In this document: in pieces, positions 1-64,000 of the stretch | How the letters are laid out: each line of letters begins with the position of its first letter | How positions within the stretch are numbered: position 1 is the stretch's first letter | IMG/VR virus record: IMGVR_UViG_3300030107_004270 | Location: 276 to 64,275 of that record | Length of the DNA: 64,000 nt | Strand: one strand, 5' to 3' | Source of the DNA: a virus | Position numbers and translations under genes: made by a program | The notes under the pieces: generated by a model | Told to the model about the DNA's origin: nothing | The model's database searches: none | What the model saw: only the letters and a program-made list of their open reading frames with translations

Positions 1-122
<122 letters not shown>

Positions 123-124
123 TA

Positions 125-199
125 ATGGAACTCATTGCTATATTCGCTGCTATTTCAGCGACTATATACGGTGCATATCGGATGACACCTAAACAATGA
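125..199 (+). CDS. 24-residue single-pass membrane peptide after psbA
   Basis: A tiny ORF begins 2 nt after the psbA stop. It encodes 24 residues with a hydrophobic N-terminal stretch (MELIAIFAAISATIYGAYRM) followed by a polar basic tail, TPKQ. This is the pattern of a one-helix membrane peptide, comparable in size to small photosystem accessory peptides, although I recognise no family. It overlaps the next ORF by 4 nt (ATGA), which supports translational coupling. It lies on the psbA transcript upstream of the 291-318 terminator. It may be a spurious small ORF, since coding evidence is only the hydrophobic pattern and tight packing. Confidence 0.45.
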   Translation: MELIAIFAAISATIYGAYRMTPKQ

Positions 200-324
200 A
201 GTTAAAGAAACCTCTCAAACATGTTAGATTGCATCAGATGAAATTCTTCTGGTGGGATCCTAAAGATGATCCGAGAGAACCTGAATACTGGGACTCCCTT
301 AATGGGGGTCCTTTTTTTGTCTAA
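196..324 (+). CDS. 42-residue basic/aromatic hypothetical protein
   Basis: This short ORF overlaps the previous one by 4 nt and encodes 42 residues, beginning MKLKKPLKHVRLHQMKFFWW and ending GGPFFV. The N-terminal half is basic and the middle is rich in Trp, Asp and Pro. No family is recognised. An odd feature is that the 3' codons contain the hairpin and T-run of the terminator at 291-318, so the FF codons of the C-terminus are the T-tract. Its TAA stop sits inside CTAAATA, the late-promoter-like element of the next gene. Packing supports a real gene, but embedding in a terminator leaves this uncertain. Confidence 0.4.
   Translation: MKLKKPLKHVRLHQMKFFWWDPKDDPREPEYWDSLNGGPFFV
291..318 (+). 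terminator. Rho-independent terminator after psbA
   Basis: GGACTCCC (291-298), loop TTAAT, GGGGGTCC (304-311) form an 8-bp stem with one G.T wobble, followed directly by seven T residues (312-318). It is placed to end the psbA transcript. Confidence 0.85.
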
Positions 325-327
325 ATA
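321..327 (+). promoter_or_regulatory. Late-promoter-like element CTAAATA
   Basis: CTAAATA resembles the T4/cyanophage late -10 (TATAAATA). It contains the TAA stop of the preceding ORF and lies 25 nt before the ATG at 353. A T-rich stretch and TGTAAAG follow, as at 2418 and 7053. Confidence 0.45.
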
Positions 328-352
328 TTTTTGTAAAGTTATATTAATAACG

Positions 353-517
353 ATGTTTTGTAAAGTCAAAAAGTCCATTAAAGAGTATAGAGATTTTCAA
401 ATGAAAATGTATACTCGTATTGCTGATAGACTTGAGCAAAGATTAGCAGCAGTCATTGCAGCAAAGCAAAAGTTATCAGAACAGATAGATAGAGATAATG
501 AAGTTATAGAAGATTAG
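353..517 (+). CDS. 54-residue coiled-coil hypothetical protein
   Basis: A small helical protein with a basic N-terminus (MFCKVKKSIKEYRDFQMKM) then an amphipathic heptad-like segment ending in an acidic tail (NEVIED). The open frame extends 5' to 266, but those codons run through the terminator, so I start at ATG 353, behind the CTAAATA element. An internal ATG at 401 is an alternative start. The stop TAG overlaps the GTG start of the next gene by 1 nt, which indicates coupling. No family is recognised, and the coiled coil suggests a small oligomer or a DNA- or protein-binding adaptor. Confidence 0.55.
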   Translation: MFCKVKKSIKEYRDFQMKMYTRIADRLEQRLAAVIAAKQKLSEQIDRDNEVIED

Positions 518-843
518 TGGATTTTGATCAACAGTTACAAACGGAACATCTTCTTCTTGAGGATAGAGTTTGTACTGTTTGTAATATAAAGAAAGGACTA
601 CTAGCAGATTTTTATAGATGTAGGAGAGATCCCTCTCTTACATCTTCTTATTCATACGAATGTAAGCAATGTACTTTAGAGAGGGTTAGAAAGAAGTACA
701 AGGTCGGTGAATGTGTTATCTGTGGTGCTTCTGACGTAAAGTTAATAAAGGATCTTTGTAGATCCTGTGACAAGGGTTTAAAAAAATTTGACCATAGCAT
801 TGACAATCTAAAACGTGCTATGGTATACTTAGAAAGAGAATAG
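517..843 (+). CDS. EndoVII/HNH-type zinc-finger protein, catalytic centre missing
   Basis: 108 residues from a GTG start that overlaps the previous stop. Eight cysteines form two zinc knuckles: C19-x2-C22 with C49-x2-C52, and C66-x2-C69 with C81-x2-C84. The second half (CVICG, then LCRSCDKGLKKF, then LKRAMVYLE) has the frame of recombination endonuclease VII and phage HNH proteins. The H/D-rich metal-binding catalytic loop normally between the two CxxC pairs is replaced by an 11-residue linker with no histidine. It is therefore probably a DNA- or RNA-binding zinc protein derived from a junction nuclease, not an active enzyme. The purC promoter lies inside its 3' end. Confidence 0.7.
   Translation: MDFDQQLQTEHLLLEDRVCTVCNIKKGLLADFYRCRRDPSLTSSYSYECKQCTLERVRKKYKVGECVICGASDVKLIKDLCRSCDKGLKKFDHSIDNLKRAMVYLERE
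800..829 (+). promoter_or_regulatory. Sigma70-type promoter for purC
   Basis: TTGACA (800-805), 18-nt spacer, TATACT (824-829) preceded by TGG, an extended -10. It lies within the end of the zinc-protein gene and 22 nt before the purC ATG. Confidence 0.7.
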
Positions 844-850
844 TATTGTT

Positions 851-1546
851 ATGACTAAGACTAAGATTGCTGTGGGAAAGGTAAAGACAGTATTCAGTAC
901 TGCTGAACCTGATGTAGTTCTTATACAATATGAAGATAGAGTTACTGCTGGTAATGGTAAGAAAGAATTATGGGTAGAGAATAAAGGTCAAGTTTGTTGT
1001 GAGATTTCTGAGTTGCTTTTTAAGGAATTAGAAAGGTATGGGATAAGTACTCATTATATTGATAGGTATCCTGTAAGTATTATGTCTTGTAAGAAGGTTG
1101 ATATTATTCCTATAGAAGTGGTGGTGAGGAATGTTGCTACTGGTTCTATTGTTAGACAGACTACTCTTGAAGAAGGTCGTATTTTTAATTGGCCTTTAGT
1201 TGAGTATTATCTTAAGGATGATGAGAAAGATGATCCTCTACTTACAGAAGATCGTATTAGATTGATGGGTGATTATCCATTAAGAGATATGGAACAGACT
1301 GCTAGAGAAGTTAATGGAATAATGTCAAAGATATTTCGTAAGATTGGTCTTACACTTGTTGATTTTAAGTTAGAGTTTGGTTATGATGTTAACAAAAATT
1401 TACTTCTTGCTGATGAACTATCACCTGATGGAATGAGACTTTGGAAAGATGGTAAAAGTTTCGATAAAGACTTGTTTAGGAAGGAAGAAGGAGACATAAT
1501 TTCTGCCTACAAATACATTTTAAATGAACTAAAAAATTGCTATTGA
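851..1546 (+). CDS. purC: Phosphoribosylaminoimidazole-succinocarboxamide (SAICAR) synthase
   Basis: 231 residues, close to the usual bacterial PurC length of about 240. It catalyses ATP-dependent joining of aspartate to CAIR to give SAICAR in cytosolic purine synthesis. Visible family marks are the N-terminal nucleotide-binding GKVKTVFS, the substrate-binding VVVRNVATGSIVRQ near residue 90, LVDFKLEFG near 175, and LLADELSPDGMRLW near 190, all in the right order and spacing. Cyanophages carry purine-synthesis genes, and a lone purC would relieve one step for phage DNA synthesis. A promoter lies just upstream. No truncation is seen and the active-site residues look intact. Confidence 0.95.
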   Translation: MTKTKIAVGKVKTVFSTAEPDVVLIQYEDRVTAGNGKKELWVENKGQVCCEISELLFKELERYGISTHYIDRYPVSIMSCKKVDIIPIEVVVRNVATGSIVRQTTLEEGRIFNWPLVEYYLKDDEKDDPLLTEDRIRLMGDYPLRDMEQTAREVNGIMSKIFRKIGLTLVDFKLEFGYDVNKNLLLADELSPDGMRLWKDGKSFDKDLFRKEEGDIISAYKYILNELKNCY

Positions 1547-1584
1547 AACTCATTCTCAATAAGGGGTGATTTTTTCTCAATAAG
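1544..1584 (+). promoter_or_regulatory. Fur-box-like palindrome and 11-bp direct repeat upstream of petF
   Basis: The purC stop region holds TGAAACT-C-ATTCTCA (1544-1558), which matches a 7-1-7 Fur-type inverted repeat in 5 of 7 arm positions. It overlaps TTCTCAATAAG (1553-1563), which is repeated exactly at 1574-1584, 21 bp or two helical turns away. A TATACT -10-like hexamer follows at 1591-1596. Control of petF by iron or another factor is inference only. Confidence 0.3.
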
Positions 1585-1617
1585 ATACTATATACTAATG
1601 AGACATTAAAAAATCAC

Positions 1618-1908
1618 ATGGCAACTATTACTTTAAAAGCACCCAGTGGATCAATTGATACATTTGAATGTGACTCCGAGACTACCATATTAGATGCATT
1701 AGAGGAAGCAGGTTTAGATCATCCATCCTCATGTAGATCAGGTGCGTGTTCATCATGTGCTATGAAGATTATTGAGGGTACAGTTAATCAAGAGGAACAA
1801 TCTTTTCTTGATGATGATCAATTAGAAGAGGGATACGTTCTCACTTGTGTTGCTCTCCCAACATCTGATGTTACTCTCTTAACAGAACAAGAAGAAAATC
1901 TGTATTAA
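1618..1908 (+). CDS. petF: Plant-type [2Fe-2S] ferredoxin
   Basis: 96 residues, the standard length. Cluster ligands are C39, C44, C47 ([10 protein letters not shown]) and C76 (LTCVALP). The acidic helix [12 protein letters not shown] and the C-terminal TEQEENLY are typical of photosynthetic ferredoxins that accept electrons from photosystem I and pass them to reductases. A phage ferredoxin could feed bilin/heme oxygenase chemistry (ho1 lies 2 kb downstream), or nitrogen and ribonucleotide metabolism. It sits between purC and a small acidic protein, has its own AT-rich leader with a direct repeat (1553-1584), and is followed by a sigma70-type promoter for the next gene. All cluster residues are present. 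Confidence 0.96.
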
Positions 1909-1911
1909 GTC

Positions 1912-1939
1912 TTGACAATTTTAATAAATACCGTATAAT
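1912..1939 (+). promoter_or_regulatory. Composite early and late promoter upstream of the 1961 gene
   Basis: TTGACA (1912-1917), 16-nt spacer, TATAAT (1934-1939): near-perfect host sigma70. The spacer contains AATAAATA (1923-1930), a T4-type late element. The start codon follows 21 nt after the -10. Confidence 0.75.
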
Positions 1940-1960
1940 ATAGAAAGATTATTAATCTCT

Positions 1961-2152
1961 ATGCACGGTAATTTAGAACCAGAAGAAAATGTCTGGCCCA
2001 AGGAACATATAAATGACCTTTGGGAAGACATGGATCGCCTTAATGCTCTCTATGAAGAGATGATGTGGCCTGTTGATGACGTTTTAGAATTTGTTCCAGA
2101 TCATGAGAATGATAGGATAATTATTAAAAATAGATCTAGAGAAGGTAGATGA
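1961..2152 (+). CDS. 63-residue acidic hypothetical protein
   Basis: A small protein rich in Asp, Glu and Trp (MHGNLEPEENVWPKEHINDL...) with a helical middle (LWEDMDRLNALYEEM) and a short beta-like C-terminus (DRIIIKNRSREGR). I recognise it only as a conserved-looking small cyanophage protein with no assigned role. It follows a composite sigma70/late promoter, so it is probably made early and again late. Its stop overlaps the ATG of the next gene by 4 nt (ATGA), so the two are probably co-translated, and the partner is a membrane protein. Confidence 0.75.
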   Translation: MHGNLEPEENVWPKEHINDLWEDMDRLNALYEEMMWPVDDVLEFVPDHENDRIIIKNRSREGR

Positions 2153-2421
2153 GAGAATTAATTTTCTTCTTATTAACTTTTCTAAATTTTTGGTTCTTCC
2201 CATTTGTTATCGCTCTTGTGGTAGCATTTTTTGTTGAGCAAGTAGTTAAGAGATCCTCTGGATTTCAGGAAAAGGATGTTGAAACTGCTACAAGAATTAG
2301 AAGATTTCTTTGGAGACAGAATATAATTCTGAATTTTTCGTGGTTCTTATGTTACTTCATCTTAATGTTTATGATGAGAACACCACAATCACAAATGCCT
2401 GACATGATCTGGCAAGGTTAA
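2149..2421 (+). CDS. 90-residue two-helix membrane protein
   Basis: Two hydrophobic helices are clear: residues about 4-29 (LIFFLLTFLNFWFFPFVIALVVAFFV) and about 64-80 (FSWFLCYFILMFMM), separated by a charged loop (KRSSGFQEKDVETATRIRRF). It is predicted to lie in the host inner or thylakoid membrane. The family is not recognised. It is translationally coupled to the acidic 63-residue protein upstream, and the two may form a membrane-anchored pair. Its stop codon TAA lies inside TTAAATA, the late-like element before the glutaredoxin gene. Confidence 0.75.
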   Translation: MRELIFFLLTFLNFWFFPFVIALVVAFFVEQVVKRSSGFQEKDVETATRIRRFLWRQNIILNFSWFLCYFILMFMMRTPQSQMPDMIWQG

Positions 2422-2424
2422 ATA
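2418..2424 (+). promoter_or_regulatory. Late-promoter-like element TTAAATA
   Basis: TTAAATA overlaps the upstream stop codon and is followed by GTATTTTACAAAAGG and ATG at 2448. The arrangement closely parallels that at 7053. Confidence 0.45.
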
Positions 2425-2447
2425 GTATTTTACAAAAGGTATCAACG

Positions 2448-2699
2448 ATGACACTTGAGACATTGAATTTTACTGTCTACTCAAAACCAGGTTGCCCCTA
2501 TTGCGAAAAGATCATAGAAGTGCTAGAATTATCACAACTCAATCATGTAATCTATACTCTAGATAAAGATTTTAATAGACCTAGTTTCTATGGAGAGTTC
2601 GGAGAAGGAACTACGTTTCCTCAAATTGTATTAAATGGAAAAAAATTGGGAGGATGCAGTGACTCAATCAGATATCTCCAAGAAAAATCAATCCTCTGA
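2448..2699 (+). CDS. nrdC: Glutaredoxin
   Basis: 83 residues with the thioredoxin fold and CPYC active site (SKPGCPYCEKI, residues about 12-22). The cis-Pro loop TTFPQIVLNGKKLGG and the GSH-binding CSDS follow. It reduces disulfides or glutathionylated proteins, and in T4-like phages such a protein donates electrons to ribonucleotide reductase, so nrdC is a reasonable symbol although the sequence is of generic glutaredoxin type. The 3' end overlaps the next gene. A late-like element precedes it. All catalytic residues are present. Confidence 0.93.
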   Translation: MTLETLNFTVYSKPGCPYCEKIIEVLELSQLNHVIYTLDKDFNRPSFYGEFGEGTTFPQIVLNGKKLGGCSDSIRYLQEKSIL

Positions 2700-2895
2700 T
2701 ATACCTATAAATAGAGGCGTAGAATTAATACTAGCAGGAGGAGGAAGACCGAAACCTCAAAAGAAGCCTTTAGGTATAAGGTTTGAAAATATGGTCTCAC
2801 TTCTTAAGAGGGAGTTCCATTTTACTTTTGAGTTTTCTTTAAGCATCAACAAAAAGAAAACAATTACTGGAGATGTGCCATGTCAGAAACGTTAG
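2659..2895 (+). CDS. 78-residue conserved-type hypothetical protein
   Basis: I start this gene at GTG 2659 because GGGAGGA (2648-2654) lies just upstream, whereas the in-frame ATG at 2635 has no ribosome binding site. The first residues become MTQSDISKKNQSSDIPINRG. The core GVELILAGGGRPKPQKKPLG is followed by a beta-rich, basic C-terminus (FHFTFEFSLSINKKK). The gene overlaps glutaredoxin by 41 nt and the next gene by 16 nt, and has a perfect late motif inside it (2706). I know of no function. The amphipathic beta strand and basic ends suggest a small nucleic-acid- or membrane-associated protein. Confidence 0.6.
   Translation: MTQSDISKKNQSSDIPINRGVELILAGGGRPKPQKKPLGIRFENMVSLLKREFHFTFEFSLSINKKKTITGDVPCQKR
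2706..2713 (+). promoter_or_regulatory. T4-type late promoter TATAAATA
   Basis: An exact match to the T4 late -10 consensus TATAAATA. It lies inside the 78-residue gene and would serve the membrane protein at 2880 and genes beyond. Confidence 0.65.
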
Positions 2896-3119
2896 TGATT
2901 ACCCTAACACTTACGACAGTAGTGTCGTTACTTGCACTTTTAGTGGGTGGTATGATAGGATGGATGGCGAAACAGCATTCATATGAGACTACACCGCAAT
3001 ATGTGTATACGCATCCTGAAATGTTAGATGCAAATGGAAATTTAATTCCTGATGAAATTGTAGCCGTGAGGTTTGAAAATTATGACAACGCAGAAGAAAC
3101 CGAGGAAGACGACAGTTAA
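2880..3119 (+). CDS. 79-residue single-pass membrane protein
   Basis: An N-terminal hydrophobic helix (VITLTLTTVVSLLALLVGGM, residues 5-24) is followed by GWMAKQ and a soluble, increasingly acidic tail (NAEETEEDDS). The tail contains YVYTHPEMLDANGNLIPDEI, a conserved-looking strand-turn motif. It is probably anchored by the N-terminal helix with the tail facing the cytoplasm or stroma. No function is recognised. It overlaps the preceding gene by 16 nt and the next by 38 nt in another frame, so it is part of a tightly packed operon. Confidence 0.75.
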   Translation: MSETLVITLTLTTVVSLLALLVGGMIGWMAKQHSYETTPQYVYTHPEMLDANGNLIPDEIVAVRFENYDNAEETEEDDS

Positions 3120-3660
3120 GAGAGCGTCAACTCCAATACCAGATCTTCCACCCAATCCATTTACTTTTGAAGTATTTGACATTGTATCTAAGCAGAGAAG
3201 TGCTGCTAAGAAAGTGGAAGCACTGAAGAAGTTTGAACATGACTCATTTAAGGCATTGTTTATATGGAACTTTGATCCGAGTGTGATTAGTTTACTTCCT
3301 CCAGGAGAAGTTCCTTATTCTAGTATGAAGGATGAGCAGAATAATACTGGAACATTAAGTACTAGGATTGGTCAACAAGTTAATACACTATCACACAATC
3401 AAACTACTCATGTGAATGAAGGACACACTACTCTTCGTAGAGAGTGGACTAAGTTATATAATTTCATTAAGGGTGGTAATGATAGTTTGAATGGTCTTCG
3501 TAGAGAGACTATGTTCATCAATATTCTTACTGGTCTTCATCCATTAGATGCTGAAATCTTATGCCTTGTAAAGGATAAGAAATTAACAGATAAGTATAAG
3601 ATCAATAGAGAGCATGTTGAAAAAGCATACCCTGATATTCAATGGGGAAATAGATCATGA
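3082..3660 (+). CDS. DUF6433-like conserved cyanophage protein
   Basis: 192 residues from ATG 3082; an upstream in-frame TTG at 3073 is less likely. A basic N-terminus (MTTQKKPRKTTVKRASTPIP) leads into a helical body with KKVEALKKFEHDSFKALFIWNFDPSV, a Pro-rich turn SLLPPGEVPY, FINILTGLHPLDAEILCLVKDKKL and a C-terminal EKAYPDIQWG. This pattern is shared by a family widespread in T4-like marine phages, often labelled DUF6433. Its role is unknown to me. Conservation, and position beside replication and metabolism genes, suggest an early protein. The stop overlaps the next ATG by 4 nt. Confidence 0.8.
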   Translation: MTTQKKPRKTTVKRASTPIPDLPPNPFTFEVFDIVSKQRSAAKKVEALKKFEHDSFKALFIWNFDPSVISLLPPGEVPYSSMKDEQNNTGTLSTRIGQQVNTLSHNQTTHVNEGHTTLRREWTKLYNFIKGGNDSLNGLRRETMFINILTGLHPLDAEILCLVKDKKLTDKYKINREHVEKAYPDIQWGNRS

Positions 3661-3956
3661 CGGTTATAGTTCTCCATGAAAAATGCGAAAGAGATAAGGC
3701 AGAGAATAAGAAATTGCCTTCTGATTCTTTCTTAGTATCATATAAGGTCGAAGATGAAATTAAGTATGATGTAACTAGAGCAGCTACACAACTTGAATTG
3801 TTTGATCATTATTATGATACATATAAAAATGTTCAGGGTATTGCTTGGACTAAAGGTATAGTGAGTCCTAGAACTTATAATGTAGAACAACCTATAAAAC
3901 CAAAAAAACCAGAAAGAAAAAAGAGAAAGAGAGAAGAAAGGAAGGATGAAGAATAA
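3657..3956 (+). CDS. 99-residue hypothetical protein with Lys/Arg/Glu tail
   Basis: The N-terminal two thirds look like a small alpha/beta domain (MTVIVLHEKCERDKAENKKL, FLVSYKVEDEIKYDVTRAA, LFDHYYDTYKNVQGIAWTKG). The last 25 residues are a highly charged tail (PKKPERKKRKREERKDEE). The family is not recognised. The gene is embedded in an operon, with a 4-nt overlap upstream and a 1-nt overlap with the heme oxygenase start downstream (TAATG). The basic tail could bind nucleic acid or a membrane surface. Confidence 0.75.
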   Translation: MTVIVLHEKCERDKAENKKLPSDSFLVSYKVEDEIKYDVTRAATQLELFDHYYDTYKNVQGIAWTKGIVSPRTYNVEQPIKPKKPERKKRKREERKDEE

Positions 3957-4672
3957 TGGTAGAAGTTAATTTTGCAAAACAATTAAAGGAAGGAACTAAG
4001 AAGTCTCATACAATGGCTGAGAATACTAGTTTTGTTTCTTCCTTTCTTAGGGGTGTAGTTGATGAGATAAGTTATCGTCAACTTGTTGCTAATTTTTATT
4101 TCATATATCAGGCATTGGAGAGTGAAATGAATCTCCATAAGGATCATGAATATGTTGGTAGGCTTGCACTTGATGGTCTTGCAAGACATGATGCTCTTGT
4201 GAATGATTGTAAGTATTTCTATGGATATAAATGGCAAGATACCATACGTCCAACTGAACAGGCACAGAGGTATGTCAATCGTATTCATGAGGTTGCTAAT
4301 AAGACTCCAGAATTATTGATTGCTCATCACTATACTCGATATATGGGTGACTTATCTGGTGGACAGATACTTAAGGGCATTGCTCAGAAAGCATTAAACC
4401 TTAGAGATGTTGGACTTGAGTTTTATGACTTCCCTGAAATAGAAGATAAGAAAGAATTTAAAGAATCGTATAGAAGTATTCTTGATAATCTTCCTATAGA
4501 TCAATCAACTATGAATGCTATCATTACTGAGGCAAATTTTGCTTTTAGATTAAACATGTATATGTTTGAAGAGATTCAAGGTAATGCAGCAACACCTTTA
4601 ATTAAGATTCTTATGAGTTACTTTAAAGATTTTGTAGATGAAATGACTTATTCAAAGAGGTTCAGAAAATGA
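3956..4672 (+). CDS. ho1: Heme oxygenase
   Basis: 238 residues, the usual length for cyanobacterial HO1. It opens heme to biliverdin IX-alpha plus CO and Fe2+, using electrons from ferredoxin. The proximal heme ligand is His18 in GTKKSHTMAE, and the distal helix glycine motif is GDLSGGQ at 131-137. RYMGDLSGG and FAFRLNMYMFEEI fit the family throughout. Cyanophage ho1 normally works with a bilin reductase (pebS or pcyA), and none is seen in this window; petF, the likely electron donor, lies 2 kb upstream. The start overlaps the previous stop, and the gene overlaps the next by 4 nt. The gene looks intact. Confidence 0.96.
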   Translation: MVEVNFAKQLKEGTKKSHTMAENTSFVSSFLRGVVDEISYRQLVANFYFIYQALESEMNLHKDHEYVGRLALDGLARHDALVNDCKYFYGYKWQDTIRPTEQAQRYVNRIHEVANKTPELLIAHHYTRYMGDLSGGQILKGIAQKALNLRDVGLEFYDFPEIEDKKEFKESYRSILDNLPIDQSTMNAIITEANFAFRLNMYMFEEIQGNAATPLIKILMSYFKDFVDEMTYSKRFRK

Positions 4673-4896
4673 CAAAGGGAAAAGACTTAAATATTGATAT
4701 TGATTTGGATGAATTGCGTCCAATAAAAAAACAGTACAAGAAACTTAGAAAGTATATGAAATCTAATCTTTATCAGATTAAAGAGATGGACGGTACAGAA
4801 AAAGTTGTAAGTAGTTTGATGAAAGAATACCAAGATGAGTTCGTAAAAGAACAAAGAGATAAATTTGTATCAGAGAATACAAAAGAACTTGACTAA
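4669..4896 (+). CDS. 75-residue charged helical hypothetical protein
   Basis: It overlaps the ho1 stop by 4 nt (ATGA), so it is probably coupled to heme oxygenase. It is almost wholly helical and charged: an acidic start (DLNIDIDLDEL), a basic middle (KKQYKKLRKYMKSN), then EMDGTEKVVSSLMKEYQ and a mixed-charge tail. No family is recognised. The stop codon lies in CTAAATA, and the TTGACT -35 of the downstream promoter is in its last codons. Confidence 0.7.
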   Translation: MTKGKDLNIDIDLDELRPIKKQYKKLRKYMKSNLYQIKEMDGTEKVVSSLMKEYQDEFVKEQRDKFVSENTKELD

Positions 4897-4917
4897 ATAG
4901 TTGAAATGTGTTATAAT
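4889..4917 (+). promoter_or_regulatory. Sigma70-type promoter with late-like element
   Basis: TTGACT (4889-4894), 17-nt spacer, TATAAT (4912-4917) preceded by TGT, an extended -10. CTAAATA (4893-4899) overlaps it and contains the upstream stop. It drives the leader and small genes at 4987 and 5201. Confidence 0.75.
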
Positions 4918-4923
4918 TAACAC

Positions 4924-4986
4924 AATCGTTCAACCTGATACATTCAGGTCGCAAGTAAGCCGACTCGGAACGGAATCGTTCATCTC
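4924..4986 (+). promoter_or_regulatory. Structured 5' leader with repeated motif (copy 1)
   Basis: The untranslated leader holds the direct repeat AATCGTTCA (4924-4932 and 4974-4982), a hairpin ACCTGA-tacat-TCAGGT (4933-4949), and the motif GTCGCAAG...AAGCCGACT...GGAACGGAAT (4948-4976), which recurs before the 5201 gene. It resembles no riboswitch class that I can name. Confidence 0.5.
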
Positions 4987-5160
4987 ATGAACCTACTCAT
5001 TGCTAGTTTTGGTACTTTAGTTCTAACCTGTCAAGGTGCTGATCATCTATTGGAGAATGCTGTAACTAACAGTTATCTCTCAAAGGATGCTCAAGAAGAA
5101 CTAACAGAAGTTATCAAAGCAAACACTGAACCTGGTTGTTGGGACGCAAAAGCCGACTGA
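4987..5160 (+). CDS. 57-residue secreted/periplasmic-type small protein
   Basis: ATG 4987 opens a 57-residue frame. The N-terminus MNLLIASFGTLVLTCQGADH is short and hydrophobic, like a signal or membrane-inserting segment with little positive charge. A helical region (LSKDAQEELTEVIKANTE) and a C-terminal Cys (PGCWDAKAD) follow, and the two cysteines (15 and 51) could pair. The base composition here is visibly less A+T-rich than neighbours. It follows a structured leader, and its last codons contain the second copy of that leader motif. The family is not securely recognised. Confidence 0.65.
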   Translation: MNLLIASFGTLVLTCQGADHLLENAVTNSYLSKDAQEELTEVIKANTEPGCWDAKAD

Positions 5161-5171
5161 AGGAACGGAGT
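5143..5171 (+). repeat. Repeated leader motif (copy 2)
   Basis: GACGCAA-AAGCCGACT-GAA-GGAACGGAGT aligns with 4948-4976, sharing the CGCAA, AAGCCGACT and GGAACGGA blocks. It spans the end of the 57-residue gene and the gap before the 5201 gene. Confidence 0.55.
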
Positions 5172-5200
5172 AAAATCCCAACTACTTCAGGAGTAAACCA

Positions 5201-5323
5201 ATGGCATTAGTCACATACCGTGGTGTTCAGTATGACACCAACGAGCGAAAGCAAGTAAAGTCACAGAAGGTTCAAGAAACCTACCGTGGAATCAAGTTTG
5301 AAAAAGAACTCACTGCTGCTTAA
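5201..5323 (+). CDS. DUF4278-like 40-residue cyanobacterial-type peptide
   Basis: 40 residues with two copies of a Tyr-Arg-Gly motif: TYRGVQYD near the N-terminus and TYRGIKFE near the C-terminus. This paired motif is the mark of the small cyanobacterial DUF4278 family, so the gene was probably acquired from a host. The ribosome binding site AGGAG (5189-5193) is 7 nt before ATG. Function is unknown even in hosts. It sits behind the second copy of the leader motif and directly before a strong terminator, so it ends the 4889 transcript. Confidence 0.7.
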   Translation: MALVTYRGVQYDTNERKQVKSQKVQETYRGIKFEKELTAA

Positions 5324-5346
5324 TTAAACGCTTACATATACGTTTT

Positions 5347-5372
5347 AGGAGGGTTGTTTCCCTCCTTTTTTT
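5347..5372 (+). terminator. Rho-independent terminator carrying a -35 in its loop
   Basis: AGGAGGG (5347-5353), loop TTGTTT, CCCTCCT (5360-5366), then a T-run to 5372. The loop is also the -35 of the next promoter. Confidence 0.85.
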
Positions 5373-5382
5373 GTGCTATAAT
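5354..5382 (+). promoter_or_regulatory. Sigma70-type promoter for the 2OG oxygenase
   Basis: TTGTTT (5354-5359), 17-nt spacer, TATAAT (5377-5382) with TGC before it. The -35 is the terminator loop, and the ATG of the oxygenase follows 12 nt after the -10. Confidence 0.65.
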
Positions 5383-5394
5383 AATAAAAAAAAT

Positions 5395-5937
5395 ATGGAA
5401 TGGAATTCTTGTTGGCAGTGGAAGAAAGGAGAAATTCCTAATGAGGTGTGTGATTATATTATTAATAATATAGATCATAATTCATATGAAAAGGGTACGA
5501 CAGCGAATGATAATAAAATACTTGCAAGGAATGTAAACATACAATTTATTAATGATAATTGGATAAATGCATTACTCTGTGGTTATATAAGATATGCTAA
5601 TTTTGCAAATTTTCATTATGATTTATCAGATGAGGATAAAGAATTAGCACAAATTTCTAAGTATTCAAAAGGTGAATATTATAAACAGCATAAAGATTTT
5701 GGGAAAAATAATCATTTAACAAGAAAGTTGAGTTTAACGGTTCAACTTTCAGATGAAAATGATTATGAGGGAGGTGATCTTCTACTTTATAATGGTTCTA
5801 TTAGTGATAAACTTTCTAGAGGTAAAGGAAGTGTTATTGTTTTTGATAGTAGAGTCTACCATGAAATAACTAAAGTTACTAAAGGTGTGAGATATTCTTT
5901 GGTTAAATGGTATCATGGAGATGGACCATTGAAATAA
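5395..5937 (+). CDS. 2OG-Fe(II) dioxygenase (prolyl-4-hydroxylase/PKHD-like)
   Basis: 180 residues from ATG 5395; the frame is open back to a TTG inside the terminator, which I reject. The Fe(II) facial triad is H99-x-D101 (YYKQHKDFG) and H156 (RVYHEITKV), and R166 (GVRYSLVKW) is placed to bind the 2-oxoglutarate carboxylate. YEGGDLLLY and GKGSVIVFDS are conserved strands of the double-stranded beta helix. It would hydroxylate a protein or small molecule using 2OG and O2; the substrate is unknown. It has its own host-like promoter and is the first of three 2OG-type genes in the window. Confidence 0.9.
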   Translation: MEWNSCWQWKKGEIPNEVCDYIINNIDHNSYEKGTTANDNKILARNVNIQFINDNWINALLCGYIRYANFANFHYDLSDEDKELAQISKYSKGEYYKQHKDFGKNNHLTRKLSLTVQLSDENDYEGGDLLLYNGSISDKLSRGKGSVIVFDSRVYHEITKVTKGVRYSLVKWYHGDGPLK

Positions 5938-5962
5938 TTATAAGTATGTGCTATAATAAATA
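5929..5962 (+). promoter_or_regulatory. Composite early/late promoter for the 5978 gene
   Basis: TTGAAA (5929-5934), 17-nt spacer, TATAAT (5952-5957) with TGC before it. AATAAATA (5955-5962) overlaps it as a late element. The -35 uses the last codons of the oxygenase gene. Confidence 0.75.
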
Positions 5963-5977
5963 AAATGAAAAAATCTC

Positions 5978-6136
5978 ATGGATAAGGGAAAATTAAAACT
6001 TTTAATTCGCAATGTAGAATTAGCAGTTGACTCTTTAAAGTCTGAGATATATTCAGACGTTGATGCATACACGGTAAAAGAGTATGCAAATACACGATTA
6101 GCAGATTACGATGAAGTTTTCGAGGATGATGATTAA
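5978..6136 (+). CDS. 52-residue acidic conserved-type small protein
   Basis: This ORF encodes MDKGKLKLLIRNVELAVDSL followed by KSEIYSDVDAYTVKEYANTRLADYDEVF and an acidic tail EDDD. The helical N-terminal half and the DVDAYT stretch look well conserved among cyanophage small proteins as I remember them. No function is known to me. It lies directly behind a composite sigma70/late promoter and 3 nt before the Sm-like gene, so it leads the operon that includes the Sm-like protein and thyX. Confidence 0.75.
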   Translation: MDKGKLKLLIRNVELAVDSLKSEIYSDVDAYTVKEYANTRLADYDEVFEDDD

Positions 6137-6139
6137 CTT

Positions 6140-6424
6140 ATGACTGTTAAATTAATTCGCATGTGGTCAGGTGAAGATGTTATTGCTGACATTGTTGAGG
6201 ATACTAGTGATTCAATTGTAATCACTGACCCAATTGTTGCTGTACCTTCCCGTGAACAAGGACAAATTGCTTTTGCACCTTGGTCTCCTTTATTAGAAAA
6301 GGATAAAATTGAAATTACTAAAAAGTATATTGTTTATATTGGTAATCCTCAAGATGGGATTATTGAGCAATATGATTCAATGTTTGGTAAGATATCACAA
6401 CCTACAAAAAAACTAATTCTCTGA
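6140..6424 (+). CDS. Sm-like (LSm) domain protein
   Basis: 94 residues beginning MTVKLIRMWSGEDVIADIVE, a strand-rich Sm1-like signature (hydrophobic, then G-E-D, then I-x-D-I-V-E). Strands SIVITDPIVAVP and IAFAPWSPL, and a second motif region KYIVYIGNPQDGIIEQYDSMFG, follow. A family of Sm-like proteins of cyanophage origin is known, and members resemble Hfq-type RNA-binding rings. A role in RNA binding is inferred. The ATG lies 3 nt after the preceding stop, and the TGA stop overlaps the thyX ATG by 1 nt (TGATG), so the three genes form one unit. Confidence 0.7.
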   Translation: MTVKLIRMWSGEDVIADIVEDTSDSIVITDPIVAVPSREQGQIAFAPWSPLLEKDKIEITKKYIVYIGNPQDGIIEQYDSMFGKISQPTKKLIL

Positions 6425-7056
6425 TGACTGTAAAACTTATTACTGTTACTCCTGATGCGGAGCAACTCATGGCATATGTTGCCAGAGTATCTAATCCATC
6501 AAATCAGGACAATGAGAAATATGCAGGACTATTAAAGTACTGTATCAAACATAATCATTGGAGTGTCTTTGAACAATCTTCTATGACTCTTGAGATAGAG
6601 ACTACTCGTGCTATTGCTGCACAGATACTAAGACATAGATCTTTTACATTCCAAGAGTTTTCTCAGAGGTATGCTGCTAGTACTGCACTTGGTATTATTC
6701 CTTTACCTGAATTTAGAAGACAAGATTTAAAGAATCGTCAGAACTCTACTGATGATTTGGATGAATTTACAAAACAGAATTTACAGTTACAGACACAAAC
6801 ATTATTTGATTCTGCTGTAGCATTGTATGAGTCTATGTTAGAACAAGGAGTTGCTAAAGAGTGTGCTAGAATGGTACTACCACTTGCTACACCTACCAGA
6901 ATCTATATGACTGGTTCATGTCGTTCTTGGATTCATTACATCAATCTAAGGTCTGCACATGGTACTCAGAAAGAGCACATGGTAATTGCAGAAGCATGTA
7001 GGAAAGTGTTTACTGAACAGTTCCCTGCAGTCTCAGAAGCCCTTGAATGGGTCTAA
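6424..7056 (+). CDS. thyX: Flavin-dependent thymidylate synthase
   Basis: 210 residues. It converts dUMP to dTMP using methylene-THF, NADPH and FAD, independent of the classical ThyA. The signature is RHRSFTFQEFSQRY (residues 70-83), which matches RHR-x2-S/T-x4-S-x-R-Y with Thr at the first Ser position. The second block CRSWIHYINLRSAHGTQKEH near residue 160 provides substrate-binding arginines and histidines. The size fits ThyX. It is part of the 5952-promoter operon with the Sm-like gene, and supplies thymidine for phage DNA. Its stop lies in CTAAATA of the next promoter element. Confidence 0.95.
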   Translation: MTVKLITVTPDAEQLMAYVARVSNPSNQDNEKYAGLLKYCIKHNHWSVFEQSSMTLEIETTRAIAAQILRHRSFTFQEFSQRYAASTALGIIPLPEFRRQDLKNRQNSTDDLDEFTKQNLQLQTQTLFDSAVALYESMLEQGVAKECARMVLPLATPTRIYMTGSCRSWIHYINLRSAHGTQKEHMVIAEACRKVFTEQFPAVSEALEWV

Positions 7057-7059
7057 ATA
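7053..7059 (+). promoter_or_regulatory. Late-promoter-like element CTAAATA
   Basis: CTAAATA contains the thyX stop and is followed by ATTTTACAAAAG and ATG at 7082. Layout and spacing match those at 2418. Confidence 0.45.
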
Positions 7060-7081
7060 ATTTTACAAAAGTTAAACAACT

Positions 7082-7324
7082 ATGCCTACCTATCCAGTAA
7101 TACATAAGGAATCTAAAGAGAAGAAAGAACTGTCTATGACAATGGCAGCCTATGATCAGTGGAGAAAAGATAATCCTGAATGGGATAAAGACTGGTCAGC
7201 AGGATGTGCTGGTGTAGGAGAGGTTGGAGACTTCCAAGATAAGATGAAGAAAACACATCCTGGTTGGAATGATGTTTTACATAAGGTATCTAAGATGCCT
7301 GGTGCAAACGTTAAACCATTATAG
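7082..7324 (+). CDS. 80-residue conserved cyanophage hypothetical protein
   Basis: It begins MPTYPVIHKESKEKKELSMT, a strand-turn-strand start reminiscent of FmdB-type zinc-ribbon proteins, but the metal cysteines are absent and only C68-like single cysteines could remain. The middle has DQWRKDNPEWDKDWSAGCAG and the end has HPGWNDVLHKVSKMPGANV, motifs that recur in homologues I remember from cyanophages next to phoH. Function is unknown. It is likely a small nucleic-acid-associated or regulatory protein. It is 11 nt upstream of phoH, preceded by a late-like element. Confidence 0.75.
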   Translation: MPTYPVIHKESKEKKELSMTMAAYDQWRKDNPEWDKDWSAGCAGVGEVGDFQDKMKKTHPGWNDVLHKVSKMPGANVKPL

Positions 7325-7335
7325 GATAGGTAGAT

Positions 7336-8100
7336 ATGCCAGCTAAAAAAAGAAAGAATGGGGATTCCTTAAGTGGAATCGGTAGTATGAGTGCCAAGCA
7401 ACTTAAAAGAAAGAAACCAATAAACACTGATGTAATGGTTGACATTAAACCATTAACAAAGAATCAGGAAAAGTTTTTTGATGAGTATAAGAAAGGTAAG
7501 AATCTCTTTGCTTATGGTGCTGCTGGTACTGGTAAGACTTTTATAGCATTGTATCTTGCTTTGAAGGAAGTGCTAGATGTAGTTACTCCTTATGAGAAAG
7601 TATACATTGTTCGCTCTTTAGTTTCTACTAGAGAGATTGGTTTCCTACCAGGAGATCATGAGGATAAGTCTTTCTTGTATCAGATTCCATATAAGAACAT
7701 GGTGAAATACATGTTCGAGATGACTGATGATACTGAGTTTGAAATGCTTTATGGTGCATTAAAAACTCAAGAGACTGTTGGGTTTTGGTCTACCTCATTC
7801 ATTCGAGGTACTACAATGGATAATGCTATCATCATTGTAGATGAAATGCAGAACTTGAATTTTCACGAACTTGATAGTATAATAACAAGAGTTGGTGAAA
7901 ACTGTAAGATTTTATTTTGTGGTGATGCATCACAGTCTGATCTTACAAAGACTAACGAGAGAAATGGTATTTTGGATTTCTCTAAAATTATTGCAGCAAT
8001 GGATCAGGATTTTTCCACCATTGAATTTGGTCTAGATGATATTGTTCGTTCTGGATTGGTACGCAATTACCTACTTGCAAAAAATGCTTTGAATATGTAA
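7336..8100 (+). CDS. phoH: PhoH-like ATPase
   Basis: 254 residues. The Walker A motif GAAGTGKT is at 61-68 and Walker B IIIVDE at about 165-170, followed by MQNLNF. The sensor block LFCGDASQSDL is near 200. LTKNQEKFFDEYKKGKN, before the P-loop, is the Q-motif-like start seen in PhoH. The N-terminal 35 residues are a basic extension. PhoH is a cytosolic SF1-helicase-like ATPase found in most marine phages; its role in infection is unsettled and links to phosphate stress vary. The stop overlaps the start of the next gene by 1 nt (TAATG). Confidence 0.93.
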   Translation: MPAKKRKNGDSLSGIGSMSAKQLKRKKPINTDVMVDIKPLTKNQEKFFDEYKKGKNLFAYGAAGTGKTFIALYLALKEVLDVVTPYEKVYIVRSLVSTREIGFLPGDHEDKSFLYQIPYKNMVKYMFEMTDDTEFEMLYGALKTQETVGFWSTSFIRGTTMDNAIIIVDEMQNLNFHELDSIITRVGENCKILFCGDASQSDLTKTNERNGILDFSKIIAAMDQDFSTIEFGLDDIVRSGLVRNYLLAKNALNM

Positions 8101-8780
8101 TGTTCACTTTTGTTGATGAGTTAAGAGAAGAAGTTAATCTCGAATCGCAAACCATAGATGGAACCAGATTTTATAAGGTTCCTTCTGGTAAGATGTATCC
8201 TTCTATTACTTCTGTAACTAGTTTTTATAACCGTGAGGTTTTTATTAATTGGAGAAAGAGAGTTGGAGAAGAAGAAGCGAATAGGATTACTAAAGAGTCT
8301 ACTTTTCGTGGAACCAAATATCATGATGTAGTAGAATACTATATCAAGAATGGTACTATTGATGGTTGCAGTATGCTTCCATCTACGAAGTTTTTATTCT
8401 TACAATCTAAAGCAAATCTTGATCGTATAAATAACATACACGCATTAGAGAAGTCACTATATAGCGATTATCTTGGACTTGCTGGTAGAGTTGACTGCAT
8501 AGCAGAATATGATGGAGAACTTGCAGTCATTGACTTTAAGACTTCTAAAAAGATTAAACCCGAAAAATGGATCGAGAACTATTATGTTCAAGAGACAGCA
8601 TACGCATGTATGTATTTTGAAATGACTGGTATCCCAGTTAAAAAATTGATTACTATTATGGTGGCTGAAAATGGAGAATGCGTTGTTTATGAAAAACGAG
8701 ACAAGGGTAACTATATTAAACTTCTTACCCGATACATTAAAAAGTTTGTCGATTACAAAACAGGAACACATGAAGGATAA
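8100..8780 (+). CDS. PD-(D/E)XK (RecB/Cas4-type) nuclease
   Basis: 226 residues with a RecB-family core: H75 in FRGTKYHD, D132 in LAGRVDCIA, D145-F-K147 in VIDFKTSKK, and Q164-x3-Y168 (VQETAY). These are the residues that bind Mg2+ and DNA in RecB, Cas4 and MGME1-type exonucleases. The N-terminal YPSITSVTSFYNRE is the common start of the phage subfamily. It probably trims or recycles DNA during recombination and replication, in keeping with gp59 and gp32 just downstream. It overlaps phoH by 1 nt and the gp33 gene by 11 nt. All key residues are present. Confidence 0.88.
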   Translation: MFTFVDELREEVNLESQTIDGTRFYKVPSGKMYPSITSVTSFYNREVFINWRKRVGEEEANRITKESTFRGTKYHDVVEYYIKNGTIDGCSMLPSTKFLFLQSKANLDRINNIHALEKSLYSDYLGLAGRVDCIAEYDGELAVIDFKTSKKIKPEKWIENYYVQETAYACMYFEMTGIPVKKLITIMVAENGECVVYEKRDKGNYIKLLTRYIKKFVDYKTGTHEG

Positions 8781-9024
8781 AGTAGATGATTTGATGAAGG
8801 AGAAATTCCTGTGTCAATCAAAATTTGCACAGGAGATAGAGAACCTAGTCAAAACTTATAACTTTAATTACATTGATGCTATCTTAACATTCTGTGAAGA
8901 GAATAAAATAGAGATGGAATCTGTATCTAAACTTATATCAAAACCATTAAAGGAAAAGTTAAAGTGTGATGCACAACAACTTAACTTTATGAAGAAAACA
9001 TCTCGTGCTAAGTTGCCTTTGTAA
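8770..9024 (+). CDS. 33: Late-promoter transcription accessory protein (gp33-like)
   Basis: I start at ATG 8770 (84 residues), not at the open frame's upstream ATG, because the longer form would overlap the nuclease by over 100 nt. The body KFAQEIENLVKTYNFNYIDA, the LTFCEENKIEMESVSKLISK helices, and LKCDAQQLNFMKKTSRAKLPL match cyanophage gp33 as I know it. In T4, gp33 bridges RNA polymerase, the late sigma gp55 and the sliding clamp to activate late promoters. The many NATAAATA elements in this window are the expected targets. It precedes gp59, a position common in T4-like cyanophages. Confidence 0.8.
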   Translation: MKDKVDDLMKEKFLCQSKFAQEIENLVKTYNFNYIDAILTFCEENKIEMESVSKLISKPLKEKLKCDAQQLNFMKKTSRAKLPL

Positions 9025-9612
9025 ATGACACCTATTGAAGTCTATAAAACATACTTAGCCTTCAAGAATCATTTTACAAAAAAGAATTACGATTACTTTA
9101 AATATTGTGGTAAAACAAATGCATCAGTTAGTGCATTTAATAAACGCAAGGATCGTTATTTCTTTGAGAGAATGTCTCGCAAGAAAGATGAGGATGAGAT
9201 TAAACAATTCTTTCTTGCTAACTTCATAGAGTGTGATGATCCCGAAAGGTTATGGATTGGTGAGATCATTCGTAGTGGAAATGATTATCATAGTTCATGG
9301 TTAAAAAGATTTCAAGGACTTACATATCTGTTTGAGAATGAATCTGAGTTTATTACTAAACAGAATTTTGAAGATTTATTTTCAGTGAAGGGGTATTCGC
9401 ACCCAGAGATTTTAAAGAAATATTTACAGAAGGATATCTCAATAGAGACAATGGTTATATTAGATGCAATGTTGAATTATACAAAGGACTTTAATAAAAA
9501 GATGTCAGACCCTGTGTGGGAAACCGTAGGTTTGAAGATAAAAAAATATAAGCCTTTCCTAAATATTAATATAGATAAATTTAAGAAGATTCTAATAGAG
9601 AGACTAAAATGA
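9025..9612 (+). CDS. 59: Helicase loader gp59
   Basis: 195 residues, near the T4 gp59 length of about 217. The N-terminus MTPIEVYKTYLAFKNHFTKK with DYFKYCGKTNAS, then FERMSRKKDEDEIKQFFLAN and WIGEII, is characteristic of this family. gp59 loads the gp41 replicative helicase on gp32-coated forks and recombination intermediates. It begins directly after the gp33 stop and its TGA overlaps the next ATG by 4 nt. The neighbours gp33 and gp32 support the call. Confidence 0.88.
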   Translation: MTPIEVYKTYLAFKNHFTKKNYDYFKYCGKTNASVSAFNKRKDRYFFERMSRKKDEDEIKQFFLANFIECDDPERLWIGEIIRSGNDYHSSWLKRFQGLTYLFENESEFITKQNFEDLFSVKGYSHPEILKKYLQKDISIETMVILDAMLNYTKDFNKKMSDPVWETVGLKIKKYKPFLNINIDKFKKILIERLK

Positions 9613-9941
9613 GCGAGTTTTTTAGATCAGATGTAGTACGAGAGACTGTGGTAGAGTTGAGTCAGATGCAAGAAAGGTTAATGATGGAAATGCCTCAATT
9701 GCCATACCTACCACCAGACAAAAAGAAAGAACACTTAAAGTTCTTAAAAGCATTCTTGGAAAAGCAGAAATTATTTTTCTTCCGTATGAGTTTAGTAGAA
9801 GATGAGGAAGTGAAGATGATTAAAGAAAAATTAATTGAAGCAGCCAAGATGTTTGGTTATAACGAGATCGATGGTATGGACAAATTTTTTGAACGTCTCG
9901 ATATGACCATCAGTGAACTAGACAGCAAGATTGACAACTAG
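9609..9941 (+). CDS. DUF1825 family protein
   Basis: 110 residues, wholly helical: FFRSDVVRETVVELSQMQER, then LPPDKKKEHLKFLKAFLEKQKLFFFRM, VEDEEVKMIKEKLIEAAKMFG and MDKFFERLDMTISELDSKI. This four-helix pattern is the DUF1825 family, otherwise found in cyanobacteria, and in cyanophages commonly beside gp32. Function is unknown; host ancestry is likely. It is translationally coupled to gp59 by a 4-nt overlap. The gp32 promoter -35 (TTGACA) is formed by its last codons. Confidence 0.82.
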   Translation: MSEFFRSDVVRETVVELSQMQERLMMEMPQLPYLPPDKKKEHLKFLKAFLEKQKLFFFRMSLVEDEEVKMIKEKLIEAAKMFGYNEIDGMDKFFERLDMTISELDSKIDN

Positions 9942-9959
9942 TTCATTTTACTGTATAAT
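9931..9959 (+). promoter_or_regulatory. Consensus sigma70 promoter for gene 32
   Basis: TTGACA (9931-9936), 17-nt spacer, TATAAT (9954-9959): a perfect bacterial consensus. It lies over the end of the DUF1825 gene, 32 nt before gp32. Confidence 0.85.
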
Positions 9960-9966
9960 GATTCTA

Positions 9967-9989
9967 TCCTAATTAATCCTAATTAATCC
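9967..9989 (+). repeat. Tandem repeat in the gene 32 leader
   Basis: TCCTAATTAA occurs twice head-to-tail (9967-9976, 9977-9986) plus a partial third TCC, ending 3 nt before the gp32 ATG. It is a plausible autogenous gp32 binding site by analogy with T4, where gp32 represses its own translation at an A+T-rich leader. No classical Shine-Dalgarno is visible. Confidence 0.55.
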
Positions 9990-9991
9990 AC

Positions 9992-10906
9992 ATGTCATTC
10001 GCAAATTTAAAAAAACAATCTAAAGCAGGTTCTCTAACCGATAAACTTATCAAGCAGGTAGAGAAACTAAACGACAAAGGTAGTAACGTAGATGATCGTA
10101 TCTGGAAACCGACTGTTGACAAGTCTGGTAATGGATATGCTATCATTCGTTTCCTTCCAGAACCAGAAGGATGTGATCTTCCTTGGACAAGGGTATACAC
10201 ACATGCATTCCAAGGACCAGGTGGTTGGTTTATTGAAAACTCTTTAACCACACTAGGACAAAAAGATCCTGTATCAGAGCATAATTCACAATTATGGAAC
10301 TCTGGATCTGATGCTAATAAGGAGGTAGCACGTAAGCAAAAGCGTAGACTATCATACTACAGCAACATATATGTTGTTAGTGATCCTGCTAATCCTGAGA
10401 ATGAAGGAAGAGTATTCTTGTACAAGTATGGCAAGAAGATCTTTGATAAGATTCAGGAAGCAATGAAACCTGAATTCGTAGATGAAACTGCAATCAATCC
10501 ATTTGATTTCTGGAGTGGTGCAAACTTCAAGATGAAGATCCGTAGAGTTGAAGGTTATCAGAACTATGATAAGTCAGAGTTTGAAGCACCTAGTGCTCTC
10601 TTTGATGATGATGCTAAACTAGAGAAGATCTATAGCATGGAGCATGACTTAAATGAGTTTACTGCACCAGATAAGTTCAAGTCTTATGATGATTTGAAGA
10701 AGCGTTTGGTTTATGTCCTTGGTATGAATCAACCTAAGAAGCAAGATCCTGAAGTTGCTCAAGAGGAAGCAAACTGGGAACGTGAGCGTAGTGGAGACTT
10801 TAGTACTCCTACTCCTACAGCAACTCCCGAACCTGTAGTTGCATCATCTAATTCTGAAGATGAAGATGATTCTCTAAGTTACTTTGCTAAGTTAGTTAAT
10901 TCCTAA
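9992..10906 (+). CDS. 32: Single-stranded DNA-binding protein gp32
   Basis: 304 residues, like T4 gp32 (301). The N-terminus has the basic LAST-like segment (KKQSKAGSL) for cooperative binding. The OB-fold core includes GNGYAIIRFLPEPEG, LPWTRVYTHAFQGPGGWFIE and YYSNIYVVSDPANPENEGRVFLYKYG. The C-terminus is acidic (SNSEDEDDSLSYF), the tail that contacts partners such as gp59. An odd point is that the T4 zinc-knuckle Cys-x2-Cys after the aromatic strand is absent; the region reads TLGQKDPVSEHNSQLW, so the zinc ligands are lost, a pattern I also associate with other cyanophage gp32 proteins. A consensus promoter and repeat leader lie just upstream. Confidence 0.93.
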   Translation: MSFANLKKQSKAGSLTDKLIKQVEKLNDKGSNVDDRIWKPTVDKSGNGYAIIRFLPEPEGCDLPWTRVYTHAFQGPGGWFIENSLTTLGQKDPVSEHNSQLWNSGSDANKEVARKQKRRLSYYSNIYVVSDPANPENEGRVFLYKYGKKIFDKIQEAMKPEFVDETAINPFDFWSGANFKMKIRRVEGYQNYDKSEFEAPSALFDDDAKLEKIYSMEHDLNEFTAPDKFKSYDDLKKRLVYVLGMNQPKKQDPEVAQEEANWERERSGDFSTPTPTATPEPVVASSNSEDEDDSLSYFAKLVNS

Positions 10907-10909
10907 TAT

Positions 10910-10958
10910 TTTGGGAGGAGTACAAAAGATCTCTACTTAGAAAGAGTGCCTTCCCAAA
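10910..10958 (+). other. Long-range inverted repeat after gp32
   Basis: TTTGGGAGG (10910-10918) can pair with CCTTCCCAAA (10949-10958) around a loop of about 30 nt. It lies between the gp32 stop and the terminator at 10985. It may stabilise the mRNA 3' end; function unknown. Confidence 0.35.
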
Positions 10959-10984
10959 TTTGATACTTTTATGTGAATCACAAG

Positions 10985-11008
10985 CCCACCGAAAGGTGGG
11001 TTTTTTTT
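10985..11008 (+). terminator. Terminator for gp32, at the convergent junction
   Basis: CCCACC-GAAA-GGTGGG (10985-11000), a GNRA-tetraloop hairpin, followed by eight T residues (11001-11008). It also ends where the minus-strand gp53 gene stops (11007). Confidence 0.92.
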
Positions 11009-11666
11009 ATACTCCGTTTTCTTTAGGGTTATATGATACCTTTAATGTTCTATCAATATATTGTGACGATCTACCATACCTCATCATATTTCTCATGTCT
11101 GTCATGAATACAGGTATGTACTCTCTTTTTAATATTTTAATTCTTCTCTTTTCTTCATTTTGTTTTTGTTCATAATCATAATTAGATACTGATTGTGCAG
11201 GACTTACAGTAACAGAGGAATAATCATCCTTTGCATATGTGAATGAGAAGTTTTCATCAACCTCTAATCCACCTGTGAGAATAGTTCTATTATATTTGTC
11301 TTTTATTTCTTGAGTTTCCCAATGATGTGTTAATTGAATTCCTGCATCAGATCCATATTTTTCCAGACAATATGTATACAAATCATTGTTACTTAGAGGC
11401 CATTGATCTCTAACATTGGTAATGTTATTAGTAATTAAAATAACCCAATCCAATTCTGGATCTCCATATAATTCTTCTGCGAGAACATCAGGTCTGGTAT
11501 TTTCAGATATTTGATAATATTCAAAAGCAGTAACTACTTGATCCATATCGGATCTTAACTTCGCTCTTTTGAATATATTTTTTACCTTGATTCTATCATC
11601 GTTTCTACTTGAGTTTGGTAGAAGTGAAACGTATGATATATCTGGTAATTCCTCGAAGTATGCCAT
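11007..11666 (-). CDS. 53: Baseplate wedge protein gp53
   Basis: 219 residues. YFEELPDISYVSLLPNSSRNDDRIKVKNIFKRAKLR is the standard start, and GDPELDWVILITNNITNVRDQWPL the conserved core (a LysM-like wedge contact region in T4 gp53). The C-terminus has RRIKILKREYI and YIDRTLKVSYN. gp53 joins wedges together around the hub and fixes the hexagonal baseplate. On the minus strand it is the last gene of the gp4-X-gp48-gp53 group, and its start overlaps the gp48 stop by 1 nt. Its stop lies in the T-run of the gp32 terminator. Confidence 0.92.
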   Translation of the reverse strand: MAYFEELPDISYVSLLPNSSRNDDRIKVKNIFKRAKLRSDMDQVVTAFEYYQISENTRPDVLAEELYGDPELDWVILITNNITNVRDQWPLSNNDLYTYCLEKYGSDAGIQLTHHWETQEIKDKYNRTILTGGLEVDENFSFTYAKDDYSSVTVSPAQSVSNYDYEQKQNEEKRRIKILKREYIPVFMTDMRNMMRYGRSSQYIDRTLKVSYNPKENGV

Positions 11667-13150
11667 TAGTATCCTACCTCTGTTGACTTAATTGACCATT
11701 TACTATTTGTGTCACTCCCATCTTCTGTTCTAATATTATCATCATTTTCATCATATGGTGCATAATCAGTATCATATATTGGTTCTAGTTCTTGGAATCT
11801 CATAGAGAGCATAATAGAAACTGGTTGACCACCTTCATATGCTGCCCAAGCTCCCTCTGGAGTATAGTTTACTGATGTTCCAGTTAATGCACATGTTTTG
11901 ATTCTATTTACACCTTCTGGTGCTTCATTGTTTGCAGTTCTATATTGCAATCTGAATACGTTTGGAGTACCTAAGAAGAATGATGCACCAGATCCACTTG
12001 TAGCAGATACTTTTTTCGCTGCCATTCCTTGTTTAAAGAATCTAACAATATGATTGACTACTCTTGCTTCAGAATTACTTCTTGGACTCATTCTATAATT
12101 GAATTGAAATTCTCGTAGCATTGGTGCTTGGAATAGAAGTTCTAAATTACTGTTTGGAATGACTCCTTTTCCTCTTGCTAGAATAGATTCTGCAGATGCT
12201 TCTATACCTGCCATTGCAAGTATTCTAGATGTAATTTCTGCACCATATGTTTTTGTTAGATTTTTTACACCACCACTTTGTCCCTTAAGTATATCACCTA
12301 ATACTAATCCACCACCAAGACCTTCTATGCCAGCAAAATCTCCTAACAATGCAGCTGCAGCAATTCCTCCTTTTTTCCAAGCAGAAGCTTTATCACCAAA
12401 TTGTGCTATACCTGCTGCTTCAATTGCATTCATTACATCTTCACCCCATTTGACATTATTTGAATCTGTAATGTCATTAGGCATGGGTAATCTAACTAAC
12501 CCAAGGAATTTATCTAATGCAGTATTTCTTTCGATTCCTGTTGTAAGAAGGTTTGAACCAGGAGTAAATAAATCTTTTGCTCTTGGTACTTTATATTTGT
12601 ATTGTGAAATTACTAGGTGATCTTGTGCTTCTTCTCTAGGTTTACCTGTTCTACCACCAGCTGCAATGTTATCTGTTCCACCTGAATAATATAATGCATC
12701 AATTGGATATTGAGCAGACTTTGGATTTGCTCCTGCTTCTCCTTTTGCACCAAGAAATGTATCAAATGCACCGTAATCTTCTAGATTATCTGAAGTACCT
12801 GTAGGTATAGTAACTGAATTAGATGATTCTCCTTTTAATCCTGCATCTAACCATGCTGGTTTTGTCCATCCATTACTATTTCCACCTTGACCATCTATTG
12901 AAGATTGAACTAATTTAGATATGTCTGTTAATATTTTATCTTCTCCTACAACAAAAAATTCATATATCATAGAATTGGGAAGTTTTGTAAAATTTCCATT
13001 TTCAAATACAAGAATATCACCTTGTACTCCTGGAAGACCACCCCTTCTTACAGCTCTAACTCTACCATCTTTATAATGGAAAACGTCAAGTATTTGCGTA
13101 TCATCATTATCGTCTTGGTATCTTACTTGTCCAGCATTTACTCTTGTCAT
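11666..13150 (-). CDS. 48: Baseplate tail-tube cap gp48
   Basis: 494 residues. The C-terminal domain is the recognisable part: LFQAPMLREFQFNYRMSPRS, EARVVNHIVRFFKQGMA, FLGTPNVFRLQYR, then CALTGTSVNYTPEGAWAAY and FQELEPIYDTDY, a tail-tube-like fold shared by gp48/gp54. The N-terminal part (YQDDNDDTQILDVFHYKDGRVRAV) and a Gly/Ala-rich middle look specific to cyanophages. gp48 sits on the hub and starts tail-tube polymerisation together with gp54, whose likely gene lies at 14368 on the other strand. Confidence 0.88.
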   Translation of the reverse strand: MTRVNAGQVRYQDDNDDTQILDVFHYKDGRVRAVRRGGLPGVQGDILVFENGNFTKLPNSMIYEFFVVGEDKILTDISKLVQSSIDGQGGNSNGWTKPAWLDAGLKGESSNSVTIPTGTSDNLEDYGAFDTFLGAKGEAGANPKSAQYPIDALYYSGGTDNIAAGGRTGKPREEAQDHLVISQYKYKVPRAKDLFTPGSNLLTTGIERNTALDKFLGLVRLPMPNDITDSNNVKWGEDVMNAIEAAGIAQFGDKASAWKKGGIAAAALLGDFAGIEGLGGGLVLGDILKGQSGGVKNLTKTYGAEITSRILAMAGIEASAESILARGKGVIPNSNLELLFQAPMLREFQFNYRMSPRSNSEARVVNHIVRFFKQGMAAKKVSATSGSGASFFLGTPNVFRLQYRTANNEAPEGVNRIKTCALTGTSVNYTPEGAWAAYEGGQPVSIMLSMRFQELEPIYDTDYAPYDENDDNIRTEDGSDTNSKWSIKSTEVGY

Positions 13151-13897
13151 TTACATTTCCTTTCTTTTATGTTGAGAATCTGAGTCCCATACTGTTTCTT
13201 CATCAACAAAATTGAGTCCATCACCAGTTACAAATTTCCAAGTTGCTAAGTTGGTAATTCCAATATACTCTTGCATCACTTCGGGAATAACATAAACACC
13301 TGCTGTATTACTATGTAGATATGTATGCAGAGTTTTAGGTGGCATTGCACCATATATTATATTATCTTTATTTAGAACACTTCTTACAAGACTACTAGCA
13401 TATGCTGGTCTTAAGTAGTGAAAGTTTGCTCCTAGCATTCTATCGCCTTTCTGTTCAAGGATATATGCAAGAGGTCTTTTATCATACCATTTGTATCTTT
13501 CTGGCCATTTAGCAGAGTAATTAAAAAAGCATAATTTTCCTGGAGGTACGTCTGATGAATTTACTGCTTCTACTCCATAGTTGTTCAGTTCAGTAAATAA
13601 TTGATCTGCATACCAATCTTTATCTTGATCCTTTCCTCCTGCTCTGATAATAATCTTTTCTGCAATTGTTAGTTCTTCTACTGTTTCAGTTTGTGGTTTT
13701 ATATTGTCAATATAACCCTTAAGACCACGAATATTTGTTATGAGTTGATCTTTTTTGAGCTTACTTATTTTACTCCAAGGTTCTTTATAGTATAAGTTGA
13801 TTCCTCTCAACTCATCTAAAGTATAACGTTCAAGTTTTTTTCTAGTACCATCAAGTTGTGAGTAGAAAAATGCTTTTCTTTTTTCTGAGTATGCCAT
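13151..13897 (-). CDS. Conserved structural-cluster protein, possibly DNA-end protector gp2-like
   Basis: 248 residues. The N-terminus contains a Rho-N/SAP-like helical region (LDELRGINLYYKEPWSKISKLKKDQLITNIR). The second half has PPGKLCFFNYSAK, YKWYDKRPLAYIL and MLGANFHYLRPAYASSLVRSVLN, a G-L-F-Y ... Y-D-x-x-P-L ... HYLxP pattern that I associate with proteins labelled DNA-end protector in marine T4-like phages. T4 also clusters genes 2, 4 and 53, which is consistent with the neighbours here. The assignment is tentative. It is adjacent to gp48 and overlaps gp4 by 1 nt. Alternatively it is an unassigned tail-completion factor. Confidence 0.6.
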   Translation of the reverse strand: MAYSEKRKAFFYSQLDGTRKKLERYTLDELRGINLYYKEPWSKISKLKKDQLITNIRGLKGYIDNIKPQTETVEELTIAEKIIIRAGGKDQDKDWYADQLFTELNNYGVEAVNSSDVPPGKLCFFNYSAKWPERYKWYDKRPLAYILEQKGDRMLGANFHYLRPAYASSLVRSVLNKDNIIYGAMPPKTLHTYLHSNTAGVYVIPEVMQEYIGITNLATWKFVTGDGLNFVDEETVWDSDSQHKRKEM

Positions 13898-14334
13898 TAG
13901 ACTCCTAGATCATCTTCGGTCATAATTTTAAATTCATAATTACGATCAGCACAAAACTCTCTTGCTGCTTTCCACTTTGCTTGATTGATAACCCATGTTT
14001 GTACAGAGTATGCCCATGCTTTAGTCCTTCTTTTGGGATTTTGATTGGGTCTTTGTACTTGTCTCTTAGGTTTAACTTCAATCACCATAACTCTCAATTT
14101 ATTGTTCTTGTCTCTATATTTAATAAAGAAGTCTGGAAAATATCTATGAACTCTTTTATCTTTAGGTGAGATATATGGAATCCAAAATTCTTCTGATTGC
14201 CATTCATTAACACTTTCGTTTAGATCACAGTAGTCCATGAACTTTCGTTCCCAAAGTGATCTGTATATTATATTAGTTGGGTCTCCTTTATATTTTTTAG
14301 GATGCCTCGGCCGAAACTTTCCATTATATGACAT
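13897..14334 (-). CDS. 4: Head completion protein gp4
   Basis: 145 residues, like T4 gp4 (about 150). The core reads GDPTNIIYRSLWERKFMDYCD, WIPYISPKDKRVHRYFPDFFIKY and VMVIEVKPKRQ, a TnsA/PD-(D/E)XK-like nuclease layout with E (ERK), D (PDF) and E-x-K (EVK). It also has the NQAKWKAAREFCADRNYEFKIMTEDD end. gp4 completes packaged heads so that tails can join, and may trim DNA ends. It is the first gene of the minus-strand group, preceded by a late element (14361) overlapping the divergent gene's start. Confidence 0.92.
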   Translation of the reverse strand: MSYNGKFRPRHPKKYKGDPTNIIYRSLWERKFMDYCDLNESVNEWQSEEFWIPYISPKDKRVHRYFPDFFIKYRDKNNKLRVMVIEVKPKRQVQRPNQNPKRRTKAWAYSVQTWVINQAKWKAAREFCADRNYEFKIMTEDDLGV

Positions 14335-14360
14335 ACATAGTATAGTATAACTATAGAAAA

Positions 14361-14367
14361 TATTTAG
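14361..14367 (-). promoter_or_regulatory. Late-promoter-like element for the gp4 group
   Basis: CTAAATA on the minus strand, 26 nt before the gp4 ATG and directly touching the ATG (14368) of the divergent plus-strand gene. The 33-bp divergent spacer also contains the near-palindromic ATAGTATAGTATAACTATAG. Confidence 0.55.
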
Positions 14368-15189
14368 ATGTCCAACAACACTACTAGAAGTGTTTTACCT
14401 TTATACCAAAAATTTACTGGAAAAGGAGAGATTCCAGGTTCCAGTAGAAAGGTTAATGGGTTCGCTCTTACTAGTCAATATAAAGTTAGTTTAGGTATTG
14501 ATTTCACTTCTGCATCTGAAGATACTTTAGGTGGTTTCTTAAGAACATCTGACATTGTAAGTGAACGTGCTGATATACATGCCTTTGATTTTTATGCTTC
14601 TGAAGTAACATTACCTGGTGCTACTTTTGATATGTCAGAAGAGATGGGTGCTCGTCAGGGAACTATAGAAAGATTTGGAACTCGGAGAATCTTTGCACCT
14701 CTAAGTATTACATTCTATGTTGATAGAGAATTTAAAACAATTCGTTTATTTGAAGAGTGGATGAACTTTATGAATCCAATTCATAATAGAGATGGAAGAT
14801 ATAAAGGAAACGTTCAGGGACAGAGAGAGTATAGAGATAGGAATAGTTATTATAAGTTTAGGTATCCAGATTCTTATAAGAGAAATATTGTTGTTACTAA
14901 ATTTGATAAAGCATTCTATGGGGATTCTACTTTAAGTTTTACCTCTAGAATAAATCGTGGCAACCCAAATAATACTCAGATATCACAAGGGTTTGTTCCT
15001 CAAGAGATATTGTGCTATGATTTTATTGATGCATTTCCACATAACCTTGTTGCAATTCCATTATCCTATGATGGAAGTACAATAACTCAGGTTACAGTTG
15101 AGTTTCAATATCTTAGATATAATACTATTACTAACTCTGATGGAGCAATGACTTACATTCCTTTACCAGTGTTTCCATTTAATCCTTAA
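14368..15189 (+). CDS. 54: Baseplate tail-tube initiator (gp54-like)
   Basis: 273 residues with the tail-tube-like fold: VNGFALTSQYKVSLGIDF, FYASEVTLPGATFDMSEEMG, RRIFAPLSITFYVDREFKTI, FEEWMNFMNPIHNRDGRY and a final VTVEFQYLRYNTI strand. Together with gp48 these proteins nucleate the tail tube on the hub. The family gp54 is my best match; a tail-tube paralogue is the alternative, but the baseplate neighbourhood favours gp54. It diverges from gp4 and is followed 34 nt later by gp26. Confidence 0.72.
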   Translation: MSNNTTRSVLPLYQKFTGKGEIPGSSRKVNGFALTSQYKVSLGIDFTSASEDTLGGFLRTSDIVSERADIHAFDFYASEVTLPGATFDMSEEMGARQGTIERFGTRRIFAPLSITFYVDREFKTIRLFEEWMNFMNPIHNRDGRYKGNVQGQREYRDRNSYYKFRYPDSYKRNIVVTKFDKAFYGDSTLSFTSRINRGNPNNTQISQGFVPQEILCYDFIDAFPHNLVAIPLSYDGSTITQVTVEFQYLRYNTITNSDGAMTYIPLPVFPFNP

Positions 15190-15223
15190 TTAACCTCCTA
15201 TATAAAATACTGAAGAAAATATT

Positions 15224-15943
15224 ATGCCTTTACCAAAGATCTCGACCCCGACGTATGAGTTGGTCTTACCATCAACAGGGAAGAAAGTAAAATACAGACC
15301 ATTTCTTGTAAGAGAAGAAAAAATTCTAATTCTTGCATTGGAAAGTGAAAATACAAAGCAGATTACTACTGCTATCAAATCAATTTTGAAAGAGTGTATT
15401 AGTACAAGGGGAGTTAAAGTTGATGATCTTCCTACTTTTGATATTGAATATTTGTTCCTCAATATTAGAGGTAAATCTGTAGGTGAAGCATTGGATCTAA
15501 TGGTAACTTGTCCTGATGATGGGGAAACTCAAGTACCTGTTAAGATTTTCATTGATGAGATAGAAGTACAAAAGGATCCTAAACATACTCAAGATATTAA
15601 ACTTGATGATACTTTGACTCTTAGAATGAAGTACCCATCACTGAATGAGTTTATTCAAAATAATTTTGATTTTAATGAAGATGATAGTGTGGATGCTTCA
15701 TTTAATATTATTTCCTCATGTATTGATCAAGTTTATAATGAAGATGAATCTTGGGCAGCATCAGATTGCACTAAGAAAGAACTTAAGGAATGGGTTGAAA
15801 CTTTAAATACAAATCAATTTAAAGAAGTTGAATCATTCTTTACTACAATGCCTAAACTTTCACACACAATTAAGGTTAAAAATCCTAAGACTAAAGTTGA
15901 AAGTGATATAACATTGGAGGGATTAACAAGTTTTTTCGGGTAA
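15224..15943 (+). CDS. 26: Baseplate hub protein gp26-like
   Basis: 239 residues matching the T4 baseplate gp26/gp51 family: start LPKISTPTYELVLPSTGKKV and YRPFLVREEKILILALESEN, then a Cys-containing insert region (MVTCPDDGETQVPVKI), LRMKYPSLNEF, CIDQVYNEDE and an end LKEWVETLNTNQFKEVESFF. In T4, gp26 is part of the early hub assembly pathway. It is followed by the 60-residue gp51-like gene, 2 nt away, which fits the gp26-gp51 pairing. Confidence 0.82.
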   Translation: MPLPKISTPTYELVLPSTGKKVKYRPFLVREEKILILALESENTKQITTAIKSILKECISTRGVKVDDLPTFDIEYLFLNIRGKSVGEALDLMVTCPDDGETQVPVKIFIDEIEVQKDPKHTQDIKLDDTLTLRMKYPSLNEFIQNNFDFNEDDSVDASFNIISSCIDQVYNEDESWAASDCTKKELKEWVETLNTNQFKEVESFFTTMPKLSHTIKVKNPKTKVESDITLEGLTSFFG

Positions 15944-15945
15944 GT

Positions 15946-16128
15946 ATGACTCATATTGATCTTGAGTCATACTTTAAGTTGAATTTTTCTTTGATTCAGC
16001 ATCATAAATATTCATTAACTGAGATTGAAAATTTAATGCCTTGGGAAAGGGATATATATGTTGCAATGCTAAATCAATATATTGAAGAAGAAAACCTAAA
16101 AGCGAAACAAGCACAGTCAACTTACTAA
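15946..16128 (+). CDS. 51: Hub assembly catalyst (gp51-like), 60 residues
   Basis: A short protein: MTHIDLESYFKLNFSLIQHH, then KYSLTEIENLMPWERDIYVAMLNQYIEEENLKAKQ. The F-x-L-x-x-H-x-Y-S pattern and PWER-x-IY-x-x-LL are shared by the gp51-like family and by the C-terminal parts of tail assembly chaperones. gp51 catalyses hub formation in T4 without being retained in the virion. It lies 2 nt after gp26 and directly before a hub gene. It is shorter than T4 gp51, a common finding in cyanophages. Confidence 0.62.
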   Translation: MTHIDLESYFKLNFSLIQHHKYSLTEIENLMPWERDIYVAMLNQYIEEENLKAKQAQSTY

Positions 16129-17841
16129 ATGGCACCGATTATCAAACCAGGTATTCAACCAAAAAATATTACAAACTCTCCTCGTGCAAGAGTAGGTGGG
16201 ATTAATTCTCCTGCAAGAAAGTTATCACCATTAGTTGAAAATATATCTGCCAAGAATCCTTTTAGTAATATACAAAGAAGAAATCCAGAACTTAGAAATG
16301 TAAGAGGTGCAAGAACCTTAACTAATATGATGAGTACTTTTGGTACTGCAAAGAATGAAAAGATAATAAGAAAGAATTTACAACTACTTAGAAATAGTTT
16401 AGTTGAATCATTTGAAATGGCTAAGTTGTTACGTACAACTGGTAATGAAACTAGTAAAGAAATAAACAAATCACGTCTTGCTGTAGGAGCAGCACTTGCT
16501 GCTCTTGCTGCAACATTATTAGGTGGAAAGAAGAAAAAGAAAGATGATGATGATAAGAAGGGTGATGATAATAATAAAAAGACTGAAAATCAATTTGCAA
16601 AAAGTATTCGTGAGTTCTTTGAAGGAATTAAAGGTGCATTTGCGAAAGGTTGGGAACAGGCTAAAGATGAAGGAAAGGAGTGGGGAGAGAATATAAAAGT
16701 AGTATTTGATGATATTGGAAATATTTTTATTGGATTGAGAGATTCAGTTGAAGGAGTACTTGCAACTTCTTGGGAAGGAACTAAGTCATTTATTGGTGAC
16801 CTTAATGAAGGTTTAGGAAATTTATTTAAGGATATAACGGAATGGATTGGCAACATTGAAATTAATTGGGGTGGTATATTGGGAAGTATTGGAACTTTTG
16901 GATTATGGCTTATCAAATTGGAGTGGATGAAAGGAATGGCTCTTGCCCAAACAAATGATGACTCTAAACCAGTTGGGAAATCGGGCGGTAAAATTATAGG
17001 ACCATCACATGATCAAGGTGGAGTTGATATTAATGCTGAAGGTGGTGAGGTTTTGATGAGTAATGCTGCTGGTAATTTGTGGGGAAGAGATAATCTTCTA
17101 CAGATGAATGCAGAAGCTGTTACTGGAAAGAAAAATAAAAAGAAAAAACCACTTTTAAATTTAACTGAAGAAGATTATAAATGGTTGGCATATGCAATTA
17201 GTGGAGAGGCAGAGAGGGGTACTGATGATGAGTTTGGAGTTGCTGCATCCATTTTAAATAGAGTTGCTTCCCCACATTTTAAAGGAAGTGTTGAAAGTGT
17301 TGTAAATAATCCTGGCCAGTATGAGGCAATTACTAAAGGTACTGCTTTTCATGATAAAGACTTGGCAGCATTTCTTCAATCAGAGGAAGGACAGAAGGGA
17401 ATAGTAGCAGCACTAGAAAAATTACAAGGAAGAACAGACTTTAAAGGTCAAAGTCAAATTGGTAATAGGGTTGTTGATGAGGACCCTATGTTCTCCGATA
17501 TGGGTAACTTCTTTCATTATTTTTGGCAACAACCTGGTGTAAAAAAACCAGAAGGATGGACGAAATCTAACTGGGAACAGTTTTTAAATCAATCTAAAGT
17601 TGATGGAGTTAAGAATAAGAATGTATCTTCAATTGAATCTCAGATGAATAAAGGTGGAATTGTAAATGTTGCACTTGGTAACCAAGGTGTTCAGGTTATT
17701 CCTTCATCAACTGGTAAAAAAACTCAAGTAGTTAATTCTACTCCAGCAAGTAGTAATGGACCATCTTTACCATTTCTTTCTGCAAGTAATCCAAATTCTT
17801 CTAATCTTCCTTACAAAGTAATTTGTAACATCTATGGGTAA
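16129..17841 (+). CDS. Hub/tape-measure-like protein with SleB cell-wall hydrolase domain
   Basis: 570 residues. The N-terminal 110 are basic and helical, then a hydrophobic segment (VGAALAALAATLLGG), a KKKKKDDDDKKGDDNNKK linker, and an amphipathic Trp-rich helix region (about 150-265). GPSHDQGGVDINAEGGEVLM (near 290) is a motif of phage tail proteins. Residues about 345-480 form a Hydrolase_2/SleB-like domain: YAISGEAERGTDDEFGVAAS, LNRVASPHF, VVNNPGQYEAI, with Glu in GEAE as the expected catalytic residue. It probably cuts peptidoglycan during DNA entry. The place in the hub operon (between gp51-like and gp27-like) fits a gp29-like role. Confidence 0.75.
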   Translation: MAPIIKPGIQPKNITNSPRARVGGINSPARKLSPLVENISAKNPFSNIQRRNPELRNVRGARTLTNMMSTFGTAKNEKIIRKNLQLLRNSLVESFEMAKLLRTTGNETSKEINKSRLAVGAALAALAATLLGGKKKKKDDDDKKGDDNNKKTENQFAKSIREFFEGIKGAFAKGWEQAKDEGKEWGENIKVVFDDIGNIFIGLRDSVEGVLATSWEGTKSFIGDLNEGLGNLFKDITEWIGNIEINWGGILGSIGTFGLWLIKLEWMKGMALAQTNDDSKPVGKSGGKIIGPSHDQGGVDINAEGGEVLMSNAAGNLWGRDNLLQMNAEAVTGKKNKKKKPLLNLTEEDYKWLAYAISGEAERGTDDEFGVAASILNRVASPHFKGSVESVVNNPGQYEAITKGTAFHDKDLAAFLQSEEGQKGIVAALEKLQGRTDFKGQSQIGNRVVDEDPMFSDMGNFFHYFWQQPGVKKPEGWTKSNWEQFLNQSKVDGVKNKNVSSIESQMNKGGIVNVALGNQGVQVIPSSTGKKTQVVNSTPASSNGPSLPFLSASNPNSSNLPYKVICNIYG

Positions 17842-17847
17842 TCAATA

Positions 17848-19284
17848 ATGGCACCAGGAACAGCAGCACCAATTAGAGATCCGAGTAGGAATGATTTTAA
17901 ATCTCCTTTAAAGAAAGCAGCAAGGAGAATAGTAACAGCACCAACTTTTAATGTTATTAGGACTATAGATTTTGATAAGAAGTCTGAGTATGATAAATTT
18001 ATTAAGTTTATTGATTCTAGTAATAAAGAATTAGCAAAAATAAAATTAACAGGACCAGGAATTGATAGTAAAAAATTACCATTACCTATATTTCCACCAG
18101 GTTGGGATGAAATATTCACTCAGGGTAAATCATTACAATTATCTTGGTTTAAACGGATCCTTGAGAATTGGAAAAAATTTACTAAGTGGTTTAAAAGTAA
18201 AAGTAGAATTGGTAGATGGTCACGTAATCAGTTGGCAAGGTGGAAAAAAATACAGAGAAAAATTAAAAATCTTATTAAGCGTATTAAGAGTATAAAATGG
18301 AAAGATTTATTGAATAGGGTAAAGAATAATAAATTCATAAAGGGATTAATGGATTGGATTAAAAGTCCAAAGAAATGGCCTAAATTTCCCAAATGGCCAA
18401 AGGATTTACTTACAAAAACTAAGGAGGCATTTGATAAATTTAAACAAATTAATTGGAAACAGATATTAGAATATGCTGGATGGATTAAAGGTATAGGTAA
18501 TATTATTCTTGGTAAAGCAACTCCGTGGGGTCTTGTTGCTACAACAATTATTAATGATATTGTGAATACAGGTACAAGTAAATATCCAGATATGCAGGGA
18601 CCAAATGCATGGTTTAATGATCCTTCAATGCATGTTGAAGAAATTTATAGTCAACTTAAAAGGAACGGTCATGAAACTGATGTGGAAAGACTTGAAGCAC
18701 TTGGAATGACGGAAGAAAGACTTGAAAAGTATATAAAGTTTTTAAAAGAGAAGGCTGAATTGGCAGAAAAATATGGTAGTGAATACTCAAATCTTAATAC
18801 TAAAAGTGATATTGATGCTCAGTTAGCAGAACTTGAAGAGAAGTGGAAAATGTTAAGGAAAGAACAGGGTAATATTAATGACATGATTAATCCTCAAAGA
18901 AGGATGCCTATGATTCAAGATGAACTTAGTGAAATCCTTCAAAAACAAAGATATCTAGAGTTGAAAAAACGTGATGTAAATAATGATGATAACCAATCAA
19001 GTATTCAAACTGATAGTAATGGATTGAGTATTGCTCAAATGTTTTCGACGGATTCTTCAATACTTCCTTTAAATTATTCCGATTCATCTCTTAGTAATTC
19101 TGCTATATTTAATAATGCTCCACAGATATATGTGATGGAGTCTGAAGGGGAAACTAATTATGTACCATTTTCTGTTGGTGCATCTAGTAATAATTCTACT
19201 GGTTCAATGATGAATATTGATATGTCTGCTTTCAGTAGTGAAATGTTGGATCAATTTAGGATTGTTAAACTTAGTGGAGGGTAA
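17848..19284 (+). CDS. Tail hub/tape-measure-like structural protein
   Basis: 478 residues. A basic N-terminus leads into a striking Lys/Trp-rich amphipathic zone (residues about 100-205) with repeats such as WKKFTKWFKSKSR, IKSIKWKDLL, SPKKWPKFPKWPKDLL and FKQINWKQILEYAGW. A helical charged coiled coil follows (DVERLEALGMTEERLEKYIKFLKEKAELAEKYG, IDAQLAELEEKWKMLRKE), and a Ser/Asn-rich C-terminus. No enzyme motif is seen. The start MAPGTAAPI resembles that of the SleB protein just upstream. The location between that gene and gp27-like suggests a tail tape-measure or hub component; the Trp/Lys zone could act on membranes during DNA delivery. Confidence 0.68.
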   Translation: MAPGTAAPIRDPSRNDFKSPLKKAARRIVTAPTFNVIRTIDFDKKSEYDKFIKFIDSSNKELAKIKLTGPGIDSKKLPLPIFPPGWDEIFTQGKSLQLSWFKRILENWKKFTKWFKSKSRIGRWSRNQLARWKKIQRKIKNLIKRIKSIKWKDLLNRVKNNKFIKGLMDWIKSPKKWPKFPKWPKDLLTKTKEAFDKFKQINWKQILEYAGWIKGIGNIILGKATPWGLVATTIINDIVNTGTSKYPDMQGPNAWFNDPSMHVEEIYSQLKRNGHETDVERLEALGMTEERLEKYIKFLKEKAELAEKYGSEYSNLNTKSDIDAQLAELEEKWKMLRKEQGNINDMINPQRRMPMIQDELSEILQKQRYLELKKRDVNNDDNQSSIQTDSNGLSIAQMFSTDSSILPLNYSDSSLSNSAIFNNAPQIYVMESEGETNYVPFSVGASSNNSTGSMMNIDMSAFSSEMLDQFRIVKLSGG

Positions 19285-19290
19285 AATAAT

Positions 19291-20634
19291 ATGTCAGATT
19301 TAATATCAACAACGAGCTGGGGTGATGATGGAGTTACAATTTATCCTCTTTCTGGTGGGAAAAGTAAAGATATAGACTCCACTCGCCAACTATTATATTT
19401 TGATTACTTTGAAGATATATTGCAACCAGCTGTAACAGGAACACTCCGAATTATTAATTCTTATAGTTTAGTTAATGAACTTCCTATACGTGGTGGAGAG
19501 AAAATTCATGTGACTGTAAAGAGTCCAATGGGTTCTACTTATTATAAAAATGGTTTTGAAGTAACCTTAGTAGTTGGAAGAGTTGAAGGTGTTCTAATGG
19601 ATGATTTTAAAGAGGTATATGATTTACACCTTGTTTCGGAAGAGCATTTTCTGAATGAGCAAACAAGATGTATGAAAAAATATTTTAATACAAATATAGA
19701 TGCTCATGTTAGAGATATAATTACTAATGTTTTATATCAAGGTAGTGATGTTGATGATAAAAAGAAGATTTTAGCTGAAGAAACTTCTAATACATATTCC
19801 TTTATTGGTTCAAGTAAGAAACCATTTCATGCTTTGGAGTGGTTAGGTGTTAAATCTATTTCAAAATTAGGAAGTGGTGGTACTTCTGGAGAAGATAAGA
19901 CAGGAAAGAATAAAGGTACTGCTGGATTTTTATTTTATGAGAACCAAGAAGGATATAATTTTAGAAGTATTGATTCAATGGTTACTGGTTCTCAAGTTGG
20001 TTCTACTAAAGGAGATCCATCTTTTAAATATTTTTATACAGGTAAAGTAATTGAACATGCTAAAATTACAAATAATTTTAAGATTGTAAATTATCAATTT
20101 GCAGAGAGTATTGATTTGCAGAAAGCAATGAGTTTTGGTATGTATGCAAATGAGACATATTTTTATGACACTTATAATAATCAAGTATCTTTATATACTT
20201 ATGATTTGCAAGAGGAAACTAAGAGTGCTACTAGACTTGGAAAGGAGGATAAGATTTTTGTTAAGAGTGATTATGCTAAAAATTCTACTCGAAGTTTGTT
20301 TAGATTCTCTGATCATGGAACTTTAGGTAGTGATGGTACTCTTGGAGATTCGGGTAGAGATGATGGTGATATGGCGAAATCCTTTTCTAGATACAATTTA
20401 TTGTTTACTCAGGCACTAAATATTTCAGTTCCGTGTAACACTAAATTAAAAGTAGGTGATCTAATTTATTGTGAATTTCCACAAATGGAAGGAGGTCAAC
20501 CTAAAGATGTTGATCCTGAAATTAGTGGAAATTATGTTATCAGAAAAGTTAGACATCGTATTTCAGCGAATCAAAGTATGAGTTATGTTATGTTAATGAG
20601 AGATTCTTATGGATTATACGGACCCGACGAATAG
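19291..20634 (+). CDS. 27: Baseplate hub protein gp27-like
   Basis: 447 residues. Opening strands (DDGVTIYPLSGGKSKDIDST, LLYFDYFEDILQPAVTGTLRI), INSYSLVNELPIRGGEKIHVTV and a later domain (TGFLFYENQEGYNFRSID-like, LLFTQALNISVPCNTKLKVGDLIYCEFP, GNYVIRKVRHRIS, YVMLMRDSYG) match the tail-hub fold of T4 gp27 and related VgrG/D-type hubs. gp27 forms the trimeric ring that carries gp5. It is 6 nt after the previous gene and followed by a strong AGGAGG ribosome site for the CP12-like gene. Confidence 0.78.
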   Translation: MSDLISTTSWGDDGVTIYPLSGGKSKDIDSTRQLLYFDYFEDILQPAVTGTLRIINSYSLVNELPIRGGEKIHVTVKSPMGSTYYKNGFEVTLVVGRVEGVLMDDFKEVYDLHLVSEEHFLNEQTRCMKKYFNTNIDAHVRDIITNVLYQGSDVDDKKKILAEETSNTYSFIGSSKKPFHALEWLGVKSISKLGSGGTSGEDKTGKNKGTAGFLFYENQEGYNFRSIDSMVTGSQVGSTKGDPSFKYFYTGKVIEHAKITNNFKIVNYQFAESIDLQKAMSFGMYANETYFYDTYNNQVSLYTYDLQEETKSATRLGKEDKIFVKSDYAKNSTRSLFRFSDHGTLGSDGTLGDSGRDDGDMAKSFSRYNLLFTQALNISVPCNTKLKVGDLIYCEFPQMEGGQPKDVDPEISGNYVIRKVRHRISANQSMSYVMLMRDSYGLYGPDE

Positions 20635-20642
20635 GAGGTTTT

Positions 20643-20912
20643 ATGACTACTAAAGTACCAGAACACGATCTCAATCATGAGGTTTATATTGATCCAAAGG
20701 ATCATAAAGAGCATGTCAATCATGGCATGATTGAATATAGCGAGTCAGATCTAGAGATGCACAATGATGCTTTCCATGATCACACAGAGGAGGAAGTAGA
20801 ACCTAATGATGGTAAGATCAATGATTGGCACACACGCCATGAAGATAAGCACTTAGAAGTGTATTGTGATAACCATCCAGATTCACTAGAATGTAGAGTG
20901 TATGACGACTAA
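20643..20912 (+). CDS. cp12: CP12-like protein with C-terminal GAPDH-binding cysteine motif
   Basis: 89 residues. The end reads HLEVYCDNHPDSLECRVYDD: C75-x8-C84 with ECRVYDD is the diagnostic C-terminal loop of CP12, the small regulator that binds GAPDH and PRK and shuts down the Calvin cycle. The N-terminal CP12 cysteine pair is missing and replaced by a His/Asp/Glu-rich segment (EHDLNHEVYIDPKDHKEHVN, MHNDAFHDHTEEE). So it should be able to contact GAPDH by the C-terminal part but not form the N-terminal disulfide. It has a strong AGGAGG site (20635-20640) and overlaps the gp5 start by 1 nt. Phage cp12 is known; its place here between gp27-like and gp5 is notable. Confidence 0.8.
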   Translation: MTTKVPEHDLNHEVYIDPKDHKEHVNHGMIEYSESDLEMHNDAFHDHTEEEVEPNDGKINDWHTRHEDKHLEVYCDNHPDSLECRVYDD

Positions 20913-23296
20913 TGATTGACGAATCCTTACTTAAATCGAGTTTTGCAGGAAAAGATGGTTTCTCCTGGTGGATAGGCCGTGTTGCTCATCCAGACTATTG
21001 GAAGAATACTAACCTGGCATTGCAAAATCTTGGTGAAATGGCTCAAAGAGTTAAAGTTAGAATCGTAGGGTATCATCCTTGGGATGACACTCTACCTGAA
21101 TCTGAACTTCCTTGGGCTCATGTTGCTATGGATGCAGTAACTGGTGGTGGTCAAGGAACCAGAGGAGATACCTTGGCTCTTGTTGGTGGTGAAACTGCCA
21201 TTGGATTCTTTTTAGATGGCGAAGAGGCACAGCAACCAGTTATTATAGGATTGTTGCATCGGTCTGCGAATGTATCGGATACTATTTCAGAATCTGAAAT
21301 AAGTTCAGCAGGAAGTAGTCAGTTTAAAAATATGACTGGATTCCCTGCTGGTAAAGCACCTGCTACTGCTAGAAGAGCACCAAAATTTCAATCTAGAACA
21401 GGAACTAAAAATAGTCAAGGTGCGGTTACAAACACAGGACAGGTAGAAAAACCAACTGTTTTAGATTATGTAGATCTCGATGGTAATATTGATCAAGATG
21501 CATTTAAAGCAGCTAAACAAAGCTTCAAAGAAAATGGTGCTGGTGTTGGTATGGTAGATGCCCAAGGTTCGGCAGCATTAAAAGCAGCTGAGGAAAAAAA
21601 TACTAAGGACGTTGTAAAACCAGACAAGTGTGGCAAGGGTATAATTAGTGATATTGCTACGAGTCTTGAGAATTTTATTGCATTCACGAATTCTCTTGAA
21701 AAAGATTTTGATGATTATATAAATCCTCTCACCAATGAGATTGTTGATATGACATTGGAGATAAAAAGAACTGCAAAACATATTGCTGGTATTATAAAGA
21801 AGATTATTAATAGTGCTCGTACTGGAATGATCAAGAAGATCATGGGAGCGTTTAAAATTTTTCAAATCCTTAATAAAAAATTTAATCCTCTTGATTTCTT
21901 CTTAGGTCCAGCTGCTAAGAAAGCATTTATAAAAATTATTGATATAGTATGGTGTTTATTTCAGAAAATGTTTGGAGATATATTTGGTTTCCTTAAAAAT
22001 ATGCTGGAGAATTTGATTACAAAAATTATTAATGGTCCTCTTTGTGCAGTTGAGCAATTTGTTGCTGGTATATTAAACAAAGTATTTGGTATTCTTGAAG
22101 GATTCTTGCAACCAATATTAGATGGAATTAGTTGGTTGCTTGGTGGACTGGGAAGTGTTATGGATATTCTCAATCAAGCAAGTAGTTTGGCGAGACAAAT
22201 TCTTAGTTGGCTTGCATGTACTGGAGTTGAGTGTAAACCTGCTAAAAAATGGAAGAGTAGTCAAGTTGCATCTATTTTGGGCCCAGTAGATAAATGGGAA
22301 GATACTATTGAAAGTATGAATTTCATGAAAGGAATTCAAAAAGACCTTAAAGAATGGGAATCGGGGATAGGAACATCTAAGATTATGAAATGGTTTAATG
22401 GTGAAGATACGGAAGAAGCAGAAGGTGTTGAGGTAAATGGAGTTAGTATTTTAGATCTTTTGGGTACTATTAAAAAGTTATCGGGAGGAAAGATAGATCC
22501 AACAAATATTTTAGGATCAATTGAGGGTGCTATTGGTAGTCTTTCTATATTTGGTAATGGTAATTCTGCATATAGTGCATGTGATGAACACATATGGAAT
22601 CCTAAGACTCAATATGATTTAATTAGTATACCTATCGGACATACTCATTGGACTTGTATTCCACCTATAAGTGAAATTAATGGTACTGGATTTGGTGCAG
22701 TTACAAAACCAATAGTTGATGCTGAAGGAAGAATATTCTCAATTGAAGTTGTTTATGGTGGATCAGGGTATGAAACTAATACAACGATTGCAATTATTGA
22801 TAGGACTAATCATGGATCAGGAGCTCGTGGTAAGGTAATAGTGGAAAATGGATCAGTAAAAGAGGTTGTTTTATTACAACAAGGATCTGGTTATTGTGGT
22901 GGTGATAATAGTCAACTCCTTATAGATATACCCAAGGGTTCTGGTGGTATAGGAACTTCAGTTGTTGGTGTAGTTACTAGTGTCTATGTTGATAGACCAG
23001 GAATTGGTTATACATCTGGAGATACTATTGATATTGGTGGTACAATTGTTCCTATAAGAGTAACTCCAGGAAATGGATCTATTGTATATGTTGATCCAAC
23101 TCCTACTGATGGTTTTGGATTCTCTAAACGTCCAAGAGTTACAATAAATAGTACTACTGGATTTGGTGCAGAAATTATTCCTATTATGAAGTATAATGTT
23201 CAGTTTACAGATGATTCTGCTGGTGTTAGACCTCTCATAGGCATCACAAGTGTCATTGATTGTCCTCCAGAAGACCACGTATTTAATAGTAATTGA
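20912..23296 (+). CDS. 5: Baseplate hub/spike protein gp5-like, OB-fold type
   Basis: 794 residues. The N-terminal domain (GKDGFSWWIGRVAHPDYWKN, AQRVKVRIVGYHPWDDTLPE, LPWAHVAMDAVTGGG, ETAIGFFLDGEEAQQPVIIG) is the gp5 OB fold. No T4-type lysozyme triad is visible. Residues about 260-450 are hydrophobic, helix-rich (TAKHIAGIIKKIINSARTGMIKKI, FLQPILDGISWLLGGLGSVM). The last third has repeats of the GSGY type (YGGSGYETNTTIA, LQQGSGYCGG, RPGIGYTSGDTI), probably beta structure. It thus forms the central spike base. The gene overlaps CP12 by 1 nt; the next gene supplies the needle-like tip. Confidence 0.82.
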   Translation: MIDESLLKSSFAGKDGFSWWIGRVAHPDYWKNTNLALQNLGEMAQRVKVRIVGYHPWDDTLPESELPWAHVAMDAVTGGGQGTRGDTLALVGGETAIGFFLDGEEAQQPVIIGLLHRSANVSDTISESEISSAGSSQFKNMTGFPAGKAPATARRAPKFQSRTGTKNSQGAVTNTGQVEKPTVLDYVDLDGNIDQDAFKAAKQSFKENGAGVGMVDAQGSAALKAAEEKNTKDVVKPDKCGKGIISDIATSLENFIAFTNSLEKDFDDYINPLTNEIVDMTLEIKRTAKHIAGIIKKIINSARTGMIKKIMGAFKIFQILNKKFNPLDFFLGPAAKKAFIKIIDIVWCLFQKMFGDIFGFLKNMLENLITKIINGPLCAVEQFVAGILNKVFGILEGFLQPILDGISWLLGGLGSVMDILNQASSLARQILSWLACTGVECKPAKKWKSSQVASILGPVDKWEDTIESMNFMKGIQKDLKEWESGIGTSKIMKWFNGEDTEEAEGVEVNGVSILDLLGTIKKLSGGKIDPTNILGSIEGAIGSLSIFGNGNSAYSACDEHIWNPKTQYDLISIPIGHTHWTCIPPISEINGTGFGAVTKPIVDAEGRIFSIEVVYGGSGYETNTTIAIIDRTNHGSGARGKVIVENGSVKEVVLLQQGSGYCGGDNSQLLIDIPKGSGGIGTSVVGVVTSVYVDRPGIGYTSGDTIDIGGTIVPIRVTPGNGSIVYVDPTPTDGFGFSKRPRVTINSTTGFGAEIIPIMKYNVQFTDDSAGVRPLIGITSVIDCPPEDHVFNSN

Positions 23297-23298
23297 TT

Positions 23299-23895
23299 AT
23301 GGCATTAACTAAAGAAGACGTTCAAAAAGAAGTAGATAGAATAATTGACGAAAAGTTAGAGAACTATTTTCGTATGTCTAGACCTGGTTTTGCAATTGAA
23401 TCTGGTGTAATGACAGGAGGCCATGGACTTAGTGAATTCTGTATGACTACTGATACTTTACAATGTATTCATTTCTATAAGGATGGACAATGTAAAATAG
23501 GATCTGAGAAAGCTCTTGAATTGCAGTCTGGACAAAAAGCAGGGGAAGATGAGTGTGCTGTCTCTATAAAAGCAATTGGTGGTGATGTTGTAATCGAAGC
23601 ACCTTCTGGAGATGTAATTCTTAAAGGAGTTAATATACAACTACATGCAGATGAAGATTTGCATTTAGAAGGAAATAATATGGTTAACATGTATACTCCT
23701 AACTTTGAAGTTATGAGTGACAAAACAAATTTGGTTGCTGTGAGTACACTATTTGCCTTGGGTGGTGGTAGTTCAGTATTCCATAGTAATATTGATGCTG
23801 AAATGACTTCTGGTGTTGATCTTGCTGCTGGTGATTGGTTAACTAAATTGGTTAATATTCAAGATGATCTTAAAAAACTAAGTGTATTTGTATAA
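23299..23895 (+). CDS. Spike/needle-like beta-helix protein
   Basis: 198 residues from ATG 23299; an upstream TTG at 23293 is disregarded. A helical N-terminus (MALTKEDVQKEVDRIIDEKL) is followed by a repetitive strand region: GLSEFCMTTDTLQCIHFYKDG, AVSIKAIGGDVVIEAPSGDVILKGVNIQLHADEDLHLEGNNMV, like the triple-stranded beta helix that forms the gp5 C-terminal needle in T4 (which has VxGxxxxx repeats). Here the helix is a separate gene following the hub OB-fold gene. Its role in membrane piercing is inferred from context. Confidence 0.7.
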   Translation: MALTKEDVQKEVDRIIDEKLENYFRMSRPGFAIESGVMTGGHGLSEFCMTTDTLQCIHFYKDGQCKIGSEKALELQSGQKAGEDECAVSIKAIGGDVVIEAPSGDVILKGVNIQLHADEDLHLEGNNMVNMYTPNFEVMSDKTNLVAVSTLFALGGGSSVFHSNIDAEMTSGVDLAAGDWLTKLVNIQDDLKKLSVFV

Positions 23896-23898
23896 AGT

Positions 23899-24765
23899 AT
23901 GGCACGAGTAACAACAATTGATTGTCCAAAGATTCTTGTAAGTCCTTTAGACACATCCAAAACAACACTAGCTGGTTTAGCAAACCCAGGATGTCTAGTT
24001 AATACTGGAGTTAATTTTTTTGGTGGAGCAATAAGTCTTGGAGTGGCAAAGGCAGCAGTTAATATTGGACCACCTATTACAATTCCTGGACTCTCATTAC
24101 CATTTTCATTGTGGGTGGATGGTATCTCTGTCTTCATGGGTATAACTAACTTTGTTGGTGCAAGATTCTCTTTTGCTTTTGTTCAAGATAATGGATTCCA
24201 TCAGAAGAATGGTGCTAGTAATTCAAATGGTGCAAGTGTTAAGAATGCTATAAAGATTGCTAATACTATTGAAATTACAAATGGACTTGCACAAGAAAAT
24301 GCAATTGCAGGTACTGCTGGTGTAACTGTTTCACCAATTAATACTTGTTATGCGATGAAGAATAAGAGTTTTGATATTCCTCATCCAAATAAAGAAGGTC
24401 ATAGATTAAGACATGTTTGTGTTGAGGGCCCAGAGTCTGCAATTTATATAAGGGGTAGACTAACTGGAAAAAATATGATAGAATTACCAGAGTACTGGGA
24501 TGGTTTAGTTGATCGTGATAGTATTACAGTTAATCTTACTCAAATTAAAACTTCACAAGATTTAATTGTTGATTCAATTGAAAAGAATTATATTAAAATT
24601 ATTTCTGGTAATGCAACAAAGATTGATTGTTTTTATCATGTATGGGCAAATAGAATAGGACCAGAATTACACGTTGAATATAAAGGAGAGTCACCTGCTG
24701 ATTATCCTGGAGATCAATCAGAACATTCAATTGCAGGTTATCATTATGATCGTAGGGAGGATTAA
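23899..24765 (+). CDS. Virion protein with tail-associated C-terminal domain
   Basis: 288 residues. The N-terminal half is a hydrophobic, Gly/Ala-rich segment (VNTGVNFFGGAISLGVAKAA, PPITIPGLSLPFSLWVDGI) then an Asn/Ala/Lys repeat zone (NGASNSNGASVKNAIKIAN). The C-terminal half (FDIPHPNKEGHRLRHVCVEG, PESAIYIRGRLTGKNMIELP, EYWDGLVDRDSITVNLTQI, IDCFYHVWANRIGPE) matches a domain that I associate with tips of cyanophage fibres. Joining such a domain to a hub-region protein is of interest. It may be the central tip or a hub-linked fibre adaptor. Confidence 0.65.
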   Translation: MARVTTIDCPKILVSPLDTSKTTLAGLANPGCLVNTGVNFFGGAISLGVAKAAVNIGPPITIPGLSLPFSLWVDGISVFMGITNFVGARFSFAFVQDNGFHQKNGASNSNGASVKNAIKIANTIEITNGLAQENAIAGTAGVTVSPINTCYAMKNKSFDIPHPNKEGHRLRHVCVEGPESAIYIRGRLTGKNMIELPEYWDGLVDRDSITVNLTQIKTSQDLIVDSIEKNYIKIISGNATKIDCFYHVWANRIGPELHVEYKGESPADYPGDQSEHSIAGYHYDRRED

Positions 24766-24767
24766 AA

Positions 24768-26579
24768 ATGGGATTATTTGATGTTACTAATTACATAGAT
24801 CCAAGTTGGTCTACTTCTATCTTTGATGAGAATGAAAAGAATAATAATGAAGCAGAAAAAAATAAGACAAGAGTAGAATTTATTATAGAAGAATTGGAAG
24901 AGTTGATTAAAATGAAAGAAGATCAGAGAGAACAACTCTTAGATCAACTTCAATTATTAGATATTTCTATTGATAGATATGATACTCTTCTTATAGACAT
25001 AGATGCTAAGATACCCCCATTGCTTAAGAATATTAATGATAAGATAGATGAGTTAGAAGTAGCATATGATAATAGAATTACGACTGGTTGTAGAAATTCT
25101 TTAAAATGGGTTCCAATTGGATGGGAAGATGATGATGGAGATCCAATAATTATTTACGAGGCTCAAAGGAATGCATTACAAATTGTTAATAGAATTGAAG
25201 CCTTTGATGGTAGTACAGTTGAAGAAAGACATGGAGTAACTGATCCACTTACTATAGTGAAGGGGTATTTTGGGTATAAGTATTATAGGAAACCTCTTAA
25301 TAGAGATTTTGGATCAAATTTAATTACAAATTTTAATGGTAGTGTAGTTTCTGGTAGTAGTACTATAACTGCATTACATTATGAATTTGATAGTGTATCT
25401 GGACAAGATGGGTTAGAAATTAGAATTGGAGATGAAATAACTGATGGTGTGGAGGAGACTCATGCATGGAGTGTGGGAAATCTTCCTAAAGTCACAGGAT
25501 TGGGAACTACATTAGGGTTTAGTGGTATTACAACAACTGTTAGTGGTAGTATATCTATTGGTACTACTATATTATCAATAGTTGGAATGGGAACCACTAC
25601 AAGAGCAACTGTTGGTTCTGGAATAGGGAGAACTAATATCTTACCAGATTATACAACGGTTGTTGGTCATGGGGTTGGATCGACAACTTATTCATATTAT
25701 GATACTAATGCTGGTGTTTTGAGTACTAGAACACGTAATGTTACTCATCTTATATTAAATCAACCTGCTATAGGAAGCACAGTTACTTCTTCATTTAATG
25801 TTGGAATAGTATCTGCTGTTCCTGCTATCTTTACTGATAGTCCTGCATCAATTACCATAAATGAGGGTGAACTGAATGTTATAAGAACCGCTTCTGATAT
25901 TGATAAAGATTTTGATTTTTTAAAGAATCCATTAGACCCTGTGAGTATTGGTATTATAGATGGTTCTAGTAAGCATGGTATTGGACATACAGCATATATA
26001 ACGAACAATTCACATCCAAAAGGTCCATTAGATTGGAGGCAGGTAAGATGTTATACTTATAAAGAACCTAATGGTTCTTTAAGATTGTTTGATCCAGAAC
26101 CTTTGGTTGGTGCTGGAAGAGCTGTTTATCATAGTGGAAATTCAGCGTGGCCTGTAACTATTGACGATGATGATAATGAGATTTATGCTTTTGAGGGACA
26201 GATTGTTATAGTTCAAGGAAATACTACTGTTAGTGATCCTGATGATGAGGATGGAGTAGGAGCAGGTAAAAATATTGGTACAAGTGCTCAGTCTCCATTG
26301 AATCCATCTGGTGCTACTTGTACTGCTTGCGATAATGCTATAGCAGCAGCAGAAGCAGCATATACACAAGCAGTAACTGATAATCTAGATAAGGCACGAT
26401 TATATGCAGTACAGGCACAGGCATTGAGAGACTGTAGAGATGATAAAGAACTTTCAGCGTATGGATTATTGCAAGCTGCAGCAGATACTAGAAAGCAATT
26501 GGATAAATTTAGAAGACAAGTTAATGAATTGAAAGACCTTCAGAATTCAGAAGGTGAAAATTTGGAATCTTATACTTGA
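24768..26579 (+). CDS. Large structural protein with coiled-coil ends
   Basis: 603 residues, start ATG immediately after the preceding stop, following AGGGAGG. It opens with a coiled coil (residues about 30-105: RVEFIIEELEELIKMKEDQREQLLDQLQ), then a strand-rich central part full of Gly/Ser/Thr (SVVSGSSTITALHYEFDSVS, FSGITTTVSGSISIGTTILS), and ends with an Ala-rich helical segment (CTACDNAIAAAEAAYTQAV, LQAAADTRKQLDKFRRQVNEL). A CxxC (TACDN preceded by CT) is present near 525. No enzyme signature is seen. Position after the spike genes suggests a baseplate or tail-fibre-linking protein. The promoter of the next gene begins in its last codons. Confidence 0.65.
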   Translation: MGLFDVTNYIDPSWSTSIFDENEKNNNEAEKNKTRVEFIIEELEELIKMKEDQREQLLDQLQLLDISIDRYDTLLIDIDAKIPPLLKNINDKIDELEVAYDNRITTGCRNSLKWVPIGWEDDDGDPIIIYEAQRNALQIVNRIEAFDGSTVEERHGVTDPLTIVKGYFGYKYYRKPLNRDFGSNLITNFNGSVVSGSSTITALHYEFDSVSGQDGLEIRIGDEITDGVEETHAWSVGNLPKVTGLGTTLGFSGITTTVSGSISIGTTILSIVGMGTTTRATVGSGIGRTNILPDYTTVVGHGVGSTTYSYYDTNAGVLSTRTRNVTHLILNQPAIGSTVTSSFNVGIVSAVPAIFTDSPASITINEGELNVIRTASDIDKDFDFLKNPLDPVSIGIIDGSSKHGIGHTAYITNNSHPKGPLDWRQVRCYTYKEPNGSLRLFDPEPLVGAGRAVYHSGNSAWPVTIDDDDNEIYAFEGQIVIVQGNTTVSDPDDEDGVGAGKNIGTSAQSPLNPSGATCTACDNAIAAAEAAYTQAVTDNLDKARLYAVQAQALRDCRDDKELSAYGLLQAAADTRKQLDKFRRQVNELKDLQNSEGENLESYT

Positions 26580-26604
26580 CATACCGTAACAATACTGGTA
26601 CAAT
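26576..26604 (+). promoter_or_regulatory. Sigma70-type promoter for the 26626 gene
   Basis: TTGACA (26576-26581), 17-nt spacer, TACAAT (26599-26604), TGG extended -10. It starts in the stop codon of the preceding structural gene. Confidence 0.75.
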
Positions 26605-26625
26605 AAAGAACCAAGGGAAATTTTA

Positions 26626-26817
26626 ATGGAAATCCAAAGAGAAGCACTCAGAGAACTTCAATCATTAGCAGAGGACATGGCAGAGTATTTCTGTGACGAG
26701 CATGGAGTGAGTGGTGAAACGTATTGGACGTGTGTTGAATCCATAGCACAGGTGAAACTTTTAGAGGTAACTGGTAAGGTAATATTTAATTTAGATGATA
26801 GCCCAGAGCAAAATTAG
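26626..26817 (+). CDS. 63-residue acidic hypothetical protein (early-type)
   Basis: A helical acidic protein (MEIQREALRELQSLAEDMAE, YFCDEHGVSGETYWTCVES, then IAQVKLLEVTGKVIFNLD). C23 and C36 could bind metal or form a disulfide. The family is not recognised; the region VSGETYWTCVESIAQVK looks conserved-like. It has its own host-type promoter and terminator and is surrounded on both sides by late structural genes, so it is probably expressed early, unlike its neighbours. Confidence 0.75.
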   Translation: MEIQREALRELQSLAEDMAEYFCDEHGVSGETYWTCVESIAQVKLLEVTGKVIFNLDDSPEQN

Positions 26818-26851
26818 CTTTTTGTTTCAAAAATCGGGCAAAAAAAACTCA

Positions 26852-26878
26852 GGGTATTTTTTGGCAAAATACCCTTTT
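26852..26878 (+). terminator. Rho-independent terminator after the 26626 gene
   Basis: GGGTATTTT (26852-26860), loop TTGGC, AAAATACCC (26866-26874), followed by TTTT. A 9-bp stem. Confidence 0.85.
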
Positions 26879-26889
26879 CAATTAACTTT

Positions 26890-26897
26890 GATAAATA
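26890..26897 (+). promoter_or_regulatory. Late promoter GATAAATA
   Basis: GATAAATA, 31 nt before ATG of the giant virion gene; matches NATAAATA. It follows the terminator directly. Confidence 0.7.
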
Positions 26898-26927
26898 AGT
26901 TAGAAGAAAAATTAGTGTGCTAATACA

Positions 26928-29900
26928 ATGCCCCTTTCTAGGTTAGAAAACTTTCTGATTAATACTGATGGGAATATTCTTTATGTAAACCCGTCAGATT
27001 TAGATGCAACAGATAGTTTTGATAATAAAGGTAATTCCTTAACAAGGCCCTTCAAGACAATACAAAGAGCATTCCTGGAAGCAGCAAGGTTCTCATATCA
27101 AAGTGGTGCAAATAATGATAGGTTCGATAGGACCACAATCATGTTGTATCCAGGTACTCATTATATTGATAATAGACCAGGACTTTCAGTAAAAGATAAT
27201 GGTGGTACAATACAGTATTATGATCAATCTGGAACTGGTATTAGTCCAGCAGTCGCAAATTTAGAACTAACTAATTCTTCAATCTTCAACCTAGAAAACG
27301 CAGCAAACGTATTATATAAGTTTAACTCTGTTGATGGTGGTGCAATCATACCAAAGGGAACATCACTTGTTGGTATGGATCTTAGAAAAACAAAGATTAA
27401 ACCACTTTATGTTCCAGACCCAGAAGATCCAGCAGTTAATAGAACATCAATTTTCCGTGTAACTGGTGGTTGCTATTTCTGGCAGTTTAGTATTTTCGAT
27501 GGAGATAAACCAGTATTTTATAACTTAGACTATTCTAAGAAAGCAAATCCTACATACTCTCATCATAAAATAACGACATTTGAGTATGCAGACGGTATTA
27601 ACACTAAAACACTAACAGGTACTACTGATCTTCAACAGTATTATTTCAAGGTAATGAATGCCTATGGTGATGATACTGGAAATAGGGAAATTACCAATTA
27701 TCCTGATAAGAAGGACTTTGAACCAAATAGTGCAGAATTTAAGATTGTTGGTGATCTTGCCGATAACCCACTTACACTTTCAGAACTTACTGCTGCTGGA
27801 GATATTGCAAGTGTTACAACTGAAGTAGCACACAAATTAACTGTAGATGATAGAATCGTTGTTTCTGGTATAAACACTTCTCTTTATAATGGAACTTATA
27901 ATGTAACTGGTATTACTAGTGAAAGGAAGTTTAATTATCAGTTAGCATCTACTCCTAACGATTTAGTAGTAACTCTTACTTCTTCAGCAAAAGTAGAACT
28001 TTCACCAGATACGGTACAAGGATCATCTCCATATATTTTCAACTGTTCACTACGTTCTGAGTATGGAATGTGTGGATTGAACGCTGATGGTGATAAAGCG
28101 ACTGGATTTAAGTCGATGGTTGTTGCCCAGTTTACTGGATTATCTCTACAGAAGGATAATAATGCTTTTGTGGTATATGATAAGGCAACTGGTAACTGGT
28201 TGACTAATAATCAAGCACCATTAGGAGAAAAACCACTTTATAGTAATGAGGATGCTACATTTAAGACAAATTACGATAACTACCATATTAGGTCATCTAA
28301 CGATGCCTTTATTCAGGCAGTTTCCGTGTTTGCGATTGGATTCTCTAATCATTTCCTTACAGAGAGTGGTGCTGACCAATCAATTACGAACTCAAACTCA
28401 AACTTTGGTTCAAAAGCACTAGTATCTAAAGGATATAGAAAATCTTCATTTGATAGAGATAATACAGGTTATATTACTCATATTGTTCCACCAAAAGATC
28501 TTCAAGAGAAGGAATTTAATAGTCTTTGGAGAGCACTTGATGTTACCAAAACTGTAAGTGTAGGAACAACCTCAAAATTATTCTTAAAAGGTGCTACTGA
28601 TTTAGATAATACTCCAACAAATATCACTAATGGATATAGAGTTGGATCTAAATCAAATGAATCACTTTATATTAATGTCAATGTCGATGGAGTTGAGTCT
28701 ACTCATACAACTCCAGTTTTGATGCAAGCAGGAGCAAATGGAATTGTTAATCTTGCTCTTACTGGACCTACTTCAGAAAAGAGATTTGCAGTTTCTCATG
28801 TTAATGCTTCAAATGACACTTTGAACTTTGCTACTAATCATAATTTCATAACTGCTGAATCTGTAAGAGTTTATAGTGATACTGGATATACTCCAGATGG
28901 TATAACAAATGAATCTCAAATTTATTATGTAATAAGTGCTTCTGCAAGTTCAATTAAGTTAGCAAAAACAATTAATAATGCTAATGACGGTAAAGCAATA
29001 GACATTAAGAATACTCTTGGTGGTTTATTGGAAGTTGTAAGTAGAGTAACAGATAAAGTACCTGGAGATCCTGGACATCCAGTTCAGTGGGATACTGCTG
29101 CTACTCAATGGTATGTTACTGGTGCAGGAACATCTGCTATCAATAACATGTATCAGGCATTTAAAGATAATACAGCAAAAATTGAAAAGAATAATGCTAC
29201 AACATACATTAAGCGTTATGCAGAAAATCGTGACCCTAAAAACAGAATTTATAAGTTACGTTATGTAATTCCTAAAGAGTATGAAGGTGCTAAAATTGCA
29301 AAAGCACCAGAGAAATATTATATTCTTCAAGAATCTTCAACAACTACTGAAGAATCTTCAATTGCAAATGTAATCTCTAATAGAAATCCTCGTACTATTG
29401 TTGGTGTTAGTACTAGTGGTACTTTAGTAACAGTTAAAACTAAGCAACCTCATAATCTACAGATAAATGATAGAGTTCTTCTAAAAAATGTAAAGAGTAG
29501 TCTTAATGCTACTGGATTGGATAATATAGGATTTAATGGTCATTATTATGTTGTTGGTACACCTTCAACTAAGTCATTTACATATAATGTTGTAGGTGAT
29601 GGTGGAACATTTACTAATGATTATGCAAGTCCTCCAAGATTTTCTAGAAATCAATATGACAGTACATATGTAATTAATGAAGTTGAAACAGTTCAGGAAT
29701 ATATTCCAAATGAAGGTACGGTTATTGGTCAGGATGGTATTTACTACTTAACCTGTGTAATATCGAATATATCTCCTACTACTACAAACTTTACTAGTCA
29801 TAGGTATAAGCAACCTTTATTTAATGCATATCCAACACTTGATAAGGATAATTTTGCATTAGATCCACTTCAGAGTAAATCTTATGCATCTAATGAAATT

Positions 29901-32900
29901 CTTGGTAGGGTTAGTGTAGATGATAGTCTTAATAGTACCAGTAAGGAAAGTACTATTGAATTTGTTAAGGATATTGGAGTTGGATTAGGTATAACTGGTG
30001 CAATATCTCATACTACAGGTATTTCAACGGTTTATACTACATTAAATCATAATTTAAATTCAGTTAAATCACTTACAATTACTAATCCTGGAACTGGTTA
30101 TCAACCTGGTATTAATACAAGTGTTTCCTTAATTAGTCCATATATTGTTGGTAGGGATGGAACTGCTAATATCACTGTTAGTGCTGGTGGAACCATTACA
30201 GCAGTAGAGATTGTTGATGGTGGTTCTGCATATGGTGTTGGTAATACTGTAAATGTTTCTACTGGTAATGCTAATGCAATTTTAACTGTTGGTTCTATTG
30301 TTAATAATGTTGGTGATGCTGTTCAGGTGGTTGGTGTAGGTACTACAAGTAACTCTAGGAATAGTGGATATAATGGACTTTATAAGATTACAAGCATCCC
30401 ATCTGCAAATACAATAACTTATACAAATGCTGCTGGTGCTGCTGCTGGAGTTCATACTACAAGTAATGGTATAGCAATAGTTTCCGATCAAGTAAAAGGA
30501 ATATCCTCGATTGCTGGAATTACAACTACTCTTGCTGGAATTGTAACAGTAACAACAAGTACTGCTCATGGACTTGCTGTAGGTAATAAGGTCAAGGTTG
30601 CAGGTGTTACTGGAACTGGATCTACTATATTCAATAGTGATTTTGTTGTTAAAGAAAAAGTTAGTTTAACTGCATTTACTGTTCAAGCATCAATCGGAAT
30701 TGCAACTGCTGCCTCTGCTTTGACTTCTGCAGAAGTTTATAGATATGCTCTTGGTGCATATGGTGAAGATGCTTCACTTGCAACTGAGAAGATTGCAGGA
30801 AGTCTATCTAATATGACTGCTGGTATTAGTACTACAATGTCTGCTGGTATTACTACTACATCAACTACTCCTCAATTAACCAGTACTTCTGGATTCTTAA
30901 AAGGAGACTTTATTCAGATTGATAATGAAATATTAAGAATTAAAGTTGTAAACACTGGTACACAAATCACAGCAATTAGAGGTGTGTTAGGTACTAAACA
31001 GTCACCTCATGATAATGGATCAATAGTTAAGAAGGTTAATGTAATACCATCTGAAGTTCGTAGATTCTCAAGTTCACGTTCTTCTGGACATACATTTGAA
31101 TATGTTGGTTATGGTCCTGGTAACTATTCCACATCTCTACCACAACTTAGAGAAAAGACTATTACTCTAGAAGAAGAGATACTTGCACAAGCAAGAGAAT
31201 TTGATGGTGGTATTATCAGATATACTGGTATGAATGATCGTGGTGATTTCTTCAAGAGTGATGAAAGATTGGTAGCAAGAGAGAATGTTCTTGGAGAGGA
31301 TCTATCTGATCTAACAGCAGTATTTGACGATGTTTATATTCGTAATACTCTTACTGTTGGTGGTGGTCCAAGTCGTAACTTGCCTTCTGAGTTCAGAGGA
31401 CCAGTTAACTTTACAAATAAAATCACATCAACTTCTGAATTAGGAATCGAAGGAATTAAACTTCTCCTAAGAGGTAGTGGATCAGTTAATCCTTCACTAC
31501 AAGTTGGAGATGATGCACAACCAACATTTATTCTTGATCAATCATCTCAGAATGTTGGTATTAGAACTGCAACACCAGGATACGAGTTCGATGTAAATGG
31601 TACAATCCGTGCTGATGTATATGAAAACTTCAAGTTAAGTGATTTACCAGATGCTACAGAAGAGACAACATTTAAGAGAAATCGTTTCTTAAAAGTTAAA
31701 GATGATGAGAGTGGTTATGAGTTAGTTGATAGTCATGAAATAGATTCTTATAGATTAAGAAGTTACGGTGTAAGTAATGATGGTACAGTTCATGTAGGTG
31801 TTGGTTCTACTGTAAGTAGTAAGATACAAATTAGTGGAATTTCAACTTCTAAGTTCTATGTTGGAGAGAAAGTAAAGGTACTTGGTATCACAACATCTTC
31901 AGTAAGTGCAACAATTCCAAAGATAACTGTTGCAAACTACACTATTGCTAAAGTTGGAAGTGCTGCTACTGTTAAGACTTATTACTACTGGGCAGCAGAG
32001 TACAATTATAGAGATGGTAGAGTTGGATTCTCATCTGCAATCGGACCTTCTGCAGGTATTGGACATACATCATTAGATAACTTTAATGATCTAAATCATG
32101 TCTCATTGACTCTTGCAAGATCTAGTACTAATAATGGATTGTTGGTATATCGTCAACAGCATACTGGACAAGGTGTTGCTGGTGATAGAGATATCGAAGA
32201 TTCAAAACTAATTGGTATTCTTGGACCAAAAGAATTAGGTTCTGGTACTTCAGGAATTATTTGGAAAGATTACGGTAATTATGATCAGACTGCTTGGTCT
32301 AATAATGGTGGTGCAAATGAGTATGATACTGATCAGATTCACTTCCCTAATAAGGCAGTAATGAATCATAGAAGAGGATGGATGATTGATACTGTTACAT
32401 CAGTTGGTACTAGCAGTATTGTTCTAAGTGGAGGTGGTCTGCTAAATATTGGATTCGGTACTGGTACTGCTACAACTGCAGAAGTTAAGGTAGTTCATGA
32501 TAATACCTATTCATTATCACAAGCAATTGATATTACTGTCGCAGATGGTGGTAATTATCTAGATTTACCAAGTGGAACATATCTAACCAATAAGTTGATC
32601 ATTCCATCAGGATTTACTCTAAAGGGTAATGGTAAAAATACTATTATCAAACAGCAGTATTTTGCTCAAGATGCTAATGACGGTGAAGGAACAACATTAC
32701 AGTTTAGTGGAAATATGATTGGTGTTGGTACTGCTACGAATATTGATGGTGATCCAGTAAGTAAGGATGTTACTATACAAGATTTGACAATTGATGGTAA
32801 CTTTACTAACAATATTCTATATGGAGATCCAGCAACAGATAATTCTTCAGATAATTATCTTTTATATCTAAGAAATATAAATTCTTCTCTAATTAAAGGA

Positions 32901-33974
32901 GTTGAAGTTCGCAATACTCCTGCACATGGATTATATGTGAAGGATTCAACTAGACTTTCTATTGAGAACTGTGCTATTGTTGATGGTGGTCAAACTGATA
33001 GATATACATTCTATCCAGTATATGCTCAAGACTCTACTGTTTTGAGACTTAATGATTCAGTTATTGAGAATTACTCTGGACCTATTGATTTATCAGCATG
33101 TTCTGTAGTTGTTACTGGTGGAAATATTATTCGTAATGCTGGTACTGGACTTAGAATGTTTGCATCTGGTAAGATTACTACTACTAATAATATTATTCTT
33201 GGACCTTCTGATGAATGGATTCCATCACCAGATATTCATGATAGTGATTATAATTCAGTTAATGTTACTGTTGACAGAACTGCTAATTGGGATGGTCCAG
33301 TTATGCAGTACATCAGAGATGGTAATGCATATGATGTTAGTGCCAATAAAGTTAGGATTATTTCTGCTGGAATTGGAACAATTGTTGGTCAGGGTACTAC
33401 CAATGAAACACTTGGAACCAAGTTTATGAACTTTGATATTCCAACTCCAGATACTGGAACATTTGGAAGACAAAGTGGTTATATACAGTTAGGTTTGACA
33501 ACATCTCAAACTGCTACTCTTGGTTTGAGTTCTGCTCTTGGATACGATATTGTTGCTCAAGAGTTCTTAGATTATCCTGTTGGTTATACAACAACTGTTG
33601 GAATACAGACTGGTATATGGAATTCCATTGGTGCTGGTCAGACACAATATACAGTTACACTTGAGGATGTTAATCAGTTCCCTGCATTTGCTGTTGGGGA
33701 TGTCGTTAAACTTGTAAATCATTCAGTAAGTCCTTCCCTTGCTTCTGTTGAATTTACTGTTGCTGAGAAAATTACTATAGATGCTGCTACTAAGCGACTA
33801 AGATTAAATAATCCAGTAGTTTGGAATGTAGCAACAAATGATTATGTTAGTGGTTGGACTGTTGCTGGAGTTGCTAATACAACCTCCATACAGAATGGAA
33901 CAGCTACCGCAGGTGACTATATAAGTATAAGGGATCGTTTCACTATCGCTAAAGGAAGAGTCGGAGTTATTTAA
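26928..33974 (+). CDS. Giant virion protein (VrlC-like), with beta-helix domain
   Basis: 2,348 residues. The start PLSRLENFLINTDGNILYVN and RPFKTIQRAFLEAARFSYQSG, DRTTIMLYPGTHYIDNRPG, is typical of the large cyanophage structural proteins sometimes labelled VrlC. Multiple Gly/Ser/Thr strand repeats follow (TITNPGTGYQPG and ISTVTTSTAHGLAVGNKV type). Residues about 1,880-2,120 resemble a right-handed parallel beta helix of pectate-lyase type (PSGTYLTNKLIIPSGFTLKG, IQDLTIDGNFTNN, LIKGVEVRNTPAHGLYVKDS). Such folds form fibres or degrade polysaccharide, though no catalytic residues are proven here. Its N-terminal 120 residues are probably the baseplate-docking part. No frameshift is seen. Confidence 0.82.
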   Translation: MPLSRLENFLINTDGNILYVNPSDLDATDSFDNKGNSLTRPFKTIQRAFLEAARFSYQSGANNDRFDRTTIMLYPGTHYIDNRPGLSVKDNGGTIQYYDQSGTGISPAVANLELTNSSIFNLENAANVLYKFNSVDGGAIIPKGTSLVGMDLRKTKIKPLYVPDPEDPAVNRTSIFRVTGGCYFWQFSIFDGDKPVFYNLDYSKKANPTYSHHKITTFEYADGINTKTLTGTTDLQQYYFKVMNAYGDDTGNREITNYPDKKDFEPNSAEFKIVGDLADNPLTLSELTAAGDIASVTTEVAHKLTVDDRIVVSGINTSLYNGTYNVTGITSERKFNYQLASTPNDLVVTLTSSAKVELSPDTVQGSSPYIFNCSLRSEYGMCGLNADGDKATGFKSMVVAQFTGLSLQKDNNAFVVYDKATGNWLTNNQAPLGEKPLYSNEDATFKTNYDNYHIRSSNDAFIQAVSVFAIGFSNHFLTESGADQSITNSNSNFGSKALVSKGYRKSSFDRDNTGYITHIVPPKDLQEKEFNSLWRALDVTKTVSVGTTSKLFLKGATDLDNTPTNITNGYRVGSKSNESLYINVNVDGVESTHTTPVLMQAGANGIVNLALTGPTSEKRFAVSHVNASNDTLNFATNHNFITAESVRVYSDTGYTPDGITNESQIYYVISASASSIKLAKTINNANDGKAIDIKNTLGGLLEVVSRVTDKVPGDPGHPVQWDTAATQWYVTGAGTSAINNMYQAFKDNTAKIEKNNATTYIKRYAENRDPKNRIYKLRYVIPKEYEGAKIAKAPEKYYILQESSTTTEESSIANVISNRNPRTIVGVSTSGTLVTVKTKQPHNLQINDRVLLKNVKSSLNATGLDNIGFNGHYYVVGTPSTKSFTYNVVGDGGTFTNDYASPPRFSRNQYDSTYVINEVETVQEYIPNEGTVIGQDGIYYLTCVISNISPTTTNFTSHRYKQPLFNAYPTLDKDNFALDPLQSKSYASNEILGRVSVDDSLNSTSKESTIEFVKDIGVGLGITGAISHTTGISTVYTTLNHNLNSVKSLTITNPGTGYQPGINTSVSLISPYIVGRDGTANITVSAGGTITAVEIVDGGSAYGVGNTVNVSTGNANAILTVGSIVNNVGDAVQVVGVGTTSNSRNSGYNGLYKITSIPSANTITYTNAAGAAAGVHTTSNGIAIVSDQVKGISSIAGITTTLAGIVTVTTSTAHGLAVGNKVKVAGVTGTGSTIFNSDFVVKEKVSLTAFTVQASIGIATAASALTSAEVYRYALGAYGEDASLATEKIAGSLSNMTAGISTTMSAGITTTSTTPQLTSTSGFLKGDFIQIDNEILRIKVVNTGTQITAIRGVLGTKQSPHDNGSIVKKVNVIPSEVRRFSSSRSSGHTFEYVGYGPGNYSTSLPQLREKTITLEEEILAQAREFDGGIIRYTGMNDRGDFFKSDERLVARENVLGEDLSDLTAVFDDVYIRNTLTVGGGPSRNLPSEFRGPVNFTNKITSTSELGIEGIKLLLRGSGSVNPSLQVGDDAQPTFILDQSSQNVGIRTATPGYEFDVNGTIRADVYENFKLSDLPDATEETTFKRNRFLKVKDDESGYELVDSHEIDSYRLRSYGVSNDGTVHVGVGSTVSSKIQISGISTSKFYVGEKVKVLGITTSSVSATIPKITVANYTIAKVGSAATVKTYYYWAAEYNYRDGRVGFSSAIGPSAGIGHTSLDNFNDLNHVSLTLARSSTNNGLLVYRQQHTGQGVAGDRDIEDSKLIGILGPKELGSGTSGIIWKDYGNYDQTAWSNNGGANEYDTDQIHFPNKAVMNHRRGWMIDTVTSVGTSSIVLSGGGLLNIGFGTGTATTAEVKVVHDNTYSLSQAIDITVADGGNYLDLPSGTYLTNKLIIPSGFTLKGNGKNTIIKQQYFAQDANDGEGTTLQFSGNMIGVGTATNIDGDPVSKDVTIQDLTIDGNFTNNILYGDPATDNSSDNYLLYLRNINSSLIKGVEVRNTPAHGLYVKDSTRLSIENCAIVDGGQTDRYTFYPVYAQDSTVLRLNDSVIENYSGPIDLSACSVVVTGGNIIRNAGTGLRMFASGKITTTNNIILGPSDEWIPSPDIHDSDYNSVNVTVDRTANWDGPVMQYIRDGNAYDVSANKVRIISAGIGTIVGQGTTNETLGTKFMNFDIPTPDTGTFGRQSGYIQLGLTTSQTATLGLSSALGYDIVAQEFLDYPVGYTTTVGIQTGIWNSIGAGQTQYTVTLEDVNQFPAFAVGDVVKLVNHSVSPSLASVEFTVAEKITIDAATKRLRLNNPVVWNVATNDYVSGWTVAGVANTTSIQNGTATAGDYISIRDRFTIAKGRVGVI

Positions 33975-33977
33975 AAA

Positions 33978-36900
33978 ATGCCAGATAACACTAATGTAAA
34001 TGCTAACTCGGCAGTTGTTGTCGTAGGTAGAACTGCTCCAGTACCTCCTGGGCAACAAAAAGCTGAGAAATCAATACCCGTTGTTATTGCAAGTGATCAA
34101 ACAACAATCCCTGTTGCCGAGCAAAATAAGGTTCAATCGGAAGTTGCTCTTTCTCTCTTAGGTATTCCTAGATCAGAAGTTGCACTTGGTATATTTGCAG
34201 ATGTTAATACATATGACGTAAACCCAACAGAATGGGCAGCAACTCCAGAACAGTATGGTACGCTTGCTAATACTGGTACTTATACTGGTATAGGACAAAC
34301 TATGGGTCATGGTTTGACCCACGTTCCAGAGGAATCTGGTGCTCTTTTAGAAGCACCTGCAGATAAGAGTGCAGTCCTTACTTCAAAAAGATTTTTTAGA
34401 TATCAACCTGGTCGTGTTTCTGCTGCTACTTTTGGTGTAAAAACTTCTGTTCTTGCTAGTAGTGGTGTAGGTGTTTATAATCCTGCTGTTCGTAAATATG
34501 GTATATTTGATAACTATGATGGTTATTATTGGGAAACAAGAAATAGTGGAGAAGGAGATAATTTTGCGGTAGTTAGAAGAACACAATCTATAACTCAAAG
34601 AAATCCACTTGTTTTTGGTACTGGTGGAGGTCAACAGACTCAAGATTATGGTGTAACAAACCCTTATGATCCATTAGCAAGAAGAGGATCAGAAAACGTT
34701 AGTGCTGGTGCTTCTACTACTGGTACTGGATTTGTTCCTATAGCATTTGGTGATCTTTGTCTTGTAAGAGATAATCTCTTAATGACTCATGCTGGAGTTT
34801 ATGATGCATCTATGCTTCAACCAGAGCATAAAGTTTCTATATCTGCTGTAGCTAATGGTAATGTACTTTCTAGTTCAGATTGTGCAGTACCTTTCAGTGA
34901 TGTTAATTATGATATTAATACTGGTTTGATGGAGATTACCACAAGTCGTGAGCATGGATTCCATGAAGGTAAATTTGTTACCTTGACTGGAATTGCAATG
35001 ACTTGTTATTTGGATGGAAATAATCCTGAAATTTATCCAAAAACAGGTAGAAATAGTGGATTTAACGTTGTTAAAGTTAGTACTAATAAGAAATTCACTG
35101 TAAACGTTGGTGTATCTACTGTTGCTACTTTCTATAAAGGTGAAGGTTGGGCCCTTGGAGTTTCTGCAGGTCAGTATGTTTCTTATTCTAAAGGAACTAA
35201 TGCAGGAGTTACAACTGGTCTTACAGATAAGAAAATTTATAAGATACAACATGTAGGACTTAATACTACTACTGGTATAACTACTTGTTCACTTATTGAT
35301 GTTACTACAACAGGTGAATCATCAATTCATAGTGGACTTACTAATACAAATCTTCCTGCTGGACATAGTTTAGTTACTCCAGTTCCTTTTGTACAACCTA
35401 CAAATGGCACTTTAATTAATTCTGATAAGAATAAGTATAGTACTTTAGCAACAAATGCTAAGAATTCTGCATCTGCAGGAACTGGAATGTTCCCATTATT
35501 ATACACAGATTCAGACAATAATACAGAAGGATATATTGATGATTCTGTATCAGTTTCTAATACAGCATCTCTAAAAGATCAAGTTGATAAAGTTAATGAT
35601 TACTATGGTAGGTGGGTTAACCAGAATGTTCAACAAGAATATTGGAATGTATATGAATATCGTATTCCACGTTCAAGATTTAGTGGTGATAGATTAGATG
35701 CACTTACAGATGAATTAAAGTATAGTGATGTTGTAGGTGATAAGAGAGCAGGTCAGAATGTTATTGACACTGATACTAATGAGGAGAAGACCGATACCAG
35801 TATTTGGGAACTTGACTTCACCAAAGTCACCATGTACAAGATTGAGTTCTCATGGTATGGTGCTGTTGGTGCTCTATTCCTTGCATACGTCCCTGTAAGC
35901 AACGGAGAGGCACGTTGGGTACGTGTACACCATTTAAGGGCATCTAACCAACTGAAGATCTCTTCCTTGGGTAATGCAACGCTACCTATTACATACATGG
36001 TTCAAGGTGGTGGTACTGCAACTACTTTGGGATATGCTAATACCTTAAGACTTGCATCTGGATTCCAGTACGGATCAGCATCAGAGCATATTATGAAGTA
36101 TGGTGCTTCATACTACATTGATGGTGGTGATAGAGGTACTGTAAAACTATTCAGTCATGCTACTCCAGTTGCTGTAGATGTATATGGTTCAAGAAGAACA
36201 GTTTATGTTGGAACTGGAAATACACAAGTAGATCTTGCAAATGCTACAAGTGCAACTAATCCTTATCTTGAGGGTGGTTCAACTGCTGGACTTTCAAGTT
36301 CCTATTACGTTGGTGCTAAAGTTATTACAGGAGAAGCATTAGATCAAAATGTAGAAATTACATATGTAAGTCTAGGTACTGATCCTAAACTTTATCTTAA
36401 TGCTCCATTAAGTACATCAAGTCTTTCTAGTATTAAGATTATTCCTGATCGTCCTACTCCACTAATTGGTCTTAAGTGTAGAGACTTTATTGAAAGTAGT
36501 ACAGGTCAGAGTGTAAGAAATAGAACTCAGATTTATCCAACTAGATTATCTACAGGATCTACTCAGGTTGTTAAGTTGGATCTTCTTAAGACTCCTGCAT
36601 TCCAGACAGATCATATTCTACTTACTTCTACACCTCCTGCACTTCGTAAGAGTGTTAATATTGGTAAGAGAGGTAAACCAACAAAAGTTGACCTACCTTT
36701 GGTAAGTTACGTTGGAGCACATACATGGGATGCTTCTGGAGCAACAGGTACTAATGCACTTAAGAAAGTTAGTGGTGGTGCAACTCTTAATATTAGTAGT
36801 GCAGCATATGATTCTGCAACAGGTAGATTAACAATAACTACTTCTGCTGCTCATGGTCTTTCAGCTGGTAATGAAGTTAGAATTAAGAAAGAAAGTTTAG

Positions 36901-38000
36901 CATTTAAGTGTTCTATTGATGGTTATGCTACTGTACATACATATCCTCGTTTAACTGATCCAATGATGGATGTAAATGATGGTGCTATTAATGCTGGTGC
37001 AATAAGTGTAGATGCAGCAAACTCATCCTACAATCCAACTAATGGTGAGATGACTATTAGATCAAATGGTCATGGATTGAGTACTGGTGATACCGTTCAG
37101 TTTGCTCCATATTCATTAACTTTAAGTTGTGATTTCAATGGTGCAACAGGTGCTGCTGCTCAGAAGAAATATCCTCGTGAAGCAGGTTTAGGTAATGCTG
37201 GTGGTGGATCTGATCCAGCATACATGAACTGGTTAACAGTCACTAAGATTGATAACAACAACTTTAAGGTAGATGTATTAATTACAGCAGCTTCCACAAA
37301 TACAAATACTCATGCATTTGTCGCAGCAGATGCTAACTCAGTTTACAAACCTTCAGCACTTGATGGTGATTATAGTAAACCACTTGCATGTATTTCTGCA
37401 TCAGGTACTACACTTGTAGTCCGTGTAACTAATACACAAGCAGATAAAGGATCTCTTGCTGAATACATTAGAGATTTCGGTAAAGGAACTTATGGATACT
37501 TCAGAGGTTACTTTGCTGGTGATCCTGCTAAGAAACCAATTTCTGTTTTAGGTTATCTTGAGAATAGAGGTTATGATAGAACTAAAGATATCCTTGATGA
37601 TGGATATTACTTCTATGCTCTAGAATCTACTACTGATGAGATTGTATTGACAACAGATGAACCTTTCTTGAGAGAAGAAAACTCTGCTCCTAAAGATGGT
37701 GCAGGATTATCTGGAGTTACTACATCATTTACTCTTGCACAGTTATCATCTGTCAAGATTAATCCACAGACTAGATCACCTATTCCAAAAACTGGAACTG
37801 TAGTTGCAAGTCTATTTGTTCCTGGATCTGGAGAAAATTATGACCTATCTCCATATTTTGATTATAATAAGGAATACCTATCATTCCCATTAACAAATAA
37901 AGTTGAAAGTCTATATCTATGTGCATCATCACAATCGGATTATAACGCAGCATCTGCTCAAGCAGAAATATCAGCAAGTCTAACTTGGGAGGAACAGTGA
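33978..38000 (+). CDS. Large virion structural protein, paralogue A
   Basis: 1,340 residues. It begins MPDNTNVNANSAVVVVGRTA and has IPVVIASDQTTIPVAEQNKV and SEVALSLLGIPRSEVALGIF, a repeat resembling the giant cyanophage virion proteins. A central unit is shared with the next gene: RFFRYQPGRVSAATFGVKT, YRIPRSRFSGDRLD, VTMYKIEFSWYGAVGALF and KYGASYYIDGGDRGT. Strand repeats follow (GRLTITTSAAHGLSAGNEVR, GEMTIRSNGHGLSTGDTVQF). It ends with LSPYFDYNKEYLSFPL and SLTWEEQ. No enzyme motif. It is probably a baseplate/long-fibre component, 3 nt after the giant VrlC-like gene. Confidence 0.75.
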   Translation: MPDNTNVNANSAVVVVGRTAPVPPGQQKAEKSIPVVIASDQTTIPVAEQNKVQSEVALSLLGIPRSEVALGIFADVNTYDVNPTEWAATPEQYGTLANTGTYTGIGQTMGHGLTHVPEESGALLEAPADKSAVLTSKRFFRYQPGRVSAATFGVKTSVLASSGVGVYNPAVRKYGIFDNYDGYYWETRNSGEGDNFAVVRRTQSITQRNPLVFGTGGGQQTQDYGVTNPYDPLARRGSENVSAGASTTGTGFVPIAFGDLCLVRDNLLMTHAGVYDASMLQPEHKVSISAVANGNVLSSSDCAVPFSDVNYDINTGLMEITTSREHGFHEGKFVTLTGIAMTCYLDGNNPEIYPKTGRNSGFNVVKVSTNKKFTVNVGVSTVATFYKGEGWALGVSAGQYVSYSKGTNAGVTTGLTDKKIYKIQHVGLNTTTGITTCSLIDVTTTGESSIHSGLTNTNLPAGHSLVTPVPFVQPTNGTLINSDKNKYSTLATNAKNSASAGTGMFPLLYTDSDNNTEGYIDDSVSVSNTASLKDQVDKVNDYYGRWVNQNVQQEYWNVYEYRIPRSRFSGDRLDALTDELKYSDVVGDKRAGQNVIDTDTNEEKTDTSIWELDFTKVTMYKIEFSWYGAVGALFLAYVPVSNGEARWVRVHHLRASNQLKISSLGNATLPITYMVQGGGTATTLGYANTLRLASGFQYGSASEHIMKYGASYYIDGGDRGTVKLFSHATPVAVDVYGSRRTVYVGTGNTQVDLANATSATNPYLEGGSTAGLSSSYYVGAKVITGEALDQNVEITYVSLGTDPKLYLNAPLSTSSLSSIKIIPDRPTPLIGLKCRDFIESSTGQSVRNRTQIYPTRLSTGSTQVVKLDLLKTPAFQTDHILLTSTPPALRKSVNIGKRGKPTKVDLPLVSYVGAHTWDASGATGTNALKKVSGGATLNISSAAYDSATGRLTITTSAAHGLSAGNEVRIKKESLAFKCSIDGYATVHTYPRLTDPMMDVNDGAINAGAISVDAANSSYNPTNGEMTIRSNGHGLSTGDTVQFAPYSLTLSCDFNGATGAAAQKKYPREAGLGNAGGGSDPAYMNWLTVTKIDNNNFKVDVLITAASTNTNTHAFVAADANSVYKPSALDGDYSKPLACISASGTTLVVRVTNTQADKGSLAEYIRDFGKGTYGYFRGYFAGDPAKKPISVLGYLENRGYDRTKDILDDGYYFYALESTTDEIVLTTDEPFLREENSAPKDGAGLSGVTTSFTLAQLSSVKINPQTRSPIPKTGTVVASLFVPGSGENYDLSPYFDYNKEYLSFPLTNKVESLYLCASSQSDYNAASAQAEISASLTWEEQ

Positions 38001-38003
38001 TCC

Positions 38004-41000
38004 ATGAATGGGGGAAAAGATATAAAGTTTGGTGACGACAAACGTGCCGTCGCCATTGTACCTAGTAATGAACAAAATTTATATAATATTGCAAACGGTG
38101 AACGTTTAACCGATGAATTTGGTAATCCTCTAATTACAGAGGTTGATACTTTTTATCTTCCTGATGCTACTGCAAAAAGATCTACATCAGTTACTCTTGG
38201 TGATAAGACTTCTTCATATACTAGAAAAGTATATAGATCTTTAGGTATTACAACTGCCACTTATGGTGACTTTGATGCTTATGTTGGTCCTAACTATGTT
38301 GGATTGACATCAGTATTAACTGTTAGTAGTGGAATAGTATCTTGTCCTCAAAATGTTTTAGTTTCAGGTGGTGGAACAGTTTCATTGGATGAGTGGCCAA
38401 CTCATTTAGAAGTAAGAACTTTTACGGAGCAAGGTGAAAGAAATAGACTTTATTTTCCTACCGATGTTGGAATTGGTTCTGTTTTAAATTTCCATCCTGG
38501 AGATAGTATAAAGGGTGCAAATATTCCTGAAGGAACTTTTATATCTAGAATATCATATAATGGTAGAATAATTCTTTCTGATGCTCATAGTGGAGCAAGT
38601 GCTTATGAAGGTAAAATAGAAGTATTCAGAGCAGATACAGTTGTTAATAAACATGATCCAGTTTTAAAAGTTGAAGAGTCATTTAAAGAAAGTAGTGAAG
38701 TAAGTAATACATTACTTGGAGTTAATAGAGCAGAAGTACAATTAAGTTTATTTTCTAATGTATCATCTTATGGATTAGATCCAGATGAATTTGAGACTTA
38801 TTCTTATACTGGTGGTAATAGTTTTGGTACTTGGGATCAAAGATTTAACTCAAAATTTGCAAAAGATAGATATAATGCAAAACATACAGAGGAAACATTA
38901 GAATCTGCAATACAAATAACATCATTCCCTGTTCCATATACTTATCCATTTGGACCAAACTTTGCTAATCTTGGTTGGTACGATGCTGATTTATTTGGTC
39001 GTTATTTAAAATTTATTGAAATGGGTAATGATCTTCATGAACATTTCAAAAGTAATGGTTCATATTCTAATGATTGGAAGAATAAATTCTTACCAATTGC
39101 TAATACTACAGTTACTGCTGGTGATGCAGATTATGCTGCTGGTATAGCAAATTCTTTTGCACAGATTGATACATGGACTGATACATGGAGAGATATTAAA
39201 GATAGTCAACTTAATGATCCAGTTACGGGAACGAAGTTTGATTTTTCTGCAGTTGGACAATTATCTGATGTAATTGCAGGTAAGGGTTATGATTCTACAA
39301 ACACAAGACCTGGATATAGTTCTACCCGTACAAGATACTCTTATATGCAATCAAGAAGAGTATTCAGGTATCAACCAGGAAGAATTAGTGGATTTACATT
39401 TGGATTGAAGTCATCTACAGAACCAGTAGCTGGTTCTAAAATGGAATGGGGAATATCGAACCCAACAGACCAATATGTATTTAAAATTGAACAAGGACAA
39501 CTTTCAATAGTTCGTAGAAGTACGGTTCCATTGGAGGCAAGTGCTCTTGCAAGAAGTGGTTTAACAGTATTAGATCAAGTTAGACAACCAGGACCAGATC
39601 CATTCGATACAGATCCAAATACTGGTACTGCAAGACAATATTGGACTATAGACATACCAAGAGATAAGTTTAATGGAGATCCATTAAATGGTAATGGTCC
39701 TTCTGGATATTTGATTAAACCAGATCAAGTTACCATGTGGAAGATTGAATTTGGTTGGTATGGTGCTATTGGTGTACGTTTCTATGCATATATCCCTGCT
39801 GGTGTTGGAGAAGCAAGATGGGTTGTCATTCATACAGTTATAATTGAAAACTCTCTTTCTGGTCCATCTATGCAGGATTCATATTTTAGATTTAAATATG
39901 AATTGAATGTAGATGATTCTGCAGATATAAGACAACCACAATTCTTATACAAATATGGTGCTTCATATTATATTGATGGTGGAGATGAAGGAACACAAAA
40001 TGTATATTCTGCATCTAGTGGAGTAAAAACAATATTTGGTGGAGCAGCACCAAAAGAAACTTTACTTGGATTTAGATCTAAAGATTTTATACTCAGTAGT
40101 TCAGGTAAAAATGTTAAAAACAAGAAATTAATAATCCCAACACAATTAAATGTTACTACAGATTCATTAACTGAAATAAAAGTTGAAACTTGCAAAGCAT
40201 GTCCTGGATTTGGGCATGTATATACTCCTGGTATTGCAAAAACTGATACTAGTAGAAGTGTTGAGTTGTCATTTGATACTGCATCTTCAGTAACTGCATG
40301 GGGTAACAGTTATTTTTATAAAACTGATGAAGGTGCTAAATTAGTTGCACCATCTCTTTATAATTTTTATATTGGTAAGGTATCAGAACCAGTTGGTACT
40401 GCTGGATCATATACGAAAGCAACTGTTATTGGTTATCCAGGAACAGCTCAAGGAATTAATAAGTCAGCAAGGTCTGTTGGATTAGTTCCAGTTAATGATA
40501 GAGTATTGGGAATTACTAGTTCTATAGGAATAGGAGTTTCGTATATACATCCTGTTAAATTGAGTAATAGAAGTTTCTATGCTGCATCTGATTTTGAATT
40601 TACTGGATCAAAAATAGAAATACAATTTTTAAATCCTGCAGGTTCAGATGCATATGGACATTTTGGTGATTTTACTGTTGGACTAACTGATGTAGAACCA
40701 GTAGTTCCTGCTGCAGGTGATCAGTTAGATGGATTTAGTATTGCAGGAGTAACTACATCTGTTTTACCAGATGAAAAAATACTTCAAGGACTTTATTCAC
40801 ATGCTTATGCAAATTTAGATGAGAAAGGTGTTGAGCAGTCAGAAGCTTGGGGATTTACTAATCCACCATTAAGATTGTCAATGGACTTTAGAATAGATGG
40901 TGTTGGTGGTGATGCTCCAGGACGTTGTTCTAAAATTACATATGAAGTACAATCACCTCAAAGAATTAATGATTGTTCCTTGTTAACTGCTAATCCACAA

Positions 41001-41762
41001 ACAGGAGCAAGTGGTTTCTTTATACAAGTTTCAGGATCTTTACCTAATATTGAATGGGATGGAGGACAGGTTACAATTCTTGATGCTTCTGGACAACCAG
41101 ATACTACAAATAAAACTTTTGTTGGTGCTGTTAAGACTTATATAAGTTCAGGTAACACTTATTCTTATATTGAGATTAGTGATTCTATAACTCCACCAGG
41201 AGGTGCTGGAACTACTTTTATACTCTTAATACGTCCGATTAAGATGAATGCTCCTGGTAATCCTATTAAAACTAAACTTTATAATTATTCTCCTTGGCCA
41301 TTATATTTGGTTGCTAAAATGTCAGATGGATCAGCAATTAATAATATATCAGTTAGAGAAACCATAGGTGATTTTGACAGAACTATTTCTCCAAAATTAT
41401 TTGTTTCTGATGTTTCAAATTCAAATGTTACTTGGTTGGGTAGTGGAGAAGTTACTACAGCAAATAACAATACAACAAATGTAGCAAATCCCCCTACACA
41501 CTTTAAAGAAATTGAACGACTTTCTGGATCTGAAATTGATAATCAAAATGTACAAACTTTAAGACCTGCTACTTCTAGAGATACTCTTTATGTTGGAGCA
41601 AATTCTACATTACAGATTGATATGGGTAAGGTATTTGGTACTGATAGAGTAGTCATTACTCCAGATAGAAATAATGCTGAAGCGACATTCATCACAGGAA
41701 AGAAACTTGATGCTGGTTCCTCTGGAACAATTCAAGTTAGTATGAATTATAAAGAACAATAA
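38004..41762 (+). CDS. Large virion structural protein, paralogue B
   Basis: 1,252 residues. It shares with the preceding protein RRVFRYQPGRISGFTFGLKS, IPRDKFNGDPLN, VTMWKIEFGWYGAIGVRFYA and KYGASYYIDGGDEGT in the same order, about 130 residues apart, while flanking regions differ. It also has a shared SEVSNTLLGVNRAEVQLSLF block. The C-terminus (TLQIDMGKVFGTDRVVITPD) differs. It probably arose by duplication of the shared core. It starts 3 nt after the previous stop; its TAA is the start of the next late element (AATAAATA). Confidence 0.74.
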   Translation: MNGGKDIKFGDDKRAVAIVPSNEQNLYNIANGERLTDEFGNPLITEVDTFYLPDATAKRSTSVTLGDKTSSYTRKVYRSLGITTATYGDFDAYVGPNYVGLTSVLTVSSGIVSCPQNVLVSGGGTVSLDEWPTHLEVRTFTEQGERNRLYFPTDVGIGSVLNFHPGDSIKGANIPEGTFISRISYNGRIILSDAHSGASAYEGKIEVFRADTVVNKHDPVLKVEESFKESSEVSNTLLGVNRAEVQLSLFSNVSSYGLDPDEFETYSYTGGNSFGTWDQRFNSKFAKDRYNAKHTEETLESAIQITSFPVPYTYPFGPNFANLGWYDADLFGRYLKFIEMGNDLHEHFKSNGSYSNDWKNKFLPIANTTVTAGDADYAAGIANSFAQIDTWTDTWRDIKDSQLNDPVTGTKFDFSAVGQLSDVIAGKGYDSTNTRPGYSSTRTRYSYMQSRRVFRYQPGRISGFTFGLKSSTEPVAGSKMEWGISNPTDQYVFKIEQGQLSIVRRSTVPLEASALARSGLTVLDQVRQPGPDPFDTDPNTGTARQYWTIDIPRDKFNGDPLNGNGPSGYLIKPDQVTMWKIEFGWYGAIGVRFYAYIPAGVGEARWVVIHTVIIENSLSGPSMQDSYFRFKYELNVDDSADIRQPQFLYKYGASYYIDGGDEGTQNVYSASSGVKTIFGGAAPKETLLGFRSKDFILSSSGKNVKNKKLIIPTQLNVTTDSLTEIKVETCKACPGFGHVYTPGIAKTDTSRSVELSFDTASSVTAWGNSYFYKTDEGAKLVAPSLYNFYIGKVSEPVGTAGSYTKATVIGYPGTAQGINKSARSVGLVPVNDRVLGITSSIGIGVSYIHPVKLSNRSFYAASDFEFTGSKIEIQFLNPAGSDAYGHFGDFTVGLTDVEPVVPAAGDQLDGFSIAGVTTSVLPDEKILQGLYSHAYANLDEKGVEQSEAWGFTNPPLRLSMDFRIDGVGGDAPGRCSKITYEVQSPQRINDCSLLTANPQTGASGFFIQVSGSLPNIEWDGGQVTILDASGQPDTTNKTFVGAVKTYISSGNTYSYIEISDSITPPGGAGTTFILLIRPIKMNAPGNPIKTKLYNYSPWPLYLVAKMSDGSAINNISVRETIGDFDRTISPKLFVSDVSNSNVTWLGSGEVTTANNNTTNVANPPTHFKEIERLSGSEIDNQNVQTLRPATSRDTLYVGANSTLQIDMGKVFGTDRVVITPDRNNAEATFITGKKLDAGSSGTIQVSMNYKEQ

Positions 41763-41768
41763 TAAATA
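41761..41768 (+). promoter_or_regulatory. Late promoter AATAAATA
   Basis: AATAAATA, its first bases being the upstream TAA stop. It lies 15 nt before the ATG of the leucine-rich-repeat gene. Confidence 0.6.
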
Positions 41769-41783
41769 AAGAAAAGTCTCAAT

Positions 41784-44249
41784 ATGGCGATTAGGAACCC
41801 TAAATTATTTGGTTTAAATGTACTCAGTTTTCTTGCTGATGTTGAGAATAAAAATAGTGCTCTTAGGTCTTTAGATCTTCCACCATTAGATTTGGATGTT
41901 ATACGGGGATCTTCTAATGCTGGTACTACAAGACTTGATTTTCGTAGTCTTTCTAGATTAAAGCAACCACTACATAAGTTACTCGATAGGTATAGTAGAG
42001 ATTCATCACAATATACTGGAATCTTGAATAGTAGAGCAGGAACAGATAGTATTTTATTTGGTAATTTAGATATTAATGGAGCATTGAGTGGTAATGCTAT
42101 TCGGTATCGTTACATTAAAACTTTTGGATCTAGTGGAACAACAGGAATTGCAGATATTTCAACTTCAAGGGTTAGTGCATGGAGTTCATCTGCAAACCCT
42201 GTAATATCAACTTCACCAATATCTTATGGTGCAAGAGTTGGAATTAAGGCAGGTTCAGCATTAAAATTTGGAACACAACGTGGTGCTGGTGATGCAACAG
42301 GTCATAGATTAAAGACAACTTTAACTCCACAACAAAAAGAATTTAATTCAGAATTTCCTACGTCAGAGGTTGAAGCAACTATTGGTGGAGATACGATAAG
42401 ATTATATGCAATGAAAGGAATCCCTATTATTTTTAGAGGATTTTTTAGAAATGTAAATGCTACTATAAAATTAAATTCGTTACTTAATAATACATCTCCA
42501 AGTTGGAGAATCGTTGAAACTAATAATTCAAATGCTAAATCGGATTATTCTGATTATGGTGGTACAACATCAACAATAAACTATAGATCTAGTGTTTCTA
42601 GAGAAAGAAACATTCAGTATTATTATAATCCAGATAATATTACAGAAGTTAGTATTACTTCTGCAAATCTTGATACAATACCAACTGTAAAATTAAAATC
42701 ATTAGTTACTTTGAATTTAGGTTATAATAATCTTAAAGATTTTCCAGATTTAAATTCTTTTAATGCTAATGCAAATACACTTAAAAATGTATATTTGTCT
42801 CATAATAAATTCTATCTAGCAGAAAATTCTTCAGAAAGATCATTAACTACTGCAATTGTAAATAAAATTCCTGCAGGTATATCAAACTTACAACTGGGAT
42901 CTACTTTCTATGGATCAATTGATGCAAACGTATTTTCTAGATTTACTTCTCTTCAAAGTTTAAGTTTATATAGAGGATATGGACCATATTTCCATCCAGA
43001 TGGGATTAATGCAAATACTCCTATTCCAAATGTTTCTAATAGTTGTACATCTTATAATATACAAAGTAATGATTTTAGAAGTATAGCATCTAGTTCTGGA
43101 GATAATAAAAATATTAAAGAACTTACAAATGTAACTAATATTAATTTGTATGGAAATTATTATCTAAGTGATGGTGGTAATTTCTCTATTGCTAATGGTA
43201 ATACTGTTCTCACTGACCTTCAAATATCATCTACTGCTTTAAATCTTCCAGTTCTTCAAGGTAAAGATTCTTTAGTTACAGTTAATGCTACTCATACTAG
43301 AGGTGCAGGAGGATTATTTTCTGGAAATACTTATAAATTCAATAATTGCAATTCTCTGCGAAATTTATACTTATATGCTTCTAGTTTAGGTGGAAATCCA
43401 TTCCCTAGATTTACTAATCCTTCTTTATCTTACTTAGATTTACGTTGGACAGGTCTTGTGGGTGGATTTAAAGATGGGGCAACTACTGACAATAATTTCT
43501 TTATTCATGAAAATACTTTTAAGGATTGTACAAGTCTTTCAACTTTTTATATTCAACATGGATCAATGTTGCAAGCACCAATTGATAATGCAGCATTTAG
43601 TTATACTCCAAATTTAACAAATCTTTTGATTATATCTTATGGTCGTGTGACTGGAGCAATACCAAATATGAGTTCATGTACTAATTTAAATTATTTCCAT
43701 TTACATTATAATGCTTTTAGTAGTGGAACTCCTAATTTTCAAGCAAATCCAAATATAAATTATGTGAATCTTAGTTATAATAAATTAACTGGACATATTC
43801 CTTCATATAAAAATTTATCTAATTTACATCAATTATATCTACATAATAATAAATTTACTTCATTAGGAACATTTGAGAATCTTCCATACTTATATTATTT
43901 CTATTGCCATAATCAATTTGTTGATGGTAATTCAGGAATAAGTGGAGAAATTCCAGATTTTTCTGGTTGCCCAAAGATGTATTATTTGGTCATGTATAAT
44001 AATAACTTTAGTAGTTATAAATCAGGATCTTTTGAGACATTATATAATTTGAGATATTTGGATGTTTCTAATAATAGTCTTTCATCTCAGGCAATAGATC
44101 AAATTATTGAAGATTTATATACAAATTATGTTGCAGTTCCTAGAGGTCGTGTTAGTATTAATATACGTGGAAATCAACTTCCAGGTGAAGAGGCTTTAGA
44201 TAAAATTATTATTCTAAGGTCAAAAGGATGGAGTATTACTTACCAGTAA
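41784..44249 (+). CDS. Leucine-rich-repeat virion protein
   Basis: 821 residues. The first about 280 are unlike the rest and probably dock on the virion (MAIRNPKLFGLNVLSFLADV). From about residue 290 on, leucine-rich repeats are clear: LVTLNLGYNNLKDFPDL, LKNVYLSHNKFYLA, LNYFHLHYNAFSSGTPN, INYVNLSYNKLTGHIPSY, LHQLYLHNNKFTSLG and LRYLDVSNNSLSSQ. The LxGxIP type (LTGHIP, VTGAIP, ISGEIP) is that of plant-type repeats. LRR arcs bind proteins, so a host-receptor-binding adhesin is likely. The gene has its own late promoter and is followed by two more virion genes. Confidence 0.85.
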   Translation: MAIRNPKLFGLNVLSFLADVENKNSALRSLDLPPLDLDVIRGSSNAGTTRLDFRSLSRLKQPLHKLLDRYSRDSSQYTGILNSRAGTDSILFGNLDINGALSGNAIRYRYIKTFGSSGTTGIADISTSRVSAWSSSANPVISTSPISYGARVGIKAGSALKFGTQRGAGDATGHRLKTTLTPQQKEFNSEFPTSEVEATIGGDTIRLYAMKGIPIIFRGFFRNVNATIKLNSLLNNTSPSWRIVETNNSNAKSDYSDYGGTTSTINYRSSVSRERNIQYYYNPDNITEVSITSANLDTIPTVKLKSLVTLNLGYNNLKDFPDLNSFNANANTLKNVYLSHNKFYLAENSSERSLTTAIVNKIPAGISNLQLGSTFYGSIDANVFSRFTSLQSLSLYRGYGPYFHPDGINANTPIPNVSNSCTSYNIQSNDFRSIASSSGDNKNIKELTNVTNINLYGNYYLSDGGNFSIANGNTVLTDLQISSTALNLPVLQGKDSLVTVNATHTRGAGGLFSGNTYKFNNCNSLRNLYLYASSLGGNPFPRFTNPSLSYLDLRWTGLVGGFKDGATTDNNFFIHENTFKDCTSLSTFYIQHGSMLQAPIDNAAFSYTPNLTNLLIISYGRVTGAIPNMSSCTNLNYFHLHYNAFSSGTPNFQANPNINYVNLSYNKLTGHIPSYKNLSNLHQLYLHNNKFTSLGTFENLPYLYYFYCHNQFVDGNSGISGEIPDFSGCPKMYYLVMYNNNFSSYKSGSFETLYNLRYLDVSNNSLSSQAIDQIIEDLYTNYVAVPRGRVSINIRGNQLPGEEALDKIIILRSKGWSITYQ

Positions 44250-44255
44250 AGAAAA

Positions 44256-45194
44256 ATGGCAATTCAGAACCAAGGTTATAGAAAAGATTTAAACCTAGAA
44301 GAAACTACAATTGATACTCAAGCACTGAACAACATTGCTGGTGCTGGTATTGCTGATGATCTTAGAATTATTCAAAATAATTTAAGAAATTTATCTAATC
44401 TTGAATATAATACAATTACAGATGGATTTTTTGATTTTGGTGCAGAAAGTATTTTTGTTTATACGAATGATGATGTTGTTAGTGTAGCATCAACTGTTAG
44501 TATTGGTAGTACTACTTTAGAACCAACTGTAAATTATTTTGTATGCAATTCGGATGGAGAAACTAAATTTAAATTATCAACTACTTCATCTTCTAGTGCT
44601 GTTGGTGTAAGTACAATAACCATAAGTGGAACACCAAGTCCATTAGTATTTGATTTTCTTCGTAAAGATCCTGTACATAAAAATGATTTAATTAATTTTA
44701 TAAAACCAGAACAACAGGATGACCAACATTTTAGTTGGCCTGATAATATTAATAGTACATTCTCTTCAACTCAAACTGCTCAAGAAGAAGCAAAATATTT
44801 TATATCTAGAAAATATAGAGGTAATGAGGACACTACAACTGATAGAGAAATTAAATTTGAAGGTATAGTTTCATCGAAAGACCCTGCTAATTTGAATACA
44901 GGAGGTAGTGGATTATCAGATCCAAAATCTCCAGGTGTTTTTATTGGTGATACCCGTGCATTTTCAAGTAATGATCAACCTTGGAATGAAAGTGGAAGTG
45001 ATTTAGTTACTGAAAGTGATCAGGTTAGTATTGGTGAATTATCTTTCTTGGGAGATATAAAAATAGAAGGAATTACGCCAACCACACAGTCAGGTGGTAC
45101 TGGTCCTGGTGGTACGAAATATGTTACTAATTGGACTCATAAAGTTCCAATTAAAATTGATGGAGAAACTTTTTATCTATTGATGACTACGTAG
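44256..45194 (+). CDS. Virion/tail-fibre-type structural protein
   Basis: 312 residues. It starts MAIQNQGYRKDLNLEETTID and has a helical section (LNNIAGAGIADDLRIIQNNL), strand repeats (VVSVASTVSIGSTTLEPTVNYFV), a His/Asp-rich region (EQQDDQHFSWPDNINSTF) and an end KVPIKIDGETFYLLMTT. The GDTRAFSSNDQPWN motif recalls other cyanophage fibre proteins. No catalytic signature. It is 6 nt after the LRR gene and ends at a convergent junction, sharing an 8-nt overlap with the minus-strand gene. Confidence 0.68.
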   Translation: MAIQNQGYRKDLNLEETTIDTQALNNIAGAGIADDLRIIQNNLRNLSNLEYNTITDGFFDFGAESIFVYTNDDVVSVASTVSIGSTTLEPTVNYFVCNSDGETKFKLSTTSSSSAVGVSTITISGTPSPLVFDFLRKDPVHKNDLINFIKPEQQDDQHFSWPDNINSTFSSTQTAQEEAKYFISRKYRGNEDTTTDREIKFEGIVSSKDPANLNTGGSGLSDPKSPGVFIGDTRAFSSNDQPWNESGSDLVTESDQVSIGELSFLGDIKIEGITPTTQSGGTGPGGTKYVTNWTHKVPIKIDGETFYLLMTT

Positions 45195-47427
45195 TAGCAA
45201 GTAATTTAAAATTTCCTGAAGGAGTATTGATAGGAACATATCTATTGGAGGTATCTCCATCAGTATAATTTACGATGTTTATACCTGTTGAAGTAACATT
45301 TATTTCATCAAATCTAATATTACCACCATTTATTTTAAGATTGGGGAAGTTTGTGCTTGTTTCCAGTCCTTCTTCTGTTGGAGTGAATGGTGGAGAAGTA
45401 TCGACTGGTGGGCAGCATAAAGTTCTATCCCCATTAGCATTAGGAGCAACAGACATACTTTCACCACTTAGTAAATCATTTATAGTTGATTTACTTAGAG
45501 TAATTTGAGTAGAACTGTCTATTGTAATTGTAGTATCAGTATCAAATTGGAATCCTCTTATTACCCAACCATTTGAAACTTCAGCAGGAATAGATTTGAC
45601 TGTAAGAACATTGTTTCCTGCAGCAACATTTCCATCTAAAGATATACATCTTGCTATAGTTGGTTGACAGAATTGAAGTAAACTATCATTTCTTAAACCT
45701 TTTCCTTCATAGAAGTATAATGCTCTAGTTCCATGTCCTTGACTCTCAGACATAGTTGCTTGAGTAGTTGAACCAGTTGTTGTTATTCCTGTATATTTGG
45801 TACTGCCATTACAAATCATAATCATACCAGATTTTAGTCCAGTAGTATTTCCACTTGATATTGTTAAAGTAGTACCACTTGTAGAACCTGTTGCTCTTTT
45901 AACAAATCCACGATGATCTATGTAAGTATGTGTGTTTGTCCCAGTAGAGTTAGTATTGGTATCAATAAGAACGTATTCGTTAATAACAACTTTTCTTATA
46001 CGAGCACCATCGGGAATACCAGTTCCAAATACATAATTTCCTACTTCTATACCTGTGGTGCTTCCTACTACTATTACTGGTGTTCCACTCACTGTTGTAC
46101 CACTATGAGATGCTTTTGTAATAGCACTTAATGAAGTTGGTGGAATATATTTTATATCTATTTTCTTTGTTGATTTTACTTTAACATATTCTGCTGAATT
46201 GGTAGAACTTCCGAGTGCTGATGTTGTAGTACCACCAAAAAGAATAGAGTTATCTACAAAGATTGGAAATTTACCTTTTGATTCATCACTGAAATCATAA
46301 TCATGTGAAAATAATTCATTATATCTGAGATGATCTGCTGTAGAACCTAGATTTCTTGATATATCAAAACCTGCTGATCTTTCTTGAGAATCTGAATTTA
46401 TTTCTTGCCAAGTTGATGAAGTTGATCTCCATCTTGGTACGAAATATCTTATTCTTATTTTATATTTTTGGTATTCTTCTAATACGTATGTTTGATATGT
46501 TTTTCTTGTTGAAACTCCAGTATCACTAAAGAATGTTGTACTAGTATTTGAATATGATCCAGTTACTGCAGGAGTACCTCCATCAGGCTCTGTTACGTCT
46601 GGATGTACTAATGTAACCGTATTGCCAGTTTGACTGACTGAATATACTTTACTTCCTGCTACTATATTTCCAGGTCCAGTAACTGTTTGTCCAACCGCAA
46701 CATTTACACGTTTTGATGCAGTTGTTAAAGTGATACTATTACCTGCTGCAGATGCAGATGTTGTAAATGTTCCTCCCAATGATACATTTCCTCCTATAGA
46801 GACAGGAACTGTTCCAACTCTCATATGTTCAGTATATGTATCTGCACCTTCTGTTTGGAATTCAAATGTATAAGAAGCAGTAGTATCATAATGGAAAGTT
46901 GCTTTACTGGTTATAGTTGGTATGAAATAACCTTCCCATTCAATTCCTCCATTGGAGTTATCCGACATTGGAGTGATTTTACCAGTCCATGAAAAGTTAC
47001 CTGCTTCCCAGAAATTATCTTGTTGAAATGCAGTTCCAGTAAATATTCCTACTTGTGAAATATCAATATCATCATTATTATAATACCTTGCAGTTAATCC
47101 ATTACCACCATTAATTCTTGGAGTTCCAGAGAAAACTTCAAATTTATCTAATTGATTTTGATATGTAATTGCAGGTTTAAAATCTGCATTTGATCCATTT
47201 GATTTTGTATATTGTGTTCTACTTCCTGCAATTTTTTGATATTGTCCTGATGATAAACCTTCTGCATATATATTTCTTATTGGATCTAAATCTTCTGATA
47301 CAAAAGTATTTCCAGTCTCATCAATTAGAGTATCTAAGAGATTATTCAAACCTTCTTTGGTACTTGATAAATCAGAGAGGTTTCTGTCTCTTCTTACACC
47401 GACCCTCTTAAATATTTTTCTTGCCAT
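45187..47427 (-). CDS. PA14-like domain virion protein
   Basis: 746 residues on the minus strand. A basic start (MARKIFKRVGVRRDRNLSDL) is followed at about 105-200 by a PA14-like domain: GNGLTARYYNNDDIDIS, NFSWTGKITPM, IEWEGYFIPTITSKATFHYD, SYTFEFQTEG, with the later EYQKYKIRIRYF strand. PA14 is a carbohydrate-binding fold. The rest is Gly/Ser/Thr-rich strands, ending NFKLLATT. The neighbours are virion proteins, so it is a likely receptor-binding or tail-fibre component. It has a divergent late promoter (47444-47450). It is the only minus-strand structural gene in the right half. Confidence 0.72.
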   Translation of the reverse strand: MARKIFKRVGVRRDRNLSDLSSTKEGLNNLLDTLIDETGNTFVSEDLDPIRNIYAEGLSSGQYQKIAGSRTQYTKSNGSNADFKPAITYQNQLDKFEVFSGTPRINGGNGLTARYYNNDDIDISQVGIFTGTAFQQDNFWEAGNFSWTGKITPMSDNSNGGIEWEGYFIPTITSKATFHYDTTASYTFEFQTEGADTYTEHMRVGTVPVSIGGNVSLGGTFTTSASAAGNSITLTTASKRVNVAVGQTVTGPGNIVAGSKVYSVSQTGNTVTLVHPDVTEPDGGTPAVTGSYSNTSTTFFSDTGVSTRKTYQTYVLEEYQKYKIRIRYFVPRWRSTSSTWQEINSDSQERSAGFDISRNLGSTADHLRYNELFSHDYDFSDESKGKFPIFVDNSILFGGTTTSALGSSTNSAEYVKVKSTKKIDIKYIPPTSLSAITKASHSGTTVSGTPVIVVGSTTGIEVGNYVFGTGIPDGARIRKVVINEYVLIDTNTNSTGTNTHTYIDHRGFVKRATGSTSGTTLTISSGNTTGLKSGMIMICNGSTKYTGITTTGSTTQATMSESQGHGTRALYFYEGKGLRNDSLLQFCQPTIARCISLDGNVAAGNNVLTVKSIPAEVSNGWVIRGFQFDTDTTITIDSSTQITLSKSTINDLLSGESMSVAPNANGDRTLCCPPVDTSPPFTPTEEGLETSTNFPNLKINGGNIRFDEINVTSTGINIVNYTDGDTSNRYVPINTPSGNFKLLATT

Positions 47428-47443
47428 GATTGACTTTTTTTAC

Positions 47444-47450
47444 TATTTAG
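47444..47450 (-). promoter_or_regulatory. Late element for the PA14-like gene
   Basis: CTAAATA on the minus strand, 16 nt before the minus-strand ATG. Divergent with the plus-strand element at 47456. Confidence 0.5.
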
Positions 47451-47455
47451 TTTAT

Positions 47456-47463
47456 AATAAATA
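47456..47463 (+). promoter_or_regulatory. Late element for the 47487 gene
   Basis: AATAAATA, 23 nt before ATG at 47487. Back-to-back with the minus-strand element. Confidence 0.6.
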
Positions 47464-47486
47464 GAATGACATAAATTTTGAGAAAA

Positions 47487-47675
47487 ATGCCAAGCACTGA
47501 CGACATGATAAAAGATCTAACTACCAAGATGCATTCATTGAGAGATGAATTGATAGAGATGGAGAAAAATTTTAATCTGAAGAAGGAACAATTCTTAAAA
47601 ATTCAGGGAGCATTGGAAGCATTAACTGTTGTACAAGACAATGCTAAAGGAGTTTCAGAAAAAGGAGACGCATAA
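47487..47675 (+). CDS. 62-residue coiled-coil small protein
   Basis: Starts at ATG 47487; a TTG at 47478 is in frame but less likely. MPSTDDMIKDLTTKMHSLRD then a charged heptad helix (LIEMEKNFNLKKEQFLKIQGALEALTVV). It is a typical small cyanophage coiled-coil protein located among tail-fibre genes, possibly a chaperone or trimerisation factor. No precise family is recognised. A divergent late promoter precedes it; an AT-rich terminator follows. Confidence 0.72.
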   Translation: MPSTDDMIKDLTTKMHSLRDELIEMEKNFNLKKEQFLKIQGALEALTVVQDNAKGVSEKGDA

Positions 47676-47680
47676 GAGTG

Positions 47681-47687
47681 CTAAATA
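47681..47687 (+). promoter_or_regulatory. Late-like element CTAAATA
   Basis: CTAAATA, 47 nt before the 47735 gene, with the hairpin at 47692-47713 between them. Confidence 0.35.
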
Positions 47688-47691
47688 TAAG

Positions 47692-47713
47692 AAGACTTAT
47701 ATAAGTCTTTTTT
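47692..47713 (+). terminator. AT-rich hairpin terminator
   Basis: AAGACTT (47692-47698), loop ATAT, AAGTCTT (47703-47709), then T residues to 47713. A 7-bp, weak stem. Confidence 0.5.
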
Positions 47714-47734
47714 GGTAGATACCGAATGCACTAA

Positions 47735-49684
47735 ATGGCAACACCCTATAGGTTAAAGCGATCTTCGGTGACTGGTAAGAGACCAGCATTGGCAGATCTA
47801 GAGAAAGGAGAATTAGGTCTTAATTTCTATGATGGACATTTGTTCGCAGAGAGAGATACTGGTGGAGTAGGAATAGCGACCACAATAGCGAATTTAACTC
47901 CTTGGAAAGAGCATTTCGGTGGTGGGACGATTGAATATACTGGTGTAGTTACTGCACCCACTTATCATGGTGATCAAGTTATAGGAACTCCTAATGGTGG
48001 ATTTAAGTCTGGTGCGTTTACAATAAGTGCTGATAATGTGACAAAAGATTCGATAAATGAGTTAAATTATATTTTAGGGAAATTAGTTCCAACTTCTCCA
48101 GATACAATTGCTGGTGCTGCTGTAACTGTTACAAGTTTAGTTTGTACTGGATCCAATTGTGAGACTGTTGGATTACTTTGTAATACTTCTGGAAGTTGGG
48201 TGCAGGATCATACTTCCACTGGTATTGCAACCGCAGGGCAATCATATTTAAGAAATACAGATAATACATTAGATACAAAGTATTTGTTCCAGTATGGACC
48301 TGGAGATAATGGGACTGTTACTGCATATATCAACACTGTTAATGTTGGTACAATAGGTTTAACTACTGCAGCCAATAATGGAACATATAATTCATCAGGT
48401 AGTAGTGCTGCTGCTGGTTTACAGATAGCAAATAATGTAGATGCATCTAATTCTGCTAGAAATCCTGGAATTGATTCAGGATTTTATTATACTTATGATG
48501 CAAGGGTAGTTGGTGCAGCATCTTCAAACGGATTTAATGAAGTATATTTCACACATGGTGGAAATACATCAGGAAAAGCATATTACTATGAAGATAATAG
48601 TACAGTAACTGCTCCTGTTATATCATTCAGTGCTGTTACTCCTCCTGCATCAGGTGTTACTACACATTCATCTAATATTCCTCACTATAAGAATGATAAT
48701 GCGAATGCATTTACATATGTGGCAACTGTAACTAATGCCACAGGTAATATGTACAAGCAGAACAGACTGCTTAAATCTGAAACTAACTCTCAATACGTTG
48801 CTGCAGGTGGATCTGGAAATGCTTTTGCATTCTCTAATCCTGGGCATAAGAATTATGATGCTTTCGCTGGAGGAACTTTACCTCCTGCAAGAAATTATGG
48901 TGTTGGTAGTGGTGTAACCTGTTTAATTTCTCAGGTTCCACAGAATGTACATGCCACTGCAATGAATAATGTGAATCATTTCACACGGTGGGATGCTGAT
49001 ACTCCATATGGTCAACATACAGATCAAAGACTGAATTATGATAAGAATGTCAATATTATGGGAAGTACTGCTGTAACAGATGGTAGTCCAATAGATGAAG
49101 ATAGTATATACAGTGATGTTGGTTCTGATACTGGTGGAGCAGCAAAGAGAGTTAATGCAGGTGCAACTGGAGACACTCCAACTCCTGTTTATACTTCATG
49201 GGTTTCTAATGCAACTCTTGCTGTATATGAAGCAACTGTAAGGGGTGGAGTTTTAAGACATGATGTAACTGATTATTCTGCTGCTGTATGGTTACCAACA
49301 GGTCCTGATTTATCTTCTGGTAGAGGTGGAAATCAGTATTTCCAAGTAGAGGTAATTGAAAGTGCTGTTTCAGAATTTAATATTGAAGTTGCTGGAACTT
49401 ATGCAGGATGTTGGGTATGTATGCCTCAGAACTCTGCATGGACTAGTGGATTGAGTAATAGTAATGGTTGGGCAGATATGTTTGATGCATATGCTGGTGC
49501 TGGTACACCAAACAATGCTGATGATGGTTGTGCAAGTGGTGGTGTAATGACAGGTTCAAGCGGAACCTTTAAGTGTGTATTCGGAGAACAGTCATCTTCT
49601 AATGATACTGCTAATCGAATTTTGATTAGATTTAAATTGACTAGTGGACAGTCAATTACTACATTAAGATTTGAAGATACATAA
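47735..49684 (+). CDS. Tail-fibre-like virion protein
   Basis: 649 residues. The N-terminus (YRLKRSSVTGKRPALADLEK, GELGLNFYDGHLFAERDTG) is the common attachment start of marine phage fibre proteins. The middle has low-complexity Ser/Gly/Thr/Asn strands (GTYNSSGSSAAAGLQIANN). The C-terminal domain has cysteines (WVCMPQNSAWTSGL, DDGCASGGVMT, TFKCVFGEQ) and an end ILIRFKLTSGQSITTLRFED. No enzyme motif. Probably part of the host-recognition apparatus. Confidence 0.75.
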   Translation: MATPYRLKRSSVTGKRPALADLEKGELGLNFYDGHLFAERDTGGVGIATTIANLTPWKEHFGGGTIEYTGVVTAPTYHGDQVIGTPNGGFKSGAFTISADNVTKDSINELNYILGKLVPTSPDTIAGAAVTVTSLVCTGSNCETVGLLCNTSGSWVQDHTSTGIATAGQSYLRNTDNTLDTKYLFQYGPGDNGTVTAYINTVNVGTIGLTTAANNGTYNSSGSSAAAGLQIANNVDASNSARNPGIDSGFYYTYDARVVGAASSNGFNEVYFTHGGNTSGKAYYYEDNSTVTAPVISFSAVTPPASGVTTHSSNIPHYKNDNANAFTYVATVTNATGNMYKQNRLLKSETNSQYVAAGGSGNAFAFSNPGHKNYDAFAGGTLPPARNYGVGSGVTCLISQVPQNVHATAMNNVNHFTRWDADTPYGQHTDQRLNYDKNVNIMGSTAVTDGSPIDEDSIYSDVGSDTGGAAKRVNAGATGDTPTPVYTSWVSNATLAVYEATVRGGVLRHDVTDYSAAVWLPTGPDLSSGRGGNQYFQVEVIESAVSEFNIEVAGTYAGCWVCMPQNSAWTSGLSNSNGWADMFDAYAGAGTPNNADDGCASGGVMTGSSGTFKCVFGEQSSSNDTANRILIRFKLTSGQSITTLRFEDT

Positions 49685-49703
49685 GATAGGAGAGAAAAAG
49701 TAA

Positions 49704-52700
49704 GTGGCAGTAACTACTAAGCAAAAGGTTGACTTTCTATTAAAGAAGATTGGTTATACCAAGACCAAGACGGGTCTTGCGGATGACGAGACTTTAAGTG
49801 GAACTAAGAAGGCAGGCTTTGCTGAAGCACATGCCTCGCCACTTGTTATTGCAAGTACTAGTGTATGGGCAGATAGTAGTCTTATTCCTGCAACTCCTCC
49901 AGGGTCTGATAGTGCAACTGTAAAGAGATATCCGAGTTCATCTGCATATCGGATGACGTATGATAATACAGTCTCTGGTAACCGTGCTTTTATTGCAAGA
50001 TCAACTCAAGGAAGTCAAACAGCATCAATTGATGGAGATTGGATAGATACTCAATTTGGTAATGGATATTTAATTGAAGTTTATAAAGATGATGCGACAG
50101 TTGCAGGTAATAAGATAGAAGCTGCTGGAGGTAATAATTCTTCAGGTAGTGCAGATGGATGGTTCTTTGATTACTCTACTGGTGTTTTAAACTTTAATGA
50201 TACTCTAGTTCCTACTGGAATTGGAACTAATAACGTATATATTGTAGGTTATCGATATACTGGTAAGAAGGGAATACTTCCACCTGTTGGTTTTGGTACA
50301 TTTTCAAGTTTAGATGTAACAGGTATTGCTACATTCCGTGATGACGTACAGTTACATGGTGTAAATGCTGGTGTTACATCTGCTTATTGGGATAAGTCTG
50401 CCAATGAATTTAAGTTTATTGATGATACTAAGTTAAGTTTCGGTACTGGCCAGGATTTACAACTGTCTCATGATGGGAGTACAAGTCTCATTAGAGATGC
50501 TAGAGCATCTGGATCAGTTTTAAAGATTGGTGCTGATAAATTATGGTTGCAGAATAAAGATGGTAATGAACCATACCTTGAAGCAACTGACAATGGCTCA
50601 GTTAAATTGTACTATGATTTTGGATCTAGGATTGAGACTACTGGATACGGAGTTTCGGTTTACGGTGGACAGACAGGTATAGGAACCATTGGTGCTCCTG
50701 CTATTTTACATATAGATCCTGCTGCTGTAGGTGATAATACAGGTTTAGTTGTTGTTAAGGGTAATCTCCAAGTAGATGGAACCCAGACTACTGTGAATTC
50801 TGCCACCATGACGGTGACGGATAAGAATATTGAGATTGCCAAGGGTGCTGCAAATGATGCAGCTGCAGACGGAGCAGGTATCACAATTGACAGTGGATCA
50901 GGAGATAAAACATGGAATTGGTTAGATGCAACAGATGCATGGACATCTTCTGAGAACATTCATGTTGCTGCTGGAAAGGTTTTAGGTTTTGCGGATGATA
51001 CGAATACTTATATTGATAGACCTGATGCCGATAATATAAGATTTACTACAGGTGGGTCTGTAGCAGTTACAATTGATGAAAATCAAAGATTAGGTATAGG
51101 AGAAGCTAGTCCTGATCAACCGTTGCATATTAGACATGCTACATCTCCATCTATTAGAACTACATTAAATGATGCCACAGTTAGTGCTGGTAATGTTTTT
51201 GGTTCATGGGAATTTGAAGCACTTGATGTTTCTACTGGTTCTGCTGGTGTAGTAGCAAAAATTGATTCTATAGCAAATGCAGTTTTTGATGGTACTGCTG
51301 CACATGGTGCTGATCTTAGATTCTTTACATCAGGTACTAATCCTGTTGCAGCAACAGAAAGACTTCGCATTGCATCTGATGGTAAAGTTGGTATCGGAAC
51401 TATCAATCCTCAATCTGAATTGCATGTTTATAAGGGTGATGCTTCTGTTTATACTAAAATAGAATCAACTAGTGGTGCGTCTACATTAGAACTTAGACAC
51501 ACAAATAAATATGGATCACTTAATTATTATTATCAAGGAACTCATAAGTGGTTATTTGGACAGATAAATCAAGACAGTGATATCAGTCTTTATCAACCAA
51601 CAGGTGTTGCTGCTGGTGAGAATGCATATAGAATTGTAGTTAAAGCCAATGGTAATATTGGTATTCATAGTACAATTCCAACGACGACATTAGATGTCAA
51701 TGGTACTGTACGAACTAATCAATTAAATGTAACTGGACTCTCTACATTTACAGGAGCTATAGATGCAAATGGTGATTTAGATGTAGATGGTCGTTCTGAG
51801 TTAGATATTGTTAATATTGCTGAGACATTAAATGTTGTAGGTGTTTCTACATTCAATGCTAATGTTCATTTATTAGATAATGATAGATTAAGAATTGGTG
51901 GTTCTGCTGGAACTTTTGATGGATTAGAATTGTATCATGAAGGTAGCCACAGTTACATTAATGATTCGGGAACTGGAGATCTCAAGATAAACGGTTCAGG
52001 AATAGAAATTCTATCTGCTGCTGATAGTGTAAGAATTGGTTCTGTACTTGCATATCAAACTCAATTATTTTATGCAAATGCATTACGTTTCTCAAGTTCT
52101 GGAATCGGTGTTACTGTAACTGGACAATTAGATACAACTAATATTAAAGCAACTGGTATTACAACTACTGGTACTTTGAATATTGGTATCACTGGACATA
52201 CTATGGTTGGTATCACAACCATACTTGATGAAGATAACTTTGCATCTAATAGTGCATCAGCATTAGCAACTCAACAATCAATCAAGGCATATGTTGATAG
52301 TAGTAGTCCAACAGGTTCAAACCTAGCAGTATCTGCAGATTCTGGATCAAACGAAAGTATTAATTTAGCAACTGAAGTTTTAGATATTGAAGGAACTGCA
52401 AATGAAATTGAAACTGCAACAGGAACTAATAAGGTAGTTATTGGATTACCTAATGATGTAACAGTATCAAAGGCACTTATTGTAGGTGCAGGATTAACTG
52501 TTGGTGCAGGATTAACTGTTGGTGCAGGATTAACAGTTGCTGGTATTTCAACATTTAATGATGATGTAACATTTAATGGTGCAAATTTTGACATTACATT
52601 TGATAAATCAGATAATTCTCTTAAGTTTGATCAATCATTCCTAAAATTTGGAACAAGTAATGGATTTGTGTTTAGACAATCTGGTACTTATAGTACAATA

Positions 52701-53273
52701 GAGAGCACTCCTGGTTTACAAATAAAGGGTTCAGGAATTACATTCTTAAATTCTTCTAGTGCTAAGATGATAGAATGTTTTAACACTGGAGCTGTTGATT
52801 TATATTTTAATACAACCAAGCGTTTATCTACGACTGGAACTGGTGTTAATATAACTGATGATCTTAATGTTGCTGGTGTTTCTACATTTACAGGTGCTAT
52901 AGATGCTAATGGTAATCTAGATGTAGATGGTTACACTGAATTAGATGATCTTAATGTATCTGGTGTCTCAACTTTTGCTGGTGCTATAGATGCAAATGGT
53001 AACTTAGATGTAGATGGTTACACTGAATTAGATGATTTAAGTGTATCTGGTGTTTCTACATTTGTTGGTAATACGAATATTGGTACAGGTGGAACAGTCT
53101 TTACTGCAATAGTTGGTGCTGCTGCTTCAATTGGTATTGGCGATGCAAGTCCATCCTATATGTTGGATGTTGCTGGTGCAATAAATAGTCAAACAGATGT
53201 TAAAGTTAATGGTGTCAGCATTTCAGATACAGCTCTTAATGATGCCGTCGCAATGGCAATCGCTCTAGGATAA
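49704..53273 (+). CDS. Modular tail-fibre protein with tandem repeats
   Basis: 1,189 residues from a GTG start with TAGGAGAG at 49687-49694; no better ATG is near. The N-terminus (TKQKVDFLLKKIGYTKTKTG) and WFFDYSTGVLNFNDT, YRYTGKKGILPP are conserved-type. It contains WDKSANEFKFIDDTKLSFG, ATERLRIASDGKVGIGT, and, near the C-terminus, tandem VSGVSTFxGAIDANGNLDVDG-type 29-residue repeats and a triple VGAGLT repeat (18-bp units). Repeats form trimeric shaft beta structure. It shares segments with the genes at 53611, 57141 and 63140. Confidence 0.8.
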   Translation: MAVTTKQKVDFLLKKIGYTKTKTGLADDETLSGTKKAGFAEAHASPLVIASTSVWADSSLIPATPPGSDSATVKRYPSSSAYRMTYDNTVSGNRAFIARSTQGSQTASIDGDWIDTQFGNGYLIEVYKDDATVAGNKIEAAGGNNSSGSADGWFFDYSTGVLNFNDTLVPTGIGTNNVYIVGYRYTGKKGILPPVGFGTFSSLDVTGIATFRDDVQLHGVNAGVTSAYWDKSANEFKFIDDTKLSFGTGQDLQLSHDGSTSLIRDARASGSVLKIGADKLWLQNKDGNEPYLEATDNGSVKLYYDFGSRIETTGYGVSVYGGQTGIGTIGAPAILHIDPAAVGDNTGLVVVKGNLQVDGTQTTVNSATMTVTDKNIEIAKGAANDAAADGAGITIDSGSGDKTWNWLDATDAWTSSENIHVAAGKVLGFADDTNTYIDRPDADNIRFTTGGSVAVTIDENQRLGIGEASPDQPLHIRHATSPSIRTTLNDATVSAGNVFGSWEFEALDVSTGSAGVVAKIDSIANAVFDGTAAHGADLRFFTSGTNPVAATERLRIASDGKVGIGTINPQSELHVYKGDASVYTKIESTSGASTLELRHTNKYGSLNYYYQGTHKWLFGQINQDSDISLYQPTGVAAGENAYRIVVKANGNIGIHSTIPTTTLDVNGTVRTNQLNVTGLSTFTGAIDANGDLDVDGRSELDIVNIAETLNVVGVSTFNANVHLLDNDRLRIGGSAGTFDGLELYHEGSHSYINDSGTGDLKINGSGIEILSAADSVRIGSVLAYQTQLFYANALRFSSSGIGVTVTGQLDTTNIKATGITTTGTLNIGITGHTMVGITTILDEDNFASNSASALATQQSIKAYVDSSSPTGSNLAVSADSGSNESINLATEVLDIEGTANEIETATGTNKVVIGLPNDVTVSKALIVGAGLTVGAGLTVGAGLTVAGISTFNDDVTFNGANFDITFDKSDNSLKFDQSFLKFGTSNGFVFRQSGTYSTIESTPGLQIKGSGITFLNSSSAKMIECFNTGAVDLYFNTTKRLSTTGTGVNITDDLNVAGVSTFTGAIDANGNLDVDGYTELDDLNVSGVSTFAGAIDANGNLDVDGYTELDDLSVSGVSTFVGNTNIGTGGTVFTAIVGAAASIGIGDASPSYMLDVAGAINSQTDVKVNGVSISDTALNDAVAMAIALG
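52485..52538 (+). repeat. Triple 18-bp tandem repeat
   Basis: GGTGCAGGATTAACTGTT at 52485-52502 and 52503-52520, then a third copy at 52521-52538 with one change. It encodes GAGLTV three times. Confidence 0.9.
52893..53066 (+). repeat. 87-bp tandem repeat in the fibre gene
   Basis: Two 87-bp units (52893-52979 and 52980-53066) with most bases equal, beginning GGTGCTATAGATGC. They encode the GAIDANGNLDVDGYTELDDL-type 29-residue unit. A diverged third copy begins near 51755. Confidence 0.85.
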
Positions 53274-53282
53274 TTAAATCAA

Positions 53283-53609
53283 ATGGCAAATACTTTTAAA
53301 TTAAAAACTAAAGCGAACGTAGGTTTGACTACATCAAATGTGTATGTAGTACCCTCATCAACAACTACGGTTGTTATTGGCGTTACGCTTGCTAATACTT
53401 CAGGAAGTGGTATTAATGTAGCAATAGGAATTACAAGGGCATCCACGGATGATATAAGTGTACTGAAGAATGTACCAATACCTCAAGGGTCATCTCTAGA
53501 ATTCATGCAAGGAAATAAAGTAGTATTAGAAGCAACAGATTCATTTACAGCATATAGTGACGTTAATAATACACTAGATGTAGCACTAACCATAATGGAA
53601 ATAACCTAA
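53283..53609 (+). CDS. 108-residue small virion protein, Ig-like strand pattern
   Basis: MANTFKLKTKANVGLTTSNV, TTTVVIGVTLANTSGSGINV, NVPIPQGSSLEFMQGNKVVL and an end LDVALTIMEIT: seven or eight strands, as in an Ig-like or beta-sandwich domain. Similar small proteins lie between cyanophage fibre genes. It probably decorates or links fibres. It is 9 nt after the previous gene and 1 nt before the next. Confidence 0.68.
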   Translation: MANTFKLKTKANVGLTTSNVYVVPSSTTTVVIGVTLANTSGSGINVAIGITRASTDDISVLKNVPIPQGSSLEFMQGNKVVLEATDSFTAYSDVNNTLDVALTIMEIT

Positions 53610-53610
53610 T

Positions 53611-56600
53611 ATGGCACTTACTAAGGTTACTGGTGGTACTATATCTACCACTTCGGATTATCAGATTAATAATATAGTTGGAGTTGCTGCAACTTTTACT
53701 ACTTTAAATGTAAGTGGTGTATTAACTTATGAAGACGTAACAAATATAGAGTCAGTTGGTGTCGCAACTTTTAAAGATGATGTAGAGTTTCATGGTACTG
53801 GTGCTGGTATATCTTCGGCCTTTTGGGATAAGTCTGCTAATGAGTTCAAGTTTAAAGATAATATAAAATTAAGTTTTGGAGATTCTCAGGATTTATCCAT
53901 ATATCATGATGGCTCGAGTTGGATAAAAAATACTACTGGTAATTTAACTTTAAATTCAAATACTATTCATTTAAAAGATGGAGGTAATAATAAAAGTTAT
54001 CTAAGAACATATACAAATGATAGAATAGAGCTCTATTTTAATAATGGGGAAAAATTTAGAACCACTGGATATGGAGTTACAGTTTTTGCAACTACTGAAA
54101 CTCAAAAATTAAATGTAACTGGTATTTCAACATTTGGTGGTAATATTGATGCAAATGGTAATTTAGATGTTGCAGGAACTTCTACATTTAATGATGATGC
54201 TACCTTTACTGGTGTTACAGCAGGTAGGAATGCCTTCTGGGATAAGTCAGAAAATTCTTTAGAACTTGGTGATTATACTTATTTAAAATTTGGAGCTGAT
54301 GAAGATCTTACTGTTTGGTCTAATAATACTGCATCGGCAATTAATAATAAAACTGGTGAGTTAAGAATATTATCAGGAACTAATGTAAGAATATTAAAAA
54401 GAAGTGATGCAGGTCTTGGTTTTGCTGGACAAGTAGCAAACTTTAATATTGATGGGTCATGTGATTTATGGGATAGTGGAACGAAGAGAATAGAAACTAC
54501 TTCAACGGGAGCAATAGTAACTGGAATTTTAACTGCAACAAGTTTTGTTGGTGGTTTACCTATAACAAGTGGTGCAGATAATAGAATTATTACAGCATCA
54601 AGTGCAAGTGCAATACAAGGTGAATCAGGTTTAACTTATAATGGATCTATACTTAATTTAACTGGGGATCTTGCAGTCTCAACTGCTAATAGAATTTATT
54701 TTGGAAATAGTGATGTTGCTTGGGTTAAAGGTGAACATGGAGGTTCTGGTTACTTACAGTTTGGTGTTAATACTGAACATATGAGGTTACTCAGGTCTGG
54801 TAATTTGGGTATCGGAACTGATAATCCAATCAATACTCTACATCTTCATGGTAACACTTCAGGTGTTGGTCCTATACTTCAGTTGTCTAATAATACTGGA
54901 GATTGTCGATTATTCTTTGGAACTCATTCAACAACGGCTGATGCCAATGCTCAAGGACAAATAAGATATAATGTAGCAAATAATTATCTAGCAGCATATA
55001 CAGCAGGTAGTGAAAGACTTCGCATCGACTCAAGTGGTCGAATGGGACTGGGAACAAACGCACCTGATGGTTATGATAATGAAGCAGAAAATTTTGTAAT
55101 TGCTTCATCAAACCATACTGGAATAACTATTGCAAGCACTGGAAGCAACAAGAGAACTAATTTATATTTTGCAGATGGAACTTCAGGTAATGCAGCATAT
55201 CGTGGTGCAATTACATACGATCATAATGGTGATTATATGATGGTGAGAACTGCTGGTGCAGAAAGACTTCGCATCACAGCAGATGGTCCACACTTACTAT
55301 TAGGTGGTACTAATGATGTAAATGAGATAACAGAAGGTGCTGCTAATGCTGGAATAGTTATTGGTAATACAAGTGATTATGGTAATGCTGGAATTGCAAT
55401 AATCACAAAAAATGATGGATGTGGAAGAATATATTTTGGTGATGGTGTAACCAATAGTGCTGATAGAGGTAGGGGTTCTATTAATTACTATCATAGTAAT
55501 GATTATATGGACATTTACACTGCTGGTGCTCACAGACTTCGCCTTAATAATACTGGACACTTATGTATTGGAGAGGCAACCTTCACTGCATCTAACGATG
55601 TTCATATTAAGAGAGCAAATGCTGGTGGAGATGTTGCAATAAGAATAACAAATAATACTAACCAGAATTCTGGATCAACAGCATCATTATATTTCACTAC
55701 AAGTCCAACTCAAGATTTTAACACTGCTTATATACAAGCAAAGAGACTTGGGGGTAGATTAGAGTTTGGATATGCTACAAATAGAGCAACAGTTGTTATG
55801 CATAATGATTTGAAAGTTGGTATTGCAAGAACAACTAATAGTTATCAATTAGACACTAGTGGTACTCCTTCAGACACTGGTTGCGATACTGAATATAACT
55901 TAAGTATTAATAGAGAGTGCTTTAGTTCTACTAATACTGCTTATCTTGGATATAATAAAACTTTAAATGTAGATAATCAATATGCAGTAACTACTTTTAG
56001 AGCAGAGAATGTTAATAGAAGTGGAACTACAGGATGGATGGATGTAGCTAAGTTTGTTGCATGGGATTTGAATGCGAGAGTTATTATTCAAGCAGGTGGA
56101 ACTTTTACAGGAGATCAAATTGATATTAGTGTTATATCATCATACAATAGTGCATTATCAAATGGTAGGTCAGGTCCAATCCTAGAAGTCAGACGCACAG
56201 AAGGACATAATGGTGGTAGATTTACAAAGGTTAGAATAGGATGTCATAATAGTAATAGACAACCAATACTTCAAGTTTATTTTGATGGTGGTGCAGTTCA
56301 TAATGCTCTTGGTACTATTAATGTTACGTGTCATGATTATGGAAGTAACTATGGTGGATATGCAGATAGAGGAGAAGCAAGATTCCAATCTGGAACTTCA
56401 TTAAATGAAGAGTGGGAAAGTGTAGATATTGATGAATCTGGTTGCGATTACTTTAATACATCAACCACACCAGCATTCTCTGCGTTCAAACATGATAATT
56501 CTGGACAAATAGGTTCTGGTACTTATGCTTTCAACAGTCAAACATTAGATAGAGGTGGTGATAATTATAATACTTCTAATGGTAAATTTACTGCTCCATG

Positions 56601-56859
56601 TGATGGTGTTTATTACTTTATTGCTACTCTTCAAGGGTATGGAGGTGCTAGTACTATACATGCTAGGTTCCAAAAGAATGGAACAGATGTATATAATCAG
56701 GGAACAAATACTCCATATTATGATGAGATGGCAGGTGCTCACCATAATTACAATCCATTTTGTCTAGTTGAACTTTCTAAAGATGATTATATAGAATGTG
56801 TTAGAAATGGTTCTACAAGGGGTATGCAATCTGCGATTGCAGGTTTCTTGGTGAGATAA
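53611..56859 (+). CDS. Modular tail-fibre protein with C1q-like tip
   Basis: 1,082 residues. Shared modules are FWDKSANEFKFKDNIKLSFG, GVTVFATTETQKLNVTGIST, and three ERLRI-type repeats (SERLRIDSSGRMGLGT, AERLRITADGPHLLLG). The C-terminal ~135 residues (about 946-1082) look C1q/TNF-like: FTAPCDGVYYFIATLQGYGG, IHARFQKNGTDVYN, LVELSKDDYIECV, AIAGFLVR. Such tips trimerise and bind surface ligands, so this is the likely receptor-binding end. It is followed by a late element overlapping its stop. Confidence 0.82.
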   Translation: MALTKVTGGTISTTSDYQINNIVGVAATFTTLNVSGVLTYEDVTNIESVGVATFKDDVEFHGTGAGISSAFWDKSANEFKFKDNIKLSFGDSQDLSIYHDGSSWIKNTTGNLTLNSNTIHLKDGGNNKSYLRTYTNDRIELYFNNGEKFRTTGYGVTVFATTETQKLNVTGISTFGGNIDANGNLDVAGTSTFNDDATFTGVTAGRNAFWDKSENSLELGDYTYLKFGADEDLTVWSNNTASAINNKTGELRILSGTNVRILKRSDAGLGFAGQVANFNIDGSCDLWDSGTKRIETTSTGAIVTGILTATSFVGGLPITSGADNRIITASSASAIQGESGLTYNGSILNLTGDLAVSTANRIYFGNSDVAWVKGEHGGSGYLQFGVNTEHMRLLRSGNLGIGTDNPINTLHLHGNTSGVGPILQLSNNTGDCRLFFGTHSTTADANAQGQIRYNVANNYLAAYTAGSERLRIDSSGRMGLGTNAPDGYDNEAENFVIASSNHTGITIASTGSNKRTNLYFADGTSGNAAYRGAITYDHNGDYMMVRTAGAERLRITADGPHLLLGGTNDVNEITEGAANAGIVIGNTSDYGNAGIAIITKNDGCGRIYFGDGVTNSADRGRGSINYYHSNDYMDIYTAGAHRLRLNNTGHLCIGEATFTASNDVHIKRANAGGDVAIRITNNTNQNSGSTASLYFTTSPTQDFNTAYIQAKRLGGRLEFGYATNRATVVMHNDLKVGIARTTNSYQLDTSGTPSDTGCDTEYNLSINRECFSSTNTAYLGYNKTLNVDNQYAVTTFRAENVNRSGTTGWMDVAKFVAWDLNARVIIQAGGTFTGDQIDISVISSYNSALSNGRSGPILEVRRTEGHNGGRFTKVRIGCHNSNRQPILQVYFDGGAVHNALGTINVTCHDYGSNYGGYADRGEARFQSGTSLNEEWESVDIDESGCDYFNTSTTPAFSAFKHDNSGQIGSGTYAFNSQTLDRGGDNYNTSNGKFTAPCDGVYYFIATLQGYGGASTIHARFQKNGTDVYNQGTNTPYYDEMAGAHHNYNPFCLVELSKDDYIECVRNGSTRGMQSAIAGFLVR

Positions 56860-56862
56860 ATA
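56855..56862 (+). promoter_or_regulatory. Late promoter GATAAATA
   Basis: GATAAATA overlaps the TAA stop of the C1q-tip gene. ATG of the next gene lies 22 nt downstream. Confidence 0.6.
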
Positions 56863-56884
56863 ATGATGAAATTACTTTAGAAAA

Positions 56885-57124
56885 ATGCCTGATATTACTA
56901 TTACAATAACTGATGATGAAAAGTTATGCCTTGATAATGTTATGGTCGGTATTGGAACATGGGCTCACAATGCAGTAACAAATAGAGCATATAAAGCAAA
57001 AAAGGAACTTCTTAGTCAGTTATATACATATTGTAATGCAAATAGTATTACAATTGCTACAGGAGAATCTGCACAAATAAGACAAGCATATAATGTAGGG
57101 ATTGCATCCACTGCTGGTACATAA
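56885..57124 (+). CDS. 79-residue small protein between fibre genes
   Basis: MPDITITITDDEKLCLDNVM, then VGIGTWAHNAVTNRAYKAKK, ELLSQLYTYCNANSITIATG and a Gly/Ala-rich end. Small conserved-type cyanophage protein with two strands and a helix; no family recognised. It may be a fibre assembly factor or a coat accessory. Its TAA lies in CATAAATA of the next promoter. Confidence 0.65.
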   Translation: MPDITITITDDEKLCLDNVMVGIGTWAHNAVTNRAYKAKKELLSQLYTYCNANSITIATGESAQIRQAYNVGIASTAGT

Positions 57125-57127
57125 ATA
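57120..57127 (+). promoter_or_regulatory. Late promoter CATAAATA (copy 1 of a shared leader)
   Basis: CATAAATA, overlapping the upstream stop. The 21 bp from 57120 to 57140 recur at 63114-63134. Confidence 0.65.
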
Positions 57128-57140
57128 ACTAAAAAGTAAT

Positions 57141-60100
57141 ATGGCGTATCTTGGTAACAAACCTGCAACTGGTGAGAATAACGCATTTAGGATACTGGAT
57201 GATATAACATCTCATGTAGTATCTTTTGATGGGTCTTCTGCTAGTGTTGTATCTCTCGCCAATGATACAATTACAATTACTGACGATAAGCATAGATATG
57301 TAACTGGGCAGAGAATAACTTATGGTAAAGGTGGTGGAACGGTAATAACTGGATTAACAGATGCTACAGCATATTATGTAATTAGAGACAGTGCAACAAC
57401 AATACAACTTGCTACTAGTGCATCGAATGCAACTAATGGTGTTGCAGTTAATTTAACAGGTCTTGGAGCAGGAACAGCACATACAATAACTCTTGCTTTT
57501 GATGGTGTTAATACAAAGTTTAAAGCAACATATGAAAATGGAACTCAAGATCCATTAATAACAAGAGCAGCACAACTTGTATTATCTTTAAATGGTGTTA
57601 TTCAGCAACCAGTAGATAGTACAACTCCTTCAACTGGTTTTGGTATTGATCATACAGGAACAATTATATTTTCAACTGCTCCAGCATCAACAGATAATTT
57701 TTGGGGTCATGTATTAGCGAGTAATACAGTAACATTTGATATATCAGATAATACGATAGATAATTTTACTGGTAATGGGTCATTAGTAAACTTTACTCTT
57801 TCAAAGATTCCACCAGATAATAGAAATATTTTAGTTACATTAGATGGTGTAGTCCAGTATCCATCAGATAATAGTACTACAAGAGCATACACACTCTCAG
57901 AGAATGAATTGCAGTTTGTAAGTGCTCCTGCTAGTGGAGTTGCAATTCAAGTAAGACACATTGGGTTTGCTGGTGCATCAGGTGGCGGTGGAGGAGGAGT
58001 AACAGGATTTTATGGTAGAACAGGTAATGTAGTATTAAAGAATACAGATAATATTATTGCTAATAATGCAACCTTTAGTGGTAATGTCTCGATAGCAAAG
58101 ACATTGACATATATGGATGTTACCAACATTGATGCTGTTGGTATTGTAACTTTCCAAGATGATGTACAATATAATGGTTCTGGTGCTGGTATATCTTCTG
58201 TTTTCTGGGATAAGTCTGCTAATGAGTTTAAGTTTAAGGATGGAGTAAAATTAAGTTTTGGTGATGCCCAAGATTTAAATCTATATCATTCGGGAGTTAA
58301 TAGTTTTATAGATGATTCGGGAACAGGTAGTCTTTATATATCAGCAGCTAGTGATGTATTCATTAGATCTCATAGTACTAATAAAACGATGTTTAGAGGT
58401 ACTGCTGGTGGAGAAGCAGGCCTATACTCTAATTCAAATAAAAGAATTGAAACTACTGGATATGGAGCTACAGTTTTTGGAACTACTGAAACTCAAAAAT
58501 TAAATGTAACTGGTATTTCTACATTTGCTGGTGCATCTACTCATAATGAAGATGTTACCTTTACTGGTGCTACATCAGGTAGAGATGTATTCTGGGATAA
58601 GTCAGCAAATACACTATTAGTAAAAGATAATGCCTTTTTAAATATTGGTAGTGGAAATGATTTGCAACTTTATCATAATTCGAGTAATAATCATTCTTAT
58701 ATAAGTGAAGCAGGTAGTGGTTCGTTAGTAGTATTAGCTGATGATTTTTACATTCAGGATACTAGTACCAATTCAATGATTCAATGCATTGAAGGAGCTC
58801 AAGTACAATTACATTATGGGGGAACTAAGAGATTTGAAACCACAAATACGGGAACGATAACGAGTGGAATATCTACTGTTACTGGTGTAATTGATGCACA
58901 AGGATATATCAATCTTGCACAAAAAATAATTCATACAGGAGATGCAGATACTTCTATAGAGTTTGATACTAATATAATAAAATTTGAAACTGCTGGTGCT
59001 GAAAGACTTAAGATTGAATCTGGAAATATAACTCAAACTATTGATACAGATGGTGAAGGATTAATTATAACAACAGGAACAGCAGATATTAAACCTATGC
59101 TGACTGGTATTTCTCCTAGAAGTGCTGAAAATAATACAATTTTTGGTATTAGTGGTAAATGGGGTGCTAATGAGGTAGGTAGAATTGCTTTTGAAGCTGG
59201 TAATGATACTACGAATAAGGATGATGCGAGAATAAGATTATATACAAGACCTTCTGGTGGTTCTCTTACACAAAGAATTACCATTTCAGAAAATGGTCAA
59301 TTTGTTGTAGGTACTAATCCTACTGTTAATGCTGGTAACATTGCTCACATTGAAGCACCATCTGGATTTAATAATGGTGAGACTATTGTAGCGATTGTAG
59401 GTAATGCTAACAGTGCAGGACCAAGACTTGTTTTACAAAATAAAAATACTGGTTCAAGTGCAAATAGTGAAATACTTGGAACTGATGCTGGTGGACAATC
59501 TACTGGTTCCGTTCGATTTTATCATACTGATCAAAGTAATAATTATGGAAAGATTGCTCTTGGTACGAGAAATGCTGGAGGACCACCAGTAGATAGACTT
59601 CTCATCGACAAAGATGGTAATATGATATTGGGAACTGGTAGTCCCAATACTTATAGTAATTATACTACATTTACTATTAATGGAACGACAGGTGGACAAA
59701 TAGATGTTGAATCTAATGGTACAAAATTTGGAGATATATACACCCAATCTAATACTTTTCATATTAGGAATAAACAATCTAGTGGAAATGGAGATCTAGT
59801 ATTCCATACTACATTAGCTGGTACTTGTTCAGAAAAACTTCGCATCTACTCAACTGGTTGGATAAAATCTCAAGGTACTGGTGCAAGCTTTGAACAAGTT
59901 GAAACAAATAGTTATAATTCTTCATGGGCAGCAGCAACTGGTAAGATAGCAATAAAAGGTGATCTTTCAGGTGGTAACTACTTTGGATGGAGACAAAAGA
60001 ATGTTGCTGCTGGTAGCGTAACTCAAGCAAATGCAGAGAAGAAACTTCCAACTCTCAATGACTTTACTTATCCAAACAGTTCTTCTGGAATGCTTCTTGC

Positions 60101-61637
60101 TTCCACATCTAAGATAGGATTTGCTGCATCTGGTGAAAGCCCTCAGTATAGTACAGGGGTTACAATGATATTTGATTCTACTGGACTTGCTCTTGGTAGT
60201 AGTAGAGCGTTTGATTGTAATGATACTGTTAGTAATGCTACTACCGCAAGGATTAAACTATTTGGTAATAGAGGTCAGATAGGACTTAATCTGAATTCAA
60301 TGTCAAATAATAAAACTAAATTAGAAGTTAGAAGTAATACTGAAGATGCTCCTGCTCAAGGATTAGTTTACTTTAAAGTAGATCAAGATAGTAATAACCC
60401 TGTTTTAAGAATTGACAATGCAGCTGGTGGTAATAGTACTGAAACTCATGGACTTTTAATAAAAAATACTGCTGCTGGATATGGATTAAGAGTTGATGCT
60501 GATGGTTCTGGTGGAAGTCCATTCATAGTTGATGCTTCTGGTGATGTTCACATTGGTCGAACTACAGATTTAGGTGGTAAATTAGATGTATTTGATGGAA
60601 GACTTATTCTATCAAAAACAGGAACTGGTACAAGAAACTGGTCATTTATAAACAATAATATTGCTGCTGGTAATTTAGGTATACAAGTATCTTCTGCAAC
60701 AGATAACAATTCATTCCAGCATAGGATGGAGATTAGTGCAAATGGTCAAGTTTGTATTGGTAATCCTGCTATAAATCCAGGATATAGATTACACTTAATT
60801 AATAATGATACTACTCAGGCTACCAACGGTGGTGCTAATGATGTTTTAGCCATTGTAAATTCAGGAACAGCATCTAGAGCTACTGCTAATATTTTGTTTG
60901 CTCCTAGTGCTAGTCAACCCACTGTAAGAATTGGATCTTGGGCTTCTGATGATGGTAGTACTACTAATGCTAGAGATGGTGATTTCTTTGTTGAAACAAA
61001 ACAGAATGATGTTTGGAGAGAACACTTCAGAGTTACTAATGGTGGTAAAATAATATACCCTACTAATACCAGTCAAGGAACTTCTTATGAAGATTTTTGG
61101 AATGGTTCACATGGTAGTAATGTATTCCAAAGTGTTATAAACTATAAACATTATGTTGGATTTAACGAATACACTTGGTTTAAGTATACAGCAGGTGGAG
61201 GTTCTTCTTCAAGAGCACAGTGGGTTAAGTTTAAAGTTATGTGGTCTACTGGACATGCATCAGGTGTTGGTTATTGGGATTTCTCTGTACTAACTAGAAA
61301 TGCTCATGGCAACAATGCAGCAACACCAATAAGATGTGTTAGACAAGATTATTATCATCATGGTGGATCGTATTATGGTTGGTCAAGTAACCCAGAGGTG
61401 GTTGTTTATTCATCAACAACTGAGGGAGGGAGTGCAGGATTCTATTTAAGAGTTAGAGGTCATGGAAATCATAACGGTGGTTCATTCAATATGCATACTA
61501 TGCAGTCATGGCACATATTGGCATTTGATAATCAATGGGAAGGTATTAATAACAGTAAGTTTGAATTTGTTACAAATAATTCTGGTGGCCCTTCTGCTGC
61601 TGGATCAGCAGTTAGTTGGTCTAATCCACAAACTTAA
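57141..61637 (+). CDS. Long tail-fibre protein
   Basis: 1,498 residues. The N-terminus (MAYLGNKPATGENNAFRILD) and segments VTLDGVVQYPSDNSTTRAY, FYGRTGNVVL are common in marine phage long fibres. FWDKSANEFKFKDGVKLSFG and GTTETQKLNVTGISTFAG are nearly the same as in the 53611 gene. Four AER/SEKLRI-like motifs (AERLKIESGN, VDRLLIDKDG, SEKLRIYSTG) recur. The C-terminus (HASGVGYWDFSVLTRNAHGN, SFNMHTMQSWHILAFDN) probably forms the tip and has no known homologue to me. It lies behind the 57120 late promoter. Confidence 0.83.
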   Translation: MAYLGNKPATGENNAFRILDDITSHVVSFDGSSASVVSLANDTITITDDKHRYVTGQRITYGKGGGTVITGLTDATAYYVIRDSATTIQLATSASNATNGVAVNLTGLGAGTAHTITLAFDGVNTKFKATYENGTQDPLITRAAQLVLSLNGVIQQPVDSTTPSTGFGIDHTGTIIFSTAPASTDNFWGHVLASNTVTFDISDNTIDNFTGNGSLVNFTLSKIPPDNRNILVTLDGVVQYPSDNSTTRAYTLSENELQFVSAPASGVAIQVRHIGFAGASGGGGGGVTGFYGRTGNVVLKNTDNIIANNATFSGNVSIAKTLTYMDVTNIDAVGIVTFQDDVQYNGSGAGISSVFWDKSANEFKFKDGVKLSFGDAQDLNLYHSGVNSFIDDSGTGSLYISAASDVFIRSHSTNKTMFRGTAGGEAGLYSNSNKRIETTGYGATVFGTTETQKLNVTGISTFAGASTHNEDVTFTGATSGRDVFWDKSANTLLVKDNAFLNIGSGNDLQLYHNSSNNHSYISEAGSGSLVVLADDFYIQDTSTNSMIQCIEGAQVQLHYGGTKRFETTNTGTITSGISTVTGVIDAQGYINLAQKIIHTGDADTSIEFDTNIIKFETAGAERLKIESGNITQTIDTDGEGLIITTGTADIKPMLTGISPRSAENNTIFGISGKWGANEVGRIAFEAGNDTTNKDDARIRLYTRPSGGSLTQRITISENGQFVVGTNPTVNAGNIAHIEAPSGFNNGETIVAIVGNANSAGPRLVLQNKNTGSSANSEILGTDAGGQSTGSVRFYHTDQSNNYGKIALGTRNAGGPPVDRLLIDKDGNMILGTGSPNTYSNYTTFTINGTTGGQIDVESNGTKFGDIYTQSNTFHIRNKQSSGNGDLVFHTTLAGTCSEKLRIYSTGWIKSQGTGASFEQVETNSYNSSWAAATGKIAIKGDLSGGNYFGWRQKNVAAGSVTQANAEKKLPTLNDFTYPNSSSGMLLASTSKIGFAASGESPQYSTGVTMIFDSTGLALGSSRAFDCNDTVSNATTARIKLFGNRGQIGLNLNSMSNNKTKLEVRSNTEDAPAQGLVYFKVDQDSNNPVLRIDNAAGGNSTETHGLLIKNTAAGYGLRVDADGSGGSPFIVDASGDVHIGRTTDLGGKLDVFDGRLILSKTGTGTRNWSFINNNIAAGNLGIQVSSATDNNSFQHRMEISANGQVCIGNPAINPGYRLHLINNDTTQATNGGANDVLAIVNSGTASRATANILFAPSASQPTVRIGSWASDDGSTTNARDGDFFVETKQNDVWREHFRVTNGGKIIYPTNTSQGTSYEDFWNGSHGSNVFQSVINYKHYVGFNEYTWFKYTAGGGSSSRAQWVKFKVMWSTGHASGVGYWDFSVLTRNAHGNNAATPIRCVRQDYYHHGGSYYGWSSNPEVVVYSSTTEGGSAGFYLRVRGHGNHNGGSFNMHTMQSWHILAFDNQWEGINNSKFEFVTNNSGGPSAAGSAVSWSNPQT

Positions 61638-61654
61638 TTTATTAGGAGATTACT

Positions 61655-61888
61655 ATGGCAGTTTACAAAGGAAAGTATAGTCAAGAATCAAACGGTAGAT
61701 ATACTGTTGATTTGTATGAAGATTCTACTAAAAAAGATACAGTATCAGGTTTTCTTGATGAAGCCGATGCTAAAGCAGAAATTATTATTTGGGTTGCACA
61801 GGAAGGAGGGAATAAACCAGATATTACTTCGGCTGATTTCACACCAGATATGGATAATTTTAATTCCCTATATCTTTACTCTGGATAA
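61655..61888 (+). CDS. 77-residue small hypothetical protein
   Basis: Start ATG at 61655 with TTAGGAGATT upstream. MAVYKGKYSQESNGRYTVDL, then YEDSTKKDTVSGFLDEADAK, AEIIIWVAQEGGNKPDITSA: mixed strands and one helix. No family recognised. It follows the long fibre and overlaps the convergent minus-strand oxygenase by 29 nt at their 3' ends. Possibly a fibre-associated chaperone. Confidence 0.68.
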   Translation: MAVYKGKYSQESNGRYTVDLYEDSTKKDTVSGFLDEADAKAEIIIWVAQEGGNKPDITSADFTPDMDNFNSLYLYSG

Positions 61889-62486
61889 AGAAATTAAGAG
61901 TTAAACGAGAATCGTTTTTATTATTACCAAAACTTTTAGATATTCCGTGTGGATAAAATCCATTATAAACTACTAAACGGTTATATTCATTTTCAACGTT
62001 AATAATTTCATTTTCTATACAATCAACAATTGAAGTTCCAGAGTCTTTTGGTGCTTCAGGAGTTAGATATACAACTCCTGCAGATGGTATGAAATCTTGA
62101 TGATATCTAGACCACCAATCTTGATATCCTTTATTACTTTTTGTTCTCCATATATGAAAGTATGATTTAATTTCTGGATCTTTTATTTTTCTATTTGGTA
62201 AATATTCGCAACTTCCATCTTCTTTTAAGTTATCCCAATTAAACCATTCTGGATAGGTATAATTAGAAAGATCCATTACATCCCAAGCAAAGGAATATAT
62301 TTCTTTTAATGCTTTATCTAATATAGGGTTATTAAAAGTAGATAACTCTGGTGATCTTGCTCCTCTCCATCCACCACCAAATATAGGTTCTTCAGACACG
62401 TTCCATTTACTCCAATCAAGATTTAATGCAATATGTCTTAATTGTTCTGGATTTTTAAAAAAATCATTTTTTGCAAAAATGTTCAT
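61860..62486 (-). CDS. 2OG-Fe(II) oxygenase-like protein (DUF6445-type)
   Basis: 208 residues. The fold ends contain a likely Fe(II) triad: H129-x-D131 (SRYHQDFIPSAG) and H180 (NGFYPHGISK), and R194 in DSRLTLNFFIQ for 2-oxoglutarate. GVVYLTPEAP and NRLVVYNGF are the expected strands. The N-terminal part (FGGGWRGARSPELSTFN, DWSKWNVSEE) resembles families labelled DUF6445. It is the downstream partner of another oxygenase gene: the TAA stop of that gene overlaps its ATG by 1 nt, so they are one transcript. Substrate unknown. Confidence 0.72.
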   Translation of the reverse strand: MNIFAKNDFFKNPEQLRHIALNLDWSKWNVSEEPIFGGGWRGARSPELSTFNNPILDKALKEIYSFAWDVMDLSNYTYPEWFNWDNLKEDGSCEYLPNRKIKDPEIKSYFHIWRTKSNKGYQDWWSRYHQDFIPSAGVVYLTPEAPKDSGTSIVDCIENEIINVENEYNRLVVYNGFYPHGISKSFGNNKNDSRLTLNFFIQSKDIGN

Positions 62487-63052
62487 TATATTCTATCAAA
62501 TATTATGTTAAATGAAAGACTTATTCTGGGATAATCTGTTGTATGATTAGTTACTCCATGATATAGCCAAGATGGAAATAAAAGTAATTGTCCTACTTCT
62601 GGTTTAATAGGTATTCTATTAGTATTCCATTGAGTTGGAGATTCAAAAAATAAATTACCATCATCATCAGATGATTGAACATAATATACACCAGATATAT
62701 CACTTCTACCATGATTATGTATGTGGATATAATTATCTTTTTTCATTAAGGTGAACCATGAATTTTGGATTTGATATTCATTACCAAAAAATGGGGTATC
62801 CATTGAATATACTTCTATATGTTTTTCTAATTCTTTTTTAAACTTATTTAATTTATTTTCTTTGATAGTATCAGTACGAAATGTGGGATCTGATAGATAT
62901 AATGTATTTCCCCATATTGGGTGTGTAGTAAAGTTTATATTTTTTACAGCATCCAATAATTCATTTTGTATTTCAGGTAAATTTTTTATTGTGGTTTTAT
63001 ATAATGGAGTTCCAAATATAGATTCAACATTATTCTTTAATTCTAAATCCAT
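62486..63052 (-). CDS. 2OG-Fe(II) oxygenase, 2OG-FeII_Oxy_5-type
   Basis: 188 residues. The start SIFGTPLYKTTIKNLPEIQN and the His cluster IHIHNHGRSDISGVYYVQSS (H110, H112, H114, D118) match this family. DGNLFFESP, GQLLLFPSWLYHGV (H165) and RISLSFNIIF (R176) complete the jelly-roll triad. It is the first gene behind a host-type minus-strand promoter (63073-63101). Such genes are common in cyanophages and often lie near fibre genes; the substrate is not known. It could modify phage or host proteins. Confidence 0.85.
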   Translation of the reverse strand: MDLELKNNVESIFGTPLYKTTIKNLPEIQNELLDAVKNINFTTHPIWGNTLYLSDPTFRTDTIKENKLNKFKKELEKHIEVYSMDTPFFGNEYQIQNSWFTLMKKDNYIHIHNHGRSDISGVYYVQSSDDDGNLFFESPTQWNTNRIPIKPEVGQLLLFPSWLYHGVTNHTTDYPRISLSFNIIFDRI

Positions 63053-63072
63053 AATTTTTTTATACTATTAGT

Positions 63073-63101
63073 ATTATAACATAATATTCATATTTTTTCA
63101 A
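63073..63101 (-). promoter_or_regulatory. Sigma70-type promoter for the oxygenase pair
   Basis: On the minus strand: TTGAAA (63096-63101), 17-nt spacer, TATAAT (63073-63078) with TGT before it. It lies 21 nt before the oxygenase ATG. Neighbouring fibre genes have late elements instead. Confidence 0.75.
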
Positions 63102-63113
63102 CTTGTTTTATCT

Positions 63114-63121
63114 CATAAATA
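63114..63121 (+). promoter_or_regulatory. Late promoter CATAAATA (copy 2 of a shared leader)
   Basis: CATAAATA, 18 nt before ATG at 63140. Bases 63114-63134 equal 57120-57140. Confidence 0.65.
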
Positions 63122-63139
63122 ACTAAAAAGTAATTATAA

Positions 63140-64000
63140 ATGGCATTAGATAAATTAACCAAACTTACATCTAATTCTGGTATATCAACTGTCATTGATT
63201 ATACTATGTCAGACTTGGTAGTTGATTCTATCAATATTGCTGGTGGTGGAACTACACTTGGTAAAGATTTTGAGACGAGAAATTTAAAAGTAACGGGATT
63301 ATCTACTTTTGTTGGTAATGTTCAGATGGACGGTAATTTAACCGTTAATGGAACGACAACAACATTAGATACAAATTTAATAGGTGTAGATAGAGTAGAA
63401 GTAGTAGCAAACGATAATAATTACGCAGGAATTGCAGTAACTCAAAGTGGTACGGGAGATATTATATCTGCATATGATGGAAGTACACAGGTATTTGTTG
63501 TTAGTGATGGTAATAGAGTAGGTATTGCAGATTCAATTTATCATCTTGGTGATACTAATACAGCGTTTGGATTTCCTAGTGCTGATACATTTAAAATAGA
63601 CACTGCTGGTGTAGAAAGATTTCGCATCTCATCATCTGGTGCAGCAAAGGTAACTGGTACTCTAGAACTTACTGATGCATTGTATTGGGATGGAGATACT
63701 AATACTACTATTGATAATGCTGGAGGTACTGCTGATTGGATTCGATTTAAATCGGGTGGAACCACTGTTATGGACATTAATGCATCTCAAAATGTACACA
63801 TCCATGATGATCGACAGTTAATAATAGGTGGTGGGTCTGATTTAAAACTTTATCATTCATCCAGTACTAATAAAAGTTATGTAACTTCTACAACACACGA
63901 TGTAATCCATGCTTTTAATGTTGGAAAACCTTGGACACTACAAACAACTGCTGCTGATAAAAGGATTCATTGTCCTACTACTAAATCAGTTGAGCTATAT
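63140..64000 (+). CDS. Tail-fibre protein, N-terminal part (runs off the right edge)
   Basis: 287 codons visible with no stop before the edge. The start (MALDKLTKLTSNSGISTVID) and TRNLKVTGLSTFVGNVQMDG, NLTVNGTTTTLDTNLIGVDR are the repeat type of the neighbouring fibres, and VERFRISSSGAAKVTG is another ERLRI-type unit. LIIGGGSDLKLYHSSSTNKS also resembles neighbouring modules. So it is another modular fibre, and the tip is beyond the window. The late promoter copy is directly before it. Confidence 0.8.
   Translation, partial: MALDKLTKLTSNSGISTVIDYTMSDLVVDSINIAGGGTTLGKDFETRNLKVTGLSTFVGNVQMDGNLTVNGTTTTLDTNLIGVDRVEVVANDNNYAGIAVTQSGTGDIISAYDGSTQVFVVSDGNRVGIADSIYHLGDTNTAFGFPSADTFKIDTAGVERFRISSSGAAKVTGTLELTDALYWDGDTNTTIDNAGGTADWIRFKSGGTTVMDINASQNVHIHDDRQLIIGGGSDLKLYHSSSTNKSYVTSTTHDVIHAFNVGKPWTLQTTAADKRIHCPTTKSVELY

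What the first reader, a model, noticed from the sequence alone, without database searches (positions are those of the whole stretch)
20643..20912. CP12-like peptide encoded inside the baseplate hub operon
Residues 70-89 (HLEVYCDNHPDSLECRVYDD) match the CP12 C-terminal signature C-x8-C-RVYDD, yet the gene lies between gp27-like and gp5-like hub genes and is translationally linked to gp5 by a 1-nt overlap. The N-terminal disulfide pair is gone and is replaced by a His/Asp/Glu-rich, perhaps metal-binding, region. A Calvin-cycle inhibitor made from a late structural operon would be timed unusually, or the motif has been reused in the virion.
Basis: partly seen in the sequence, partly recalled or inferred. 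Interest (0 to 1): 0.75.

Follow-up and report, generated by a model that had tools for sequence, protein, structure and literature searches.

The report
Cyanophage CP12 gene in hub operon
A marine cyanobacterial virus carries, between two tail-hub genes, a small gene for CP12, a known protein that viruses use to switch off the host's carbon fixation; both the gene and this location are already known, and the less familiar points are its unusual front half and signs that it is made late in infection.

Summary
An 89-aa ORF at 20643-20912 ends in a genuine CP12 C-terminal domain (Pfam PF02672, E=1.6e-7, above the curated cut-off). It has a strong ribosome site and overlaps gp5 by 1 nt. It is an orthologue of P-SSM2 gene PSSM2_066 (T4-GC 63), which Sullivan et al. 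2010 already list as phage CP12. The location is also not new: annotated CP12 genes lie just after the same tail gene and before gp5 in Syn33, P-SSM7 and Sf-FS3, and that paper mentions "near gp5". The missing N-terminal cysteine pair is normal for marine picocyanobacterial hosts too. In 2025 phage pairs whose hub genes have diverged strongly, CP12 synonymous sites are saturated yet it changes about six-fold less at the amino-acid level than its neighbours. This fits an intracellular effector with a constant host target and argues against a structural part. Less familiar: the window clade carries the P-SSM2-type CP12, with a conserved 60-aa N-terminal arm known only in phages, at a site where cultured phages carry the host-like type. 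A late-promoter-like motif (TAAATA) is strongly enriched upstream of it, with no sigma-70 enrichment. Late expression is therefore plausible but untested.

The parts
20643..20912 (+). CP12 gene, 89 aa, T4-GC 63 / phrog_2603 type (stop codon included)
   Evidence: Pfam CP12 1.6e-7; phrog_2603 6.5e-22; 67% identical to PSSM2_066
20832..20906 (+). CP12 C-terminal domain, residues 64-88, with Cys75 (20865-20867) and Cys84 (20892-20894) and RVYDD tail
   Evidence: Pfam alignment span; C-x8-C aligns with solved CP12 peptides; hhalign to host-like phage CP12 over the last 24 residues, E 1.8e-11
20643..20831 (+). Phage-specific N-terminal arm, residues 1-63, acidic and His-rich, conserved HDLxHEVYxDPKDxKEHxNHGMxEY block
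   Evidence: pN 0.065 against pS 0.594 over residues 1-30; found only in P-SSM2/P-SSM5 and uncultured marine phages in the phage collection
20633..20638 (+). Shine-Dalgarno AGGAGG for cp12, overlapping the stop codon of the upstream tail gene
   Evidence: read from sequence
20416..20422 (+). CTAAATA, late-promoter-like motif inside the 3' end of the tail gene, 227 nt before cp12
   Evidence: enrichment of TAAATA upstream of cp12 across dereplicated relatives
19291..20634 (+). upstream tail protein (T4-GC15 / phrog_350, gp27 position)
   Evidence: phrog_350 6.1e-93
20912..23296 (+). gp5-like baseplate hub protein, start overlaps cp12 stop by 1 nt
   Evidence: phrog_1922 6.7e-101; tblastn to annotated gp5 of cyanophages

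Best explanation
This is the cyanophage CP12 auxiliary metabolic gene of the P-SSM2 (T4-GC 63) type, sitting at a site in the hub operon that cyanophages commonly use for cp12. Inferred mechanism: the largely disordered peptide is made from the hub transcript or from a late promoter in the end of the preceding gene. Its C-terminal Cys75-Cys84 hairpin and RVYDD tail enter the active site of the host Calvin-cycle GAPDH (Gap2), an acidic tail residue meeting an arginine there, and reduce its activity. NADPH and carbon are thereby kept from fixation and left for the pentose phosphate pathway and nucleotide synthesis. Shown here: the domain, the synteny, the strong purifying selection and the motif enrichment. 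Inferred from known CP12s: GAPDH binding and inhibition. Inferred from the motif alone: late timing. The classical features needed to hold PRK (N-terminal Cys pair, AWD_VEE) are absent, as in the host's own CP12, so a GAPDH-centred action is most likely; the conserved N-terminal arm probably makes a second contact whose partner is unknown.
For: Pfam CP12 over cut-off, in all 25 relatives tested. PDB hits are CP12 chains only, including short CP12 peptides from GAPDH complexes. The orthologue PSSM2_066 is T4-GC 63, which Sullivan 2010 lists as CP12 (PMC3037559). Same locus in Syn33, P-SSM7 and Sf-FS3 and in 75 of the 80 IMG/VR loci kept. pN 0.074 at pS 0.676 for cp12, against pN 0.500 for the tail gene and 0.429 for the gp5 N-terminus, in 2025 divergent-hub pairs. 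Host CP12s share the single C-terminal Cys pair. A CP12 C-terminus alone regulates GAPDH in plant GapB, and the penultimate acidic residue contacts a GAPDH arginine in Chlamydomonas (PMC4436894). Late motif: 12 of 14 against a 1.9% background, and 17 of 26 against 7.7%.
Against: No binding or expression data exist for this peptide. Homology to host-like CP12 is confined to the last 24-26 residues, so the N-terminal arm could redirect the function. In P-HM2, the phage with a published transcriptome, cp12 is middle-expressed (PMC5082946), though its gene is elsewhere, beside talC, and has a sigma-70-like promoter overlapping the late motif. The window's own motif lies 227 nt upstream, inside coding sequence, and in this subgroup coincides with an [LI]NI amino-acid motif, so it may be coding-driven.
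Confidence: 0.8

Rival explanations
1. The CP12 tail has been co-opted as a structural or assembly peptide of the baseplate hub (for example a small spacer or chaperone for gp5), with no role in carbon metabolism.
For: It lies between the tail gene and gp5 with a 1-nt overlap to gp5 in most relatives.
Against: Relatives also occur away from the hub: P-SSM2, ACG-2014f, Syn1, RB11-B and IMG/VR loci L051, L071, L085, L089, L090. In other phages the same slot holds a different CP12 type, or cp12 plus cpeT, pcyA and a tRNA. It does not diverge with the hub proteins. The main text on S-SM1 virion proteomics names the neighbours gp5 and T4-GC15 but does not mention CP12 in the passages read (PMC3037559; its Table S8 was not read).
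Confidence: 0.04
2. A CP12-tailed adaptor: the C-terminus still docks on GAPDH, but the conserved N-terminal arm recruits something else (PRK by a non-classical route, another host enzyme, or a metal), so the protein does more than a host CP12.
For: Residues 1-30 are as constrained as a functional domain (pN/pS about 0.11); the block is shared by P-SSM2 and hundreds of uncultured phages and is absent from host CP12s. Compatible with the best explanation.
Against: Short T4-GC 63 members (65-76 aa: ACG-2014f, RB11-B, Syn1) lack most of the arm, so it is not needed for the family's basic role. AlphaFold gives no confident structure (mean pLDDT 43).
Confidence: 0.3
3. A decayed passenger or chance ORF retaining a CP12-like tail.
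For: Only the last quarter of the protein is recognised by the Pfam model.
Against: Strong purifying selection over the whole length, open in the relatives sampled, good ribosome site.
Confidence: 0.01

Closest known systems
T4-GC 63 CP12, Prochlorococcus phage P-SSM2 gene PSSM2_066 (phrog_2603)
   Same: 67% identity over 94% of the query, same N-terminal block and C-terminal motif; listed as CP12 in PMC3037559
   Different: In P-SSM2 it lies among small hypothetical genes some way after a bilin gene (PSSM2_058), not in the hub operon; no late motif was seen in the 70 nt upstream
T4-GC 337 CP12 (phrog_627) of Syn33, P-SSM7, Sf-FS3, P-HM2
   Same: CP12 C-terminus; in Syn33, P-SSM7 and Sf-FS3 the same slot after the tail gene and before gp5
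   Different: Host-like N-terminus; the two types separate with 100/100 support; profile match limited to the last 24 residues
CP12 of Prochlorococcus and marine Synechococcus hosts
   Same: Single C-terminal Cys pair, no AWD_VEE, C-terminal [LRI]-x-YDD-type end
   Different: N-terminal halves unrelated by sequence; the window protein lacks the HDPN/HDPT spacer before the Cys loop
Classical CP12 (N/C type) of plants and most cyanobacteria
   Same: C-terminal domain, Pfam PF02672
   Different: No N-terminal Cys pair and no AWD_VEE core, so PRK bridging by the classical route is unlikely

Membership tests
CP12 (Pfam PF02672) | profile score over the curated cut-off | tested here: met
   32.4 bits against 22.7, E 1.6e-7; 25 of 25 relatives match at E<=0.01
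CP12 (Pfam PF02672) | C-terminal Cys pair with C-x8-C and terminal Y[DE]D | tested here: met
   C75, C84, YDD in the sequence; aligned with solved CP12 chains
Classical CP12-N/C | N-terminal Cys pair | tested here: not met
   only two Cys in the protein; also absent in the picocyanobacterial host CP12s examined
Classical CP12-N/C | AWD_VEE core motif | tested here: not met
   absent in the sequence; also absent in host picocyanobacterial CP12s
CP12 (functional) | binds and inhibits Calvin-cycle GAPDH | not testable with these tools
   needs purified peptide and host Gap2
Cyanophage CP12, T4-GC 63 / phrog_2603 | full-length match to the phrog_2603 profile | tested here: met
   6.5e-22 over residues 6-89; P-SSM2 member 1.9e-31
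Cyanophage CP12, T4-GC 337 / phrog_627 | full-length match to the phrog_627 profile | tested here: not met
   only 0.0078 over residues 42-89; separate in the tree
Structural hub protein | confined to the hub locus and evolving with its neighbours | tested here: not met
   relatives outside the hub; about six-fold lower pN than hub genes

The most novel reading that the evidence does not exclude
In a large uncultured clade of marine cyanophages, cp12 of a phage-only type with an extra conserved N-terminal arm has been placed under late control in the hub operon. Calvin-cycle shutdown is thus renewed or deepened during particle assembly, possibly through a partner beyond GAPDH.
Probability: 0.3. 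Interest if true: 0.5.

Novelty: new member of a known kind. Interest (0 to 1): 0.3.

Why it matters
Phage CP12 is one of the main levers by which cyanophages are thought to stop CO2 fixation in the ocean's commonest phototrophs. If this widespread clade makes it late, current models based on middle-expressed cp12 (P-HM2) would not describe these phages, and when carbon fixation stops during infection could differ. The conserved N-terminal arm is a defined, testable piece of sequence with no known partner.

Tried and rejected
Structural reuse: rejected on evolutionary rate and on relatives outside the hub. Recent horizontal spread of cp12 alone between hub lineages: mostly rejected, since cp12 synonymous sites are as saturated as those of its neighbours; about 30 of 2025 divergent-hub pairs have cp12 pS below 0.45 and could reflect local exchange. 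Sigma-70 promoters upstream of hub cp12: no enrichment of strong matches (score 10.5 or better: 1.2% against 2.7% in 150 nt; weaker matches are about twice background). Other homologues of the N-terminal arm: none in the phage collection beyond this clade and P-SSM2/P-SSM5. NCBIfam: no hit. AlphaFold: mean pLDDT 43, so not used for fold searches. talC in the same record: not found, but the record is 106.7 kb and may be a fragment. Thompson 2011 and Stanley 2013 are not held and could not be read.

Full report
What is there. The ORF at 20643-20912 is real: 89 codons, ATG, AGGAGG at 20633-20638 and a TAATG overlap with gp5. The upstream gene is a phrog_350 tail protein and the downstream gene a phrog_1922 baseplate hub protein. 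The last 26 residues are a CP12 domain by Pfam, 32.4 bits against a curated cut-off of 22.7, E=1.6e-7. All 25 relatives tested give the same hit, and PDB sequence matches are CP12 chains only.

It is a known protein. Its nearest annotated relative is PSSM2_066 of P-SSM2, 67% identical, labelled T4-GC 63. Sullivan et al. 2010 list T4-GCs 63 and 337 together as CP12, carbon metabolic regulator, present in 15 of 16 cyanophages, and state that cp12 and talC occupy variable positions including near gp5 (PMC3037559).

It is a known place. In Syn33 and P-SSM7 an annotated CP12 follows the T4-GC15 tail gene and precedes gp5, with cpeT, pcyA, a hypothetical gene or a tRNA between in different combinations. 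In Sf-FS3, whose gp5 is the closest of the isolates listed, a 'carbon metabolic regulator' is the only gene between them. SynMITS9220M01 has a hypothetical gene there that matches phrog_627. S-SSM4 is similar. Of the 80 IMG/VR loci kept from 554, 75 have cp12 beside the tail gene and/or gp5. Five IMG/VR loci and two single-cell virus loci (L010, L011) are elsewhere, in several cases next to genes of unknown function or an endonuclease.

Two CP12 types. A tree separates the host-like phage type (T4-GC 337, phrog_627), which groups with host CP12s, from the window type (T4-GC 63, phrog_2603) with 100/100 support on the split; the tree rests on few columns. Profile comparison aligns only the last 24 residues. 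The isolates at the hub site carry the host-like type, while the window clade carries the phage-only type there. This looks like replacement in place, but I did not test the direction. The N-terminal arm is conserved and was found only in this clade and P-SSM2/P-SSM5 in the phage collection.

The absent N-terminal cysteines are normal. The Prochlorococcus and Synechococcus host CP12s retrieved have a single C-terminal pair and no AWD motif, in line with PMC3906501.

Selection. In 2025 pairs of loci whose tail proteins are under 40% identical, mean pS is 0.676 for cp12, 0.632 for the tail gene and 0.650 for the gp5 N-terminus, whereas mean pN is 0.074, 0.500 and 0.429. The loci were chosen by CP12 similarity, which biases amino-acid identity upward, but the saturated synonymous sites show the constraint is real. 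This fits an effector with a conserved host target.

Timing. The published cyanophage late promoter is NATAAATA (PMC2984593). The window holds 24 copies of [AC]TAAATA where shuffles give 62, and 21 of the 24 are on the coding strand. Among 40 dereplicated relatives, 12 of 14 with a gap of 18 nt or more before cp12 have TAAATA within 50 nt upstream (background 1.9%), and 17 of 26 abutting ones have it 50-260 nt upstream (background 7.7%); binomial 2e-19 and 2e-13, ignoring remaining relatedness. Syn33, P-SSM7 and S-SSM4 have it 26-31 nt upstream. In the window it is CTAAATA at 20416, 227 nt upstream, where it also encodes a recurrent [LI]NI motif, so its role there is less sure. Strong sigma-70-like sites are not enriched. 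P-HM2 cp12, which is middle-expressed, has TTGACA-17-TAGGAT overlapping ATAAATA, an early-plus-late arrangement of the kind proposed to give middle expression (PMC2984593). Late expression of the window gene is therefore an inference from motifs.

Mechanism. CP12 C-termini put their terminal residues into the GAPDH active site when the disulphide is closed, and a CP12 tail alone regulates plant GapB (PMC4436894). The window protein keeps those features. Without the classical PRK-binding features, a GAPDH-centred action is the most likely. No experiment here tests it. AlphaFold gave no confident fold, in keeping with a disordered protein but not evidence for it.

Verdict. The sequence reading was accurate and the CP12 call correct. 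The locus and the missing cysteines are ordinary for this group. The phage-only N-terminal arm and the late-promoter signal are the parts worth a test.

Noticed in passing
16129-17841: 570-aa hub-operon protein with a Hydrolase_2 cell-wall hydrolase domain (Pfam 1.5e-6, residues 368-435), while the gp5 homologue shows no Pfam lysozyme domain; the lysozyme activity may sit in the upstream gene.
   Followed up: no
window, 24 sites listed: [AC]TAAATA is depleted (24 against 62 expected) and 21:3 biased to the + strand, with many sites 20-54 nt before a gene start, as expected for an avoided late-promoter element.
   Followed up: partly
L098-L103, L105, L106: Phage-type CP12 genes on contigs filed under Rhodopirellula, Nonlabens, Euryarchaeota and Anaerolineales, probably phage contigs misbinned into those genomes.
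   Followed up: no
L085, L090 (4737-4955), L071 (4750-4968): Where cp12 is away from the hub, it often follows a 72-aa ORF; two of these tested (L071, L090) match phrog_6312, unknown function.
   Followed up: partly
L070, L078 (5277-10267): In two loci the ORF after cp12 is at least 1663 aa (runs to the locus end) and is not recognised by the gp5 N-terminal profile.
   Followed up: no
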